A stretch of 64,000 nucleotides of DNA from Linnemannia elongata (taxonomy: Eukaryota; Mortierellomycota; Mortierellomycetes; Mortierellales; Mortierellaceae): NCBI GenBank assembly GCA_036320915.1, contig JAXBDG010000007.1, forward strand, positions 2,710,411 through 2,774,410, in the 5' to 3' direction. The notes below the pieces were generated by a model that searched no databases, was not told the DNA's origin, and saw only the letters and a list, made by a program, of their open reading frames with translations. Positions 1-64,000 of this stretch are shown one piece after another. Positions within the stretch are counted from its first letter, which is position 1. Each line of letters opens with the position of its first letter. The position numbers were made by a program, and so were the translations under genes.

Positions 1-41
1 ATCCATCCACTCATGCGACTTCCTCGCTCTTTTAACTGTAG

Positions 42-1356
42 AACGATTGATTCAGGAACACATCGCGTTGGGACACACACCCTTTTTCATCAATGCGACA
101 GCAGGGACAACCGTCCTGGGGGCCTTTGATCCCATCCGTCCTTGTGGTGAGATTGCTCAAAGATACAACTGCTGGTTTCATGTTGACGGTTCCTGGGGAG
201 GAGCCGTCGTTTTTGTTCCCGGGCTCGCCAAGACCCTCCTCGACGGATCTGAACTCGTATGTCGTTTTTGGATGTCGCATGTGTTTTGTGGTGATTGTGC
301 AGGTGATTGCCATGACGAAATTTCTGATGCCAAATTTACCTTTTATTTAAATGCGCAATTATCCTTTTCTAGGCACAATCGATTACAGTGAATCCTCATA
401 AGATGTTGCAGACATCTCTTCAGTGCTCGCTCCTTCTGGTCCCCGACTCTTCCATCTTCCCACGTGCAAACGCCCTGAAAGCCAACTACTTGTTTCATGG
501 ACAGAGCCACGACTTGGGCGACGGCACGCTCGGGTGTGGACGGCGCTCGGATGCGGTGAAGTTGTTCTTGGGCTGGAAGTATTACGGTCGTCTCGGATAT
601 CAGGCCAGGATTGAAAAGTCGTTGTCGAACGTGACGCGGTTTGGAGAGTTGTTGGCTCAGGATAATTTCAGAGACAATAGGATACAGATGCTGAGACTGG
701 GTTATGATCACGAAGATATGAACCATCGTCGGGTTGTAAGGGAGGAAGGTAAGCGGGATAAGACACTGCCCAGTCTATTGCAGGTCTGCTTCTGGTACCG
801 GCCTCGTAACAGCCGGTTGATTGACTGGAGAGGCACCGAGAGACTGTGGAGAGAATCCGAAGAATCGTCTGCTCAGGAGCCTCCTTCCCGTATCCCTTCC
901 ACAGCCGCTACCCCCTTGATCGACTCGCAGCCCTACTTTACGGGAAACACGGACATCAAATCGGCAACGTCGTCAAGTGTCTCTCCCACCTCCTCGACTA
1001 CATCTCTGGAATCGTACGAGTCCACCTCCACAGCGTCATCCATTTCTCCCTCGACCACGACGCCCTTTACAAAAGTCGCCGATCGTGGGGTCATCCTGAC
1101 AGACCCGCAAGAGCGTCAACAAGCCAAGGAATGGATGGAGCAAGTGACAAAGTTGGTGCATGGTCGGATCCGTAGCCGTGGTGGGTTCATGATTGACTAT
1201 GCGCCGCTTGGTCCCTACCTGCCAGTGTTTTTCAGGGTGGTATTGAATCCTCCTACGATTCGGGAGATTGACTTGACCATGTTGGTGGACGAAATCTTGG
1301 AGTGCGGAGATATTATCGAGTCCCAGCTGGACATTCCTGCCTTCTGCCACATTTGA
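42..1356 (+). CDS. PLP-dependent group II decarboxylase (glutamate / cysteine sulfinate decarboxylase type), 5' partial
   Basis: C-terminal two-thirds of a pyridoxal-phosphate decarboxylase. The window opens in or near an intron: an acceptor (CTGTAG) ends at 41 and coding resumes at 42. A second intron, 257-372, is phase 0, so the visible coding parts are 42-256 and 373-1356. Seen: the ATAGTTVLGAFDP block, the HVDGSWGG block with the cofactor-contacting Asp, then VNPHKML after the intron, with the Schiff-base lysine at codon 400-402. NVCFWY-like (QVCFWYRP) and C-terminal ECGDIIESQ follow. The family makes GABA from glutamate, or hypotaurine/beta-alanine from cysteine sulfinate/aspartate; the substrate cannot be told from this fragment. 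A Ser/Thr-rich insert at about 870-1060 is longer than in animal homologues. Translation stays open through 750-783, so no further intron is needed there. Confidence 0.85.
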
Positions 1357-4316
1357 TCTAAACATTTTATAAAAAGAACGCCACCAATTGACCTGATTAA
1401 GGGGAGGGGACAATAGTTGTGTAGTAGGTTTCGTCCATCTGGTCCAGATTTGTCCATTTTTGTAATCCACTTGTGCATTTGAGTTTAGTTTTGCTCCACT
1501 TCTCTCATATTCTTTTGTGCTCTGAACGGGGTTCTGCCGGACAGACAGACAAAGAGATAAGGGCAGGTTCAAAGTGTGAGGCATTTTCTGCACCTTCCTC
1601 CTTACGACGTTGAGTGACATGGGGTCTCCGAAAGGCTGGCGATGGAACGATAGGAACCGTTTTGACCGTTACCGCTTGATTTAACTGATGAACCTGATGG
1701 GGACTTTAATTGTCTCACTCACACCTCCACAAAATGCTTAATTACCCTGATGACTCCTGTTGTATCCGAGGGTCGTCATGGGCATGTGGATGTCTGGTTT
1801 TTACCGGGGAGTGTTGGTGGTGTAAGTAGGTTGGTCTGGAAGGAGCAATCCAGTTACTACGACGTCCGCGGAGCGGGTTTCCATCCCCCTGAAAGAGATC
1901 GTCCCCTCCCTGAGGGTGCCTTGTTGTGAATCGACAGCGGTTCACAGACACGACAGCGCGCCCATGCTCCTTTCGATACAACACAGTCCTCGCAGTAACA
2001 CTGTCTAACAATTGTTTCATGTTGATCCTTGCAAGCCGCATGTCCTTGTAACCTGCGCTTCCCAGTTCCCTGTGCTCCCTTCGGCGTGCGAAAGGCGTGT
2101 GCATCATAGACATGGCAACCCAAAAAATGTAGGGTGCGGGGGGGGGGGAGTTCTTAAGAGTCGACAACGACACACAATTGGGGCAATCGCATGGCAAGTG
2201 ACCTGCCATTTTTATCTGTGTCACATTGCGAAGAAGCGATGAGAAAAAAATCAATGAAGAGTCAGACAGAAGTCAAGCGAGCAACAAAACCGCTCACACC
2301 AATTGGGTCGTTCAGCGGCTGGATTGTTGTGAGGGCAGAATGTCGCCCAATGGTCCAACAACAAACACCCAACAACAACAATGATAGGTCCTCTCAGGAA
2401 CAAGAGTTACAATAACAAATGGAGATGTCCCTGGGAGAAGATCGAGGGAGAGAAAGAAGGTGAAGTTGCAATGCGCACGCAAGAACTGTTCACCCTTAGT
2501 CTGACTTGCACACACTCTTATTCAAGGCTTTTTGTTCCCTATCTTGTGCGACTTGACGCTTTGTTGTTCATCCTTGGCCTTGTTCAACACTTCGCTGCTG
2601 TCTATGAGGGAATTTATTTTGGCCACAAACAACAACAGCGATGTAAATAAACCGAGGAAGGAACAACACGGATCAGACTGTGGTATAGTAGGGTGAGAAG
2701 AAAGGGCGAACAAAGCACCGCTACACCCATCGTGATATTCTCTTAGCAACCGAGTACTGTGCTTTCTTTCTGCTCCAGGAGTGGCGATTGGAAGGAAATA
2801 GGTCGAATGTATTGATGTATTAGTGAGTGACCCAGGTTTGGCCAGGGTATGAGATGTACATGCTCAGGTAGGAACAAAAGAAAATAAGATAGGCGCCGGA
2901 CATTATTATGCAGCACCTTGCAGCACGCGATGTGGTTCAACTAAGTGGAAGACAATACATACCACGCACGCACGCACAAACCTCTCTCCCTCTTTTGCAC
3001 ACCCCTGTGCAGAAAGCCGTAGATGTATGCACAAGGCCACTTGTTCTTTTTGTTTTGTTTTTGCCATGCTTACGAACAGAACATCATCTCACGAGTCTCC
3101 TCTTCTTGCTCTTCTCCCTTCTTTCTTCATCCCTTGTGTTTATTTTCCTTCTCCTTGTCCTTCAGTGATGTCAATCTTCATCCTTTTCTTGCCATGACAA
3201 GTAGATCATTAAAAGATAGAGTCTCGACAAGGACTTTCACAAAATGAACACTCTAACGAGCCTAGACGAAGAGAATATGCGAACAAGGAAGGGAGTGGCG
3301 AGTGAGTGAGGTCAGGATTGGATATGGACAGGGCAAGGGTGTAAATGCGTTTTCGCAATTTTAGTTTCGGCAAAATCAGGGCCCGGAAAACCCTTTTCCA
3401 CAACACGCGGACAATATCCTGCACGCATGCAAATAAACTTGCACAGAAGACCAAAAAAATGCCTCGTTTCTTTTGCTATTGATCGATTGTGTACGGAACA
3501 ACATAACAATAAGGTCCGCTGAAGGGTTTGATTCAAGCACTTCATCTCGCTCTTTTCCCTCTGTCTTTCTATGACCCAGGTTAAATGAGAGGGATAAACC
3601 TCCTTTCTTTCTTCATCCTTCCCTCGGCGTAGTGGCAAAAAGATATGAATGCCTTATGTTCATTAAGCATTTTGTGGAGATGAGATGACCATCCCTCGGT
3701 TTTTCTCCACTTCTCTTACAATAGAAAAATCTCTTAGACCTTGAACACAGAAAAGTTATTGAAGGATCGATATTCGAATATCATAACAACTATGAAGAAA
3801 CTGAAAAGTTAAGCGATCGTTCTCTCGTACAACAACAATAGTGATGACAAGAACGAAAGAAAAATAAAACAGCGAATGGCAACAGGTGTCAACAATAACA
3901 ATGAAATGAGCAACAACAGCGTATTAACCCGTTTTCTTTCCCTTACGAGCGACCGAACGGACTAATAACAACACAAGCAATAAACAAAGGACAATCACCA
4001 ATCGATAACAAAAACTTGAGTTGTCCGTTTAGTCATAGTCGCTAGGGGTAAGCAGGGGTTAATAACAATAGCAATAATATTGAGAGTGGGGGTGGGTTCT
4101 GCGGAGAAAAAGAAGGGGAGGCGGACAACTACGCGATGAAAGAGCACAAAAGGGAAAAGTCCTCCCGAAGACCATCCCCCTCTTCCTCCTCCCTGTCCTC
4201 AACCACTCCATATGTTTTTCCATATGTGGGTGTAGTGGTGTGAGGTTGGACATTTTTCGCCCATTTTGTATTTTGGATGTTGGGTTTTCATTCCCCGCAC
4301 AACTCACACACACGTA

Positions 4317-4352
<36 letters not shown>

Positions 4353-6311
4353 CTTCCTGTCGTGCATACCCCGTTCCTTTTCCTCCTCTCATCTCATCCA
4401 CCCCTGTGCCCAGTAGGATTTCGCGGTACCCTCTGTCGTGTAAGTAGTGTAAGCTTGAATACTTTAAAGTTGTAGGAGCCACTCAAAAGAAGAAAAAAGA
4501 GCGAGAGCGAACCGGTTGGTTCGCCAGGACAAAATAAAAAGGCCAAAACTAGTTTGAAGGTCCCCTGCCCGGAAAATACTATTATCGAGAGAAAGTATTA
4601 GGTAGTGCCTGGCAGAGGGGACAAGAAAAATGTGAGAGCGAACGAGCTGAACAAGCAAGCCTGGCAGAATAGTGAATAGTGTAAACCAGTAACAAAGAAA
4701 AGGCCGATGGGCGAAAGACAACAACTACAGAGAATTGTAAGGGAAGCAGGCAACCTGATCTTTGTATAGGTAGGTAGACTTTCTTGTCTGCTCCCTATTT
4801 TTTTTGTCTATGCCACACCGGCGATGGGCAAGATGGCCATTGAAAAGGTAGTGGCAAAGAAAATAAAGTAGCGGTAACACAATAACCATGAGGACAAGGA
4901 TTGTCTAAAAACAGCGGAAAGAGAAAAACGCCATTAAGGAGAAAGAAAACGTGGATGTGAGAGTGTTCAGGATGACCTGCACTTCGCTGCTGGTCATCGC
5001 TGCTGGCTTCATAAAAGGGGAAGGTTAATAGAAAAGGAGGACTGGCTTTCCTCATTGACAGCATCCAACCATTGTCCATAAGTGAGAATAAAGCCAGAGG
5101 AGAAAAACAAAGGGGAGACAGAAGACTGTGACCCTTTGCCTTGTTTTGATCTTTCCACTACTCTCGAGGGTGTGTGCTCGTGTGCGAATATAGAGCGAGT
5201 GGTGTTCCTGCGTAACATGACATAGAAGGAGAGGGAGAGAATGGACTCAAGGCACCACAGCACAGGTCAAAAAAAGGGTATAGAAAACAAACAAACAACA
5301 AAGTAGATGTTGCGAGTAAGCTGGTTCATTATCTATCAGCAACGAAAGCTCCATCGTTTTAAACAGTGTATGAACAAACAGGGGAGACGGAGGAGTGGAA
5401 TTGAGATGGAGTATGGGTGATCGATGATGTGAAGGATGGTTGTTTACCTTATTATCTCCTTGTCAGATTGAGAAAGAATGTGAGAGAGGGAGATGGACGG
5501 CAACATTGACAATGTTGATAGGAACGACAATGGCTATTGCACTGATAGCACCCAACGGGTTGTCAACAAGAGGCAACAACAATAACGACGAAGGAGTGTG
5601 TGTTTATCCACGATTGTTTATAGTTTAGATGTTATTCCAATGGGAAAAAAATCAAACAAGAAAGGGTGAGAGAGAGTGTTGTGTGTGTTCAGTTCAGGTC
5701 CAGTTGGACCCATCGCTCTCGATTTGTTTACTTCACAGCACTATGGACACACACAGAGAGAGAGAGAGTGAGAGAGGGAGAGAGAGCGGGGTGAGAGGGT
5801 GGGAGTTGGGGGTGGATGGTGCCTCTGTTTCCATTTGTGGCCAAAAGGAGAGTGAGCCATCTGGATGAATGAAAGAATGAATGGCCTGGCCCAGCCTGTT
5901 TCTTCCAGGAACAGAGACACAGGCACACATACATTTATTACCCCTCCATCCATCCACTGCAGTTTATCCCTCACTAACTCATTCATTCTTTCATTCAAAC
6001 AAACATACAAAGTAAACACATCCAACCCCCCGCCTCTGTCCATTCTCTCTCTCTTTCATGAAGGGAGATATAAAGACGGCCACCTCTTCCCTTTTCTTCT
6101 TTTCCTTTCCTTTCCCCTTTGCTCACCACCACTACCATCGTCGTCGTCTTCTTCTTTCCTCCTCCCTCCTTCCTTTCCTCCTTCACCCGTTCTCTCCTTT
6201 CCTCCCTCCACTCCCTCCTCCCTTTTGTGCTTGCTCTCCCTTGTGCATTTTCATCCATACCCTACCCATATAGAATAGACAGCACGTAGACTTGTGTCCC
6301 TGTATTCAGCC
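1357..6311. other. 5-kb gene-poor interval and PMA1 upstream region
   Basis: No gene of recognisable family was found on either strand. Open frames are short and low in complexity. The stretch contains a G run near 2142-2151, a T run of about 33 at 4320-4352, CAA/AACAAC-rich tracts (2350-2410, 3830-3990, 5560-5590), GA-rich microsatellite at 5756-5800 and a long C/T-rich strand bias at 6040-6260. The last is typical of a strongly transcribed fungal promoter and leader. A TATAAAG lies at 6069. A possible Cys-rich minus-strand gene at 1857-2254 is treated under findings. Confidence 0.5.
6069..6075 (+). promoter_or_regulatory. Candidate TATA box of PMA1
   Basis: TATAAAG sits about 240 bp upstream of the PMA1 start codon, directly before a 190-bp pyrimidine-rich tract. 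This arrangement is common in highly expressed fungal genes. It is assigned by motif and position only. Confidence 0.3.
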
Positions 6312-9300
6312 ATGTCTGAAAAGATCGAAGGTAATACCCCTCACTTTCATCAAAAAACAATTCACCTCTAGACAAGTAGACCAAACAAGCACGTCAAGAG
6401 CTAGACTAGACACATCCACCTCCATCTCACATCCTTGCCTTAATTTGCCTGCAGCCAATTCCTCCTTCATACTTGTCCGTTGTCGCCCCTCACCCCTTGC
6501 TGTGAAAACCCGTCTAACACCCACATGAAATCATTTGTCCCATCCCTATTATATAGCTACACCAGTAGATGACACCCATACAAAGGGCAAGCTCGAGGTT
6601 GAAGAGGCCGAGCACCACGAGCACAAGGACGAGATCTCACCCGAGCTCGAGGCCCTTCTCCAGACCAACCCCAAGTACGGTTTGACCGAGGCCGAGGTCG
6701 CCGAGCGTTTCGCCAGATTTGGTCCCAACCAGTTGGCCGAGGTCAAACGTAACCCCTTCCTCAAGTTCCTGGGCTACTTCACCGGAGCCATTGCCTACCT
6801 GATCGAAGTCGCCTGCATCATCTCTGCTGTCGTCAAGGATTGGCTCGATTTTGGTATCATTGTTGCCCTGTTGCTCGTCAACGCCTGTATCGGTTTCATC
6901 GAGGAGTCCAAGGCCGAGTCCGCCTTGGATGCCCTCCGTCAGACGCTTGCTTTGAAGACCCGCTGCTGGCGCGATGGTCACTTGGTCGAGTTGGATGTTG
7001 CTGCCCTGGTTCCTGGAGACATCATTGTGTTGCGTCTCGGAGACATTGTCCCTGCCGATGGCCGTCTTCTCGGTATCGGTGCCACCGGTGAGGCCACCGA
7101 GGGTGATCTCTTGATTGACCAGTCTGCCTTGACCGGAGAGTCGCTGCCCGTGGCCAAGAACAAGGGCAAGACCGTCTACTCGTCCTCGATCGTCAAGCAG
7201 GGCCAGCAGATGGCTGTCGTTACCAAGACTGGTGGTGACACTTTCATCGGCCGCGCCGCTAACCTCATCTCCATCACTACTGAGGAGGGTCACTTCCAGA
7301 AGATTATCAACCGTATCGGTAACTTTTTGATCCTCATCACCGTCGTCCTGGTCCTCATCATCCTCATCTACCAGCTGGTCCACTTCAAAGGCACAGAGGA
7401 TGGCAAGTTCCTGACTGTTCTCGGAAAGGTCCTGGTCTTGACTGTCGCTGCCATCCCCGTCGGTCTTCCCACTGTGATGTCGGTCACCATGGCCGTCGGT
7501 GCCAAGCAGCTCGCTGCCAAGAAGGTCATCGTCAAGCGTCTGACAGCCGTCGAAGAGATGGCCTCCGTTTCGGTCCTCTGCTCCGACAAGACCGGAACCC
7601 TGACCCTCAACGAGTTGACTTTTGATGAGCCCTACCTGACCAACAACTACACCTCGGACGACATTCTTCTGTACTCATACCTCGCCGCCGAGGCCGGTGC
7701 CAACGATCCCATCGAGTTCGCTGTCCGCACCGCTGCCGAGGAGCAGCTCGAGATCCTCAAGAACCGCACCCACAAGCACGATGTTCCCGGCTACAAGGTC
7801 ACCTCCTTCCTGCCCTTCAACCCTTCGACCAAGCTGACCCAGGCCACCATCACCCAGATCGAGACCGGTTCTTCCTTCAAGGTCGCTAAGGGTGCCCCCC
7901 AGGTTATTATCCGTCTTGTCGGTGGTGACGACGATGCCGTCCGTGCTGTCAACTCTCTTGCTAAGCGCGGTCTCCGTGCTCTGGGTGTCGCTCGCACTGT
8001 CGAGGGCAACATGGATCAATGGGAGCTGATTGGTATGATCTCCTTGATCGATCCTCCTCGCCCTGACTCTGCCGAGACTATCCGCCGCTGCAATGCCATG
8101 GGTGTCTCTGTCAAGATGATTACCGGAGACCAGCTTATTATCGCCAAGGAGGTCGCCCACCGTCTCGGTATGCAGCGTGTCATGTTGGATGCAGGCCACT
8201 TGGTTGACTCGGACAAATCTGAAGATGAGGTCACCGAGCACGTCATCCGCGCCGACGGTTTCGCCCAGGTCATTCCCGAGCACAAGTACCGTGTCGTCGA
8301 GCTGCTCCAGAAGCGTGGTATCCTTGTCGGTATGACCGGTGATGGTGTCAATGATGCTCCCGCTCTCAAGAAGGCTAACGTCGGTATTGCTGTCCACGGA
8401 TGCACGGATGCTGCGCGCTCTGCTGCCGATATTGTCTTGCTCGCACCCGGTCTGTCCACCATTGTCGATGGTCTGACCACCTCCCGTGCCATCTTCCAGC
8501 GCATGCGTTCCTATGCCCTGTACCGAATCACCTCAACCGTCCACTTTTTGATGTTCTTCTTTGTTGTCGTCATGGCCTATGACTGGTCTCTCCCCGCCCA
8601 CTTGCTCATTCTTATTTGCATTTTGAACGATCTCGCCACCCTTGTTATCTCTGTCGACAACGCCCAGGTATGTGTTCTTTCATTGATTCTTTCTTTACCA
8701 TTTTCACCCTTGATCACCCCTGTGATTTCTCGTTACTACATTATTCATTGCCATTGCTCGTTGAACAATACATCCAATACTAATGATCCCTTTTTACATG
8801 AATGACCAATTAGATCTCGGCGCACCCGGACAAGTGGAGAATTGGCCAGTTGATTACAATGTCGATTGTTTTGGGACTTTGCTTGACTGCATTGTCGTTT
8901 GCCCACTTCTACATCTTCTGGAAGCACTTCGGGTACCAGCCTGTCAATGGTGACAAATATCCCGATTCTGAGCGTCGCCTCGAGTCGATCATGTACCTTC
9001 ACATCTCGTCTGCGCCCCACTTTGTGATCTTCTCGACCCGCCTGACTGGTTACTTCTGGGAGAACTTGCCCTCGCCCTTGTTTGCTATTGTCATTATTGG
9101 TACCCAGATCATTGCTCTGTTGATGGTTATCTTTGGTGCTCTGACTCCCAAGGTCCCCGCCGGAGAGGCCATTATTGTGCTCTGCATCTCGTTCGTGTAC
9201 TTTATCTTGCTGGACCAGGTCAAGGTGTGGTTGTTCAAGAAATGGAGCTTTGAGATGACGGCCACCTTTGTGCCAACGAGCGAACGCCGTCAAAAGCTGG

Positions 9301-9467
9301 CTTCCAGAAAGGCAGCCAAGATCCAGCAGGATCGCGTCTGGGACAGCATCAACGCGGTGAGAAAGATTGCGGTCATGACGGCTGTTGTCTCGAGCTTCCA
9401 GGAGAAGGAGCAGCAGGAGCAGCACCATGCTGTTGCCGGTCCCTCGACCACTGTCGAGGTCAAGTAA
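6312..9467 (+). CDS. PMA1: Plasma-membrane H+-ATPase (P-type, P3A)
   Basis: Electrogenic proton pump that energises nutrient uptake and sets cytosolic pH. Three exons: 6312-6330, 6557-8667 and 8814-9467, giving 927 aa, close to yeast Pma1. The 19-nt first exon (Met-Ser-Glu-Lys-Ile-Glu) is needed because the main open frame has no good start; the junction restores the codon GCT. The second intron has a TACTAAT-like branch site at 8777-8783. Visible motifs: LTGES actuator loop near residue 199, phosphorylation site DKTGTLT with the catalytic Asp near residue 350, KGAPQ nucleotide-binding motif, and TGDGVNDAP hinge near residue 602. The N-terminal membrane segments follow TGAIAYLIEVA. The C-tail ends in Gln/Glu-rich sequence and lacks an obvious yeast-type regulatory Ser-Thr tail. 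Codon use is strongly biased to C/G-ending codons, consistent with high expression. Confidence 0.97.
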
Positions 9468-10258
9468 ACCCTCATACATACATCTTAGTTATCTAATATC
9501 TACATATTTAAAAGTTTTCAAGCATTTTCTTTTCATTGTTTAATTCCATGATCGGTTTTTTTTGCCACGAAAAAAAACAAGCTGTGTCAGGTGATGGGTG
9601 CGAAAATCCCATAACCCCTGGACCAATCATGGGTGGTGCTTTTTTGAGACCTTGATCAGAGGAACCTGTCTTAAGGTAGCCATTACTTAAGAGATCATCC
9701 GTGTTGGTGCTTTTTTGTATGAGTTGTTGTTGTTGACAGAGGTTGAGTTATTATGTGGTTGAAGGATGTATAAGACACAGAAGTAGTGGTTGCTATGGTG
9801 AGATCAGGGGAGCCCATGGGTAGAGAGATAGAACGAGAAGTGAAGGAAAAGATAAACTGAATGCGATGATAGAGCGATAATATGATCAGTGCGAATGTCT
9901 TTTTTGAATTGCACCAATGAAGAGCTGTCCCTGAGGACAAGCCACCTGTGTCTGAGTGATTGACTGTTTGTTGAGAAGGTAGGTGTGCGTGTGTGTATCT
10001 GTGTTCTGTTCTGTACTTCTGTCTCAGCCATTCCCTCTTTTTTTTCCCTTGTCTTCGTTTGACTGTTTTGTGTGTGTGTGTGTCCCTTTTCCCCTTTCCC
10101 TTTCCCTTTTCCTTTTTCTCTCTTTGGCCCTTCCCAGTCTCAGTCCAAAGTCCAACTGTTGAACCATCTCCACTCTCTCCACTCCCTCCCACCCTCTCCC
10201 TCTCGTACCCCTTTCATCCTTTTCATCACCACCGCTTCTTCCTTCCTTCCTTCCTTCA

Positions 10259-10311
<53 letters not shown>

Positions 10312-10400
10312 CCTCACCTCCTCCCCTCCTCTCTCTTTCTCTCCCTTAACCTTCACCTCTCCCTCACACTGGCTCTTTAACCTGACCTTGTCCTAACTTC

Positions 10401-10445
<45 letters not shown>

Positions 10446-10616
10446 CCCTCTCTGCCGAGGTACAATAACACTTCATCAATGCTTCAACAAAACAAGAAAG
10501 AAAGAACCAAAAAAAAAAAAAAAACCAACAATCCAACAATACAGACTCATCAACCTTATACACCTCGCATTCATATATATATTAGAAAAAGAGAACCAAG
10601 AAAAGCCTTGGCGCAG
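9468..10616. other. PMA1-SSK1 intergenic region with long T and CT tracts
   Basis: Holds the PMA1 3' UTR and the SSK1 promoter/leader. Notable are TG repeats near 10070, C/T-rich DNA from 10085 to 10260, an uninterrupted run of about 51 T at 10261-10311, a (CT)n tract at about 10407-10443 and an A run near 10510. Two copies of GGTGCTTTTTTG occur at about 9635 and 9706. No gene is visible. Confidence 0.5.
10261..10311 (+). repeat. Poly(T) tract, about 51 nt
   Basis: Uninterrupted thymidine run upstream of SSK1. Its length may be inexact because of sequencing. It gives rise to spurious poly-Phe and poly-Lys reading frames. Confidence 0.9.
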
Positions 10617-13600
10617 ATGGACTCGCCGCAAGTGCCTAAGAGCACGTTGTCTCCTGCAACCACCACAAGCGATAATACCCCCGACAACAGCAAACCTACG
10701 TCAACAACAACAACAGCAACACTGCCATTATCGGACAACGACAACGGTAATGACAACTGCCACGGCAACCACAGTGTACCCAAGGAACATACGCCTACAA
10801 CCCCCGCCGCCAATGGAGCAGCAGTACCATCTCCCTCGTCCACTAGGGCGCGATCAACCGCGTCGCGATTCAAGATGCAAAGCAGACCCGCCCAATTGAT
10901 CAGGAACCTCCACGCCAACTACTTTACTCCCCCTTCCTCCTTCACAGACTGTCCTTCGTTTTCCTCTCCCGAAGCCACCACCGTCGGCAAGGTCATCCAG
11001 TCCATCCGCCATAACCTCTTTGCCTTTGGCGCCATTGTCTCCGTTGCAGGATGTGCTATCTTGATTGGACACGGGCGGACAGGACACTATCTCCATGGAT
11101 TGGGTCGCTCGGGATTATTGGCCCAGGTGGCCTATCAAGGCTTGTTCGCTGTCGCCTGCTCCTGGCAATGGCTCAAGCCAATGTGGCCGTCATCATCACC
11201 ACCATCGCCGTCGTCGTCAACTAAGAGTACGGGTCATTTATCTGGAACCAGGAGCGACGACACTAGCTCGCCCCTCGACACCAAACCAGCAGAGCCCACC
11301 ACCAATGCTTCAGAACCATCGATCACCAATAACAGTAAGAGTGCCACTCTTGAACAGGCTTCCACCTCGAATCCAACAGCAACAGCAGCAACAACTACAA
11401 CATCCTCGCTTCACGATACCATTTCATCATCCTCTATCTCGATATCATCCCGCTCTTCGCTCCCATACTGGATTTTGGGCTACGGCCTTTTAGGCCTCGT
11501 GGGTCTCACTCCTGCATTGTCAGCTCCCGGGTGGCACTCGCTTGTCTGGAGCCCAGCCATCATCCTCTCAACTCTCGTACCCCTCTTCCTTGCGCCTGCT
11601 CTCCTTGGCCTCGACAGGATCTCAGCAGCACTATCAGAAGACACGGACCGACACAACGCAGAGTTGGATGAACTTCAAGAACGCCACGAGATCCTAATGG
11701 AGGCTTACCGGGACGAGAACCTGCTCAAAAAGAACATCTTGCTCGAGACAGTCGGTAAGGAGGTCCAGGATGCTGCGACTCTCGCTATCGAGACTCTGCG
11801 CCAGATGACCCCCACCAGTCTCTTCCCACCCAGCGTCTCCCGAGAACAACTCAGTCCGTGTACACTCCCCATCCCGATCACGAGCGTCCTCGGCCTGTTT
11901 ACCACCATGAGGCATTTGCAGTACATTTCGAGGAATATGCAGCGCCTCTCTCGGGTCATGTTTACAGAGTACGTCCAGGGTATTGTCGAAAAGACTTCGC
12001 CTCATTACCACCGGGGCGAAAATGGCTTTGATGTAGGCGAATTCGTTCAAAGTCTAGGAGATCTCGTGTCGGCAGACGCCTCGTTAAAGGGGGTCGAATT
12101 TGTTATTTACCACTCTGAATACGGTTTGAGCCATGTGCCCATCAAAGGAAGCGAGGAAAGCTGGAGGCATGCCCTCATCAACGTAAGTTTCTTTTTTCAA
12201 CAGCAAACGTGCCACCGGACCGAAACCCTCCTGTTTACTTTATGACTCTAACCTCCGCTTGTATTTTCTACTGTATTGATAGCTCATCAAAAGCATTATT
12301 GACTCTGCCAAGTCTGGTTCGACGGTTGAACTGTGCTTGGTCCTTTTTGCACTCCCACAGCCTGAGGTTGAGAAGAACAAGGTTATGGTCACGTTTGAGA
12401 TCACCTATTACCCTAATCCCGCCTCGACTTCGAACGAGGACGATCTGGCCCAACTGAACGCTCTCTTGGCGTCCAAGCTGGTCAAGGCCATGGGCGGAGC
12501 CCTCGAGATTCAAGCCTTGGAGGACTTTGCCAAAAAGTTCATTGTCTCCGTCGAGGTCGAGATGAACCAGAGCGGATTATTACAGGATGAGAAATCCGCC
12601 TCCACCACCGCCAGTAGTACCCTCAAGTCTGGTCAGGATTCGCCATCGTCTGTCCACCCCCTGGATCCTGCTGCCAAACCAGACGAACCCTTGCAGCCAA
12701 CTCCCATTCAAGGCCACCTTCAACGATTAGAAAACATGCAGACAAAGTACCCAGTGCACGAATCACAGCAGTTCTTCCAACAGCACATCAAAACGCCTCT
12801 CGTATCACCCTCTCCTCCTCCTTCTTCGCCACCATCAAAACGCGGAGCAGGAAGTCCGAAGACTTCGACTGAGCCCACAGTTCTGGAGCTGCTTCGATTC
12901 AGTCGCAAGCTTGGAGGCGTCAAGGTTGTATTGATGGCCAAAGAACACTCTGCCTTCGGTGTCCGACTCCTTGGCTACTTGAAAACGTGGGGAATCCACG
13001 TCACTACAAAGACTATCCGCGATACCGATGGCGCTGAAGGAGAAGTCGAGGGCGGATACGGGCTCATAGCAGAGGATCCACAGACACCGACTGGCGCTAC
13101 CAAGCGTACCAACTCTTCCTCATCTCTCAGCGGCAAATTATCGGACGCTTCAGGAAAAACGGACGCTACAGCAGTACCAAAGGTAGTCAGTAACCCAGCC
13201 TTCATTATGATTGACGACGACGTCAGAGTTCTTGGACAACAGATCCTCAAGTTGCAGTCCACTCCCCCGTCCCCTGGTCCAGGATCCACAACACCCAAGG
13301 GGCGTCCTACGCACCGACGACATAAATCCATCAACTCGATCCAGCACACCAGCATCATCTATTTTACCAGCCTGCCGACCTTCAAGCAGGCCAGAGACAC
13401 CATCATGCTCATCCTTGGTACCCAGATGCCTGGAATGCACTACAGCCTTGCCAACACCTTGGCTGGTCATCCGCCTAGCCAAGGACCCCTGCCCTACATC
13501 TTGGTCCTTCCCAAACCCGCAGGACCCCGACGTGTCTTGACGGCCATTCACACGGCCATCAATGTGCCCGTGCTTGATCAGACATACAGCCCGATTGCGA

Positions 13601-15966
13601 CCGCGCCGACCTCCCCAGCACCAATGGTTCGACACTTCAGCGCAGAGATCAACCCATTCGACCGCGACCGGATTTACTATGACCCCATCTCACATCAAGC
13701 TTATGCACAGACTACCCCACATTCGACTCAGAGTTCTCCAGGAAGCATAAGCCCCAACCATTCTCTGGCTTCGGATCAGCGACATCGACGGGAGATGCGA
13801 CAGTATGCCGAGCCTGGTGGAAGTGGTGGCATGGCAACCTATTCATCTGAGAGCCAGTCTCTGGGTGGAATAGTGTCTCCAGAGACACCGGGTGGGTCCC
13901 GTTTCATGGCCTCTCCCAATGGCACTCCGGTTACTGTCTCAGGCAACCAGATTCAAGGCATTCTGTTCGACCCTACCGCATCGCGACCTCAGGGAACGTT
14001 GTCACCATCACCTGGAGGACCTGGCCAAAGAAGAGTTTCCAATGGAAGTGGTCGTTATTCCAGCCACGGGTCTGAGGGCAGTGCCTACGTGATTCCACCC
14101 GCTACTGGAGTCGTCCAGCACCAGCCCTTCTCAGCAATGCATGCACAGCGCACTACCGATGCAGCTGCTGTAAAGACCCAAACACCTTCTCCAGACCCAA
14201 CCCCTCCCACGATCTCCCAATCGGCCGTTCTCCCTGCAGGCTATATCCGCTTCAGCAACGGTCAGGTAATGCGACCGGGCGGTACTCGCTCCCCTCTAGC
14301 CACACCTCCCACGATCACTCAGTCGCCTGGCATCCTGTTCTCGCCACCTACAACCCGGCACTCTGGCATGTCATCGCCCTTGCCCCAGCGATCGACTGAT
14401 CCATTAACACCTCGCGGCGAGAGCGGAGGTACTCACCGTATTATTGGCGCTGACAGCCCCAAGGGATCCCACCCTGTTTTGCACGGTTTGCCTCCGCCCT
14501 TGGCAGTCTCTGCAGCAGGAACGTTTTTGCGGAACAGTCCAGGAGGAGTTACACCCAGTTCTTCCCTTTCTAGTCACGTAACATCACCCCTTCCCGCCAC
14601 CACCGAAACCACCACCAACAGGAATCGAATTGGCGCTACCCCCGCCAAGAAAGCCAAAGACACTGGTGCCAAGGCTACGACTTCATTGGTCAAGAGTGGG
14701 GTCGTCGAGCGTGTCAGTCCTCTCGTGAACGTGCTCATCGTCGAAGGTACACCATAGCAGATTCTCTGGGTCAATAGAATTGGACTACAACACCCACTGT
14801 TCAGTTTCACTAACATTTAGTTTTCCTTTATTTTCTCCTTGCTGTGGATAGATAACATGATTAACCAGACGATTTTGATCAAGTTTATGCAACGCCGAAA
14901 GATCAAGTTTGATGTCGCTTGCAACGGTAGAGAGGCCGTTGACAAGTGGCGTGTCGGCGGATTCCATCTGGTCCTGGTAAGGCTCAATTTCCTCTTTCCC
15001 ATCGCGGCTTTAATGTTAATTTTGTATGTGCTTTTGACACGATGCACAGTACAAGCAAGCATGCTAACAACTCTGTCTTTTGTCATGTCTGAGTAGATGG
15101 ATATCCAAATGCCGGTGATGGATGGTATTGAGGCGACACGGGAGATTCGTCAACTGGAAAAGGCGCAGAGGATTGGCGTGTTCCCAACTGATAAGCCCAA
15201 CTCGATCGGAAACACCATGAGTCTCATGGCGGCCTCAGCGTCGGCGTCTTCAGCAACATCACTACAAGGAACAACTACCCCATCGTCACCCTTCCGATCG
15301 CCTGTCATTATCGTGGCCTTGACAGCTTCTGCCGAGAGTGAGGAGTCGAGGAATACGGCATTACTGGCAGGTTGTAACGACTATATCACCAAACCAATTG
15401 ATCTGCCTTGGTTGGAGCGCAAGATTGTGGAGTGGGGTTGTATGCAGGCGCTGATTGATGTCGATGCCTGGAAGGAATGGAAACGGGATTTGGACGGCAC
15501 CAGCCCTGGAAGTCCCAGCGCCGGTCCCTCTGTGGGCGGAACTGCTGGTGCGTCGGCTGCGCTGATGCAGTCGTTGGCGAGTGCAGGAAAGCTGACCCAA
15601 GCTTCGCTCAGGAGACCGTCGAGCACTCGCTGGACCAAGGGCAACAAGGCTGCCGCCGCCGCTGCAGCCGCTGCCGTGGCCGCGAAGAACGCAGTGGCAG
15701 ATGCAGATGCGGCCGCTGTATCAGGACCCGACAATGGATCACCAGCACTCACGCCCGCCAAGACAAAGACAACCCCCAAGTCAGCAGTGTCAACAGCAGC
15801 AACGACATTAACGAAGACGACGGCGGTTGCTGAAGATGCGATTGTTCCAGTGTCGGAACCGTCGCCTGGAATTTCTTTGACGACTACGAACGAGACGACA
15901 AGCGCGGTTCAGAGTGATTCGTCAACTCTTGTTCCTGACGAGGATTCGCCCCTTATTGTCAACTAG
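10617..15966 (+). CDS. SSK1: Ssk1-type response regulator with membrane and degenerate kinase region
   Basis: Response regulator of the osmotic-stress phosphorelay upstream of the Hog1-type MAP kinase cascade. Four exons: 10617-12182, 12283-14746, 14852-14976 and 15097-15966, giving 1674 aa. The receiver domain begins LIVEDNMINQ; its phospho-acceptor Asp (residue 1387, in MDIQMPVMDG) is the second codon of the last exon. VALTAS and the invariant Lys (TKPIDLPWL) follow. The GCMQALID segment after the receiver is the Ssk1 signature. Upstream are two hydrophobic segments (about residues 130-190 and 282-338), a coiled coil, and a block ending RHALINLIKSI that looks like a decayed histidine-kinase N-box. 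The middle is long, Ser/Pro-rich and probably disordered, and the tail is Ala/Thr-rich. The ATG at 10617 is preferred over one at 10479, whose extra codons are A-rich leader-like sequence. Confidence 0.9.
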
Positions 15967-16177
15967 ACAGCGAGGCAACGGGCGATTGTACATTATTACC
16001 ATTTTTTTTGTTGTGTTTTGTTCATGATTTGAATAAAAATAAAATAAAAGAACCTTGTGGCAGGTTGACACCACGTAGGCCTTCAAGAAAGAAATGCATG
16101 AAAAAAGTCAATGTGCTTGCCTGAGTGTTGTTCCCATGTATATGTGTGAATTAAACCCGTGCAAGAAGGCTATAGAT

Positions 16178-16645
16178 TTATTTCTGGGCGTTAGAGACGA
16201 GGTCAACGACATCTTGGAGGGTCTGGACTTTATCGGCCTGTTCGACGGGGATATCAATGTTACCACCGAGTTCCTGTTCGATCCGGTCCAGGAGCTGGTA
16301 GGTCTTGAAGATGTCCATCCCAAGGTCGTTCTTGAGGTGGGCGGTGGGGGTGATCCTGGCCTTGAGCTCGTCGAGAACTTGTTGGGTGGGTGCAGGCGTG
16401 TGGTCTGGTGGGGGTTGGAGGAGCTGTTCGGTAGACTTGAGGACTAGATCTTGGATCTCTGAAGAATGGGAAGAGGAGGATGTATATTGGCGATAGCCGG
16501 ATGAAGAGGAAGAAGGGGTGAGGGAGAGCAGCAAGGAGGTGGTAGGGCGGTAAGGGGCTGCTGCTGCTCCTGAAGCATGAAGTGCGACAGGAGTAAGGAG
16601 GGCACGGGTTAGGGTGGGTTTGCGGGTGAAGAGTTGTCTGAGCAT
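16178..16645 (-). CDS. Mitochondrial acyl-carrier-like protein lacking the carrier serine
   Basis: Intronless, 155 aa. The N-terminus (MLRQLFTRKPTLTRALL) is Arg/Ser/Ala-rich without acids, as in a mitochondrial presequence. Residues 85-155 follow the acyl carrier fold: a helix-1 region (VLDELKARI), LKNDLGMD at the start of helix 2, then helix 2/3 (LLDRIEQELG) and a C-terminal helix. In active carriers LGxDSL supplies the phosphopantetheine serine; here it reads LGMDIFK, with Ile112 in place of Ser. By family knowledge, mitochondrial carriers serve type II fatty-acid and lipoate synthesis, complex I and Fe-S assembly; this paralogue could only have a structural or scaffold role. It is convergent with SSK1 (211 bp between stops) and divergent from the glycosyltransferase-like gene. 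The frame extends upstream to 16861, but the ATG at 16645 gives the better presequence. Confidence 0.7.
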   Translation of the reverse strand: MLRQLFTRKPTLTRALLTPVALHASGAAAAPYRPTTSLLLSLTPSSSSSGYRQYTSSSSHSSEIQDLVLKSTEQLLQPPPDHTPAPTQQVLDELKARITPTAHLKNDLGMDIFKTYQLLDRIEQELGGNIDIPVEQADKVQTLQDVVDLVSNAQK

Positions 16646-17176
16646 TTTAAACGAAGGTGTCGGACAGTAAGTTGTAAGGAAGAAAGGTGAAGTGAATGTT
16701 AAAGAACAGCGAAGAGGATGAATGTCAAAGAAGGGAAGAAAGAGATGGAACGAGTGGAGTGTGGGAAAGAGCTGAACGGAGGGTAGATTGTTGATCAGAA
16801 CACAGAGTGTGTTATGGCCCTCCACAACAGTGAAGAGCGGGGTGTTAGGGTGACTGCCCAATGAAATGAGAGGAGGATATACAAATTGGGATGAGCAACG
16901 GGAACAAAAGACTGTCCGTGCCCCTTGGATTGGCCTCTAATAACTCCACTCTATCAGGTCCTGTTTGTCTTTCTGTCGTAGCCTTTTGACTTTCGTTCTT
17001 TTCTTTTCCCTGTCCTCCTTTCTCCCTTTCTTCTCCACTTCCTCTTGCTGTCAACAACAGCAACCCCGAATAAAACTATCCTTTTTACCGCACAACAACC
17101 ACCGCTTAAACGATACATTTATCACGCCCAGCACATTACAACGCAGCAACAACAACAACAGACAAACAGACAGGAT

Positions 17177-19003
17177 ATGGCGACAGGCACACGCAGGACA
17201 GTCCGGGTGGCAGCCATCGCCCTCTCTACAATCTTCTTCTTCCTGCTCCTCAGCACCCTCTTCAAGCACTCTTCCAACAACCCCCATCCCACAAAACTCA
17301 GGTCAGTGCCCTTCAGAGCTCGTGTTATCTTCCCCACAAGGTCACAACAGGGTTTTCACACTAACACGTACCACGTCTGTTGTTGTTACACTACTCACTG
17401 AAATGCAAACTCTCCAACAGAGTCGAGGAGCCCGTAGTGGTTATCTTGGTCCACCCTTCACCAACTCTCAACCGCGCTGCGAATTTCGAACTAAAGCGAG
17501 CCATAGCGAGGACATGGGCCAAGGACGTGGAGGATTTTGGAGCAAGTATCTTCTTTGTCGGAGAACATGACGGAGAGACAGTGATGCGGAGACCAAGCGA
17601 GTTCCAGGGCCGTGCACAGTCCCTCTCTATGCGATTCATGGACCCAACAGACAGTGCTGAAGAAGGGACTTCTGGAGGAGGCGGCAATGTGGGTAGAGGT
17701 GGAAGTGCTGTTGGTGGTGCTTCTGGTGTTGGAGGATCTGACGGTGCTGGGGAGGGATACTCCAAGCAGGAGCCCATGCGCAAGATGCTGATCCCTTCAA
17801 TTCTCGAGAACGGGCAGGCTGACAGCGCATCTGGCTTACTCAAGGTACTGGACCATGCTTGCCTTTTTCTAATGGCCTCTTTGACCCTTCTCCCAGTCCA
17901 ATTAGTTCAATCTATCTGCGATTGTAACCTGTCTGACGTTGCTACCTCTCCTTCCCCTTGATTAGGCCTATCATTTTCTATACAACAACACGAACTGGTA
18001 TGCAGGACCCATGCTGCACACCTACCCTTTCATACTAACCACCGACACCACACACTACATCCATGTCGAGAACCTCGTCACCACCCTCCTATCTTCTCGC
18101 CCTCGCCGCCTCCTGACCATGAAAGACGACCACTCCTTCACTGGATCCTTCTCCGAAGCCTCAGAATGCAGTGCAGAGGACTATGGCGACAAAGTACCCC
18201 CTGTCGTCGTCGACTATCAAAGTTCTACTGCTGTCAAGAAGACGGCTTCGTTGCAGCATACACATTGGACCTTGTCTGGCACCCATTTGGTGTCGAGACA
18301 GTTAGTCGCATTGATCGGACCACACTTACACCAGTGCGTCCTCAACACTGGGTCTGCCTCATCGTCGCCAGTCAGCGGGGACTCTTTAGAGGGTGGTGAA
18401 GCCTTCCAAGAATGCATCCAGCAATGGGCCTCCCACCCACTCTTCTGGAAGAATGGGTACTGTGGCCGCCTTGCCGCCCTCCGCTACGATGCCTCTATCC
18501 TCAGCTCTCCTGGACCTTATTCCTCCGACCCTCTTTTAGCCTCCTTGTCGTCTTCACAAGGCTCGATCCCATCATCAACTTCAAGATCAACCTATGAAAC
18601 GTTCAGTCGAAAAGACCGGAGAGGACTCCCGTCCCTGTCTCCCTCGCCTGAAACGTTCGAGTCATTTTATCAGATGAAGCAACGCGAACGCGCTCAAGTC
18701 CAAGGCAGGAGGTTGGGATCATACGTCGAGGAAGAGGACGACGGTATGAGTAGAGACGACGAGGACGCCAATCCTGCTGTGAATGCTGGCAGTAATGACC
18801 AAAATACCTTGTCTTCTGATGAGAGAAACGGGAACACAATTGTTCGTGCGACAGCATCATCAGAGAACACAGCCGGATCCACAACACACTGGATCGTCGG
18901 GTCGGGACTGACACAGCCAGAAGATTTCACACTCCTCTATCAGGCACTTATCGATCGCGAAGTAGACGCCCAGCCAGATAACAACGAAGTCGACGATGAA
19001 TAA
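17177..19003 (+). CDS. Type II membrane glycosyltransferase-like protein (GT31 / C1GALT-like)
   Basis: 528 aa in three exons: 17177-17301, 17421-17844 and 17966-19003. A short basic N-terminus is followed by one membrane segment (about residues 11-27, AIALSTIFFFLLLSTLF), the topology of a Golgi glycosyltransferase. Residues 43-80 (VVVILVHPSP, then AIARTWAKD) resemble the opening beta-strand and TW motif of GT31/core-1 galactosyltransferases. A later block (NWYAGPML, FILTTDTTHYIHVENLVTTL) lines up with the DDDxYV-x-ENL region, but the metal-binding acids are reduced to one Asp. A third block (LSGTHLVSRQLVALIG) resembles the GGAGYVLS motif. A Gly-rich loop and a Ser/Asp-rich tail look disordered. 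The assignment is by motif order only; catalytic activity is doubtful. It is convergent with ECM29. Confidence 0.5.
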
Positions 19004-19090
19004 ATACCATATAACCGGAAGTAGAAAACAGTGGAAGCATCGAGTTTATGTATTATCATGGTACTTGCACGAAGTTGTCTATAATAAACC

Positions 19091-22000
19091 TCAATCGAGG
19101 GTGCTTTCCAGGACAGCAGCGATTTCAGAGATACTGGGAAGAGGATCTTTCCTTACAATGCTAAGCACCTCCCGGACCTTGGCCGAAACCACAGGTGTCC
19201 ATGCATTCGTGCCTAATGCGAATATAATTAGACAGCAAGATGGTCTTCAGTATCTAATGTCATAATGAAAGACAATACCAACCGTCGACATGTACTCATT
19301 TCGGCTGGTTTACCTTTCAACTTGGCGACAAGAGTCTTGAGGAGTTCAAGTCCCTGGTTCCGCAAACCAACGTACTTGAAATCCCTCAGACTACCCTCCA
19401 ATAGACTATCAAGGATAAGAACAATCGACTCCTCCGAGACCACCTTTGCCGAAGAAGTGAGGTCCAACTTTTCAAAGAATTTATCCAAAGACTCCAAAAG
19501 TGCTGCTCGCACATTCCAGATGTTCCGCACAAGAGTCTGACACGTCTTGGTCACAAACTCGCTCGAGTGTTGTTCTAAACGCCATGATAGAAACATTACG
19601 CATGAATAGATGGCTCACAGCACGACACAAAACAGTTGTAGAAATACACAATTGGAAAAGCTGTACCTTGAAGCTGAGCGTTTCTGGTCCAGGCCAACCC
19701 GACAGCCTTGGCAGCACTGGCCATGACCATCAACTGCAAGGGCTTATCATGCTCCTCGTCTTCATCCTCATCTTCCTTGTTCTCCAGAATCGTAAACAAC
19801 ATCGACTTGACCTCCAAGTAATAGTCCACACCTGCGAACCCGTCCAAGAACTTGCCCAATGCATCAATAGCATACCGCTTATACTGTTTGTTCACCTTCT
19901 TGGACTCTCGTAACAGAACCTACATCACGAAGGTGGCGTAAACGGATAGAAGTGTAAATAGCACACACACGTAATTGACATTGTGATGGTCAAGCTTAAA
20001 GAAGTGGTGCTTACTTGGGCGATCTCTTGAAGCTTGGGAGACTTGTCATTGAAGTAGGCCTTGGATGAGAGTGCAAGAGAAGGAAGCAAGTTGACAACGT
20101 GTTCCTTGCCATCCCATGTCCGTCCCGACAGTCCATCCAACACCAGAGGCAGAACTGTATCCATGTGCTTTGTCAGCTCTAAAACAAATACAGGGTAATT
20201 GAGAAGGAGATTAGGTATGCTGATCATAGCTTAAAAGGTTAAAATCGCTTCCAGAGTGAAATGAAAACCAGTCGCTTACCCATAACGTCCGAGACTGCTT
20301 TCAAAGCAATGGCAGATTGTTTCTTGGCATTCCAAGATGCAGAAGTAAGCTGTTTTGACAGAAGCTGAACAATTTCGTCCGCATACAACTTGACGGCCGA
20401 GGCGGCGCCCGTTGTGTGCTCCTCCCAGACCTCCTTCCACACCTCTGCAATGTCTTTGTGGGCGTCAAACGTTCCATAGTGTACAGTGGGCAGGATAGCA
20501 GACGCAACTCCTTTAAACTTGTCTGACGCGTTCTTTGAGACCTCCCGCACCGTGACGGCAGCAATCGATCGAAGGTCCTCCTCTACAATAACAAGCGGAA
20601 TAAGCATGTGGCGTTAATTGCTACGTCGAGATAACTTCACCAAAAGAAACAAATCAAGTGAAAGGGTCGACATAAAGGGCAAGGCTAACCTTCGGTATCG
20701 AGGTAGTAACCTCCAAGGCGCTCGACAAACTTGACAAGAGCGGCATCGGTTACAAGGCGCGAGAGATAACCGACTGCAACAGCGTACGACTTTCTGACAG
20801 CTGGCGACTTGTCCTTGATCGCAGATCCTAGAGTCTTGAGAATGGTGTCTGCAAAAGGTCGGACCACTGCTGGCTTCTTGATGCAAAGGGACACCAAAAG
20901 ATGTGCGCATCCAGCCTATCATCGTAGATTTAGTATGGTAAATAGTTAGAATGATAATGCCTTAGGATGACAAGGGTTTGATGCCTATTTCCCCGAGCGG
21001 AGCCCATGTCGTACCTTGGTAGGAAGACCAACGGCCTTCTTAATCATTGTGATGAGCTGAGAAGACAGCTCGGGTATCACGGTGTCGTCCACGTTCTCGA
21101 CACAGGCCTCAATTCCCTCCATCTATAAAGATACGATGATCAAAAGACGTTGTTCAGAGACATGGTAGCAACACTGCCGTCACTTGTACTACCTTCCAAT
21201 GGCCAATTTGCCGCGAATGATGCATACCATGGGGGAAAGCTTGGCAGCGCTCAAACGACTACTCTCCAGCTGCTCCTGAGAAACCTGGTACTTTTCCGTG
21301 TGAAAACTCAGGTAGTCTACCACAAGGGTGAAATAAAAACACGACATGATGAGTAGCCAGTTTGTGAAGAAACCTACGCATCAATAGTATCCGTACTCGT
21401 GAGGGCAATAACGTACTCATCATTTGAGGCTCCATGGAAGTGAGTCCTTCTAGAAGGGCCACAACAATGACAGGAATGTGGGATCGGAGCAAGGAACCAG
21501 CTTGTTTGCAGATCTTCAAGATGGTAGTCAAACTAAACTTTGACACCTCTTCAGCGTTTGAAAGCAGACCCTTGCCGACCAGGAAGGGGATGATAATATC
21601 CAGGACTCGCTGACCCTCGGCTGCTGTGACATGCTTGGGATCGCAGTACTTGACTGTCATTAATGTAAGCGCACGGCAGGTCTTGAAGGCGGCCGTCCGG
21701 ACACTCTCCTTGATATCATCTAATGCACGGAAGGACATGATCCAAATGTTTTCCAAATACTTTTCGATCTCTTCGACAGAGCGGCCTTGCAGAAGGTCGG
21801 CCATAGCAAGAGAGCTACAAACGACAAAATGGCATCAGTAGAAAACCGTAAGTGGGTGGCCCTCACAATTTTTCTAGTAGACCGGTAATAAAGTCGACGA
21901 TGAACTATACCTGGACTCGCGGGTTCTCCACGCTCTAGCTCCCATGCCCTCCAAGAGATCCTTGATGATGACATCAAAGTATTCCTGAACAGCCTTCTTG

Positions 22001-25000
22001 GGTTCTTTAACCAACGCTCTCCAAATACTGGTCATAGCCTCGTTGACCTTGGGGTTGGGGTCATACTGGTAGCGGTAGAGCTTAGGAATAAGCGTCGCGA
22101 GATGGGGCTTGAGCTCTGCTTCTGCCTGTGAGACAATCGAAGAGAATCCGAACGCAGCTCCCTTTCTTGACTGCCACATGGAATTATGACTAGCAAGATG
22201 CATGAACTTGTAGACGAGCTCGGGCTGGTTCATATCACTGGCCAAGGAAAGAATAGACTGGTATGTCGAGAGCGACGAGCCGTCCGGTGCCTGTCCAAGA
22301 GCATTGCCGTCAAAGAGCTCGGTCTCGCCCGTCACCTTGGGCGCCGCCTTCTTGCCTTCGCCAAACATTCCCACAAGCGAGCCGACAAGTTGGCTACGGA
22401 TCGACTGGTCACCCAGCTCGTACACTAGACCGATACCCTTGGAGGCAACCTCCTGCGTCAACTCTGCATTGAAAGTAGAGAATTGTCAATGTTATCGTCA
22501 TTCACTGTGAATGCTCCGAAAGGTCATTACAAAAGAAATATTGCGCTTACCATCACGATCCGAGAGAAGGCTCGAAAAGACCGAGTGCAGTTTTGGAAGT
22601 TGCAGCTAATATTGTGACAAAGCGCGTACGATATCCAAAGGTTAATCAAAACGCATTACTTCATTGACCTGACCCTGCGAGGATAAGCTCTGTACATCAT
22701 GTACCTTGACACTTGGATGGCTGGAGCAAAACTTGACGAGTGACAGCAACCATATACAAGCAGCCTTCTTGGTTGCAGCCTTAGGCGAGGTGGCCATCTC
22801 ATCCAAGATGGTCTTTAAGATGCCATCCATGACTGTACCATCAACACTAGACTTTGAGGGCTCCTGGTCCGCGACATCGGCGAAGACATCCATAGCGCTG
22901 CATTGCCATCCAGCACCAATACAAGCAATGGCTTCCCCAACCGTAAAGTTGACCTCGGTCTGCTTTGTTTGCTTGGGTCCAAAGTCATACAAGAAAGTCA
23001 AGATCTCTTGCGCATGTGCTGGGTTACCAACACCAACGTGACCAAGCGACGCAACGGCATACTCCTGAGTCTTGACATCCTTGGTGTTCTTGGCCGTCTC
23101 GATGAGTTTTTGAATGTCCTTGGAGACGTCTTTAGAAGGAATGATGCCATATCTTCCGATTTCTCCCAGACAAATCGCCGCGGCCGACACAAACATGTTT
23201 TGCTTCGAGTCCAGCTCTTCTATAATTTCTCCAACCAACTCCTGGAACTCTCCCTCTGGCAAAATGTTGAATACGGCCGAAGGGTATCTGTACAATAGTC
23301 GTCCTAAAATGAATCCTGCAGCCAAGACACTTCCATGACGCTGTTCCACCGTTACCTACGAGGCGAGAAAAGAGGAGAGAAATGAGATGTGTTAGCCCAT
23401 ACTTAAATTAACCTTGGGTCACTAACGATCTTGTACATTCACAATGAACGTACCTGCTTGGTTTTGTCTTTAATAACAGTGTTTAGTTCACGCAAAAACT
23501 GAAGGAAGACCTCACGCTGGGGATTGGCGTCACCCAAATTATCAGTTCCGACGATTCCAATGATGTGCGCAACCGCGTGGCGTGACTCAATCTTAGGGGA
23601 CCCAATGTATGGCTATCATAAACACAACAGAACAACCATAGTCAGCACAAAAGATCTTTGGCAAGTAAGATTTATCACACAATAGCCAGTCAAATAGTTT
23701 ACCTTGAACCAGCCGAGTCGATGTGAGTACTGCTCTGACAGACTACTAGGAGCAAGAGAGAAGAGTTCCAATAAACAAGTCAAGGCTGTCGAATGAAGAC
23801 TCTTGTCTACCAGTCGACACAAGCAGATAAGCACGTATTAGTTATTACCAGCAAATTCCGACTACTAATTAGTGACACTGACGAATTCTATAGGTAATAA
23901 ACGGTACTTACCATCGGGTCCTTGGTGGTTCATGGCGATCTCAAGGAAGGAGATGTAGCTCGCGAGAGTCTCCTGCTCGTTGTCAATCCGACTCTCGTTC
24001 TCCCACATGTCCTTCAACCAAGCCTTGACCTTTCTTCGTGTCTCGGGTGTAAAGACAAACTGCTGGATCTCGTAATCATTCGACGATTCCTCAATAATCA
24101 CATCCGGATCAGCACTGGTGATCAAAAGCCGGCGGAAGAACTGCAAGATATGGATGAAGACTTCCGAAGGAAAGCCCATGATGAATGACTTTCCGTATGT
24201 CGGCCTCGAGTGAATTTCGTCCGTGCGGCTCTGTGTAGCCCTTGATTTGAGTTTGATAAGATCGACCAACTTGATGAAGTCGGGAAGAATTGACTCTTTT
24301 GAAGCTGCAGTATTCTCTTCCAGTGCTCGAGCAGTCGGGAAAGTAAGACCGCGCTTGGCCTCCTCCCTGATCTCAAGCTTGGAATCTGCAACGGTCATCA
24401 GACAAACGTACTTGGAGGCCGCGTCTGAAAATGGGAACAGTCCTGTCGCGTATCTGATGGCGCAATAGCGCGCCTGGTGCTCCTCCTAATAATAGTAATA
24501 TATAAAAAAAGTCAGAGAACTAAATAACAGGGCAAGTTGAATGACCTTGGTACCGACTTGATTGTCTTTTCCCCTGTCCTGAAATGATATAAGGGAGAAT
24601 ATGCTCACCTTGGCCATGTTGTCCTCGATGATTGTCAGGATGCGCTTCACTTCAGTCTCATTTGCCCAGTCCTTTAGAGGCAGGAAGGCGTCGAGGAGTG
24701 TGCAGAGGGCTTCCTGGATGTAGGTCTTGACATTGGGAGGTTGAGATGAGAGCTGATCGAAGAATCCCTCTGTGATCGACAGGTCCTTTCTGAAGATGTC
24801 AGGAACTATTATAACAGGGGTCAACGATAGACAACGTATGTTAGACTTTTCTAAACACATCGTTTCATATAATCACAAACTCAGACCATTCGTAGATTAA
24901 TTTATACCTCTCTTCGAGATCAGACTGACGGCCACATAGGCGAAGCCCTTGGCAGCTTCACTCTCTATTCGAATCAAAGGTATACGGTTTATATGTTAGG

Positions 25001-27338
25001 GTCATCTTACATCCATTCTTGATCCAACAGCTGCAGCAACGGCTTCTTGACATACCCATTCCGACAGCATCAGTGTTCTCCCTAGTGTACTTCAACAATC
25101 CCGAAACGAGAACGGGTGCAATCGGTGCCAGCGCTGCTTGGGAACTCTATCAGCAGAAGAAAGCAACATCCAAATTAACCGCCCTTGTCTTGTTAGTAAA
25201 ATCATTCAAAAAAAATACCACATTTGAAATGTCAAAAAAACCAACACCGACAGTAGAAAGTGTATTACCATCCTAGCAATCCATTGAACAAACGCCATGC
25301 CAGCCATGACCAACTTGGTGTTGGTCTTGGGACCTATGTCACCACATAGTAGAAGATATAAATAATGAGCATCTAATTCGACTGCACTCCACGAGACTAC
25401 CCTCATGAACTACTGTCGTCTCATCTTCATAGACTCCTGTCGACATACCATATAAACAGTCGAATGACACCTGAAGAGCAGAAGGGAACGACTCTGTTGC
25501 CACTTTGGACTTTGAAAGATAGCTCATGATCTTCAGCTTCACCACATTCGAACTAGGCTGTCTGAAAACGTCCTCCTGGCCTATTTTATACAGTTACATC
25601 AATAAGCGGCGATGATGTCCAGTTAGCAAAACTGAGCGCCGTAGATGTAACACAGAATGATACTTTGGCATATGGCATTGCTTTTACCAGGGACCGGTTT
25701 GCCCTTGTTTGAACCTTGGTACATCTGGTACAACCTATCGACAACAGTTTTCTCCTCCAGATCCGGTAATTTGATTCGCTTGAGTCCATCCTCTCCCATG
25801 TTGACAGCCTCATTGTAGGCGTCTCCTGTAGCCGCAATCAAAGCTATGAACCGCTCCAAGTGAACCTGAGTCGGTAAAGCGTCAGGGAAAGACGTTGTCG
25901 AGCAGACAAATCTCAGTGCGCCAGTCTGTTGTGTATGAAAAGATAAATGAAGATCTAATTAACGACTTTGCAGCCCAAACACGCAGACCTTCACAATTAG
26001 CTTTTGGATGAAGGCGACTGCTGTACCTTGATGTTCTTGAGATCACTGGAGGTCGCCCAAGACGCCTTCCGGTTGTTTGTTACGTAAAGAAGAGACTGAG
26101 GACTCATGCCATCAGGGATGGCTGGTGCAGATGCTCCAGAGAGTGGGCTGAGCAGAAGCAGTGACGCAATAGGCGACAGCTCGGATTAGCCTCTGATGTG
26201 CGGGTGCGACAACATTCCTGCCTTCAGAGTTCAGATGGTCTCGCTACTTTTCTCTCCAACCTTACCTTGATTGTGGCTGAGCTTCGCTGGTCGGATGAAG
26301 CGTCGGTTGTGCAATGATGGGCTGGCGGTAGAGAAGAACGTCCTGGAACCGCGAAAGAAGCACGATTGCATCCAATGGGTTGGCGATAAAGTCATATGGA
26401 TCTGATGTTGTATTGTCTTCGTTCAGCTGCTTCACTTCTGCCAGGCACTAAAAGATATGAAGCATTACAAACCGACACAATGTTAGTATATTCTAGGTGG
26501 AGAGGACCCCAAGAATCAATTGAAGCGAGCTACTACACTCAAAAACAACTTCGACCTACAGGAAGGATCATATGAACTAGAGTTGTTTGCTGAGCGACGG
26601 GTCTACGAGAGATTCCCTTGATCAATTGCGGCAGTCCGGCCAGTTTGTCCTAGGAAGAGAAAGGAGTGACAGAAATAAGTGTCCATTAAAATGTCTATGC
26701 CACTGCCAATCGTTACAGGTTACACGAGAGTTGATGAGAAGAGCGGACTCTTCTGGTGAAAATTAATTCTGGTGTCTATACCTCGAGATTGAGTCGCTCG
26801 TATCCCATTTCGATGTAGATGAGGGTAAAGTTTTTGACAAGCACTGAGCCATTGGTTGAGAACTGTTGGAGTAGAGGCGTCACTGGCAGCTTGATAGCTG
26901 GTTTTGGTCGAACACGCTTGTTAATGTGCGTCAAGATGCTGACCACCTACACACGAATAACACCACCGATGGAATGGTTAGATAGTACGAACATGGAGAC
27001 CTCTTCTGTTTTTATTGTTGGTTGCACATATAATGCTACTTTTTCAGGTGGATTGATTACCTTTGCTCTGACGTTCTCCGCAGGACTGGCCAGCTTCAAG
27101 AGGACGGGGCAGAGGAAGGTGTTGAGCGTCTTTTCCAATTGAGAGTCGCTCTCTGCCAAGGCAAAGCGCAGTTCGACGTTGTCCAATAGCTCTATATCAT
27201 GGTGGATGAAACACGCATTGTACTATGAGTGAGTATTTCAGGGCACCCTTTTCTTTTTTTTTTTTTTTTTTTTTTTATTTGTGAGGCGACATGGATTCAA
27301 CAGAGGTATGAACACGTACCCAGATCCTTGTCGGCCAT
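19091..27338 (-). CDS. ECM29: Proteasome-associated HEAT-repeat protein Ecm29
   Basis: Large adaptor that binds the 26S proteasome and stabilises or quality-controls core-regulatory particle assembly. The gene is split into many exons by short introns. Exon 1 is only 19 nt (27338-27320) and joins 27191-27061 to give MADKDLELLDNVELRFALAE, matching the conserved Ecm29 N-terminus; HINKRVRPKPAIKLPV follows. HEAT-type helical repeats continue throughout. The strongly conserved block MADLLQGRSVEEIEKYLE, FRALDDIKESVR lies at about 21660-21804. The final exon, 19212-19091, encodes GTNAWTPVVSAKVREVL and ends LESTLD. It is convergent with the GT31-like gene (87 bp between stops) and divergent from the F-BAR gene across a 747-bp C/T-rich shared promoter. 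Individual exon edges in the middle were not all resolved. Confidence 0.9.
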
Positions 27339-28085
27339 GATGGAAGAAAGCGAAAGAAAAGAGATGAGTGGCGGTGGGTGTGGTATGGAGTAGGAATAGA
27401 GGGAGATAGAGGGAGTTTGATATGTGTGTATAATAAGGGTGTCGCGGTAGATGTTTTAAGTGATGAGAGAAGAAGGAAGTGATGCTGGCTGCGAGTGAGA
27501 GAGAGAGACTTCTTTTCAACTTGACACGACAGGGCACAATACGCGTTCACTTCTTGCGTGTCCTCATTTGCAATTAGGTGACTGCTGTCAAGTAGGCCAA
27601 ATTCCTCTTCCGCTTTTCGATTTGATGTTGGAAAGGGAAGTAGAAAAAAAGGGGTGCAAAAGAGGGGCAGCAGCAGCAGCAAGCGAGGCAAAACACTGGG
27701 CCCCTACCCCTACCCGAGGGAATTGGGCAGGTGGTCAGCAAGGAAACGCTATGCCCCTTCAGCATGACCCGCTCGAAAATAGCTAGCATACTTCTCTATC
27801 CGTCAACCACCTCTTGAACAAAACCTTTCCTCCTCTCCTTTCCCTTCCTTGCTCTCTCCCGCTCTCTTTCTCTCTCTTTCTCTCTTTCTCTCTTTCTCTC
27901 TCTCTTTCTCGCTCTCTCTCCCTTGCTCTTCCCTTCTTCACTCTATCACGTCCTATACCATCCATTGTCTTCTACCACATCAAGACGACGCACCAACCAA
28001 GGTCCACACTAACAATATCCAATTACTTCCAACACAAACAGCACCCTCTCAGACCCAACAGCTGCACACACCTTCGACCTGAACG
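27339..28085. promoter_or_regulatory. Bidirectional promoter region ECM29 / F-BAR gene
   Basis: This 747-bp interval separates two divergent start codons. A strongly C/T-biased tract (about 27830-27945) lies on the F-BAR side and is likely its leader. A CAG-rich patch occurs near 27665-27685. No other gene is supported. Confidence 0.4.
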
Positions 28086-30950
28086 ATGAACACTGAGAGG
28101 CAACCGCCCAACAACGACGCCCCACCACCCAGGTTCTCCCAAAACTTTTGGGTAAGCCAGCCTTTTCGCACTCAGACATACGCCGGGAGGAAAGCTGGCA
28201 TCCACTGACTCTACAAGGACACTCTTTTCATTAATCTTTCATTCAGGGCAAAGACGATGCAGGTTACTCTGCGCTGACAACTCGCATGCGCCATGCCAAG
28301 GTGACTTGCCAAGAGATCCTGGGCATGTTTCAAGCAAGGTAGGCAGGCTACATGGTTGTCACTCACTTTGTTGCCAAAATAACCGTCTACAGGTATTATT
28401 ACGCGATTTCCAAGAACAATATTGTTAACAAGACTTTTGCGACTTGGATCCAAACAGGGCAGCACTAGAGGAGGAGTATGGCAAGAAGCTGGTGAAGTTG
28501 TCCAAGTCGCCCTTAGGCAAGGATGAGGTTGGGTAAGTGAATGGCAGATGGTGGCGCCCCAATGGATCGGAGACCGAGAGAAAGAGCCCGCAGTCCAACG
28601 TGTTCCCCTGGTTGTTTGACGCCTTGAAGAGTCCCGCTCGTATCCTCAGGCAATGTACACCTTTTCTCAAACTCCTTCTTTCTACCTGTCTTTTGAACTG
28701 CCAAACATAGCTCACTTCGGGATTCATTGGATGTCGTCAGGTTCGAAATAGAGGCGACAGGGAAATCACACATCGAACTCGCCAGTAAAATGAGAGACCA
28801 ACTTGAATCAGCCCTGGAAGAGTTCAACAACAGCCAAAAAGACAAACGGAAGCTCGTACGTGCCCTTCCTTTCTGTGACACTCAGGATTGCCCATTGTGC
28901 GTTGTGCGCTCGCAACTAAACCCTGTTGCTCTTGCCTTGTTAGCATCAAGCGTCGATTGATCGAACCTTTCGCAACAAGCAATTGTATCTGCAGCAACTC
29001 GTCAAGGTACATATCACTCTTAAAACAAATCGAAAAATTGTGGTTTCCAAGTAATGTCGAACTCATATTGTGCAACACTCATCTCTCATCTTTTTCTGTT
29101 CCTCGTACAAACCGTAGGCGAAGGAAAAGTACGACGCGGAGTGTGTTCGGACCAAAGGTCTCTCTGCTGCAAGGATGAATCTGGTTGGAAAAGAGCTTGA
29201 CAAAGTCTCGGTCAAGATGGAGAAGACTGAGCTCGCATCAAGAGCAGCAGGTATGATCTGAACACGCACCCTTGCCTGTTCTCCTCAGAACAACAGCCAA
29301 AAGCTGATCTCAAAGCGATTGCTGACGCGCTTTCTATCATGCGAAGTAGACGTGGAATATCAAGCGAGCATTAGGCAGTTGACGGAAATCAACGACAAGT
29401 GGATCATTGAATGGCGCGCAGCCTGCGATGTAAGTGAAGCCATTCATCGGAAGCCTGGACACTTTCTTGTTGCATCTTGAGCCTCTACTGACAAAGCAGT
29501 GTTCCTTTTCCAGAAATTTCAACTACTAGAGGAACAACGGATCGACTACGTAGGCACAACGCTCTGGAACTATGCCAACATTATCTCCAGTACCTGTGTG
29601 GCCGACGATGAAGTAATATACCCAATGCCTGTGCTCTCAATGTCGTGTCATTGCAATCATTCTTAGAATTCCAACCAGCATCTCTCACGCTCATCGTTTC
29701 CATTTCCTACGCCCTTAAACCATAGTCGTGTGAGCGTATTCGGGCGTCATTGGAACTTTGCGACGTCAACCAGAACCTCCAAAGCTTCATAGATGCGAGT
29801 GCAACAGGCGACGACGTTCCAGACGTTTCCACATACCTCAACTCAAAAAGCAACGACGGGGTTCCTGAAGCTCCTGTTGACAGTCCTGCAATCTCACGCC
29901 TTCAGACACAGGACACGAAACCTCGCACGGTTTCAGGACCTCATCAACCCATCCCTGGTTCTGACTCTTCAAACCCACCATCTCGCCAACCATCTTGCTA
30001 TTCTACAGAAGGAAGATCTGACCCTGGAGGACTTGCAGCTGCTCAGGTGGACATGGCTCTCACCATCGGCGGCAATGTCTTCAAACTGGATCCGCAAACC
30101 ACCGCATTGTTGAATCAGGCCGACGACCCTGTCGCTTCCAGTACAGCAGGATTTCCTGCACCTCGAGTCAACGGAGACCGATCACCGATCACGTCTCCTG
30201 GCATCGATCAAGGACATTCAGCGTTGGATAACAGCCTCGGGATCTCGCTTGATGTCAGCGGAACCGTCAAGGAGAATCGATTCCCTCACTGGCAACCACA
30301 GGCACCCTTGCAACAGCAACAACAACAACAACAACCTGGTTACCCCTTGGTAGGCCCTGGACCTAGCAATCCTTATCAACCTCAACGCGGTCCGCCTGGT
30401 ATGACCCACCTACCCAACAGTATCGCTCCAGCTGTTGCAGCTCAACATACAAGAAGCCAGACCATGCCCCTCCAAGGCGACCCCAACCGAGTTTCCCATC
30501 ACAACGTGGATCCAAATGAACATCGCCGAAGCGTGACAGGTGTGAACATCGACCCATCGCTCGCACAACACAGTCAACGAGAGTATCAAGGGCAGCCAAG
30601 TCCATCTGCAGTCGCTCCAGCCATGACACAAGCTTCGCACGATGGGCGGCCGATTCTCTTCTATGGTAACTTCAAGGCTAAATGAACATGATGGATGATG
30701 GGTAGCCCACGCTTTATCTTTGAATGTCAATACTCACAAAAGACTGAAAATTGACGTGCTTTTGTAACTAGTGCGTGTACTCTACGACTACGACGCAACC
30801 ATACCTGAGGAACTGAGTCTCAGGACAGGCGACATCTTGGCAGTTCTACATACTCGTGACGATGGCTGGTGGGAAGGCAACCTATTGGACGATTACCGTG
30901 GGCCTATGCGAGGCCTGTTTCCTAGCAATTTTACCGAGCCTACAGCGTAG
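28086..30950 (+). CDS. F-BAR and SH3 domain protein (Hof1 / Cdc15 / Imp2-like)
   Basis: Membrane-curving scaffold; family members act in cytokinesis, actin patches and septation. Ten exons: 28086-28151, 28247-28338, 28458-28532, 28711-28855, 28944-29006, 29118-29250, 29350-29429, 29514-29612, 29726-30665 and 30772-30950. They sum to an in-frame 623 aa. The FCH/F-BAR domain covers about residues 15-270: SQNFWGKDDAGYSALTTRM, ALEEEYGKKLVKLSKS, then long helices with VRFEIEATGKSH. A Ser/Pro/Gln-rich linker (including a Gln run near 30313-30335) leads to a C-terminal SH3 domain. This shows ALYDY-type VRVLYDYDA, DDGWWEGNL and GLFPSNF at the very end. The order F-BAR, linker, SH3 fits Hof1/Cdc15; which paralogue it is cannot be decided. 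It is convergent with the WDR7-like gene (82 bp between stops). Confidence 0.88.
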
Positions 30951-31032
30951 ATTTACTCAAATGTGTCATCCACAAGCACAAGAGCAACACGCACCTTTAT
31001 TTCTATTTCTTTTACTTCAGCTATATCATGAT

Positions 31033-34000
31033 TCAAACATTGAACGACATGATGTGGTCATAGATAGACAGCTTAGCAACGCGATCGCCTGTCCATTCGA
31101 GCCGAATGTGATTGAGAAGCTGCTCCTCAGATCCTAGAAGGCGCAAGAGAAAACAATTTGAGGGTGAATGGCACATTCATGGTGGCGCTCGCAGATAGAA
31201 GTAAAGTTATTGACGGTCAACCGCGCTGTTACCTGTCACGATGGAATCTTGCAGTGCAAAATCAAACGACCTGCTCGATTGTTGAGATGATAGAGACGGA
31301 ATACTTCCTGGGTGACCAGTTCCTCCCCCTCCACCACCGCCGGACGAACTAGATTTTGGGCCCCAAAGACTGCTCCCACCCATAAGCATCCCAAAGAAGC
31401 CAGGGTTAGGCTGCCAGAACCGAACGCTGCCCTCCTTGACTGAACAAGAGACAATTGTCTTTCCGTCCCGAGAAAATGCTACCGCGGATGCGGTTTTGGT
31501 ATGGCCTTCTAAGATTTGCCACCGAGTCGCAGTCTGAAGGTCGTAGACAACAATGGCGCCCTCGGCAGTTCCAACCGCCAGCTTTTGAGAACCAACATGG
31601 ACATCCAGTTGTGGGTACGATTGTACAAGATCCAGTAAAACCGATGTACCGACGGGAAGTAAACTCTCTCGCATATTGGGGACAGTTGGGTCCAGCGATT
31701 TCACAATGGCCTCGGCGAGCCGTGGAATGCCATTGTACAGAACCGTGGGATTCTATTATCAACACACAAACAATACAGCGAGTTAATGCTATTTTCAAGA
31801 CAGTGACCATACAGTAACAAGCGCATATAGAAAACTATGTGTTAAGATGAAATCATGCCTTGCGAGAAAAGATTGAGATGAGCTTCAGCAGTCCAGATCG
31901 ATCGCTTGGTCGCTTTGAGTCGAGAATATCCTGGGTTAGAGTTGTGACAAAGAGAGCAGGGTTGACGAGTGCAATTTGGGCAATAGCGCGCCGAGCCCGG
32001 CGAGACACCAGGCTGTTGGCAGTCTGTGTGTCCATGGCCATAAGAAAAAGTGTTTTCAGCACTGCATCAGCACGGATGAACGGTTGCCATGAAGCAAACC
32101 CTTGGGATAGCAAGTCTATGGAAGCCACTTTGTACGACACACGAGAATCATCATTGAGAAGGATCGTCAAGGATAATGCCGCTAATTTCCGCACTCTGAA
32201 TAAGATCATGTGGCAGGAGAAGGTAAGTCAGTGTTGTGAAGACGGGCTCTTACTTTGTCAAACACCCTGACGGCATGTTTGGATAGATACTTACTTCTCG
32301 GGCAGAGCCTCTGCGTTTTCCGCCCCGATAATGCCAAGAATAATGGCCGACCGTGCCATGTATTGGCTCGAACAGCTATCAGGTAAAGCTGCGGCAGGCA
32401 CTAAAAAAAACATTAGACACATTCCTGGTTAGGAGCTGATTTGTATGTCCATGTAGTGCAAGTGTACAAGCTGTGAGTAGAAAGACTTACAGAATGCTGA
32501 CCAGTATTTGACCAAAGATGTGATGTCGGTCTTGGACATCCGCCCAATAGCAGAAAGAAGAATGATCTTGGTGACCTCTTGGATCTCCACTATCAGGCAA
32601 GGGCGAAATATCAGTAAACCACGCAGTACAGCAAACGTATAATGTCACAATAGCCAAGTACATGTATACTTGCACACCTTGAGGGTCTTGCCAGTACTTT
32701 GCCAGAAACGACAATGAAGGTGGACAAAAGTTTTGTCCAACAGAATCCTGAGTAGCATTACAGTATCCTCTCGACCAAGTGTCCATGTCTACATCCAAAT
32801 TCTGGGCAGTGGCGATCATCTTGCTGAGGGAGAGAATACCGATGAGCTTTGAGGCTGTCATTGTGGGAGACACACACCACGAATCGCTCATCCCACTCTC
32901 GGACGCCGGCGCTCGGATTGATATGTTTCCATACGCTCTGTAATAGAAGTGTTTGTATTGGAGACGAGGTTAGCGCTCAGCTCTCATTGCATAAGGTTCA
33001 CTTGTGCGCGTTGCCCGGCTTACCCTCGTAATCCCAAAGCGATGGTTTTTGTTGGGGGTGGAATGCCGAGTAGGTTTCTAATAGATACAGCATAGGCGTC
33101 GTCCTCGGTAATCAAGAGGCCGAGGACGACCTTGGCGGCTCTCAAGCACTTCTGAGCCATCTCTGATAAGGCGACCGGTTCTTCCACTGCTCCTGGCTTT
33201 GCCTTCGCCGATGTTCTTGCCTGCCCACTGAAAATCCGGCGATGACGCGCTGCGACCTGAGGTTCTGGGGAGCTGGCTGCTGGTGATTTGGAGCTTGGTT
33301 GGTCTGTTTGTAGATCCGTGCTACGAGTCGGTGAAAGGATCGTCAGGACATACTTGAGGTTCATCACCACAACTGGCACATTTGCTTTCGAACCTAATAG
33401 TCGTACAAAATGGATTTAAGACTTGAACTTGAAACGTGTTCAAGTCGAGAAAGTAGTAATGGCCATCGCTTGCTTTGTCTTACCAGGCACTCCTAAAGGC
33501 ACGGTCATGCAATCGAACGCCCTCTTGGAAGACGTTGGCCTGCGAGGCGATATCTCACTAGTTGAGGCATATTAATGTTTCAAGTTGGGTGAGCAAGGAC
33601 ACATTTAAATGTAATACAATAGCCGTCAATATGAACCAAACATTATGCTTACCAAACTTTCCATCTCGAATCCGCCATGATCGCTCGCGCAGTCTCCCCT
33701 CTCACAATACGGTCCAAGTGTCCCGTTTGCATCTAGTGACGATAAGGCATGGTTGTTAATGACGACGTATGTTTCATGACAAGCTGGCATGCATACCTAC
33801 AGCCTGCCTTGAGGACTTGCCTGCCAGACAAATGCCGTCTCGTCAGCGTGCCACAGAACAATATAATCCTCTGGTGGCCTCCACTGAATCGACACAAGGG
33901 CATGCTCGTAGCCACCAAACAGATAAATGCTAAGGTAGAGAAAGAGTAAACGTGTTAGTATTGATCTCACTGCAAATAAAAACAGTTAAATATCTAGCGT

Positions 34001-36707
34001 TTGATTCGCACCAGCTCATTTCTTCGATAGAAATAATCGCAATCGAATGGTCCTCAGCAATGGATATGACGCTTCTTTTCACGCGCGAGTTGACGTCGTC
34101 GGGAACTTGCAGAAAATGGGTCACAGGGCGACTATGGTTGTTAAAACAGGCTACTTCTGTACCAGCCCTATCAACATGGAAAATAGCTATGGTTAGCACG
34201 ACTCAAGGTAGCCTTTACATACAAGGATAGATATTTCGTGCAGACAGTGGGTGCTTACTCAATGTTCCATATCCGCGCAGAGCAGTCTTTGCCTCCGCTG
34301 AGAATGAACGACCGATCCATCAAGTCATCGGTTGTAAAAATGCTCGATATTGGTCCGACGTGTCCTTTGAGCACCGTCGTTTCCTTTGCATGCTCATTGA
34401 CAATTCCAGATGCCAGATCAAGTAAAGCCTCGTCCACAGGAAGGACCAGAATGTCACCACTATCTATTCCGGTCGTTCATCGAAATAATGAATCGATTAG
34501 CATTTTCCGACGTGAGCAATGGTGTCACAGAGGCGACCAAAGTCAGTATGTCTGAATGTGTTACCACGGCCCAACGCGACAAGGGTGTCATTTAACATCG
34601 TAGAGAACGTGACTGAGGGCGACGTCAAAGACCTGCATGGGCGCCATCGCACCAAAGCGCCGTGAACACCGATGACTACTTGGGAGTGAACAAAGTGGGT
34701 GGCATTCAGCTTCATTGTCTTTGGGTCGTTGCTGCTGTAAGTGCCACGCAAAATCAATAGTCGTCGTTCACGACCCTACCTTTGCCCTGGGGTTGATCAG
34801 TGTTGAATTCAAGCAAACTGGAACTGGAGCAATGAAGCCCTTGGAGCGTGTTTTGAAGGTTAAGAAAATAATGCGACCCAGCATTACTGAATACCATCAC
34901 GCTAGGTGGATAGTCAGAAGGTGGTCGCCAGTCGGTAACTATGGAACAAATATATCGCTGTTAAATATGCCGAACTTCGCTATGCGGGGTAAACTTAAGT
35001 AACATGGCATTAAGAAAGCCCACACCATCATACCTGTAGATGTGGCTCCGATGCTCGACTCGCTGCTTGGGAGTTCGCATCTCGGTTCCATTGCCGAGTA
35101 CTCGAGAGCATCGACCTTGGGGTGGCTATTGCGTTTTTGAAGCTCGGCAAGGGAATGGTAGTAGACATGCCCTGACTGGCTTGCGGTACCCATGTGAATA
35201 CTTGAGATGTATTGGGAGTTTACAAAAGCATATCACAAGTACGAAATGTCAGCCAATAGTAAGCAGCATTACCTGCGTCCATATGATAATATCCTTTGAG
35301 CCAACAAATTCCGCACCGGCCAAACCTTCGCCTTCAGGACATGGGACCACATAACATGCTCTCTTTTGAGATTGCAAACAAACAATCTAGCAGGACGAGA
35401 ATACGAGCTTAATAAAAGCTCAAGAATGCACAGTACGTGATGCTAATCAACATTTTCAATCGTACCTGGGCACTACTCCGTGTGACTAAAGCCGCCCACG
35501 AAGAATCTTGGCGGCAAGCAACCAAGGATACTATGCTGTCGTTTGTTTTCGAGCAAATGTCAAAGACCTTGGACTTTACTACCGCGAGGCTGACGGTGTC
35601 AAAGATCCACAACGATAGCTTGCAATCCGCCGATACCGAAAGGATTCTGCTTTGATGCTGGTCTATCAGACAAAATCCCGATAAAAAATCGTTTGCATTA
35701 GATGAGGTTCGGGTGTCGCCGTAGTCACTGATCAAGATCAACAAGTAACACATGCGTAGTATTTTCTGGTATGGGCCAGAGAGCTATGGAAGATACCATC
35801 GCCAGGGAGCGCTGTGCAGTAGACCCAGTCCTGATGACCGCCCCAGACACGGACTACTTCCAACGATGTCGAGTCCAAGATGCATGCTTCGTTCGACAGG
35901 CCAGCACAAATTATGAATTTTGGTCCCGAAACGGTCTACAATAACGAGGAGCGATATGATCTAATGAGTTAATCGGTTTCACTGATATTCACAGACATCA
36001 TCGTCGTCTTCCTCATCAGAACACATCGCTCCGTGTTGAAGACTTCCTTTGCACACCTTTTCGACTGTGCTGATGACTCCCAGATATGTCGGCACGCCGA
36101 TGAATGCAAACGGGTTTGACTGTAAACAGCGACCATCGACCAGACTCCACTTCTTCACCTCCCTACGAGCAAATCCAAATCGAAGAAGGGAGACACCAAG
36201 TTAGCAAGGTCCATCGGTCCCTTAGCGCCCCTCTACATCTAGTTGTACGAGTCATTCTACATTATATCCCGTTTGTCTAGTTGTACCCGTCTTCAGAGGC
36301 ACTTATGAGAATCCATTCGCACGTTGACTTGGTATCACCCTCAACCTGCATGGACTGGAGAGCAGTGATGCGAGAGCTATGGCCGACAAGCAGTGTGCAG
36401 GGCTCTAGCTGTGAGACGATAAAAAAGTGTAACAATAGCACGACGTCAAAATGTTTATTCTTGCTCCCGGTATGCTCAATAGTAGACGGCAATCTATCAA
36501 ATGCAGAAGGGTTTGACTCGTTACCGAGACGATGTCCTTGGGTGGTCCTGCATCAGTCGAACCGCAGGTTGCTTTAAAGACCCATATGAGACCTTCTTCG
36601 AGGCCGGCGACGACGTAGCCCTCGCATGCGAGGGTTGCTGATATGGTTGCGGTGGGTGTGCTCTGGCTCCAAAAGGCGATGGGGATAGAGAGCGAGGCTG
36701 AAGCCAT
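31033..36707 (-). CDS. WD40 protein of the WDR7 / Rabconnectin-3-beta type
   Basis: Spliced gene encoding two WD40 blades separated by a helical middle. The N-terminus (MASASLSIPIAFWSQSTP, then EGYVVAGLEEGLIWVF, LLVGHSSRITAL, LISASEDG) follows the WDR7 N-terminal propeller. Later blades include IRPSFILSGGKDCSARIWNI-like sequence near 34260-34330. The C-terminal blades read SQKLAVGTAEGAIVVYDL, FSRDGKTIVSCS and FFGMLMGG. The last exon (31133-31033) encodes SEEQLLNHIRLEWTG and ends SFNV; it is joined through a donor at about 31232. Animal relatives partner with DMXL proteins to assemble and regulate the V-ATPase on endosomes and vesicles; that role is inferred here. It is divergent from MON2 with 352 bp between start codons. 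Confidence 0.75.
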
Positions 36708-37059
36708 GTGCGTATTAATGGATTGTTGCGTGTTCGTGTTTGTTGAATGAAACGAAGGAAGGGGGTGTGATTCACACTTCCAGCCACGACCAGAAGACAT
36801 TTGGGCGGGTGAGAGTGTGACACGACCTTCGCGCAAGGCGATACTTCCACGTCACAAATTGCTCTCTCACATCATACACTCTGTCCACTCTGCTGCCTTC
36901 CTTCTTCCTCCTCTCTTCGTCCTCTTCATTTACGCCATCATCATTCACCCGCTCGAAAACTGTCAGCATCCTTCGACACCCCCCACCCAGCACATTCCTC
37001 ATCGACAGGACCATACATCTCACTGTGCCTCAGGACCTTGAGTTTCGACTTTTCCAAGG
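36708..37059. promoter_or_regulatory. Bidirectional promoter WDR7-like / MON2
   Basis: The 352-bp gap between divergent ATGs is C/T-rich on the MON2 side (36880-36930). No TATA box is evident. Its compactness suggests a shared nucleosome-free region. Confidence 0.35.
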
Positions 37060-40000
37060 ATGAGCATCGCTGCCTATCTCCAGACAGAACTCGTCGCGTT
37101 GTCGAACGAAGCCAGAAGGAAATATCCCGAAATCAAGGAGGTAAACCAGCTGCCACCAGAGTGATGCCACATGGAAACAGCACTGCTCACTCTCGACTCG
37201 GCTGACAAGACCGTGACAGACCTGGGAAGCGAAACAATGCGTTGAACAACTATTGCATACTTTTACCGTCAAATAGGCCGCCGAACGTGTCATTGCATTA
37301 TTAAGACATCCAGGTCAAGGACCATCCAACCTTGCAGCAGGTAAATAGCTCCGCCTACCCTATCAACCAAGGTCAAACAGCTTGTGTATATACCCATCAT
37401 GCATTGATGACTAATCCGAGACCACCACCCGTCTTCAACTATAGTGCTCAGTCAGAACCAGGATGTTCTAAAGCCCTTTTTGCTCGCTTGCGATACAAAG
37501 AACGTCAAGCTAGTGACAATCTCCATAGGATGTCTTCGGGAGCTGATATCACACAAAGCCATGCCTGAGGTAATCGCGATCGTTTTTGCACGTATTAGGA
37601 ATGCAACATGTGCTCATGTTTCCACAAGGAAGAAGCACTCACACTCAACTGCATGTACGAAAATACAAATAGGGCTCGATTGAGGTTGTTCTGAAGACGC
37701 TGAACGATATCATGTCGCACGGAGTCGAGATTCAACTGAAAATCCTACAGACCATCTTACCCCTACTCACAAACTACAACGTGCACGCAGAGTCACTTGC
37801 AGAGGTATTATACAACGGTGAACTCGGACTGTAAACTTGAGCAGGTGTTGATGGAATCTGACTATATGAGGAACGTAATATTTACACATCAATTTTTCAT
37901 TCCAGGCCTTGCTGCTCTGCTTTCGACTTCAAGACTCTCGTGTGGTGTTTGTAAACAACACGGCGGCGGCGACCCTACGGCAGCTGGTCATTTACATCTT
38001 TGAAAAAGTTGGCGACGAGGATATTGCCAAGCAAAAGTCAGGTAACAACCTGAAAGTGTTACCGCTCATACCCGACCTGAAAAGGAGGCATCAAATGCAC
38101 ACAATAGTGTTTTCTAACATGGGTACTGTCTTTTTTCTTTATCATTCAATTTCTATGGCAGCGAGTGAGTCTCAGGCAAAAGCAAAGAGCGAGACCCAGG
38201 ATCAGGTGGATCCTACACAGGACAAGGAAGAGCAGCTGGGACCATGCGCCCTTGATGCGTATCTGCTGTTTCAGGACCTGTGTCTCCTCACCAACTCTGA
38301 GCAAGCCCGTTTCTTGAATCTTGGCAGCATCAGTAGGACTTTTGGGCTTGAGCTGATCGAGAGCGTCTTGACGAACCACTTTCACCTCTTTAAGCAGGTA
38401 CAACTCCCATCGTCATGACAAGTAGAAGTCTTCCGTATCAAAAGTAATGAATCAGCGACAAACACTAATGCTGGCCAAAATGATATCTAGCACAAGGAGT
38501 TTGCGTCCTTGCTTCGTGAACGAGTTTGTCCTCTCATCATCAAGAATTTTTCCGACAAGCACGACTTTCCTCAGACAATGCGTCTTATGCGTGTTGTCTA
38601 TATCCTCATCAAACAGTTCCATGAGATTTTGGTAAGACGCTCTTATCCACACATCAGTTCTATGATTATACTATGTACTTCTCGGGCACTAATGGCGGCA
38701 CTTAATCTGACTCGATGATGTAGGCCATAGAATGCGAAATTTTCCTTTCGATGCTTATCAAGCTCTTGGAGCCGGAAGGGAACAGCCTGTGGCAGCGTGT
38801 ATTGGCCATGGAGATCTTTAGAGGCATTTGCGGAGATAATTCTCTAATGCGACGAATCTACAAGGCTTACGACCAACAAAGTACAAGCACCGACATCTTT
38901 GGCGATATGATCATTGCCATCGGACGACTTTCGACCGAGAAACCCCTACTCATCGGTGCTGGGAGCTTTGTACAAGACAACTCGGAAGTCTCCAAACCAT
39001 CCCATGTCAGCGAGAGAGATGCCTCAGAAAATAGTGTCGGAGGCTTAAGCGTGTCGACTTCAACCATGCGCATCCAATGGTACACAGTTGTTGTGCACAG
39101 TGGATTATCTTGCGTGTATTGAAAAAAGAACAGGCTCTAACGACTACTTTCACATCTGCGCCTATGTCGTCGTCAATAGTGTTGATCAACTGGACAAAGC
39201 AGAGCCCCCGCACATTCCAGAGACATACTTGTACTACCTCTCACTTATCTGCATCAACTCAATCGCAGATGGCCTCGCCTCTTACATCTTCCCAATCGTC
39301 TCACTCTCGCTCCACGATCAACAACGGCAGGCACAGGAACAAAAGGAAGGATCAGATGCGGCAGAGTCGATGTCTCGACCGACTCTCTCGGTCTTCCCAA
39401 ACACCAACACATTGGACCTCTCAAAGACTAAAGAGGCGGACGATATCTCACTTGTGACGACCATGGCCGAGTCAGCTTGGCCGGGACTGTTGGCGGCGTT
39501 CTCTTATTTCCTGGGATCGAACTTGGACGAGGAGCTTTTTCACAATGTAATGCGGGCTTACCAAAACTTCACCAGCGTCTGTGGCGTATTGCAGCTCACC
39601 ATTCCTCGCGATGCGTTCTTGACCTCGCTCTGCAAGAACTGTCTACCCGTCCCACACGGAGGAGCACCTAGCGGAAACTCTGCTATGCAGGATACATCTG
39701 CTCCGAACATTACCGACAAGAACATGTACTGCCTGCGGATCTTGCTCAACGTGGCTCAGTACCTTGGAGGAACTCTATTCGACAGCTGGTATCTGATCCT
39801 TGAGACCATGCAGCAAGCGGAACACCTTCTTGGTATTAAGTTGCAACGAGGTGGAGCTTCAGGTCAGAAGAAGTTGGCAGGAAACTTTGGAAGCACAGCG
39901 CAGCCCTCGGCAAAGTCCCAGTCACCCTTGCAGAACTCAGCAGGCCGAACCAACAACGGCGCTATCGACTATGCAGGTCTTGCATCAGGATCTTCGCATC

Positions 40001-43000
40001 AGGAAGCCGATGTCTTGGCTTTGCTGGCTTCCTTCAAGCAGCTGTTTGACCTCTCAACGCACCTCGACCTCCCGTCCTTTCGCAGCTTTTGTCGTTCTCT
40101 GTGTAAACTAGGAGCCGCAGGCAGTGGACTCCCATTTAATGACGGAAAAGGAACAACGACAACACCTTTTGTGAAGAGTCTCCGTCATATCAACGTAAGT
40201 ACCAGACAGTGTACACCATTTACTACTGCCGACAGCATGTCAACAGTTGCTGACACTAATGTTCCGCATTTTTTTTTTTTTTTTGGCTTGGACTAATTTT
40301 TAAATAGAAATCGGATGACAAGTCGTTTGCCATTGAAAAACTGCGATATGTGTGCTTGCTTAATGTCGATCGGATTGCCACAGTTGAAGATGGGGCGACT
40401 GTTTGGGATATCTCGGTTGGCTACCTCATCGACACTGCCAATCACCCCATACCTTCTATCCGCATTCGAATGCAAGCCTGTGATGCCATATCTGATATCA
40501 TCCTTGCCGCCATGGCCCATGCAGAACAGAACTCGATGGCGCGACAGGAGGAGACACAGATGCGAGTCATGAACAATCTACGGGAGTTGATTCAAAACCA
40601 CGGGAATTCCTTAGTCGAGATCCAGCGTATGGGTCTTGAGACGCTCAACAAACTACTCCAAACTTCCGGGCAGTCTCTGTCGTTCGGATGGGGTCTTATT
40701 TTCGAGATGATCCAGGGATCGATCGGTACAACTAGCGGCAAGGCGCTTGCCGAGCCTCTACTCGAATCCAGTCCGACGAATGCATCTAACGAGTCAGGAA
40801 CCCAAGCGACACCCGCAGGAGTTCTAAAGCCTCCAGGTCTTGTCCGCATTGCATTCCCTTGCCTGCAGCTCATTTGTACCGACTTTTTGTCTCTTCTCAA
40901 CGCAAGCAATCTTCAACTTTGCATCGATACATTGGCGGCATTCGGTTACCAAACGGAGGACCTCAACATTTCGCTGACCTCTGTTGGGCTTCTCTGGAAC
41001 ATCTCTGACTTTATCCAACAAAGCCTGCGAGATATCTCAAGCAGTCCCGAAACGTCGGCCAGCGCCAATAATGAGGAGGGCGACTCCGTGGAGGCGGACG
41101 AGATAACACTACTGTTTCCCAATCCGGAGCTGTCACGCAAGAATTTATCAGGACTTTGGATGTTGCTTCTCTTCAAGATCTCGACACTTTGCTCCGATAC
41201 ACGCCCCGAGGTCAGGAATGGAGCCATCCAAACTCTTCTCCGGACCATCCATATTAATGCGGCCAGTCTTGACATGGCCGCTTGGCGCCAGTGTATGTGG
41301 AAAATTTTGCTCCCACTCTTGGACGAGGTCAAGACAGCATCGTGCAGAAAGTTCGAGGAGGTGCCAGAGCCAGTCAACACAGGAGCCTTTGTCATGCGTA
41401 ATGACTCCCCTAGCAAGCAATGGGACGAAACGCACGTGTTGCTTTACAGTGGACTGGCGGAGGTCTTTCAACATTTCTTGCTGCAGCTCATCAGGCTGCA
41501 TGACTACCTCGAGGCTTGGGTTTTCTTGATGGAGCATCTGGAGACGGCAGCGCTGCATTCATCCCCCGATGTAGCGATCGCTGCCTTGAAGGGTATTCAG
41601 TCGATGATGAAACCTCCCGTCACCAAGGACGAGACTACCGGCAATGAGCACAAAGCTCTTACCAGAGAGGAGAGTGAGTTGAGATTGGCAAGACTTTGGG
41701 AGACGGCGTGGTCAATCTGGGAGCGCATTGGCAGTGCCATCGTCGGGCGGGATGCAGTCATTGGAGATAAGCGGGAGGATTATAAGTCGTATGGGCGCGC
41801 TGTCACCACTACCTTTACACAGGAGACGCTCACAGAGTATATCAATGTCATACATCATCTCTACCCTATCATCGCTGGCAAGTTCGAGCTAAAGGACCTG
41901 CGAGCATTCTTGGATGTCGTTCACCAGGTATTGACCTACGATCGCAGCCCGGTCTACCGACCCGATGTCGACTACCTCTCGCCTCTGCAGCTGTCGATCC
42001 ACGATGCATTGATGATGCTGAACTTGAACACTATCCAAGGCGGTCCTGCAGCGGTTGTGGAGCAGCTCACAAACCAGTTCCTCCTAGCCTTTGAGGCCCA
42101 CAACTCAATCTATCCCAACGTGGACTCTCCTCATCCAGCCACCGTAAAGCCTACCTATATTGCCTTATGCAAGGCCACTATGACTAGGATTGTATTTTTG
42201 CTGGACAAGTTTCAGCAGGAGAAGGGCATATACGCGGACGGAGTTTACGCCAAAGTTTTGAAGGTATTATCACTGTGCATGAGCAAATAGGAATGATTAT
42301 CTTTTGGACTGCAGCCCTTACCCTGTTGGTCTGATTCCTTTTGGATCTTTTCTTCTTCATTCAAGTCATTCGGTATCGCTATGCGGCTACGATACAAGTG
42401 CCCGCCCTCATTCAAGCATGTGGACGACCTTCCACTTTGGAAGACAGCGACGACAGCCTTCTTGGACTCGATCAAGTATGGCATCTCTACCATTGAGGCC
42501 TTTGAAAAGGGTAAGCAGGCTACTATGCTCGCTCTTTCAAGCATAAATGTAAAAGAGCTTCTTCTCACGCTAACCGTTAAATGTTGCGTCCCGGTATTTG
42601 AATAGATATCTCGGATGCCAGGTTTTTGGAGGTCTGGCAGGAACTCGTCGTTGTATGTCGCGGAACAATGGCACCCTCGTTGTAAGTACACTGCTTCGTT
42701 GGATTGCATTATGTGTTCTTTGCCTCATGTGAGGATGATATAGAACAAGACGTTCGTTCTTTAACCTTCCTGACTACCAATGTCAACTGCAGGCCCATTT
42801 CAATCGCCGAAATGCCTCTCAAGAGTCAAGCCTTGGATGAGGCTTTCGATCTTGTCTTCCTTCACAGCATGAAAACCAAGGTCTTTGCCAGGATGGGGTA
42901 CCACCGCGTTCCAGCAGAGATCCTTGCAGAACTCGTGCAGACTCTAGATCTTGCTGCCAACCTTTACATACTTTCGACACCTATGTCTCCTGCACCATCG

Positions 43001-43888
43001 CCACCCACAGTACATTTGGCAACGAACACCAATACCAAGTCGAACTCGACCTCTGCCTTGGAGAACAACCAGCCAAAGTCGTCGGAGTTCAAGAACTTAT
43101 CATCCTTGTCGGCATCTATAAATGAGAACGCTCAATTGGACATTATTCAAGGCCTTGGAATCGTTCTCCATTCAACGAGAAACACCATGGTCCCTGTCGG
43201 TCGTGAAAGGTTTGCATTTGCTTGTCTGGATATCTTGTTCGACCTTAGTTCAGACGTATCATCTGATTCCCAGGATCGCCTCGTCTCAGGCAGAACCGGC
43301 GGCACGAAGGACGCGACCGATCGTGCCAGAACTACCGACAGCAGTAATGGCTCCACTCCCGCGTACAGTCAGTCTCATACGCACTCTGAACAACAACTTC
43401 GATCGAGAACAGCATTTGCCATTACGCCTGTCCTAGTCGAGCGGTGCAGGGCTCTCTTAAATGCTTATTCGGCTGACCAGGCATTACTAGGAAAGTGCCC
43501 ATTCCCACGCCTTCGGCATCAGGAGATCTCGCTGATTTTGCAGCGATTGAACGACCTTCGCCTTGTTCCCGGTGCATTGGCGAGCAGTAATACCCAAAGC
43601 CAGGATACCACGCAAGGTAATTAACAATTCAGTAACGCCGATATCCATAACCTTGCCAAACTTCCACGGTTATCCTTTTTTAAAAAATGCTTTTTAACAC
43701 GATCCCCCGTCTCATGTGCAAATATAGATACGATCAAACACGCCATCCTTCAAGGACCAAGCGCACACTTGTTTTTCCTGTACGAGTCGTTAACGGATGC
43801 CATGTTCTGTCATGATCCTGAGGTCTTGCTTCTCCTCAAGGCATGTCTGAAGACAGCCGGTCGATCCATTGGCCTTCCTCTGAAATAA
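37060..43888 (+). CDS. MON2: Mon2 / Ysl2-type endosome-Golgi scaffold protein
   Basis: Large ARF-GEF-related (Sec7/BIG-like but without a Sec7 domain) armadillo protein; family members bind Dop1 and Neo1-type flippases and control endosome-to-Golgi retrieval. Multi-exon. The N-terminus [19 protein letters not shown] leads to the DCB-like block ([46 protein letters not shown]). A central part shows the HUS-like region ([28 protein letters not shown]). Conserved HDS blocks are near 40340-40900 and 41400-42000 ([16 protein letters not shown] [34 protein letters not shown]). The last exon ends [14 protein letters not shown] short intron with a T run sits at about 40195-40307. Length and segment order match Mon2. 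It is convergent with the dehydrogenase gene. Confidence 0.88.
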
Positions 43889-44142
43889 AGCATGCTCCTT
43901 TTTGCAATATCCAGCAATATCATCGTGGACACGTTCGCCTGTTGTTCCCTCCACTCACTCCTACCACACTCCTCCTCCAATTCCTAAGAGGACCATCTAT
44001 ATACACACACATACACACCAACATATCTAAACCTTTTACCCTTTCAATCCCAAACGCTTATCTTTCAGAATATGGCAAATCTGGAGATGTCTGAAAGGGC
44101 AATTTATTGACCTGTTAAAGACGCGCGGAATCTGTGAGGTTT

Positions 44143-45626
44143 TTACTCCACATCCTTTGGGGATACGAGCGCGGGGGTACCAGGCGCTGTAGGAGCACTG
44201 AACCGGGTCTCGAGGAACACCTTGATGATACCGGACTGTTTGAGATCAAACAACTTGTAAACCTCCACCGTATCCTCCAAGCGGAACCTGTGCGTCAAAA
44301 TAACAGTAGGGTCGAATCGATCCTCTACAACATGTCGGAGACATTCGTTCCAGTGCCGTTGAATGGGTGCCTGTCCGCATCCAATGAGCCGTAGACCTTT
44401 CTCCATTATACCGCCGATCAAAAGATGGTTCGTATACGCCGCGTAATCCGCAATAAGAGCGATAGTACCAAATTTCTTGGTAGAACGCACCATCTCATTG
44501 ATGTTCTCGCTGGTGTCGGTCTCGAGACCAACAGCTCGCTCGATCTTATGAACCAAAGACTTGGCGTACCGGAATCCTGCGCAGTCGATCGAGCGATCCA
44601 AGCCGCTTGGTACAAGCTCATTCACCCTAGCGGCAACATCCGTGTGCTCATCAAAGTTGATGACCTCAGCACCCCATCGCTCCTTCGCCAGCTGGAGACG
44701 TTGGGGTACATTATCGACAACAATGATGCGGGATGCCTTGAAGACATTGCGAAGCCACTGAACAACGCTCAAGCCTATGGGACCAAGCCCCCAAACACCA
44801 ATAACCTCTCCTTCCATGACGCCAGCGTCCCAAACGGCATGATAAGACGTAGGAATGATATCTGATAGATATAAGGCCTTCTCATCAGAGAGTCCGCTAG
44901 GAATCTTGAGTAGGTTGGTATTGCCGTAAAGCACACGGCAATATTCAGCCTGGGTACCTGAGAACCCACCAAGAAACTGTAGAATTCGGTTAGCCTTGGT
45001 ACTGATCTCATACTCCATTGCCTAATGACTTATGAATAATATTGGTGCAAGCAATGACAACTTACATGTGAGTAACCCATAACACCGCCTGTGCGGTGAC
45101 CGTACAACTTCTCCATGACGGAGCTATTATTGGTGCAATCACAGGCAGTGAATTGCTGTTTAAGGCAAAATTGACACTTGCCACAGGCGACATTGAATGC
45201 TGCAACAACACGATCACCTGGCTTGACTGCAGTCACGCTACTGCCAACCTTCTCGACAATTCCCGCACATTCGTGGCCCAGGATCTCGTCTGTCTTGAGC
45301 TGCATTATCTCGCCATGAAAGAGGTGCAAGTCGGATCCACAAACTATAAAGTCCGTTAATATCTATGTTCTATCAAGTTTTACAACGCATTTTCTAGTTA
45401 ACAACAAAAAATACTCACCAGTGCTTGCTGTGATCCGAACGAGCACATCTTCGTCGTCAGTTATCTCAGGCTGAGGGACTCTCTTCATCTCAAGCTTGTT
45501 CTTGCCCATCCAGCAACAGGCAAGCATGTCTGACTCAGAGATTCTCTCTTTGTCTTGGTTGGAGGCTCCTACAGGGACTTCTCCAAACTGTCTCTGAGCC
45601 ATATTGGCGGCGATGTTGGTGGCCAT
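44143..45626 (-). CDS. Zinc-dependent alcohol dehydrogenase (formaldehyde dehydrogenase-like, MDR family)
   Basis: 454 aa in three exons: 45626-45419, 45343-45066 and 45021-44143. Medium-chain dehydrogenase fold. The catalytic zinc ligands are in VCGSDLHLFHGE and GHECAG; the structural zinc site is CGKCQFCLKQQFTAC (four Cys in CxxCxxCx7C spacing). The Rossmann motif GLGPIGL is followed by IVVDN, whose acidic residue points to NAD(H). Overall it follows the glutathione-independent formaldehyde/alcohol dehydrogenase branch, with a long insertion after the nucleotide-binding domain (HKIERAVGLET). It likely oxidises small alcohols or aldehydes in the cytosol. A TATAAAT on the minus strand about 70 bp upstream suggests inducible transcription. 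It is divergent from RDS1. Confidence 0.87.
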
Positions 45627-45696
45627 TGTTATAACGATGTATGTTGTATGGAGTAAAGTGAGTGTATAATGGTGCAGACGGAGCTGTAGACCTTGG

Positions 45697-45703
45697 GATT
45701 TAT
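45697..45703 (-). promoter_or_regulatory. Candidate TATA box of the dehydrogenase gene
   Basis: TATAAAT read on the minus strand, about 70 bp upstream of the start codon at 45626. Assigned by motif and distance only. Confidence 0.4.
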
Positions 45704-45732
45704 ACAACGACATTAAGGGGAAAAGCCACTAC

Positions 45733-45846
45733 GATCATAATTACGAATCCGCTCGACTATTACGAACCACGTAATCGTGAGAGAACAACCTCTTCAGTCA
45801 CAATTACGAATCCGTTTAATCATGTGAACCACATAATTGCGAGTAA
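45733..45846. repeat. Imperfect direct repeat with ATTACG/CGTAAT cores in a divergent promoter
   Basis: Two ~47-bp copies (about 45733-45780 and 45796-45843). Each contains AATTACGAATCCG, then a variable part, then GAACCAC(G/A)TAAT and GCGAG/GTGAG. They lie just upstream of the dehydrogenase TATA element, in the 1.39-kb divergent interval shared with RDS1. They are candidate activator sites; nothing else in 45627-47013 looks like a gene. Confidence 0.5.
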
Positions 45847-46961
45847 ACTACTGTACGTTCCCCTGCAAGAAGCCGGGGTTGCGTTCATTAAGAACAAGGG
45901 CGAAAGTGGATAAGACGAGGGGGAGAACAGAGGGAGAGGCTGCTGTTCTATACTTTAATAAAGAGTGAGCTAGAACATGCACCAAGACTGAGGTGAGTGA
46001 CCAACTAGAGGAACGAAGGGTACAATTTGTACAATGGTGGGACCTTCTAGAGATTTTTATGCCAATAGCTGTACAAAGAAGTTCGAATATCGGTGGCGGT
46101 GAAGTAAGTTTGGTGGTGTGATGGTGTCATATCAGAGTAGAATTCGCGCCATGAAGCTTCCTTCTGCCGAACGCGTTAATGTTCGCAGACTACTACTTGA
46201 CGGCCTGGCCGACAGGCGAGCCAACAATGTTCCCGACACCGCGTTGGTCAAGATTCATGGCACTGTGTGTTGCGACTTTAGCGTCATCATGATAAATATG
46301 TGATTTTTTATTAGAACCAAATAAACCTAAACCAAAAATGTAAATTGCCACGTTCTTTTTTATGGCACTAACAAAAACAAGAAATCACAGTTAGACAATG
46401 GTGACAAACACAGCAACAACTAGACTTTTCGTGTTGGCAACACACCACTGTGTGTGCAGTGACGCAACCGTAACGCAAGGTCAATGGAAGAACGATTAGT
46501 GGTGCTTCAGATCACACGTATGGTACGATGATATCGTTTCCGAAAGTAAAGAAGGATTAGCATGAGGGTGAGGTTTCAAAATACCTAAAATAGATAGCGT
46601 TGACACGGTCGCGTATCTCCGTACACCAGATATCACCTTAAAACTAATTTAAGATCAAGAGAGGACTGTTGAACGCGCATATCAGTGCATCCACGTCCTC
46701 CAACAAATCGAGATTGGAGCACTAGCCCAGGTACACATAATCGGAGGGTGTAGCGAATGATCGCCCTGCCTCATCAAACTTGGCCATTATGTTTTCACTG
46801 TTTTAACGAGCAAAAAGGATTATACCATTGCATGACGCGCACATCAATCAGTTCTTTTTTAACTGGGGATGAACATAAGCAATTCTTTTTTAACTGTGGG
46901 GGGGGGCGATGAATAAGCAAGGCATAGAGCTATTACAAGCAGCATGTGTAAAAGAAAACGG

Positions 46962-46968
46962 TATAAAG
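46962..46968 (+). promoter_or_regulatory. Candidate TATA box of the RDS1-like gene
   Basis: TATAAAG about 50 bp upstream of the chosen ATG at 47014. This supports that start over the upstream in-frame codon at 46909. Confidence 0.45.
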
Positions 46969-47013
46969 AGGGTCCTGAACACCCGCTTAGCTCAACCATC
47001 CTTACCCATTGAT

Positions 47014-48270
47014 ATGCCGCCGATTCTAATCCTTGCTTTCATTGCGATCTTTTCCTTCTTAAGCCTTGCCAGCACTGCGCCTGCGGGTGTCAATCACACA
47101 CCTATCCCTCCAGAAGCTCCCAATAGATCGATCCATGAGAAATCAATCAAAGGTCGCATTACTGCACCGTTTCCCGTCAACAAGGGCTATAAGTCCGACG
47201 GAAAACTCCACCATCTTCCGCCAAAGCCTCACACTCCTGCCGGTGGTCTCGCTCTGAATGAAATCCCTAACTATCACCCGCTCTCTGACTTTGATTTCCA
47301 GTCACTGAACCTTGTCCAGTATACTGAATGGATCGAGCTTGATCTCTTTCGTTACGCGCTTGACAAGTTCTCCCTTAAGGATTTCGAAGAAGCCGGGTTG
47401 ACCAAGGCAGACCGCGCTCTTGTCGCTTACATGGCCGAGCAGGAGGTCGGTCATGCTACCAACGTTTACAACATGCTTGGCCCTGCTGCAGCCAAGCCTT
47501 GCCAGTACAAGTATCCGTTCAAGACCGTCCGAGAGTTCATCACTTTCAGTAAGCAACTTACCAGGGTCGGTGAAGCAGGTGTCCTGGGCTTTATTGAGCA
47601 CCTGAACTCGCGACCCTCAGCTCAGCTGCTCTTGCAGACTGTTACAGTTGAAGCTCGCCAACAGATGGTCTTCCGTCAGTTTGAGGGACTTTTCCCCATG
47701 CCTGTGTGGTTTCAGACCGCTATCACTCAGAGTATGCAATGGTCGTTGCAAGCTCGCTACATTGTCTCCTGCCCCGCGATCAACCACAAGTATCCTTTGA
47801 TCTGGCAAGTGTTCCCTGAGCTTCGTATCACCAACAACCCCAACAGCACCGATCCTCATTTTGGCCCCGCCATTTCCACTCTGCGCACCGCCCTCAGCCA
47901 CTCTGGCAGAGAGGTCAAGTTTGAGTTTGATGCTCCCGGCAAGAAAGTAGGCCCCGATGGCAAATACACCACCAGCACCAATGCTGGTGCGCCGAAATAC
48001 GCTGCCTGGATAAGTCAACTTAACGTCACGTACACCCCACTCGAGGATGTCAAGGCTGCCGAGTCTAACGGCGATAAGGTCGGCAGGACCACTACAAAGC
48101 AGCCCGATGTGCCAGACATTTACCCAGGTCTGACTACTCGCGGACACCATGTCATCAATGGAACCGTGTTCGTGGCCCTTGTGGACGACAACGTCTACGT
48201 GACTCCTGCAAATCTGAGCGAGTTGAATGCTCACGTTGTTGCAGGCCCTGCATTATACCAGGCTGGTTAA
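47014..48270 (+). CDS. rds1: Rds1-like secreted stress protein with ferritin-like domain
   Basis: Intronless, 418 aa. The N-terminus is a signal peptide (MPPILILAFIAIFSFLSLAS, cleavage probably near the following TAPA). Residues 95-260 form the ferritin-like helical region: LNLVQYTEWIELDLFRYAL, MAEQEVGHATN and TVEARQQMVFRQFEGLFP carry the Glu and ExxH-type metal ligands expected of the fold. N-glycosylation sequons (NHT, NST, NVT, NGT, NLS) fit an extracellular or cell-wall location. Fungal Rds1 is induced by adenine, CO2 or nutrient stress; its biochemical role is unknown. It is the last intact host-type gene before the telomere. Confidence 0.85.
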   Translation: MPPILILAFIAIFSFLSLASTAPAGVNHTPIPPEAPNRSIHEKSIKGRITAPFPVNKGYKSDGKLHHLPPKPHTPAGGLALNEIPNYHPLSDFDFQSLNLVQYTEWIELDLFRYALDKFSLKDFEEAGLTKADRALVAYMAEQEVGHATNVYNMLGPAAAKPCQYKYPFKTVREFITFSKQLTRVGEAGVLGFIEHLNSRPSAQLLLQTVTVEARQQMVFRQFEGLFPMPVWFQTAITQSMQWSLQARYIVSCPAINHKYPLIWQVFPELRITNNPNSTDPHFGPAISTLRTALSHSGREVKFEFDAPGKKVGPDGKYTTSTNAGAPKYAAWISQLNVTYTPLEDVKAAESNGDKVGRTTTKQPDVPDIYPGLTTRGHHVINGTVFVALVDDNVYVTPANLSELNAHVVAGPALYQAG

Positions 48271-49204
48271 AACATCAGTAAGTGCAAAGATATACCACGG
48301 TTGTTCTAATGCATTTAAATTTTGAGAATGGGCTGACTAACCGTTATCCATGGCGCTATTTTTTTTTTCTGCATTTAGTCAACACAGTGGCGCCTCGGAC
48401 TTTTCGGCCCCTCCCTGTGTTCACTTTGTCTACTCTACTCTCGAAGCTACAGCTATTGTTCTTATTTAGCTGTTTTATCGTTCCAGAGTATCGAATCCGT
48501 TTAGCTTATTGCAATAACACTTTTTTTTATTTCAATTTCGTTCGAAGCAGAATGGTGGGTAGTGAGAAGAACAAGAGGCCAAGAGCAATGGGTGGGTGTG
48601 TCTGTTAACATAAGGATGGTGCAAAAATGTCGACTATACAGGAACAGAAACAAAGTAAGGGAGTTCCAGGGCAAGAATTTGTAGCTGGATCTGAGGATTG
48701 AGGAATGGGACTTGCATTTCGAGAGAATGCACCATGTTAGGTTGTTGTACGAGACTGGATGAGCAGCCTGCTATTCAACTAGCAAGGAGAAGTAATAAGT
48801 GATAATGTTGAGGGTAAGACGATCCGAGCCCTGCGACATGATCACACTGTACCGTTTTTCTTTTACTGTCGCCTTCTCGTCTAACAAGAAAATACAACTG
48901 AAAAAGTAAGAATATAAGGAGAGTGATGTATGTGGTGAGTAAAACGGGCACTTACCTTTGAACCGCGACAACACATCTTCCTTTGTTCATTGATCGTCCT
49001 TGGGTGATCAGATTGCTCAAGGTGACTGACAGAAAGAGCTATTTTGCGCATGACAATATGTGAATCAATAAGCGAACGAGCACCTGCCTCTGAACGGAGA
49101 GTAGAAGAGCATTTGACCATGTGGTGCGACAGGACAAACGGGAAGCAACACCATCTCCGACAACCTAGCCACGTCGACACGCTGGTCAAGCGTTTTTAAC
49201 TCAT
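48271..49204. other. No gene recognised
   Basis: RDS1 3' flank and AT-richer DNA. Open frames are short and unconserved in appearance. Nothing beyond short T runs is visible. Confidence 0.5.
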
Positions 49205-49512
49205 AGGAACCTTGATTTCCTTATCAAGATTTGAACATCCATGACCCCCAATACAACTTGACCCGCTGTTCAAAATTTCAGCATCCACGATCTGCTACGC
49301 ATCTTGATCTACACTGGTCATGATTCTATGACCCATCATCCTCACCCAGTTTGACCCTCTGATCAGGATTTTGCCACAAGGCACTTCCTACCCAACTTGA
49401 CAAGCTGATCAAGATCTCAACACCGGTCATCACCTACTTAATTTGAAGCGGCCACCACCTACCCAACTTGATTTAGTGATCGAGATTTAGGACCCACGAT
49501 CACCTATCTAAC
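49205..49512. repeat. Degenerate tandem repeat, period about 50-58 bp
   Basis: About six diverged units built around the order CC-TACCCAACTTGAC, CTGATCAAGAT, TTCAACACC, then CATCACC. Examples are ACTTGACCCGCTGTTCAAAA, AGTTTGACCCTCTGATCAGG, ACTTGACAAGCTGATCAAGA and ACTTGATTTAGTGATCGAGA. No open frame runs through it. Confidence 0.65.
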
Positions 49513-51164
49513 AAGATCCGCAGATAATTATGCAACATCTACGATTATCAATCAATTCAGACCGGCAACTTCCAGAGAGAAAAAAAACTCGCTCCGAGTC
49601 ATCCTGGAGAAGATTGGGGGCGGTCGGCTCAAGGACATTGTCGTGCCCTTTTCAGGGGAGCACTTCTGGTGCTCCTGGAGGGGGGGTGTTGATGGAGATG
49701 AACATTGCATCCACATTTTCAGCGAGGTAAGATCTATCGAAAAAGAAATAAAAGACGTGGTGCGTTCTGTTCGGTATTTTTCCGCCGTCCACCTCTTTGG
49801 TGCAGAAGCGCGCAGCGAGTCTGCATGCCTCTTCCTTCCCACTTGTTAATTTACAATACTATTCCATCTTCTTGTATCTATCCTTGTCCGTCGGCGTTGG
49901 CGCGCTCAGATATACTGAGCAGAAACAACACATTGATAGAAAAGTCAAGGCGTCCATTTCGCGTTTCAACAGAAACAAGTCAGTACTGTCCGCGGAAGCG
50001 TCCAATCCTCATTGATCCCATCATGTCCAAAAAATGTTCCTTGACAGTGTTCACTATTTTGGTATGCACCGTACAAAAAAAGGTAGCAAAATGCTTTTTG
50101 CTTACGCTATCTTCTCGACAACTATATGCCATCACAGCTATATCAGACAACACTAATTCCTCTGCAACTGCAGCAGCCCGCAACGCCTGCGTCTCATCCA
50201 ACACCTCCTCCACATCTCCTCCTCCCCCACGGCCTGTTCTTCTGCTGTTTCTAGGCATGCTTTGCCACCTTGCGCCTATACTTCTTCGACTGCAACCTCA
50301 CCCCTTCGGCGCAGGCGTAGAGGACAAACTTCTCCGAGATGGTCGACTTCTCTCTCAAGGCGACAGTCTTCTAGATCGGCTGCCGACTGTCGACACTGTG
50401 GCAACTGTCGCTTCTGGACCCTGGGTTCATAGGGCTCGGGTTCTTCTTGGGTATAGTAGACGTCTACAACAAGGGGGAATTATCCGCTCTCCATCTCCTG
50501 GTACCTGTCGATCTCCTCGTCGATCATCTGTGCGGACGCTGATGCGGCAGCTGCGACTTTCTCGAACCCGGTGAGGTCAAAGAAATGGTCTGGCGTCGAA
50601 GAGAAGCCCGGTTACGGAATGTGCGTCGTCGCTGATGGAGGCCGTCACAGATCCGCACGTGTATCCTCAAAGCAAAGGTCACGAAGGAGCTTGAGCTCTT
50701 CATAGGTGAACATTGAGAGCAATCTGGCAAAAGGCAGTCCCCAATGCTGCTATAGGAGGACAGACATCTACATCCCTTATATTGTGGCATGAACTGCGTT
50801 GTAGACATGAGCTATTGGGCCTTGTCATAGTACTCGCGTACATGGCAATACTCATATACACTTGTTGGCGAATAGAAGATGCCTGAATTACCACCCCAAT
50901 CTTTCCTCAAACTTTGAAAATCATCTAGGGTCTCAATGGTTGTATTAGTCATGAAATAGCAATGGATGTTGTGAGAATGGGCAAACATAAATGAAGGGGA
51001 ATATTTTGGTACAAGATAGTATCTTTTTAAAAACTGGGCGGCCATCAACCGTCAGCATTCATGCATATAACACGTCAAGCCGTATTGTCATACCATAACT
51101 TTGCCAATCAGGTATGGTGCGGAGATCGTCCTTATCTCTAATACGGTAGGGGATACTAGAGAGG
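49513..51164. other. Decayed sequence with short coding-like fragments
   Basis: Contains only broken frames. The minus-strand fragment 50812-51048 (LDDFQSLRKDWGGNSGIFY in its middle) and the plus-strand fragment near 50023-50574 have plausible composition, but neither was recognised and stops interrupt both. Probably transposon-gene debris. Confidence 0.35.
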
Positions 51165-51290
51165 TGGGTGAAGGTGTATAATTTCAGGCAACTATTAAAA
51201 CCATGGATACAGGAGTTGCAGGTCTTTTATGGATGGGTGTGGTAGGTAAGAGGAGGTGTATAATATGGGTGGTGGTGTAAAGGAGAGCAT
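51165..51290 (+). repeat. Solo remnant of the terminal inverted repeat of the subtelomeric element
   Basis: About 125 bp match the left terminal repeat at 58127-58250 by eye. Shared blocks are GTGTATAAT-TCAGGCAAC, TTAAAA-CATGGATACAGGAG, GGTAAGAGGAGGTG-ATAATA and GGGTGGTGGTGTAAAGGAGA. No element genes flank it, so it is a third, decayed locus of the same family. Confidence 0.75.
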
Positions 51291-51399
51291 GAGCTTTTTT
51301 CGAATTATATTTGGAATGCCAGATATACATGAACAAGAGCTTAGCAAGAGCTTAACAGAGGCATGAATACGGAGCCAATAGCACCTCTTACCATGAGAA

Positions 51400-52050
51400 C
51401 CTAACCAAGTCCACTTCTTGCAGGAGAGCCGCCAACAGATTTCGAAAGAAGGAAGCAATACCATCAGCCTCTTGGAAGTACAAGGCTGTGATGCAGATAA
51501 TCCTTGGACGCACTTCACAAAATACGTGTGCATTGCAGCAAGGTTCATATACATCGCCTCTTTCCGATCACTCTGCAGCCGGTCCAGTGTCTCCTTTCGC
51601 TTGGTCAAGTTCTCTCTCCTATTTTCAGAAACCAAACCGATCCACCTAACCCACTTGGGCATGAGTTTCTGTCGCTTGCCTAGCAGGGTGGCATCCAGGG
51701 TGGGGATGATCGACTGCAGGAGCGATTCCCTCAAGGCTATCAATCGTTGGGCACCAAATGCCTTGTGTAGTCGAGGAGAGCGCGAGCTCTTCTTGATCAA
51801 CAAGGTTGCAGATAGTGCACTAGAAGATTGCATTAGATGGACATTTAGGTACAAAAGCAAGGCTGTTTTCCAACTTTTGCAGCAACTTACAGTGCATTTT
51901 CAGGGTATACATGCTTGTAAACTCAAGGTAACAGTCATTGAAGTATTGAGTGAAGTGTACGCACACGTCGACATCCTCCAACACACAGGAGAATAAATGG
52001 CCCTGCTTGACGCCTATCTCTCCCATTCGCTGATGAGGCAACATTTTTTG
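51400..52050 (-). pseudogene. Fragmented gene of unknown family
   Basis: Two minus-strand fragments in different frames look like one broken gene. The first (52044-51820) includes KQGHLFSCVLEDVDVCVHF and LQKLENSLAFVPKCPSN. The second (about 51810-51400) includes GAQRLIALRESLLQSIIPTL and KWVRWIGLVSENRRENLTKR. Composition is protein-like, helical and basic, with no low complexity. No family was recognised. It lies directly downstream of the broken Fanzor gene on the same strand, so it may belong to the same dead element or be a second cargo gene. Confidence 0.4.
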
Positions 52051-52132
52051 CAGTTCATCACTGATATTGTCAGGCGTCAGAACTTCCCAGGACGATTCGC
52101 TGCCCCCTGCAAAGGCTTCATGAGGACGCTTG

Positions 52133-54214
52133 TTAGGGAATGGAGGCGTGTACGATGCATCTAAAAGACAGTTCCTTGTCGCATCCTACTGGGTGGATTT
52201 GGGGTGAAAAATCGTCCAGCATGCCGCTGGTGTTGTTGGTGGGGATAGAGAAGGGACAATAGGGCGGGAGGGCGGAGTGGTCGGCTGAGAGGAGGATGGA
52301 CGCCTCCGAAATCGCGATGGTGGAGGCTGTATTGGAATCTCTCCCCATCGTACCAAGGTCAGCTTATTTTCGCGGACAGATAGGATTCTTGCCATCCACA
52401 GCTCCGTTGAGGCGGACTGTTATGGTCTTTCCGTCACGGTTGCACTGACCACGAGAGAGAAAGATAGGGTGAAAGCAACAAGAGCAGAGGCGACTAGTCC
52501 TGCTTTCGTTTGTGTGGGCGACGGTAGTATATTGTCTATGCTCTCTTGTCATCTTGGAGCCCCTACGCTTTTCATGCCCTTTAATCCTATTTCCGACAGC
52601 TGTTCCCGCCGCCCCGTGAAGCGCGACAACGGCTACATCCCGTTTGGAAGAGATTGGTCCTGCTTTTACAAGACAGAAGAATGTGATAAAGCAGGTTGTT
52701 GTTGTTAGACGAATGCATTATGAAGCGCCTATTAACATATATGGCCTCATCTCAGTTGAATATTGCTCACGGTTAGGGTCCAAGTGGAGAGTATGGTTGG
52801 CGTCCTGTTGGCGCCCTGTTGCTTTGTCCACTGCTTGAGCATCTTGGTGTTGTGTGGTGTTATCATCATTGTTGTCGTCCTCGACCCAGACATGGTCGTT
52901 GGATCGGATGGAACTTAACTGACTCTCGACCATAACCGTCTCCTGAGCCCTTGCTCTCTGTTGTGCAGCTGTAGTTGCATACACCCGTTTCGTCATCGTT
53001 TCCTGCACATAGATCTCTCTGACGCCGAATATCGCCCTCAAAATACCTACATGGGCATGGGTTTCGAGCGTCTTGTCGGGTTTCTTGCGCGGTATCGACT
53101 TCTTCTGGAGTAGTGGCAGATCCGATTTAGTTCTTGGAGAGACTCATGCGAGTTGCCCTCGCAGCAATGGCTTTCGGAATATCGCTTGCCAATCGCTCTT
53201 CCCGCCGCTTTTGGTTTTTCCGAGGGAAGGAGAGATCGCTGATCAGAGAGGAGGTGATCTGTGGGTAGGAGGGAGTTTTGTTGCAGCTTCCATGTGACCA
53301 TCATCATCCACGGGAGGGATAACCTCATCCACAACTATCAATATGCAAAAATAGAAAAAAGTGATTGGCATCTCAATTTTCGAAAAAAAAGTAGAGTTTG
53401 AGCTATTCAGTTTTGAGTTTGATAGTTACCTGGTAGCAACGAGAATCTGTTGCTGGTGGCCACAGTGTAGTGTCGGATTGATTCGGTGAACTTGGATAAG
53501 TAACAGCTTGTGTATATAACGTACTGTACATAGCCCAGGGTCGTCCGATGTTACTCCTATCCCACGAGGCGAAGCTGTGGTGTTGGAATCCGTTGGACAA
53601 AGACCGTCCAATAGGTGGTCGATTCGCATGAACTCTGTCCTGTTTTCCACGCATCGGCTGGTCCATGTAGCTTGAGACCCAGGATGTCGCTCTGGTTGGG
53701 TGGTGTTGGGTTGGGTGGTGTTCGGGCGCATTTTGGCGATCTTTTGGAGGGCATTCTTGGCCGCTCGCAGCTCCCGCAGATGTTCTTCATCCTTAACCCT
53801 GTCTAAATAGCAAAAGTCTGCTCTCCGCTTGGCATCACAGAGATTCTGATAGGATTCATGTTGTTCCATAGACTTGGAGGCGTTGTGTGACGAAAATTGC
53901 GCGCTACCGGTGTTGGGCGTCTTCCGTTCGAGGACCGTCAACTCGTACCTTTCTTGGTCAGTTCCAAGCCAACGCTTCCTCTTCTCGTCTTGCGATGTCT
54001 CAAGGTCCTTTAGCTCTGTTCCAAGGTCAATGAGCGGTCGTTTAGATATTACATTACGTGCTCCTTCAAGACTCCAGTCTCGTCCAAGCCTCCGTTGGCT
54101 CTTGTCCTTTTTGGGATCCTCGAGGTCACTTACAACAGGAGATCCGCCCCGGCCGTGAAATGCCGGCCGTACCTCACCCAGGATGCGAGTCGTGAAGGAA
54201 CTGACAAACGTCAA
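52133..54214 (-). pseudogene. Broken Fanzor (eukaryotic TnpB-like RuvC nuclease) gene
   Basis: Motifs in the order of a Fanzor/TnpB RuvC domain appear on the minus strand across several frames. A long basic helical part comes first (54214-53426; RADFCYLDRVKDEEHLRELR). A RuvC-I-like SDDPGLCT lies near 53500-53550. Fragments ARATRMSLSK and KKSIPRKKPDKTLE follow. Next is AVVALHGAAGTAVGNRIKG, at the RuvC-II position. The zinc-ribbon region is TNESRTSRLCSCCF followed by NGAVDGKNPICPRK. RuvC-III is GRDSNTASTIAISE. The gene is dead: frames change, an in-frame TAA separates CPRK from GRDSN, and the third zinc cysteine is Gly. Fanzors are RNA-guided DNA nucleases carried by eukaryotic transposons; the guide RNA locus was not identified here. 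Confidence 0.7.
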
Positions 54215-54377
54215 CCTAATGAAAATATCAGTTTGTAGGTGTTTTTACATTTATTTTTCTAGGCCACCTGCAACGAAAACAAAAAAAAATAAAATAAAAA
54301 ACTACACCATCTTTCTGGCCACTTCCGCTTGTGCAATCTCTGTCTGGCGCAGCTTCTCCCAATACTCCTTCCTCCTG

Positions 54378-54581
54378 TCATTTGAGATCTGCCCATCTTG
54401 TTTCCAACATGATTGCTTTTTCTTTATCAAGGCCGCGAACCGTTGTCTTCCACACGGCAGCAGCATGTCCCTCTCTGCAAGAAGGATAGCCTGCCCATTC
54501 AAAGAACATCACGGGGTCCAGGTCTTCATCCGCCGTTTTACTTATGAACGCCATGAAGTGATCTCCCTTCTTGCTATCCAT
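54378..54581 (-). CDS. Small hypothetical protein (67 aa)
   Basis: Starts MDSKKGDHFMAFISKTADED and ends ETRWADLK. No family was recognised. A second frame (54502-54302, ending AEVARKMV) overlaps its end and could be a continuation after an intron or a frameshift. It sits just upstream of the Fanzor remnant on the same strand, so it may be a first exon of that gene or an unrelated scrap. It may not be expressed. Confidence 0.25.
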   Translation of the reverse strand: MDSKKGDHFMAFISKTADEDLDPVMFFEWAGYPSCREGHAAAVWKTTVRGLDKEKAIMLETRWADLK

Positions 54582-55245
54582 TACGACCAATGTGCGTGTT
54601 GCGAATGGAAAGACTATAGTGTGTGTGAACGAAGAGAGTGCAGGAGAGAGTGTGTAATGTGTGAGATAGAGAGTGTGTGTGTGTAGCGTGTGCGAATTTC
54701 CTTTTTTTTTTTTTGGCATCATTCTCTCTCTCCCCTGCGTTACCCTCTTGTGTACCCCCTCGTTAGTTGTGTCTCGCCTAGTCTGAGAATGTCATGACAG
54801 CACCCATTCCGTGGCATATTTGGTCGTGTACATGAGTGGGTATAGTAAGGACTGTGCAGCCCGGATGAGTCTTAAGCTGCTAGTCTTTGTCTCTTGGAGC
54901 CTGGGTCGTTTGTCAACTCTTCACAATATATGCGTGGTGCGTGAGAGTTGTTTACTCTGTCAGTCATCCTCATGTCTCTCCTGGTTGACCATTGGAGGAT
55001 GTGGGGTGATGATGTTGCCCAAGAGCAGAGGCGTATGCGACTTCTATGCATTTCTGGCCATCAGAAGAGTTTCACTGCAGCGATAGTATTTTGTCTTACG
55101 TCTTTTGCATCATACTACACTTTGACTACCTTGACTAAGCTATATACACCTAGGGACAGAGCGACACAGTCGCCTGCTGTGAGTCCGCACTCATACCGTA
55201 TGCCCGACACTCCAGGCGATTGCGTCGCCTGCTAGGGACCCAATA
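54582..55245. other. No gene recognised
   Basis: Contains a short T run (54702-54713) and two copies of GTCGCCTGCT about 57 bp apart (near 55168 and 55224), the second 13 bp before the outer element. No supported coding region. Confidence 0.45.
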
Positions 55246-55540
55246 CTATGGGTGTTATCCGGATCCAGTACTGAGAGGCTTTGCAAGATGTGTGAGAGCA
55301 TGTTGTGTAGATGGCTATATGTTTTAAAAAGCGGTACCGGGGATGGATGAGTGCAGGATAGGGGGAAGCATACAGTAGCTCTGGGTAAAAGAGGAAGGCT
55401 ATAGGAGGTAGTGCTGCATGAAACACCTCGAGAGGGGGTCGGACCTTTACATGGGTCGATGCCCTCAACCCTCCTTCCATGTAATCCATTGCCGATCTTC
55501 TACGGTATATGGATGATGTACAAGTAAGCAATGACAAATC
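55246..55540 (+). repeat. Left terminal inverted repeat, outer element
   Basis: The reverse complement matches 63179-63475. Shared blocks are GGCAATGGAT, GTTGAGGGCATC, TCATGCAGCAC, CATCCATCCCCGGTACCGC, TTTTTAAAACATAT and CTCTCACACA. Includes TTTTAAAAA near 55322. Confidence 0.8.
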
Positions 55541-55639
55541 TGCGGTAATGGCAGACAAGTGTTGTACGTGATATAAAAAACAAATATGTTAAGCGGTTAC
55601 GTTCTCGAAGAACTTCAAGATTTGTTCAGGTGGCTTATC

Positions 55640-56737
55640 CAAGAGGAGTGGACGCTTTTGGATGATCCCTGGCCAATGTAACTAAAAACGCGTAGGGCAT
55701 ACCGGTCAGAGTTCAAGGTCATTGAAGGTTATGTCCAAGCTGGTGTGGAATAAAGTATACTTCCCCGGTCCATAAAAGGCACCTGAAAAGGGTATTGAAT
55801 TCTTATACTTTTTTGTCGCTGGAGAATCACTGGAGTCCATGTCGATGTTCATGCCCAGGTCATCCTTCTATAAGATTTTCGCACGTTCTTCAAGGAGGAA
55901 AGGAGCCTGTTCAACAAGGAAATGGCAAGGTGCTTCTCAACCATGTTTTCCACCCCAGAGATACGCATGCGATCGGCCAGATGGAGTAACCCAAAGATGT
56001 TCAAGCATGTAACACTGCTGCTGGATGGCCATGACACACGGGCAACCTACGGGGAGTTAAAGTCGGAGATGTACAGCTTTAAGTTCAGGAAGTCAGGCCT
56101 CCGCACACAAGTATGCATAGACGTCAACAACATGGTGGTCTTTGTGTCCAAGTCCGAGTCATGTAAGAAACACAACGATGGTACCATGCTGGTTGACATG
56201 GGTGTGGCCAAAAGGATTCATGAGGTGGACTGCATTGGCCTTGATGGTGGATACCCACAGCATATACCCAAGCTCCTGGAGAAAGAGGACACCCTGGATA
56301 TTCGCAACTTTTGTTTTCCCATACGTAAGCGCAATGGACAGCCCTTGGATGAGGATGAGGCTACCTTTAATACGATGTTCGCAGGATTCAGGTCTATGGT
56401 TGAAAATACCTTTGGTGACCTCGGATCCACCTTTGCCAAGTTCATCCATAAAGACGCCATCCGTACCACCGACAAGAGGGAGGTTAACATGATGTTGCGG
56501 TTGTGCTTTCTGCTGCTAAATGTACGTAATATGTCCAACAACCTCAGCCTGGATATACTACCCCACCATATGGAATGGATCGAGGATGGATTCGACTATC
56601 CAACCACCAATAAGCCTGTCTTGGAGAACTCCGAAGTAGAGACTGTCCAAAATAGGCTACAGAATGGATTTGAACTACAGGAACTCCAGAACGCGTTCTT
56701 GGGAATGGACATGTCGGAGGATGACGAGGAACTGTAG
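55640..56737 (+). pseudogene. DDE transposase of the outer element, N-terminus decayed
   Basis: The catalytic part is open from 55922 to 56737 and closely matches the inner transposase. It has LLLDGHDTRATY (first Asp), CIGLDGGYPQHIPKLL (second Asp) and FAGFRSMVENTFGDLG (Glu). Upstream, 55640-55920 still shows the homologous order EEWTLLDDPWPM, LVWNKVYFPGP and GESLESMSMFMPRSSFYKI, but with stop codons and at least one frameshift. Conservation of amino acids despite many base differences from the inner copy suggests both descend from functional genes. Confidence 0.75.
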
Positions 56738-56767
56738 GGCCTGATTTTTGGAACAGCATGTACCAAG

Positions 56768-56777
56768 TTTTTAAAAA
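56768..56777. promoter_or_regulatory. TTTTTAAAAA palindrome between DDE and Rep-like genes (outer)
   Basis: Ten-base palindrome in the short gap between the two convergent genes of the outer copy. The same motif lies in the equivalent gap of the inner copy. Confidence 0.6.
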
Positions 56778-56789
56778 CCTTACCTTACG

Positions 56790-58080
56790 TTACTCCTGGA
56801 CCAGCTTACACTTCATGTCGTTCGTGCCTTTGGAGCGGACTATGCGTTCTGCAAGGAAGGTCAACTTTGGCACATGGTGGATTCTTACTTGGCCATTCGT
56901 TCCCCTATATTTTCTCCGCCACGTCTCCCACAGGTTACAGAGGGACTTGCCGGCTCTAACTCAGGTCCCACAGTCCATAATTATATGCCAGTATAAAGTC
57001 CCGCGAAACTTTTTTAGGCCTGCTGCTGCAATGGTATATATGTGACCTGGCTCAAGCACATTGTAGCCGGTTCCAAAGGCGGATGAATGTATACTCTGCA
57101 TATGCTTAACATACTGCCCATCATCGGATCTGCGCTCCACAAGGACAGCTAACGGTGCACTCTCCTTGTGGTGTCGCCTCTTTGGCCATCCAATGCGGAT
57201 GTTGTCCACAGATACAATACCCATGTCGGCAAACTTATATACTTCGCGGTCGAACAGTGCGTATGAGGGGAACATACCCTTGGAACCACCTGGTACCAAT
57301 GTTTTGGCCTTGCAGCCTGGCTCTCTCTCATACATCTTCTCCTTGGTGACCTCCACTGTACCATTCTCGCTAACTTTGGCCTCCACATAGTAGATGGGAC
57401 GGTCGTTGAACGAGTAGTTGGCAACCAGGTGCATGGCAAGCGGTGCTGAAACTTTGGACCACATATAACCGTACTTCTTGCGGGTTGTAGAGTTCCACCA
57501 GTGGCAGTATGCAAAGACCTTGCTTCCAGGGATATACACCGCGACCATGGCCTTTATAAGCTCAGCACGTTCTATCCAGTGCTGTTCATAGCTGTAGTCA
57601 AACGTGGTGCAGCCGTCCAAAAGCCTACGCGCATCATCCATCCTATCTTGGTATACCGCCAAAGGGTGCAGACTTGAGCCATAAAAGGTTAGCTCCAGCC
57701 GTGAAAGGCCATGATCCCTATGGCGCAATAGAGTCCTAGTGAACTTCTCATCTGGATTGGCAACTATATCCTCCATCCTTGAGCCGAGACTCTTTCGCAC
57801 ATCCGCGCTTTCGAGCATCTGGACCAGCTTGTTATAGACCTTGCACCTGATATTTTGGGCATTGTCTGCAGATGCAAACCAGGTCACACAGTGGTCACCC
57901 ACCCGTCCGCGATCGTTGACTATCGTTGAAATGCCCTTAGCCTTCAAGTGCCTCTCCAAATAGGTCCGAGTTGATACATACCTGCAGTCATGGGTCATGT
58001 CGATGTCATGCAGGACAAGGTACCGCTTCCGAAGGATAGGCAGGATGACAGCCATGGCCATTACCACCTTTTTGGCACGG
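56790..58080 (-). pseudogene. Rep-like gene of the outer element, 3' part
   Basis: Continues the reading frame of 62824-62413 after the inner element is removed; the junction falls in a Cys-Arg-Ala-Lys-Lys segment. It keeps LVLHDIDMTHDCRYV, GDHCVTWFASADNAQNIR, YNKLVQMLESADVRKS and SRLELTFYGS. A TGA near 56952 truncates it: frame and homology resume beyond (AGKSLCNLWETW, PKLTFLAERIV) up to a TAA at 56792-56790. It is therefore disabled twice, by insertion and by nonsense mutation. The minus-strand frame running to 58118 begins inside the inner element's terminal repeat and is not a real start. Confidence 0.8.
58076..58080 (+). repeat. Target-site duplication CACGG, left copy
   Basis: CACGG immediately precedes the inner element (begins GCAATCGTCC). 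The same five bases follow its right end at 62413-62417. Collapsing them rejoins the interrupted gene in frame. Confidence 0.8.
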
Positions 58081-58429
58081 GCAATCGTCCACATCCCTAA
58101 TACATGAGGAAGCACCATAGGAGTGGTCGATCGTGTATAATATCAGGCAACTTTTAAAAAGCATGGATACAGGAGGCAGAGGATTTGTATAGATGGTAGT
58201 GGTGGGTAAGAGGAGGTGGATAATATGGGTGGTGGTGTAAAGGAGAGGCCAATGGAGGTTTGGGGGGGGTGTAGTTTTCCACTGGCCGATGCTTACACCC
58301 CCCCCTTTGGTCCATTCGAGGTGTATTTGGAGATGTCTCTTGGCTATGCAGTGCAGTCTCTGAGCACCTCCCCTGACATGTATTGGAACCCGCTTTTGCT
58401 GGTATCATAGGCCCATCTTGAATGCTCTG
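58081..58429 (+). repeat. Left terminal inverted repeat, inner element
   Basis: Nearly exact reverse complement of 61809-62157 over about 349 bp; the few differences include the length of a G/C run. Contains a hairpin (stem 58263-58273 with 58294-58304) and TTTTAAAAA at 58152-58160. Confidence 0.92.
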
Positions 58430-58473
58430 CGTTGGCGGGTTGTGGACGTCGCACTGGTAACCAATATATCATC

Positions 58474-58743
58474 ATGCCTGTTTCCCATGAAAAGTCTTTC
58501 CAGCAGGATGTTGTCGCCGAATTTGTAGATGATCATCGTCTTGAGTACTGTATGTTTGTTTACCTCGATGCATTCCTCGATACCCATCACGCTAAGTATC
58601 CTGACCTTGTGGACAGATGGGATCCCTATGCTATGTATGAGATGTTAGAGCAGGTTTACAAAGGTATCCGCCTAGAGCTCCTAAAACGCGGACTTCTTAC
58701 AAATAAGGTAGCTGGTGAGTATGTGATGAAACGATCCCAGTGA
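58474..58743 (+). CDS. Small conserved ORF1 of the inner element (89 aa)
   Basis: Unrecognised small protein. It begins MPVSHEKSFQQDVVAEF and contains YLDAFLDTHHAKYPD, MLEQVYKGIRLELLKRGL and AGEYVMKR. Its homologue in the outer copy (63140-62859) starts MPIPLTHKSLQQDVVAEF and keeps the same blocks, so the ATG at 58474 and the frame are supported by conservation. Mostly helical and acidic in the first half. It lies 45 bp inside the terminal repeat and 52 bp before the Rep-like gene, with TTTTTAAAAA in the gap. It could be a DNA-binding or regulatory partner, but there is no motif evidence. Confidence 0.7.
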   Translation: MPVSHEKSFQQDVVAEFVDDHRLEYCMFVYLDAFLDTHHAKYPDLVDRWDPYAMYEMLEQVYKGIRLELLKRGLLTNKVAGEYVMKRSQ

Positions 58744-58763
58744 GCCATGGTTGGCCTGAGTGG

Positions 58764-58773
58764 TTTTTAAAAA
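58764..58773. promoter_or_regulatory. TTTTTAAAAA palindrome upstream of Rep-like gene (inner)
   Basis: Lies between ORF1 and ORF2, 23 bp before the ORF2 ATG. The outer copy has the same 10-mer at 62844-62853, 20 bp before its ORF2. It may act as a TATA-like promoter element. Confidence 0.6.
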
Positions 58774-58795
58774 TTTGCCCAAACACACTTCAACC

Positions 58796-60487
58796 ATGAC
58801 AAGATCAAACGAGTCCATTATCAACGAGGTTTTTAAGAAGTACACCGGTAATTTGGCTGACTTTGGTAGGCAGTCCTGTTCCCGCAGAGAGAGTAGACAG
58901 GGCTTTGCAAAGTTTTCCAAGATGTTTTGCGACAGCTTGGTTATGTGGGGACTCTACAATACCTTGTCTGAGGACACCAAGGGAGTAACCATTGGGAAGT
59001 ACATGGCAGAGTTGCGTGAGCTTTGTAGTAGGCACTCCTTGCCCTGTGACTCCATTAAGATGGTTACTACGGGTACAAATATCGGCGAGGAGTATTTCTC
59101 AGAGGACATGAAGGAAGCGTACGCCGCAGAGTTTGCTGGACAGTCCCTCCACATGGGGTACATTGCCATTAAGATGTCCCTGAAACAGTGCCGAGCAAAG
59201 AGGGCTGTGTTGGCATTGTCACCCATGCTGGAGACCCTCAGAAGCAAGCATATGGTGCTTCATGACATAGACATGACCCGCGACTGCCGATATGTCACAG
59301 AACGTCGTCTTGTTGAGCAACATCTGTTGCGGAATGGTATCACCAAGGTCATCAAGGACCGTAGTCGTGTGGGTGACCATTGTATCTCCTGGATGGGCAG
59401 TTCAGATGACACCAAGAACATCCGCTACAAGGTCTACAACAAGTTTGTACAGATCCTAGAGAGCGCTGAGGTCCGTAAGAGTCTTGGGTCAAGGATGGAG
59501 GGTCTTGTAGCTGATGATGACGAAAGATTCATGGCAAGGCTGCTTCGCCACAAGGACCATGGGATGTCCCGTCTGGAGCTGACATTCTATGGTAGTACCT
59601 TGTTGTCTTTGGACGAGTACCTGGCCCACTTGGATCATGCAAGGGCCCTGCTGAGCACTTGTCGTGTCTATGACTACAGCTATGAGGAGATGTGGAAAGA
59701 AAGGGCCAACTACATAGAGTCCATGGTCGCAGTGCATATACCTGCCAAGAAGGTCTTTGCCTACTGCCATTGGTGGAACTCGGTGACCTCCAAAAAGTAT
59801 GGATACATGTGGAAGAACGTTGGATCCAAACTTGTTCCCCTGCTGCTGGCCAACTACTCTTTCAACGACAGGCCTATCCATTACATCAAGGTCAAGGTGG
59901 ATGACGCTGGAGTGGTGGAGATTATCAGCGAGAAGGTCTACGAGAGGGAATCTGGATGCACAGCCATGACATTGGTGGCTGGCAAGACCAAAGGCATGTT
60001 TCCCTCTCGAGACACCTGTGAGGGACTTGTCTACGAGTTCTCGGAGGTTGGCATTGTGGAGCATAAGAATATCTCCATTGGATGGCCCGAGAAGAAGCAT
60101 AGCAAGAAGAGCAGGCCATTAGCAGTCCTTGTTGAGAAGCCTACATCCGATAGCCATGAGGGATATGTCCGGTGGATGAAGAAGCCACACTCCACCTTGT
60201 TTACCGCCGATTACAACATCCTTGTCCCAGGCACAGAATATACCGTTGTTGCCGCAGGGTTGGCTGATTTCCGGGGAAACAGCTACTGGCATTTGGTCAC
60301 CGAATGTGGCCTCAAGGTCAAGGCTGGAAAGTCCCTTGAAGGCATCTGGGAACGATGGAGAGGCCAATACAGAGGAAACCATGGCGGGGTTCTCATCCAC
60401 AACATCCCCAAGATGAGGTTTTTGGCAGAGAGAAAGGTTAAAATCAGAGGTATGTCTGTCGTGAAGTGCGTCTTGGTGAGGACATAG
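58796..60487 (+). CDS. Large ORF2 of the inner element, possible Rep-like initiator (563 aa)
   Basis: Family not recognised with certainty. The start MTRSNESIINEVFKK is supported by the outer homologue (MSRSKEAIINEILNK). Conserved features: LHDIDMTRDCRY with Asp157, Asp159 and Asp163; RVGDHCISW; IRYKVYNKF with Tyr214 and Lys216; SRLELTFYGS with Arg259 and Glu261; FAYCHWWNS; later FNDRPIHYI and IGWPEKKHSKKSRPLAVLVE. The order D-x-D-x3-D, Y-x-K, R-x-E is reminiscent of Rep_trans-type rolling-circle initiators and MobT relaxases. No clear HUH pair is seen, so this is only a hypothesis. A C-terminal domain (AGKSLEGIWERWRG, MRFLAERKVKI) is basic. It is convergent with the transposase, 76 bp apart. 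Confidence 0.7.
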   Translation: MTRSNESIINEVFKKYTGNLADFGRQSCSRRESRQGFAKFSKMFCDSLVMWGLYNTLSEDTKGVTIGKYMAELRELCSRHSLPCDSIKMVTTGTNIGEEYFSEDMKEAYAAEFAGQSLHMGYIAIKMSLKQCRAKRAVLALSPMLETLRSKHMVLHDIDMTRDCRYVTERRLVEQHLLRNGITKVIKDRSRVGDHCISWMGSSDDTKNIRYKVYNKFVQILESAEVRKSLGSRMEGLVADDDERFMARLLRHKDHGMSRLELTFYGSTLLSLDEYLAHLDHARALLSTCRVYDYSYEEMWKERANYIESMVAVHIPAKKVFAYCHWWNSVTSKKYGYMWKNVGSKLVPLLLANYSFNDRPIHYIKVKVDDAGVVEIISEKVYERESGCTAMTLVAGKTKGMFPSRDTCEGLVYEFSEVGIVEHKNISIGWPEKKHSKKSRPLAVLVEKPTSDSHEGYVRWMKKPHSTLFTADYNILVPGTEYTVVAAGLADFRGNSYWHLVTECGLKVKAGKSLEGIWERWRGQYRGNHGGVLIHNIPKMRFLAERKVKIRGMSVVKCVLVRT

Positions 60488-60508
60488 GTGGTGGTAGCGT
60501 GGCATAGG

Positions 60509-60557
60509 TTTTTAAAAACTTGGACGTAGGTCGTAGCATGGCACAGGTTTTTAAAAA
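60509..60557. promoter_or_regulatory. Tandem TTTTTAAAAA units between convergent ORF2 and transposase genes
   Basis: Two copies of a 39-bp unit (GTAGC(G/A)TGGCA(T/C)AGG then TTTTTAAAAACTTGG). The palindromes are at 60509-60518 and 60548-60557. They sit in the 76-bp gap between two convergent stop codons, where a promoter is unlikely. Confidence 0.7.
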
Positions 60558-60563
60558 CTTGGC

Positions 60564-61805
60564 TCAGATCATCTCATCCTCATCTGACAGATCCATCCCA
60601 AGGAATTCTTCCTGTAGTCGCAACAGCTCTGCACCGCTCTCCAGCCTGTTTTGCACCGTGGCTACCTGGGACTGCACCAAGACAGACTGCTTACGTGGAT
60701 AGTCAAACCCATCCTCTGCCCATGCCATATGGTGGGGTTGTACCTCAAGGTTAAGAGCATTGGACATATTACGGACATTCATCAGCAGGAAACATAGCCG
60801 CATCATCATGTTAACCTCCTTCTTGTCTGTAGTACGTATGGACTCCTTGTTGTTGAACTTTCTAAATGTACGCCCAAGATCCCCAAATGTGGCCTCGATC
60901 ATGGACCTGAAGCCAGCGAACTCGGAGTTAAATAAGGCCTCATGCTCGTCCAAGTCCTGTCCCGGTTTCTTGCGGATAGGGAAGCAAAAGTTCCTTACAT
61001 CCAGAGAGTCCTCACGTTCAAGCAGGGTAGGGATATGCTGTGTATATCCGCCATCAACACCTACACAGTCCATCTCATGGATCTTGTTTGCAAGGCCCAT
61101 TTCTACCATCATGCTGCCGTCGTTGTTGTCTTTACATGGAGCGGACTTGGAGACAAAGAGTACCATGTGGTTGATGTCTATGCACACCTGGGTCCTGAGG
61201 CCAGACTTCTTAAGCTTGTATGAGTACATCTTGGCCTTGGTTTCGCGATATGTTGCCCGGGTATCATGACCATCCAGCAGCAGGGTAATATGCCTGAACA
61301 TCCGTGGGTTAGTCCATACGGCAGACCTCATGCGGATTTCAGGCGTGGAAAACATGTTGGCAAAACATCTCGTCATCTCCTTCTCAAACAGCCTCTTCTC
61401 GGTCTTGAAGAAAGTTCTGTAGATCTCATAGAAGCTAGACCTGGGCAAGAACACAGACATAGCCTCCATAGAATCGCCTGAAACAAGATAGTACAGGAGG
61501 GCGATACCTTTCTCCACTGCTTTGTATGGACCTGGGAAATACACCTTGTTCCAAAGGGTTGTGAGAAAGAAGAACACACCAATGGCTCCTATCTTGCCTA
61601 TGACCTCCTCCTTCATGTGGTGCATGTTGTTAATTGGCTTGAGCTCGGATCGGTGGAACTTTCTGGTGGTAGGGTACAATGGCCATGGATTGTCAAGAAA
61701 ACCCCACTCCTCCGCGAGTATTGCATTCAAGCAGGCGTTGAGCTTCTTTGGGATTTTGGGCTCGGACATTGGGTATGTTGAAGGAAGGACTCCACAACCC
61801 GCCAT
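60564..61805 (-). CDS. DDE transposase (HARBI1 / DDE_4-like) of the inner element (413 aa)
   Basis: RNase-H-fold transposase. Residues 85-135 (LWNKVYF, IALLYYLVSGDSMEAMSVFL, SSFYEIYRTFF) look like the helix-turn-helix preceding a DDE_4 core. Catalytic triad by alignment: Asp178 (LLLDGHDTRA), Asp251 (CVGVDGGYTQHIP) and Glu304 (GFRSMIEATFGDLG, the RxxxExxFG pattern). A C-terminal helical region ends DLSDEDEMI. The first ATG (61805) abuts the edge of the right terminal repeat; an alternative is 61769 (MSEPKIPKK). The outer copy has the same core at 55922-56737. It likely catalyses excision and integration; the target duplication seen here is 5 bp. Confidence 0.85.
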   Translation of the reverse strand: MAGCGVLPSTYPMSEPKIPKKLNACLNAILAEEWGFLDNPWPLYPTTRKFHRSELKPINNMHHMKEEVIGKIGAIGVFFFLTTLWNKVYFPGPYKAVEKGIALLYYLVSGDSMEAMSVFLPRSSFYEIYRTFFKTEKRLFEKEMTRCFANMFSTPEIRMRSAVWTNPRMFRHITLLLDGHDTRATYRETKAKMYSYKLKKSGLRTQVCIDINHMVLFVSKSAPCKDNNDGSMMVEMGLANKIHEMDCVGVDGGYTQHIPTLLEREDSLDVRNFCFPIRKKPGQDLDEHEALFNSEFAGFRSMIEATFGDLGRTFRKFNNKESIRTTDKKEVNMMMRLCFLLMNVRNMSNALNLEVQPHHMAWAEDGFDYPRKQSVLVQSQVATVQNRLESGAELLRLQEEFLGMDLSDEDEMI

Positions 61806-61808
61806 ACC

Positions 61809-62157
61809 CAGAGCATTCAAGATGGGCCTATGATACTAGCAAAAGCGGGTTCCAATACATGTCAGGGGAGGTGCTCAGAGACTGCACTGCATAGCCAAGA
61901 GACATCTCCAAATACACCTCGAATGGACCAAAGGGGGGGTGTAAGCATCGGCCAGTGGAAAACTACACCCCCCCCAAACCTCCATTGGCCTCTCCTTTAC
62001 ACCACCACCCATATTATCCACCTCCTCTTACCCACCACTACCATCTATACAAATCCTCTGCCTCCTGTATCCATGCTTTTTAAAAGTTGCCTGATATTAT
62101 ACACGATCGACCACTCCTATGGTGCTTCCTCATGTATTAGGGATGTGGACGATTGCC
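61809..62157 (-). repeat. Right terminal inverted repeat, inner element (proximal copy)
   Basis: Reverse complement of 58080-58429. Carries hairpin stem 61933-61943 / 61964-61974 with a 20-nt loop holding GCATCGGCCAG. Its outermost bases GGACGATTGCC match the left end. Confidence 0.92.
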
Positions 62158-62186
62158 TAGGTGGGGGTTATAGGTGGAATCTCTCA

Positions 62187-62412
62187 AGGGGGGGTGTGCG
62201 CCCTCGGCCAGTGGAAAACTACACCCCCCCCAAACCTCCATTGGCCTCTCCTTTACACCACCACCCATATTATCCACCTCCTCTTACCCACCACTACCAT
62301 CTATACAAATCCTCTGCCTCCTGTATCCATGCTTTTTAAAAGTTGCCTGATATTATACACGATCGACCACTCCTATGGTGCTTCCTCATGTATTAGGGAT
62401 GTGGACGATTGC
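62187..62412 (-). repeat. Right terminal inverted repeat, inner element (distal partial duplicate)
   Basis: Near-identical to 61931-62157, separated from it by about 30 bp. Its outer end abuts the CACGG target duplication, so this copy is the functional terminus. Confidence 0.9.
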
Positions 62413-62417
62413 CACGG
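62413..62417 (+). repeat. Target-site duplication CACGG, right copy
   Basis: Pairs with 58076-58080 around the inner element. Confidence 0.8.
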
Positions 62418-62824
62418 CAGTGGTATAGAGACACCTTGATAGAGACAAATCCGGCAGAGTATGGTCCATTGCTGTGCTCTTGTGCATGTGCGGTTTGGAT
62501 GTCAGCAGGGATATACTCTTCGTCCAACAGAGTGCCACTATGCAGCGACTTGATGGAATCGTAAGGTGGATCCGCCTTGCCAAATGCCTCACGTAAGTCA
62601 GCCATATATTTGCCAATGGACTTGCCCTTGACCTTTTCATCGGCATAGTTGACCGGAGCCCAAAAGACCATACTGTCACAGAACATCTTGGAGAACCGTG
62701 TGAACCCCTTGCGTTTGGTAGCTCCAAGACGACCAAGGGGATGTACACATTTGCCAACGTCGGCAAGGTTGTGTGTGCACTTATTGAGGATCTCGTTGAT
62801 GATAGCTTCCTTTGACCGTGACAT
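62413..62824 (-). pseudogene. Rep-like gene of the outer element, 5' part
   Basis: Starts MSRSKEAIINEILNKCTHNL and matches the first ~130 residues of the inner ORF2 (KGFTRFSKMFCDSMVFW, GKSIGKYMADLRE, DSIKSLHSGTLLDEEY). It is cut at the inner element junction after a Cys-Arg, and the rest of the gene continues at 58080 downward. The few codons read beyond 62413 come from the inserted element. Confidence 0.8.
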
Positions 62825-62843
62825 GTTGTTAATAGATTCTTGC

Positions 62844-62853
62844 TTTTTAAAAA
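62844..62853. promoter_or_regulatory. TTTTTAAAAA palindrome upstream of Rep-like gene (outer)
   Basis: In the 34-bp gap between the ORF1 stop (62859) and ORF2 ATG (62824) of the outer copy, at the position equivalent to 58764-58773 in the inner copy. Confidence 0.6.
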
Positions 62854-62858
62854 CTCCC

Positions 62859-63140
62859 TTAGGTGGCCTTCAACTCAGTGCGCATAAGGTACTCACCAGC
62901 AGCTTCGTTGGTCAACAGTCCTTTCTCAGAGAGTTCACGTCGGATACCCTTGTATACCTTTTCCAACATCGAGTAGATAGTATGTGGACACCAGGTTTCA
63001 CCAAAGTCAGGAGATTTAGCGCGGTGAATATCCACGAATGCATCAAGGTACACATACATACAGGTCTCTAAGCGATGGTCCGTAATAAATTCAGCGACGA
63101 CATCCTGTTGCAAAGATTTATGTGTAAGCGGAATAGGCAT
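62859..63140 (-). CDS. Small conserved ORF1 of the outer element (93 aa)
   Basis: Open frame homologous to 58474-58743: shared QQDVVAEF, DHRLE, YLDAF-D-H-AK, MLEKVYKGIRREL and GLLTNEAAGEY. The start lies 39 bp inside the terminal repeat. It is probably not functional, because its partner genes are broken, but the frame is intact. Unknown function. Confidence 0.6.
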   Translation of the reverse strand: MPIPLTHKSLQQDVVAEFITDHRLETCMYVYLDAFVDIHRAKSPDFGETWCPHTIYSMLEKVYKGIRRELSEKGLLTNEAAGEYLMRTELKAT

Positions 63141-63178
63141 TGTTGTTTTCTTTGGGGCACCTTGTCTACCATACCGCC

Positions 63179-63475
63179 GATTTGTCATTCGTTACCTTTA
63201 CATCATGCATATACCGTAGGTCATCGGCAATGGATAACACCAAAGGGGGGTTGAGGGCATCAGCCAGAGTAAAGCTACAACCCCCCCTTCGAGGTCTTTC
63301 ATGCAGCACAACCTCCCAGAGCCTACTTCTTTTACCTAGAACTACTGTACGCTCCCCTCTATCCTAAACTCATCCATCCCCGGTACCGCCTTTTTAAAAC
63401 ATATGGTAATCTATGCAGCATACTCTCACACACCTTGAAGCGCCTATCTATACTAGTCCCGGATGACTCCCTTAG
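63179..63475 (-). repeat. Right terminal inverted repeat, outer element
   Basis: Pairs with 55246-55540. It has a hairpin (stem 63245-63253 GGGGGGTTG with 63278-63286 CAACCCCCC) and TTTTTAAAA near 63393. It ends ...GGATGACTCCCTTAG. Confidence 0.8.
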
Positions 63476-63603
63476 GAAACAGATTAATTATCACATGTTC
63501 AAAAGTTGGAAAACACCTTGTCATTTGCATAACGTTGTCGACACTCTTTGAGAATTGTAATGCATAATTCAGAACTTCAGGGTTTTTTCTGCTTTTGAGG
63601 ACC

Positions 63604-64000
63604 TTTTAGGGTTTTTTAAGGTTTTTTAGGGTTTTTAGGGTTTTTTAGGGTTTTTTAGGGTTTTTTTTAGGGTTTTTTTAGGGTTTTTTAGGGTTTTTTA
63701 GGGTTTTTTAGGGTTTTTTAGGGTTTTTTTAGGGTTTTTTAGGGTTTTTTTAGGGTTTTTTTAGGGTTTTTTAGGGTTTTTTAGGGTTTTTTAGGGTTTT
63801 TTAGGGTTTTTTTAGGGTTTTTTAGGGTTTTTTAGGGTTTTTTAGGGTTTTTTAGGGTTTTTTAGGGTTTTTTAGGGTTTTTTAGGGTTTTTTAGGGTTT
63901 TTTAGGGTTTTTTAGGGTTTTTTAGGGTTTTTTAGGGTTTTTTAGGGTTTTTTAGGGTTTTTTTAGGGTTTTTTAGGGTTTTTTAGGGTTTTTTAGGTTT
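63604..64000 (+). repeat. Telomere-like array, unit mainly TTTTTTAGGG
   Basis: About 396 bp of head-to-tail units, mostly ten bases (T6AGGG), mixed with T5 and T7-T8 variants. The G-rich strand runs 5'-3' toward the window end, the orientation of a right chromosome end. The array starts with degenerate units (TTTTAGGG, TTTTTTAAGG) and then becomes regular, as at a subtelomere-telomere junction. The window stops inside the array. Confidence 0.88.

What the first reader, a model, noticed from the sequence alone, without database searches (positions are those of the whole stretch)
58081..62412. Possible new class of eukaryotic DNA transposon: DDE transposase + Rep-like protein + small ORF within ~350-bp TIRs
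Seen: two long genes read toward each other, a small leading ORF, long inverted repeats, a 5-bp flanking duplication, and a second diverged copy with the identical plan. Known: PIF/Harbinger pairs a DDE nuclease with a Myb-like protein (3-bp TSD) and ISL2EU pairs one with a YqaJ nuclease (2-bp TSD); neither carries this ~560-aa partner. Inference: a DDE integrase may cooperate with a rolling-circle-type initiator, giving a replicative or plasmid-like stage. Conservation of all three proteins in two diverged copies suggests all are needed.
Basis: partly seen in the sequence, partly recalled or inferred. Interest (0 to 1): 0.92.

Follow-up and report, generated by a model that had tools for sequence, protein, structure and literature searches.

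The report
Fungal transposon with plasmid-like nickase
A fungal genome carries, mostly packed next to its chromosome ends, a family of jumping DNA elements that pair an ordinary cut-and-paste type enzyme gene with a second protein predicted to nick DNA the way bacterial plasmid replication starters do, likely at a hairpin found in both ends of the element; if confirmed this would likely be the first such protein in a eukaryote.

Summary
Window 58080-62413 is an intact 4,334-bp DNA transposon with ~367-bp inverted repeats, an 89-aa ORF, a 563-aa ORF2 and a convergent DDE_Tnp_4 transposase, nested in an older sister element of the same plan. The target duplication is 3 bp (ACG), not 5; 7 of 18 copies with both ends seen have matching 3-bp flanks. 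Four families share the plan; 57 of 80 ORF2 matches lie within 40 kb of telomere-bearing contig ends (1.5% of the genome). ORF2 matches no known family by sequence, but its confident model (pLDDT 93) ranks a Rep_trans rolling-circle initiator first in the PDB, and most Rep_trans catalytic residues (D, D, E, Y, K) are kept in 60-61 of 61 sequences on the expected strands. Each inverted repeat examined holds a hairpin with a conserved loop, and in three families tandem end units diverge at the same loop base (GGCYGA|). I infer a tyrosine nickase cutting this loop; nicking and a replicative stage are untested. Best filed as a new variant of PIF/Harbinger-like DDE transposons. Against: no profile-profile support, fold scores that do not separate Rep_trans from TBP, two Rep_trans motif features missing, and a sister DDE family without ORF2.

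The parts
58080..62413 (.). family-A transposon, 4334 bp, intact ORFs
58077..58079 (.). target duplication ACG, left
   Evidence: empty site
62414..62416 (.). target duplication ACG, right
   Evidence: empty site
58080..58446 (+). left terminal inverted repeat, ~367 bp, outer end GGCAATCG
61791..62157 (-). right terminal inverted repeat, inner unit (98.9% to left)
62158..62413 (-). extra tandem (outer) unit of the right end, 256 bp: repeat half plus linker
   Evidence: (D2: direct repeats start at 61948 and 62204)
58262..58305 (+). left hairpin (G8TGTA / TACAC8) with loop GGCCGA|T; predicted nick between 58289 and 58290
61933..61975 (-). right inner hairpin; predicted nick between 61947 and 61948
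62188..62231 (-). right outer hairpin with a different 3' arm; divergence point between 62203 and 62204
58474..58743 (+). small ORF, 89 aa, fold not studied, conserved in families A, B, C, E
58796..60487 (+). ORF2, 563 aa, predicted Rep_trans-like tyrosine nickase (residues ~38-292) plus unassigned C-terminal half
58931..58933 (+). codon of D46 (predicted metal ligand, motif N')
   Evidence: D in 61 of 61
59270..59272 (+). codon of D159 (predicted metal ligand, motif I)
   Evidence: D in 60 of 61
59435..59437 (+). codon of Y214 (predicted nucleophile, motif III KxYxKxxQ)
   Evidence: Y in 61 of 61
59576..59578 (+). codon of E261 (predicted metal ligand, motif IV RxE)
   Evidence: E in 61 of 61
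60564..61805 (-). DDE transposase, 413 aa, PF13359; triad D178, D251, E304 (assigned by motif)
55250..58079 (.). left part of the older host element (family B): degenerate DDE with stops and 3' part of its ORF2
62414..63471 (.). right part of the older host element (family B): 5' part of its ORF2, small ORF 62859-63188 (-), terminal repeat ending GGATGACTCCC
63600..64000 (+). telomere repeat, mostly (TTTTTTAGGG)n, at the end of the contig

Best explanation
This is a DDE (PIF/Harbinger-like) transposon with long inverted repeats and a 3-bp target duplication whose second gene encodes a protein predicted to be a Rep_trans-type tyrosine nickase that likely cuts a hairpin loop present in each inverted repeat. 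Shown by sequence: the intact three-gene element, its 3-bp duplication and empty site, sister families with the same plan, the crowding near telomeres, the hairpin sequences, and the common divergence point in their loops. Predicted: ORF2's TBP-like Rep_trans fold and its catalytic residues (Y214 as nucleophile, D46/D159/E261 holding the metal). Inferred: the DDE enzyme cuts and inserts the element (3-bp staggered cut); ORF2 nicks the hairpin loop after GGCYGA, leaving a 3'-OH that primes strand-displacement synthesis into the element, either on an excised circle or in place, so that copy number rises; strand exchange between two such nicks made the tandem end units. Insertions accumulate near chromosome ends by targeting or by tolerance; which of the two is open.
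For: DDE: PF13359 E 7.6e-13; D178, D251, E304 invariant in 14 of 14 aligned. Insertion: 7 of 18 copies with equal 3-bp flanks, empty sites. ORF2: AlphaFold2 pLDDT 92.9, pTM 0.80; Foldseek PDB rank 1 of 959 is 4cwe, a rolling-circle initiator, E 7.5e-4, the only match under 1e-3; residues 36-295 alone: again rank 1, E 2.6e-4, prob 0.97, 4cij chains at ranks 7, 8, 11, 12, first TBP at 15; BFVD: three Inoviridae proteins, two of them named as replication proteins, among the nine matches under 1e-3. Active site as published for RepDE/RepSTK1 (PMC4797284, passages): D46, D159, D163, K212, Y214, K216, Q219, R259, E261 are kept in 60-61 of 61, on strands or helix as expected. An ordered pattern of such residues: 52 of 61 ORF2s, 9 of 11 bacterial/phage Rep_trans, 0 of 14 and 0 of 120 DDE proteins, 2 of 100,000 shuffles (pattern written after seeing the sequences). 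Hairpins and shared divergence point GGCYGA| in families A, B, C. Linkage: of 58 (of 86) ORF2 homologs and 38 (of 120 listed) DDE homologs whose contig lengths I compared, 12 ORF2s share a longest-contig length with a DDE, 11 contigs (indirect).
Against: No Pfam, NCBIfam, PHROGs or PDB sequence match to Rep_trans; profile-profile comparison with 11 Rep_trans proteins gave probability 0.2-0.3%. In the full-model Foldseek search TBP (1mp9, ranks 4-5) stands above 4cij (rank 9) and aspartokinase domains are at ranks 2-3; TM-scores are low (0.16-0.38); VIA Z does not separate Rep_trans (6.7, 7.3) from TBP (8.2, 7.5). Motif II (T/SxY/ExG) is not kept and the Arg of motif I is Asp in 60 of 61. The pattern misses 9 of 61 ORF2s. 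Hairpin stability is only moderate (z -1.7 to -2.5, against -0.3 for a control stretch). 11 of 18 copies lack equal flanks. A sister DDE family lacks ORF2. No biochemical or intermediate data.
Confidence: 0.6

Rival explanations
1. ORF2 is a TBP-fold DNA-binding protein, not an enzyme: it binds the terminal hairpins or telomere-near chromatin and guides the DDE transposase.
Against: Residues that a binder would not need (D46, D159, Y214, K216, E261) are kept in 60-61 of 61; Foldseek ranks Rep_trans above TBP for the domain alone.
Confidence: 0.2
2. The shared divergence point in the loops marks only where the functional end repeat stops (kept alike by selection or gene conversion), and the tandem units arose by ordinary unequal exchange or by insertion of one element beside another's end; no nick is involved.
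For: Tandem unit number varies 1-3 between ends, as expected of unequal exchange; linkers differ between families.
Against: The boundary falls at the same base of a hairpin loop in three families; outside the genes the only BLAST match between A and the window's B element is a 49-bp stretch with the hairpin, and inner/outer identity before the boundary ranges from 100% (A) to 91% (C).
Confidence: 0.3
3. An ordinary PIF/Harbinger-like element carrying a captured passenger gene that plays no part in movement.
For: Family D has no ORF2 of its own in the loci examined; a ~950-bp derivative on C17 with duplication CTA and no ORF2 match has moved, perhaps in trans.
Against: ORF2 stays open and conserved in four families (pN/pS 0.30-0.43 over six pairs); homologs that carry a name span six genera; the hairpin is in ends of ORF2-bearing families and absent from two D loci.
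Confidence: 0.15
4. Chromosome-end crowding reflects exchange of subtelomeric blocks between ends, not repeated insertion there.
For: Identical flanks recur on different contig ends; 11 of 18 copies lack equal 3-bp flanks.
Against: Distinct insertion sites with their own duplications exist (ACG, CTT, TCT, CTA, AAT, AAT, TTA); interior copies (C1, C28, C17) show true transposition.
Confidence: 0.4

Closest known systems
PIF/Harbinger DNA transposons
   Same: DDE_Tnp_4 transposase, inverted repeats, 3-bp target duplication, a second conserved protein
   Different: No Myb/SANT match for ORF2 or the small ORF; ORF2 is a predicted nickase; ~367-bp repeats with internal hairpins; duplications ACG, CTT, TCT, CTA, AAT, TTA
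ISL2EU (DDE plus YqaJ nuclease, 2-bp duplication; as the finding states, and recalled)
   Same: DDE transposase paired with a second nuclease-type protein
   Different: No YqaJ match; 3-bp duplication
Rep_trans initiators (pT181 family, RepSTK1, Inoviridae RstA; MOBT relaxases)
   Same: Predicted fold, order and identity of most catalytic residues, hairpin with a putative cut in the loop
   Different: Below all sequence thresholds; Asp for Arg in motif I; no motif II; longer protein; eukaryotic host; lives beside a DDE transposase
Rep-Arvir (archaeal relatives of Rep_trans, PMC13107129, passages)
   Same: Recognised by fold and active-site residues; hairpin origin; two BFVD hits in common (A0A345MNV4, A0A2N9QVX7)
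   Different: Archaeal viruses and plasmids; tyrosine in KHYYM in SNJ2, here KxYxKxxQ, closer to RepSTK1
Helitrons (features recalled)
   Same: Eukaryotic transposon with a rolling-circle type initiator
   Different: Helitrons use an HUH Rep fused to a helicase and lack inverted repeats and target duplications; ORF2 has no such Pfam match

Membership tests
PIF/Harbinger | DDE_Tnp_4-type transposase with catalytic triad | tested here: met
PIF/Harbinger | 3-bp target-site duplication | tested here: met
   (7 of 18; empty sites)
PIF/Harbinger | Myb/SANT-like second protein | tested here: not met
   no such Pfam match for ORF2 or the small ORF or among the 25 families shown for 61 ORF2s; the small ORF's fold is unknown
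ISL2EU | YqaJ nuclease partner | tested here: not met
ISL2EU | 2-bp duplication | tested here: not met
Rep_trans (PF02486) | score above the family cut-off | tested here: not met
   (and not among the families shown)
Rep_trans (PF02486) | profile-level sequence similarity | tested here: not met
   (11 sequences only)
Rep_trans (PF02486) | TBP-like two-lobed catalytic fold | tested here: met
   on predicted models; TBP shares the fold and VIA does not separate the two
Rep_trans (PF02486) | three acidic metal ligands, Tyr on a strand, K two residues on, RxE | tested here: met
   spatial superposition not measured
Rep_trans (PF02486) | motif II T/SxY/ExG and Arg of motif I | tested here: not met
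Rep_trans (PF02486) | nicking in the loop of an origin hairpin | tested here: inconclusive
   hairpin and shared divergence point seen; no cleavage assay
HUH Rep (Rep_1, Rep_2, Helitron) | catalytic Tyr on a helix, HUH metal site | tested here: not met
   Y214 lies on strand 209-215 of the model; no Rep_1/Rep_2 match for ORF2
Helitron | no inverted repeats, no target duplication (recalled) | tested here: not met

The most novel reading that the evidence does not exclude
A eukaryotic transposon class with two DNA-cutting chemistries: a DDE enzyme for insertion and a Rep_trans-derived tyrosine nickase that fires from hairpin origins inside both inverted repeats to amplify the element, with chromosome ends as its niche; it would be the first eukaryotic branch of the TBP-fold rolling-circle initiators, until now reported from bacteria and (2026) archaea.
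Probability: 0.45. Interest if true: 0.93.

Novelty: new variant of a known kind. Interest (0 to 1): 0.84.

Why it matters
Two long-separate ways of moving DNA, cut-and-paste by DDE enzymes and nick-and-displace by tyrosine initiators, would meet in one small eukaryotic element, with a defined substrate (the loop GGCYGA|) that makes the idea directly testable in vitro. PMC13107129 (passages) states that Rep_trans enzymes appear restricted to bacteria and adds archaeal relatives; a eukaryotic branch would extend the group to all three domains. It also offers a natural case of DNA transposons colonising chromosome ends.

Tried and rejected
Five-bp duplication: rejected by C31 and the B copies, though three A copies alone would allow it. 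Sequence-level proof that ORF2 is Rep_trans: Pfam, NCBIfam, PHROGs, PDB, tblastn against 72,556 plasmid and 50,697 phage records, own-genome PF02486 search and hhalign all negative. ThiC, DUF5741 and similar scattered weak hits were dismissed as chance. IMG/VR scan for ORF2: 10 pattern matches, none confirmed. VIA alignments did not separate Rep_trans from TBP or ribosomal protein S6-like folds. A first alignment of B-copy ends mixed orientations and was dropped. The binomial value printed was computed for 26 of 34, not the observed 25, and is not used. For the flank count I hand-listed 18 A or B copies; copies with one end, or only inner tandem ends, and the C copy on C7 (outermost right end not reached) were left out. 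Literature: ten searches of the held open-access library (39 and 61 had other aims) showed no such element among the rows listed; several lists were cut, and subscription papers and Repbase are not covered. Passages only were read of PMC10100673, PMC10871703, PMC10767889, PMC4797284, PMC6499999, PMC5714925, PMC13107129; other papers were seen as search listings.
Full report
WHAT IS THERE. The window is the end of a 2,774,410-bp contig (C30) of an unnamed 51.1-Mb genome. The host is inferred to be a Mortierella-like fungus, close to Linnemannia: the 17 of 86 ORF2 homologs that carry an organism name are all from six genera of that group (grouping recalled), L. elongata up to 85-86% identity over 84% of the query. 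At 58080-62413 lies an intact element: ~367-bp inverted repeats ending GGCAATCG, an 89-aa ORF, a 563-aa ORF2 and, convergent with it, a 413-aa transposase. The 3-bp flanks ACG match the single ACG in the empty site GGCACGGCAG seen in 7 of 7 B loci looked at. The element sits in ORF2 of an older B-family element, 55250-58079 plus 62414-63471, whose end lies about 110-150 bp before the first telomere-like repeats.

HOW MANY AND WHERE. In this genome ORF2 gives 80 matches and the transposase 101, fragments included (lower bounds). Four families share the three-ORF plan: A, B (68-69% DDE, 55-56% ORF2 identity to A for most copies), C and E (57-58% DDE). Of 64 contig ends, 19 carry the telomere repeat (on ends fetched and the window); 15 of the 19 have elements within 40 kb, C3 left, C8 right, C9 right and C31 right have none listed. 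Within 40 kb of a telomere-bearing end lie 57 of 80 ORF2 matches and 25 of 34 near-full-length ones (rows picked by hand), against 1.5% of the genome. Copies are nested and ends share blocks, so these are not independent events. Interior copies occur on C1, C12, C17 and C28.

INSERTION. Eighteen A or B copies have both outermost ends in hand; 7 have equal 3-bp flanks (ACG, CTT, TCT, CTA, AAT, AAT, TTA), p = 6e-9 at 1/64. The other 11 do not; recombination between copies would explain them but was not shown. The window, C32 and C17 copies could also be read as 5 bp (CNNNG). The C31 copy settles it: its empty site (in L048) is T-TCT-A, so the outer G and C belong to the element. The transposase is DDE_Tnp_4 with D178, D251 and E304 invariant in 14 aligned sequences, the triad being assigned by motif.

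ORF2. No sequence search names it. Its AlphaFold2 model from 61 sequences (60 of 86 homologs, fragments and near-copies left out, plus the query) has pLDDT 92.9. Foldseek ranks 4cwe, a rolling-circle initiator of the Rep_trans family, first in the PDB (E 7.5e-4), and again for residues 36-295 alone (E 2.6e-4, prob 0.97; 4cij at ranks 7, 8, 11, 12; first TBP at 15). With the full model TBP 1mp9 (ranks 4-5) stands above 4cij (rank 9). TM-scores to Rep_trans are low (0.16-0.38) and VIA does not separate Rep_trans from TBP, which share the fold (PMC13107129). In the viral library three Inoviridae proteins, two named as replication proteins, are among the nine matches under 1e-3. The published active site (PMC4797284; motifs also in PMC6499999 and PMC5714925; passages) is D (N'), RxDxAxD (I), T/SxY/ExG (II), RxYxKxxE/Q (III), RxE (IV). 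ORF2 has D46; DxDx(A/T)xD at 157-163; KxYxKxxQ at 212-219; RxE at 259-261, the key residues in 60-61 of 61 sequences (A or T at 161 in 55), on a strand, a strand, a strand plus helix and a strand, as reported for RepSTK1. RepSTK1's own motif III, printed, reads VRFYEKNVQ beside ORF2's YKVYNKFVQ. Motif II and the motif I Arg are not kept. Profile-profile comparison with 11 Rep_trans proteins fails (0.2-0.3%). So ORF2 is Rep_trans-like by predicted fold and active site, not a Pfam member; the archaeal Rep-Arvir family was recognised in the same way and then tested by mutation (PMC13107129, passages).

HAIRPINS. The ends of A, B and C hold a G-run/C-run hairpin starting 183, 185 and 225 bp from the tip: A GGGGGGGTGTA/TACACCCCCCC, B GGGGGGTTG/CAACCCCCC, C similar; a related string is seen in E. 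The loop shares AGYTTY...GGCYGA. Many ends carry tandem units (256-259 bp in A and B, 393 bp in C). In A, B and C inner and outer units run alike up to GGCYGA and then part. Of 34 distinct hairpin strings matching my pattern in the loci held, the next base is T in 21, G in 9 and A in 4; T strings are the inner type, G or A strings the outer. In the window the tool's own direct repeat begins at 61948 and 62204, exactly the base after this point. Rep_trans plasmids are nicked in such a loop (PMC4797284), hence the inferred nick site. Fold z-scores are moderate, -1.7 to -2.5, against -0.3 for a control stretch, and GGCYGATG alone is not rare (6 matches in the window against 4.1 expected): the case rests on position, not on the word.

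SELECTION AND PARTNERSHIP. For the only pair with unsaturated synonymous sites in all three genes (C-E), dN/dS is 0.18 (ORF2), 0.15 (DDE) and 0.085 (small ORF). Family D, whose DDE is 50% identical to A's, has no ORF2 of its own in the loci examined (L076, L167, L168): L076 begins with the tail of a neighbouring ORF2 piece and ends in a C-type end with its hairpin; L167 and L168 have neither. D loci instead carry 105-aa and 493/637-aa Cys/His-rich ORFs. So hairpin and ORF2 go together in this small sample. Whether the chromodomain-bearing DDE relatives have an ORF2 was not tested.

MECHANISM AND VERDICT. Shown: anatomy, duplications, location, hairpin sequences, conserved residues. Predicted: fold and active site. 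Inferred: nicking, priming of synthesis, replicative stage, chromosome-end preference. The element is PIF/Harbinger-like by transposase and 3-bp duplication but fails the Myb-partner feature, and is best called a new variant with a predicted Rep_trans-like nickase. No such element was among the rows listed by ten searches of the open library (see Tried and rejected).

Noticed in passing
window 63600-64000 and 18 other contig ends: Telomere repeat is a 10-mer, (TTTTTTAGGG)n with T-number variation, known from the plant Cestrum (passages); the main texts of those two papers do not contain 'Mortierell'.
   Followed up: partly
window 51125-51287 (and GGCTGATG at 51462): A 79% identical fragment of the family-A terminal repeat, probably an old remnant.
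   Followed up: no
G000 C12:1820865-1849470 and C1:4478210-4494786: Interior arrays of the same elements deep in long contigs; possibly fused former chromosome ends or assembly joins.
   Followed up: no
L076, L167, L168 (C32, C16, C27): Family D: DDE loci 97-98% alike with a 105-aa CxxC ORF and a 493-637-aa Cys/His-rich acidic ORF; its ends were not identified.
   Followed up: partly
one search list, e.g. P0131, P0171, P0190: Many more distant DDE relatives carry a chromodomain (PF00385), suggesting another way of choosing targets.
   Followed up: no
L039 (C10 start), L067 (C15 end): Two contigs end in long C or G homopolymers in the hairpin G-run of a family-A end: likely assembly breaks at this structure.
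   Followed up: no
right ends of C1, C17, C20 and left end of C18: The same 60-base sequence (reverse complement at C18) closes four contigs, perhaps a shared repeat array.
   Followed up: no
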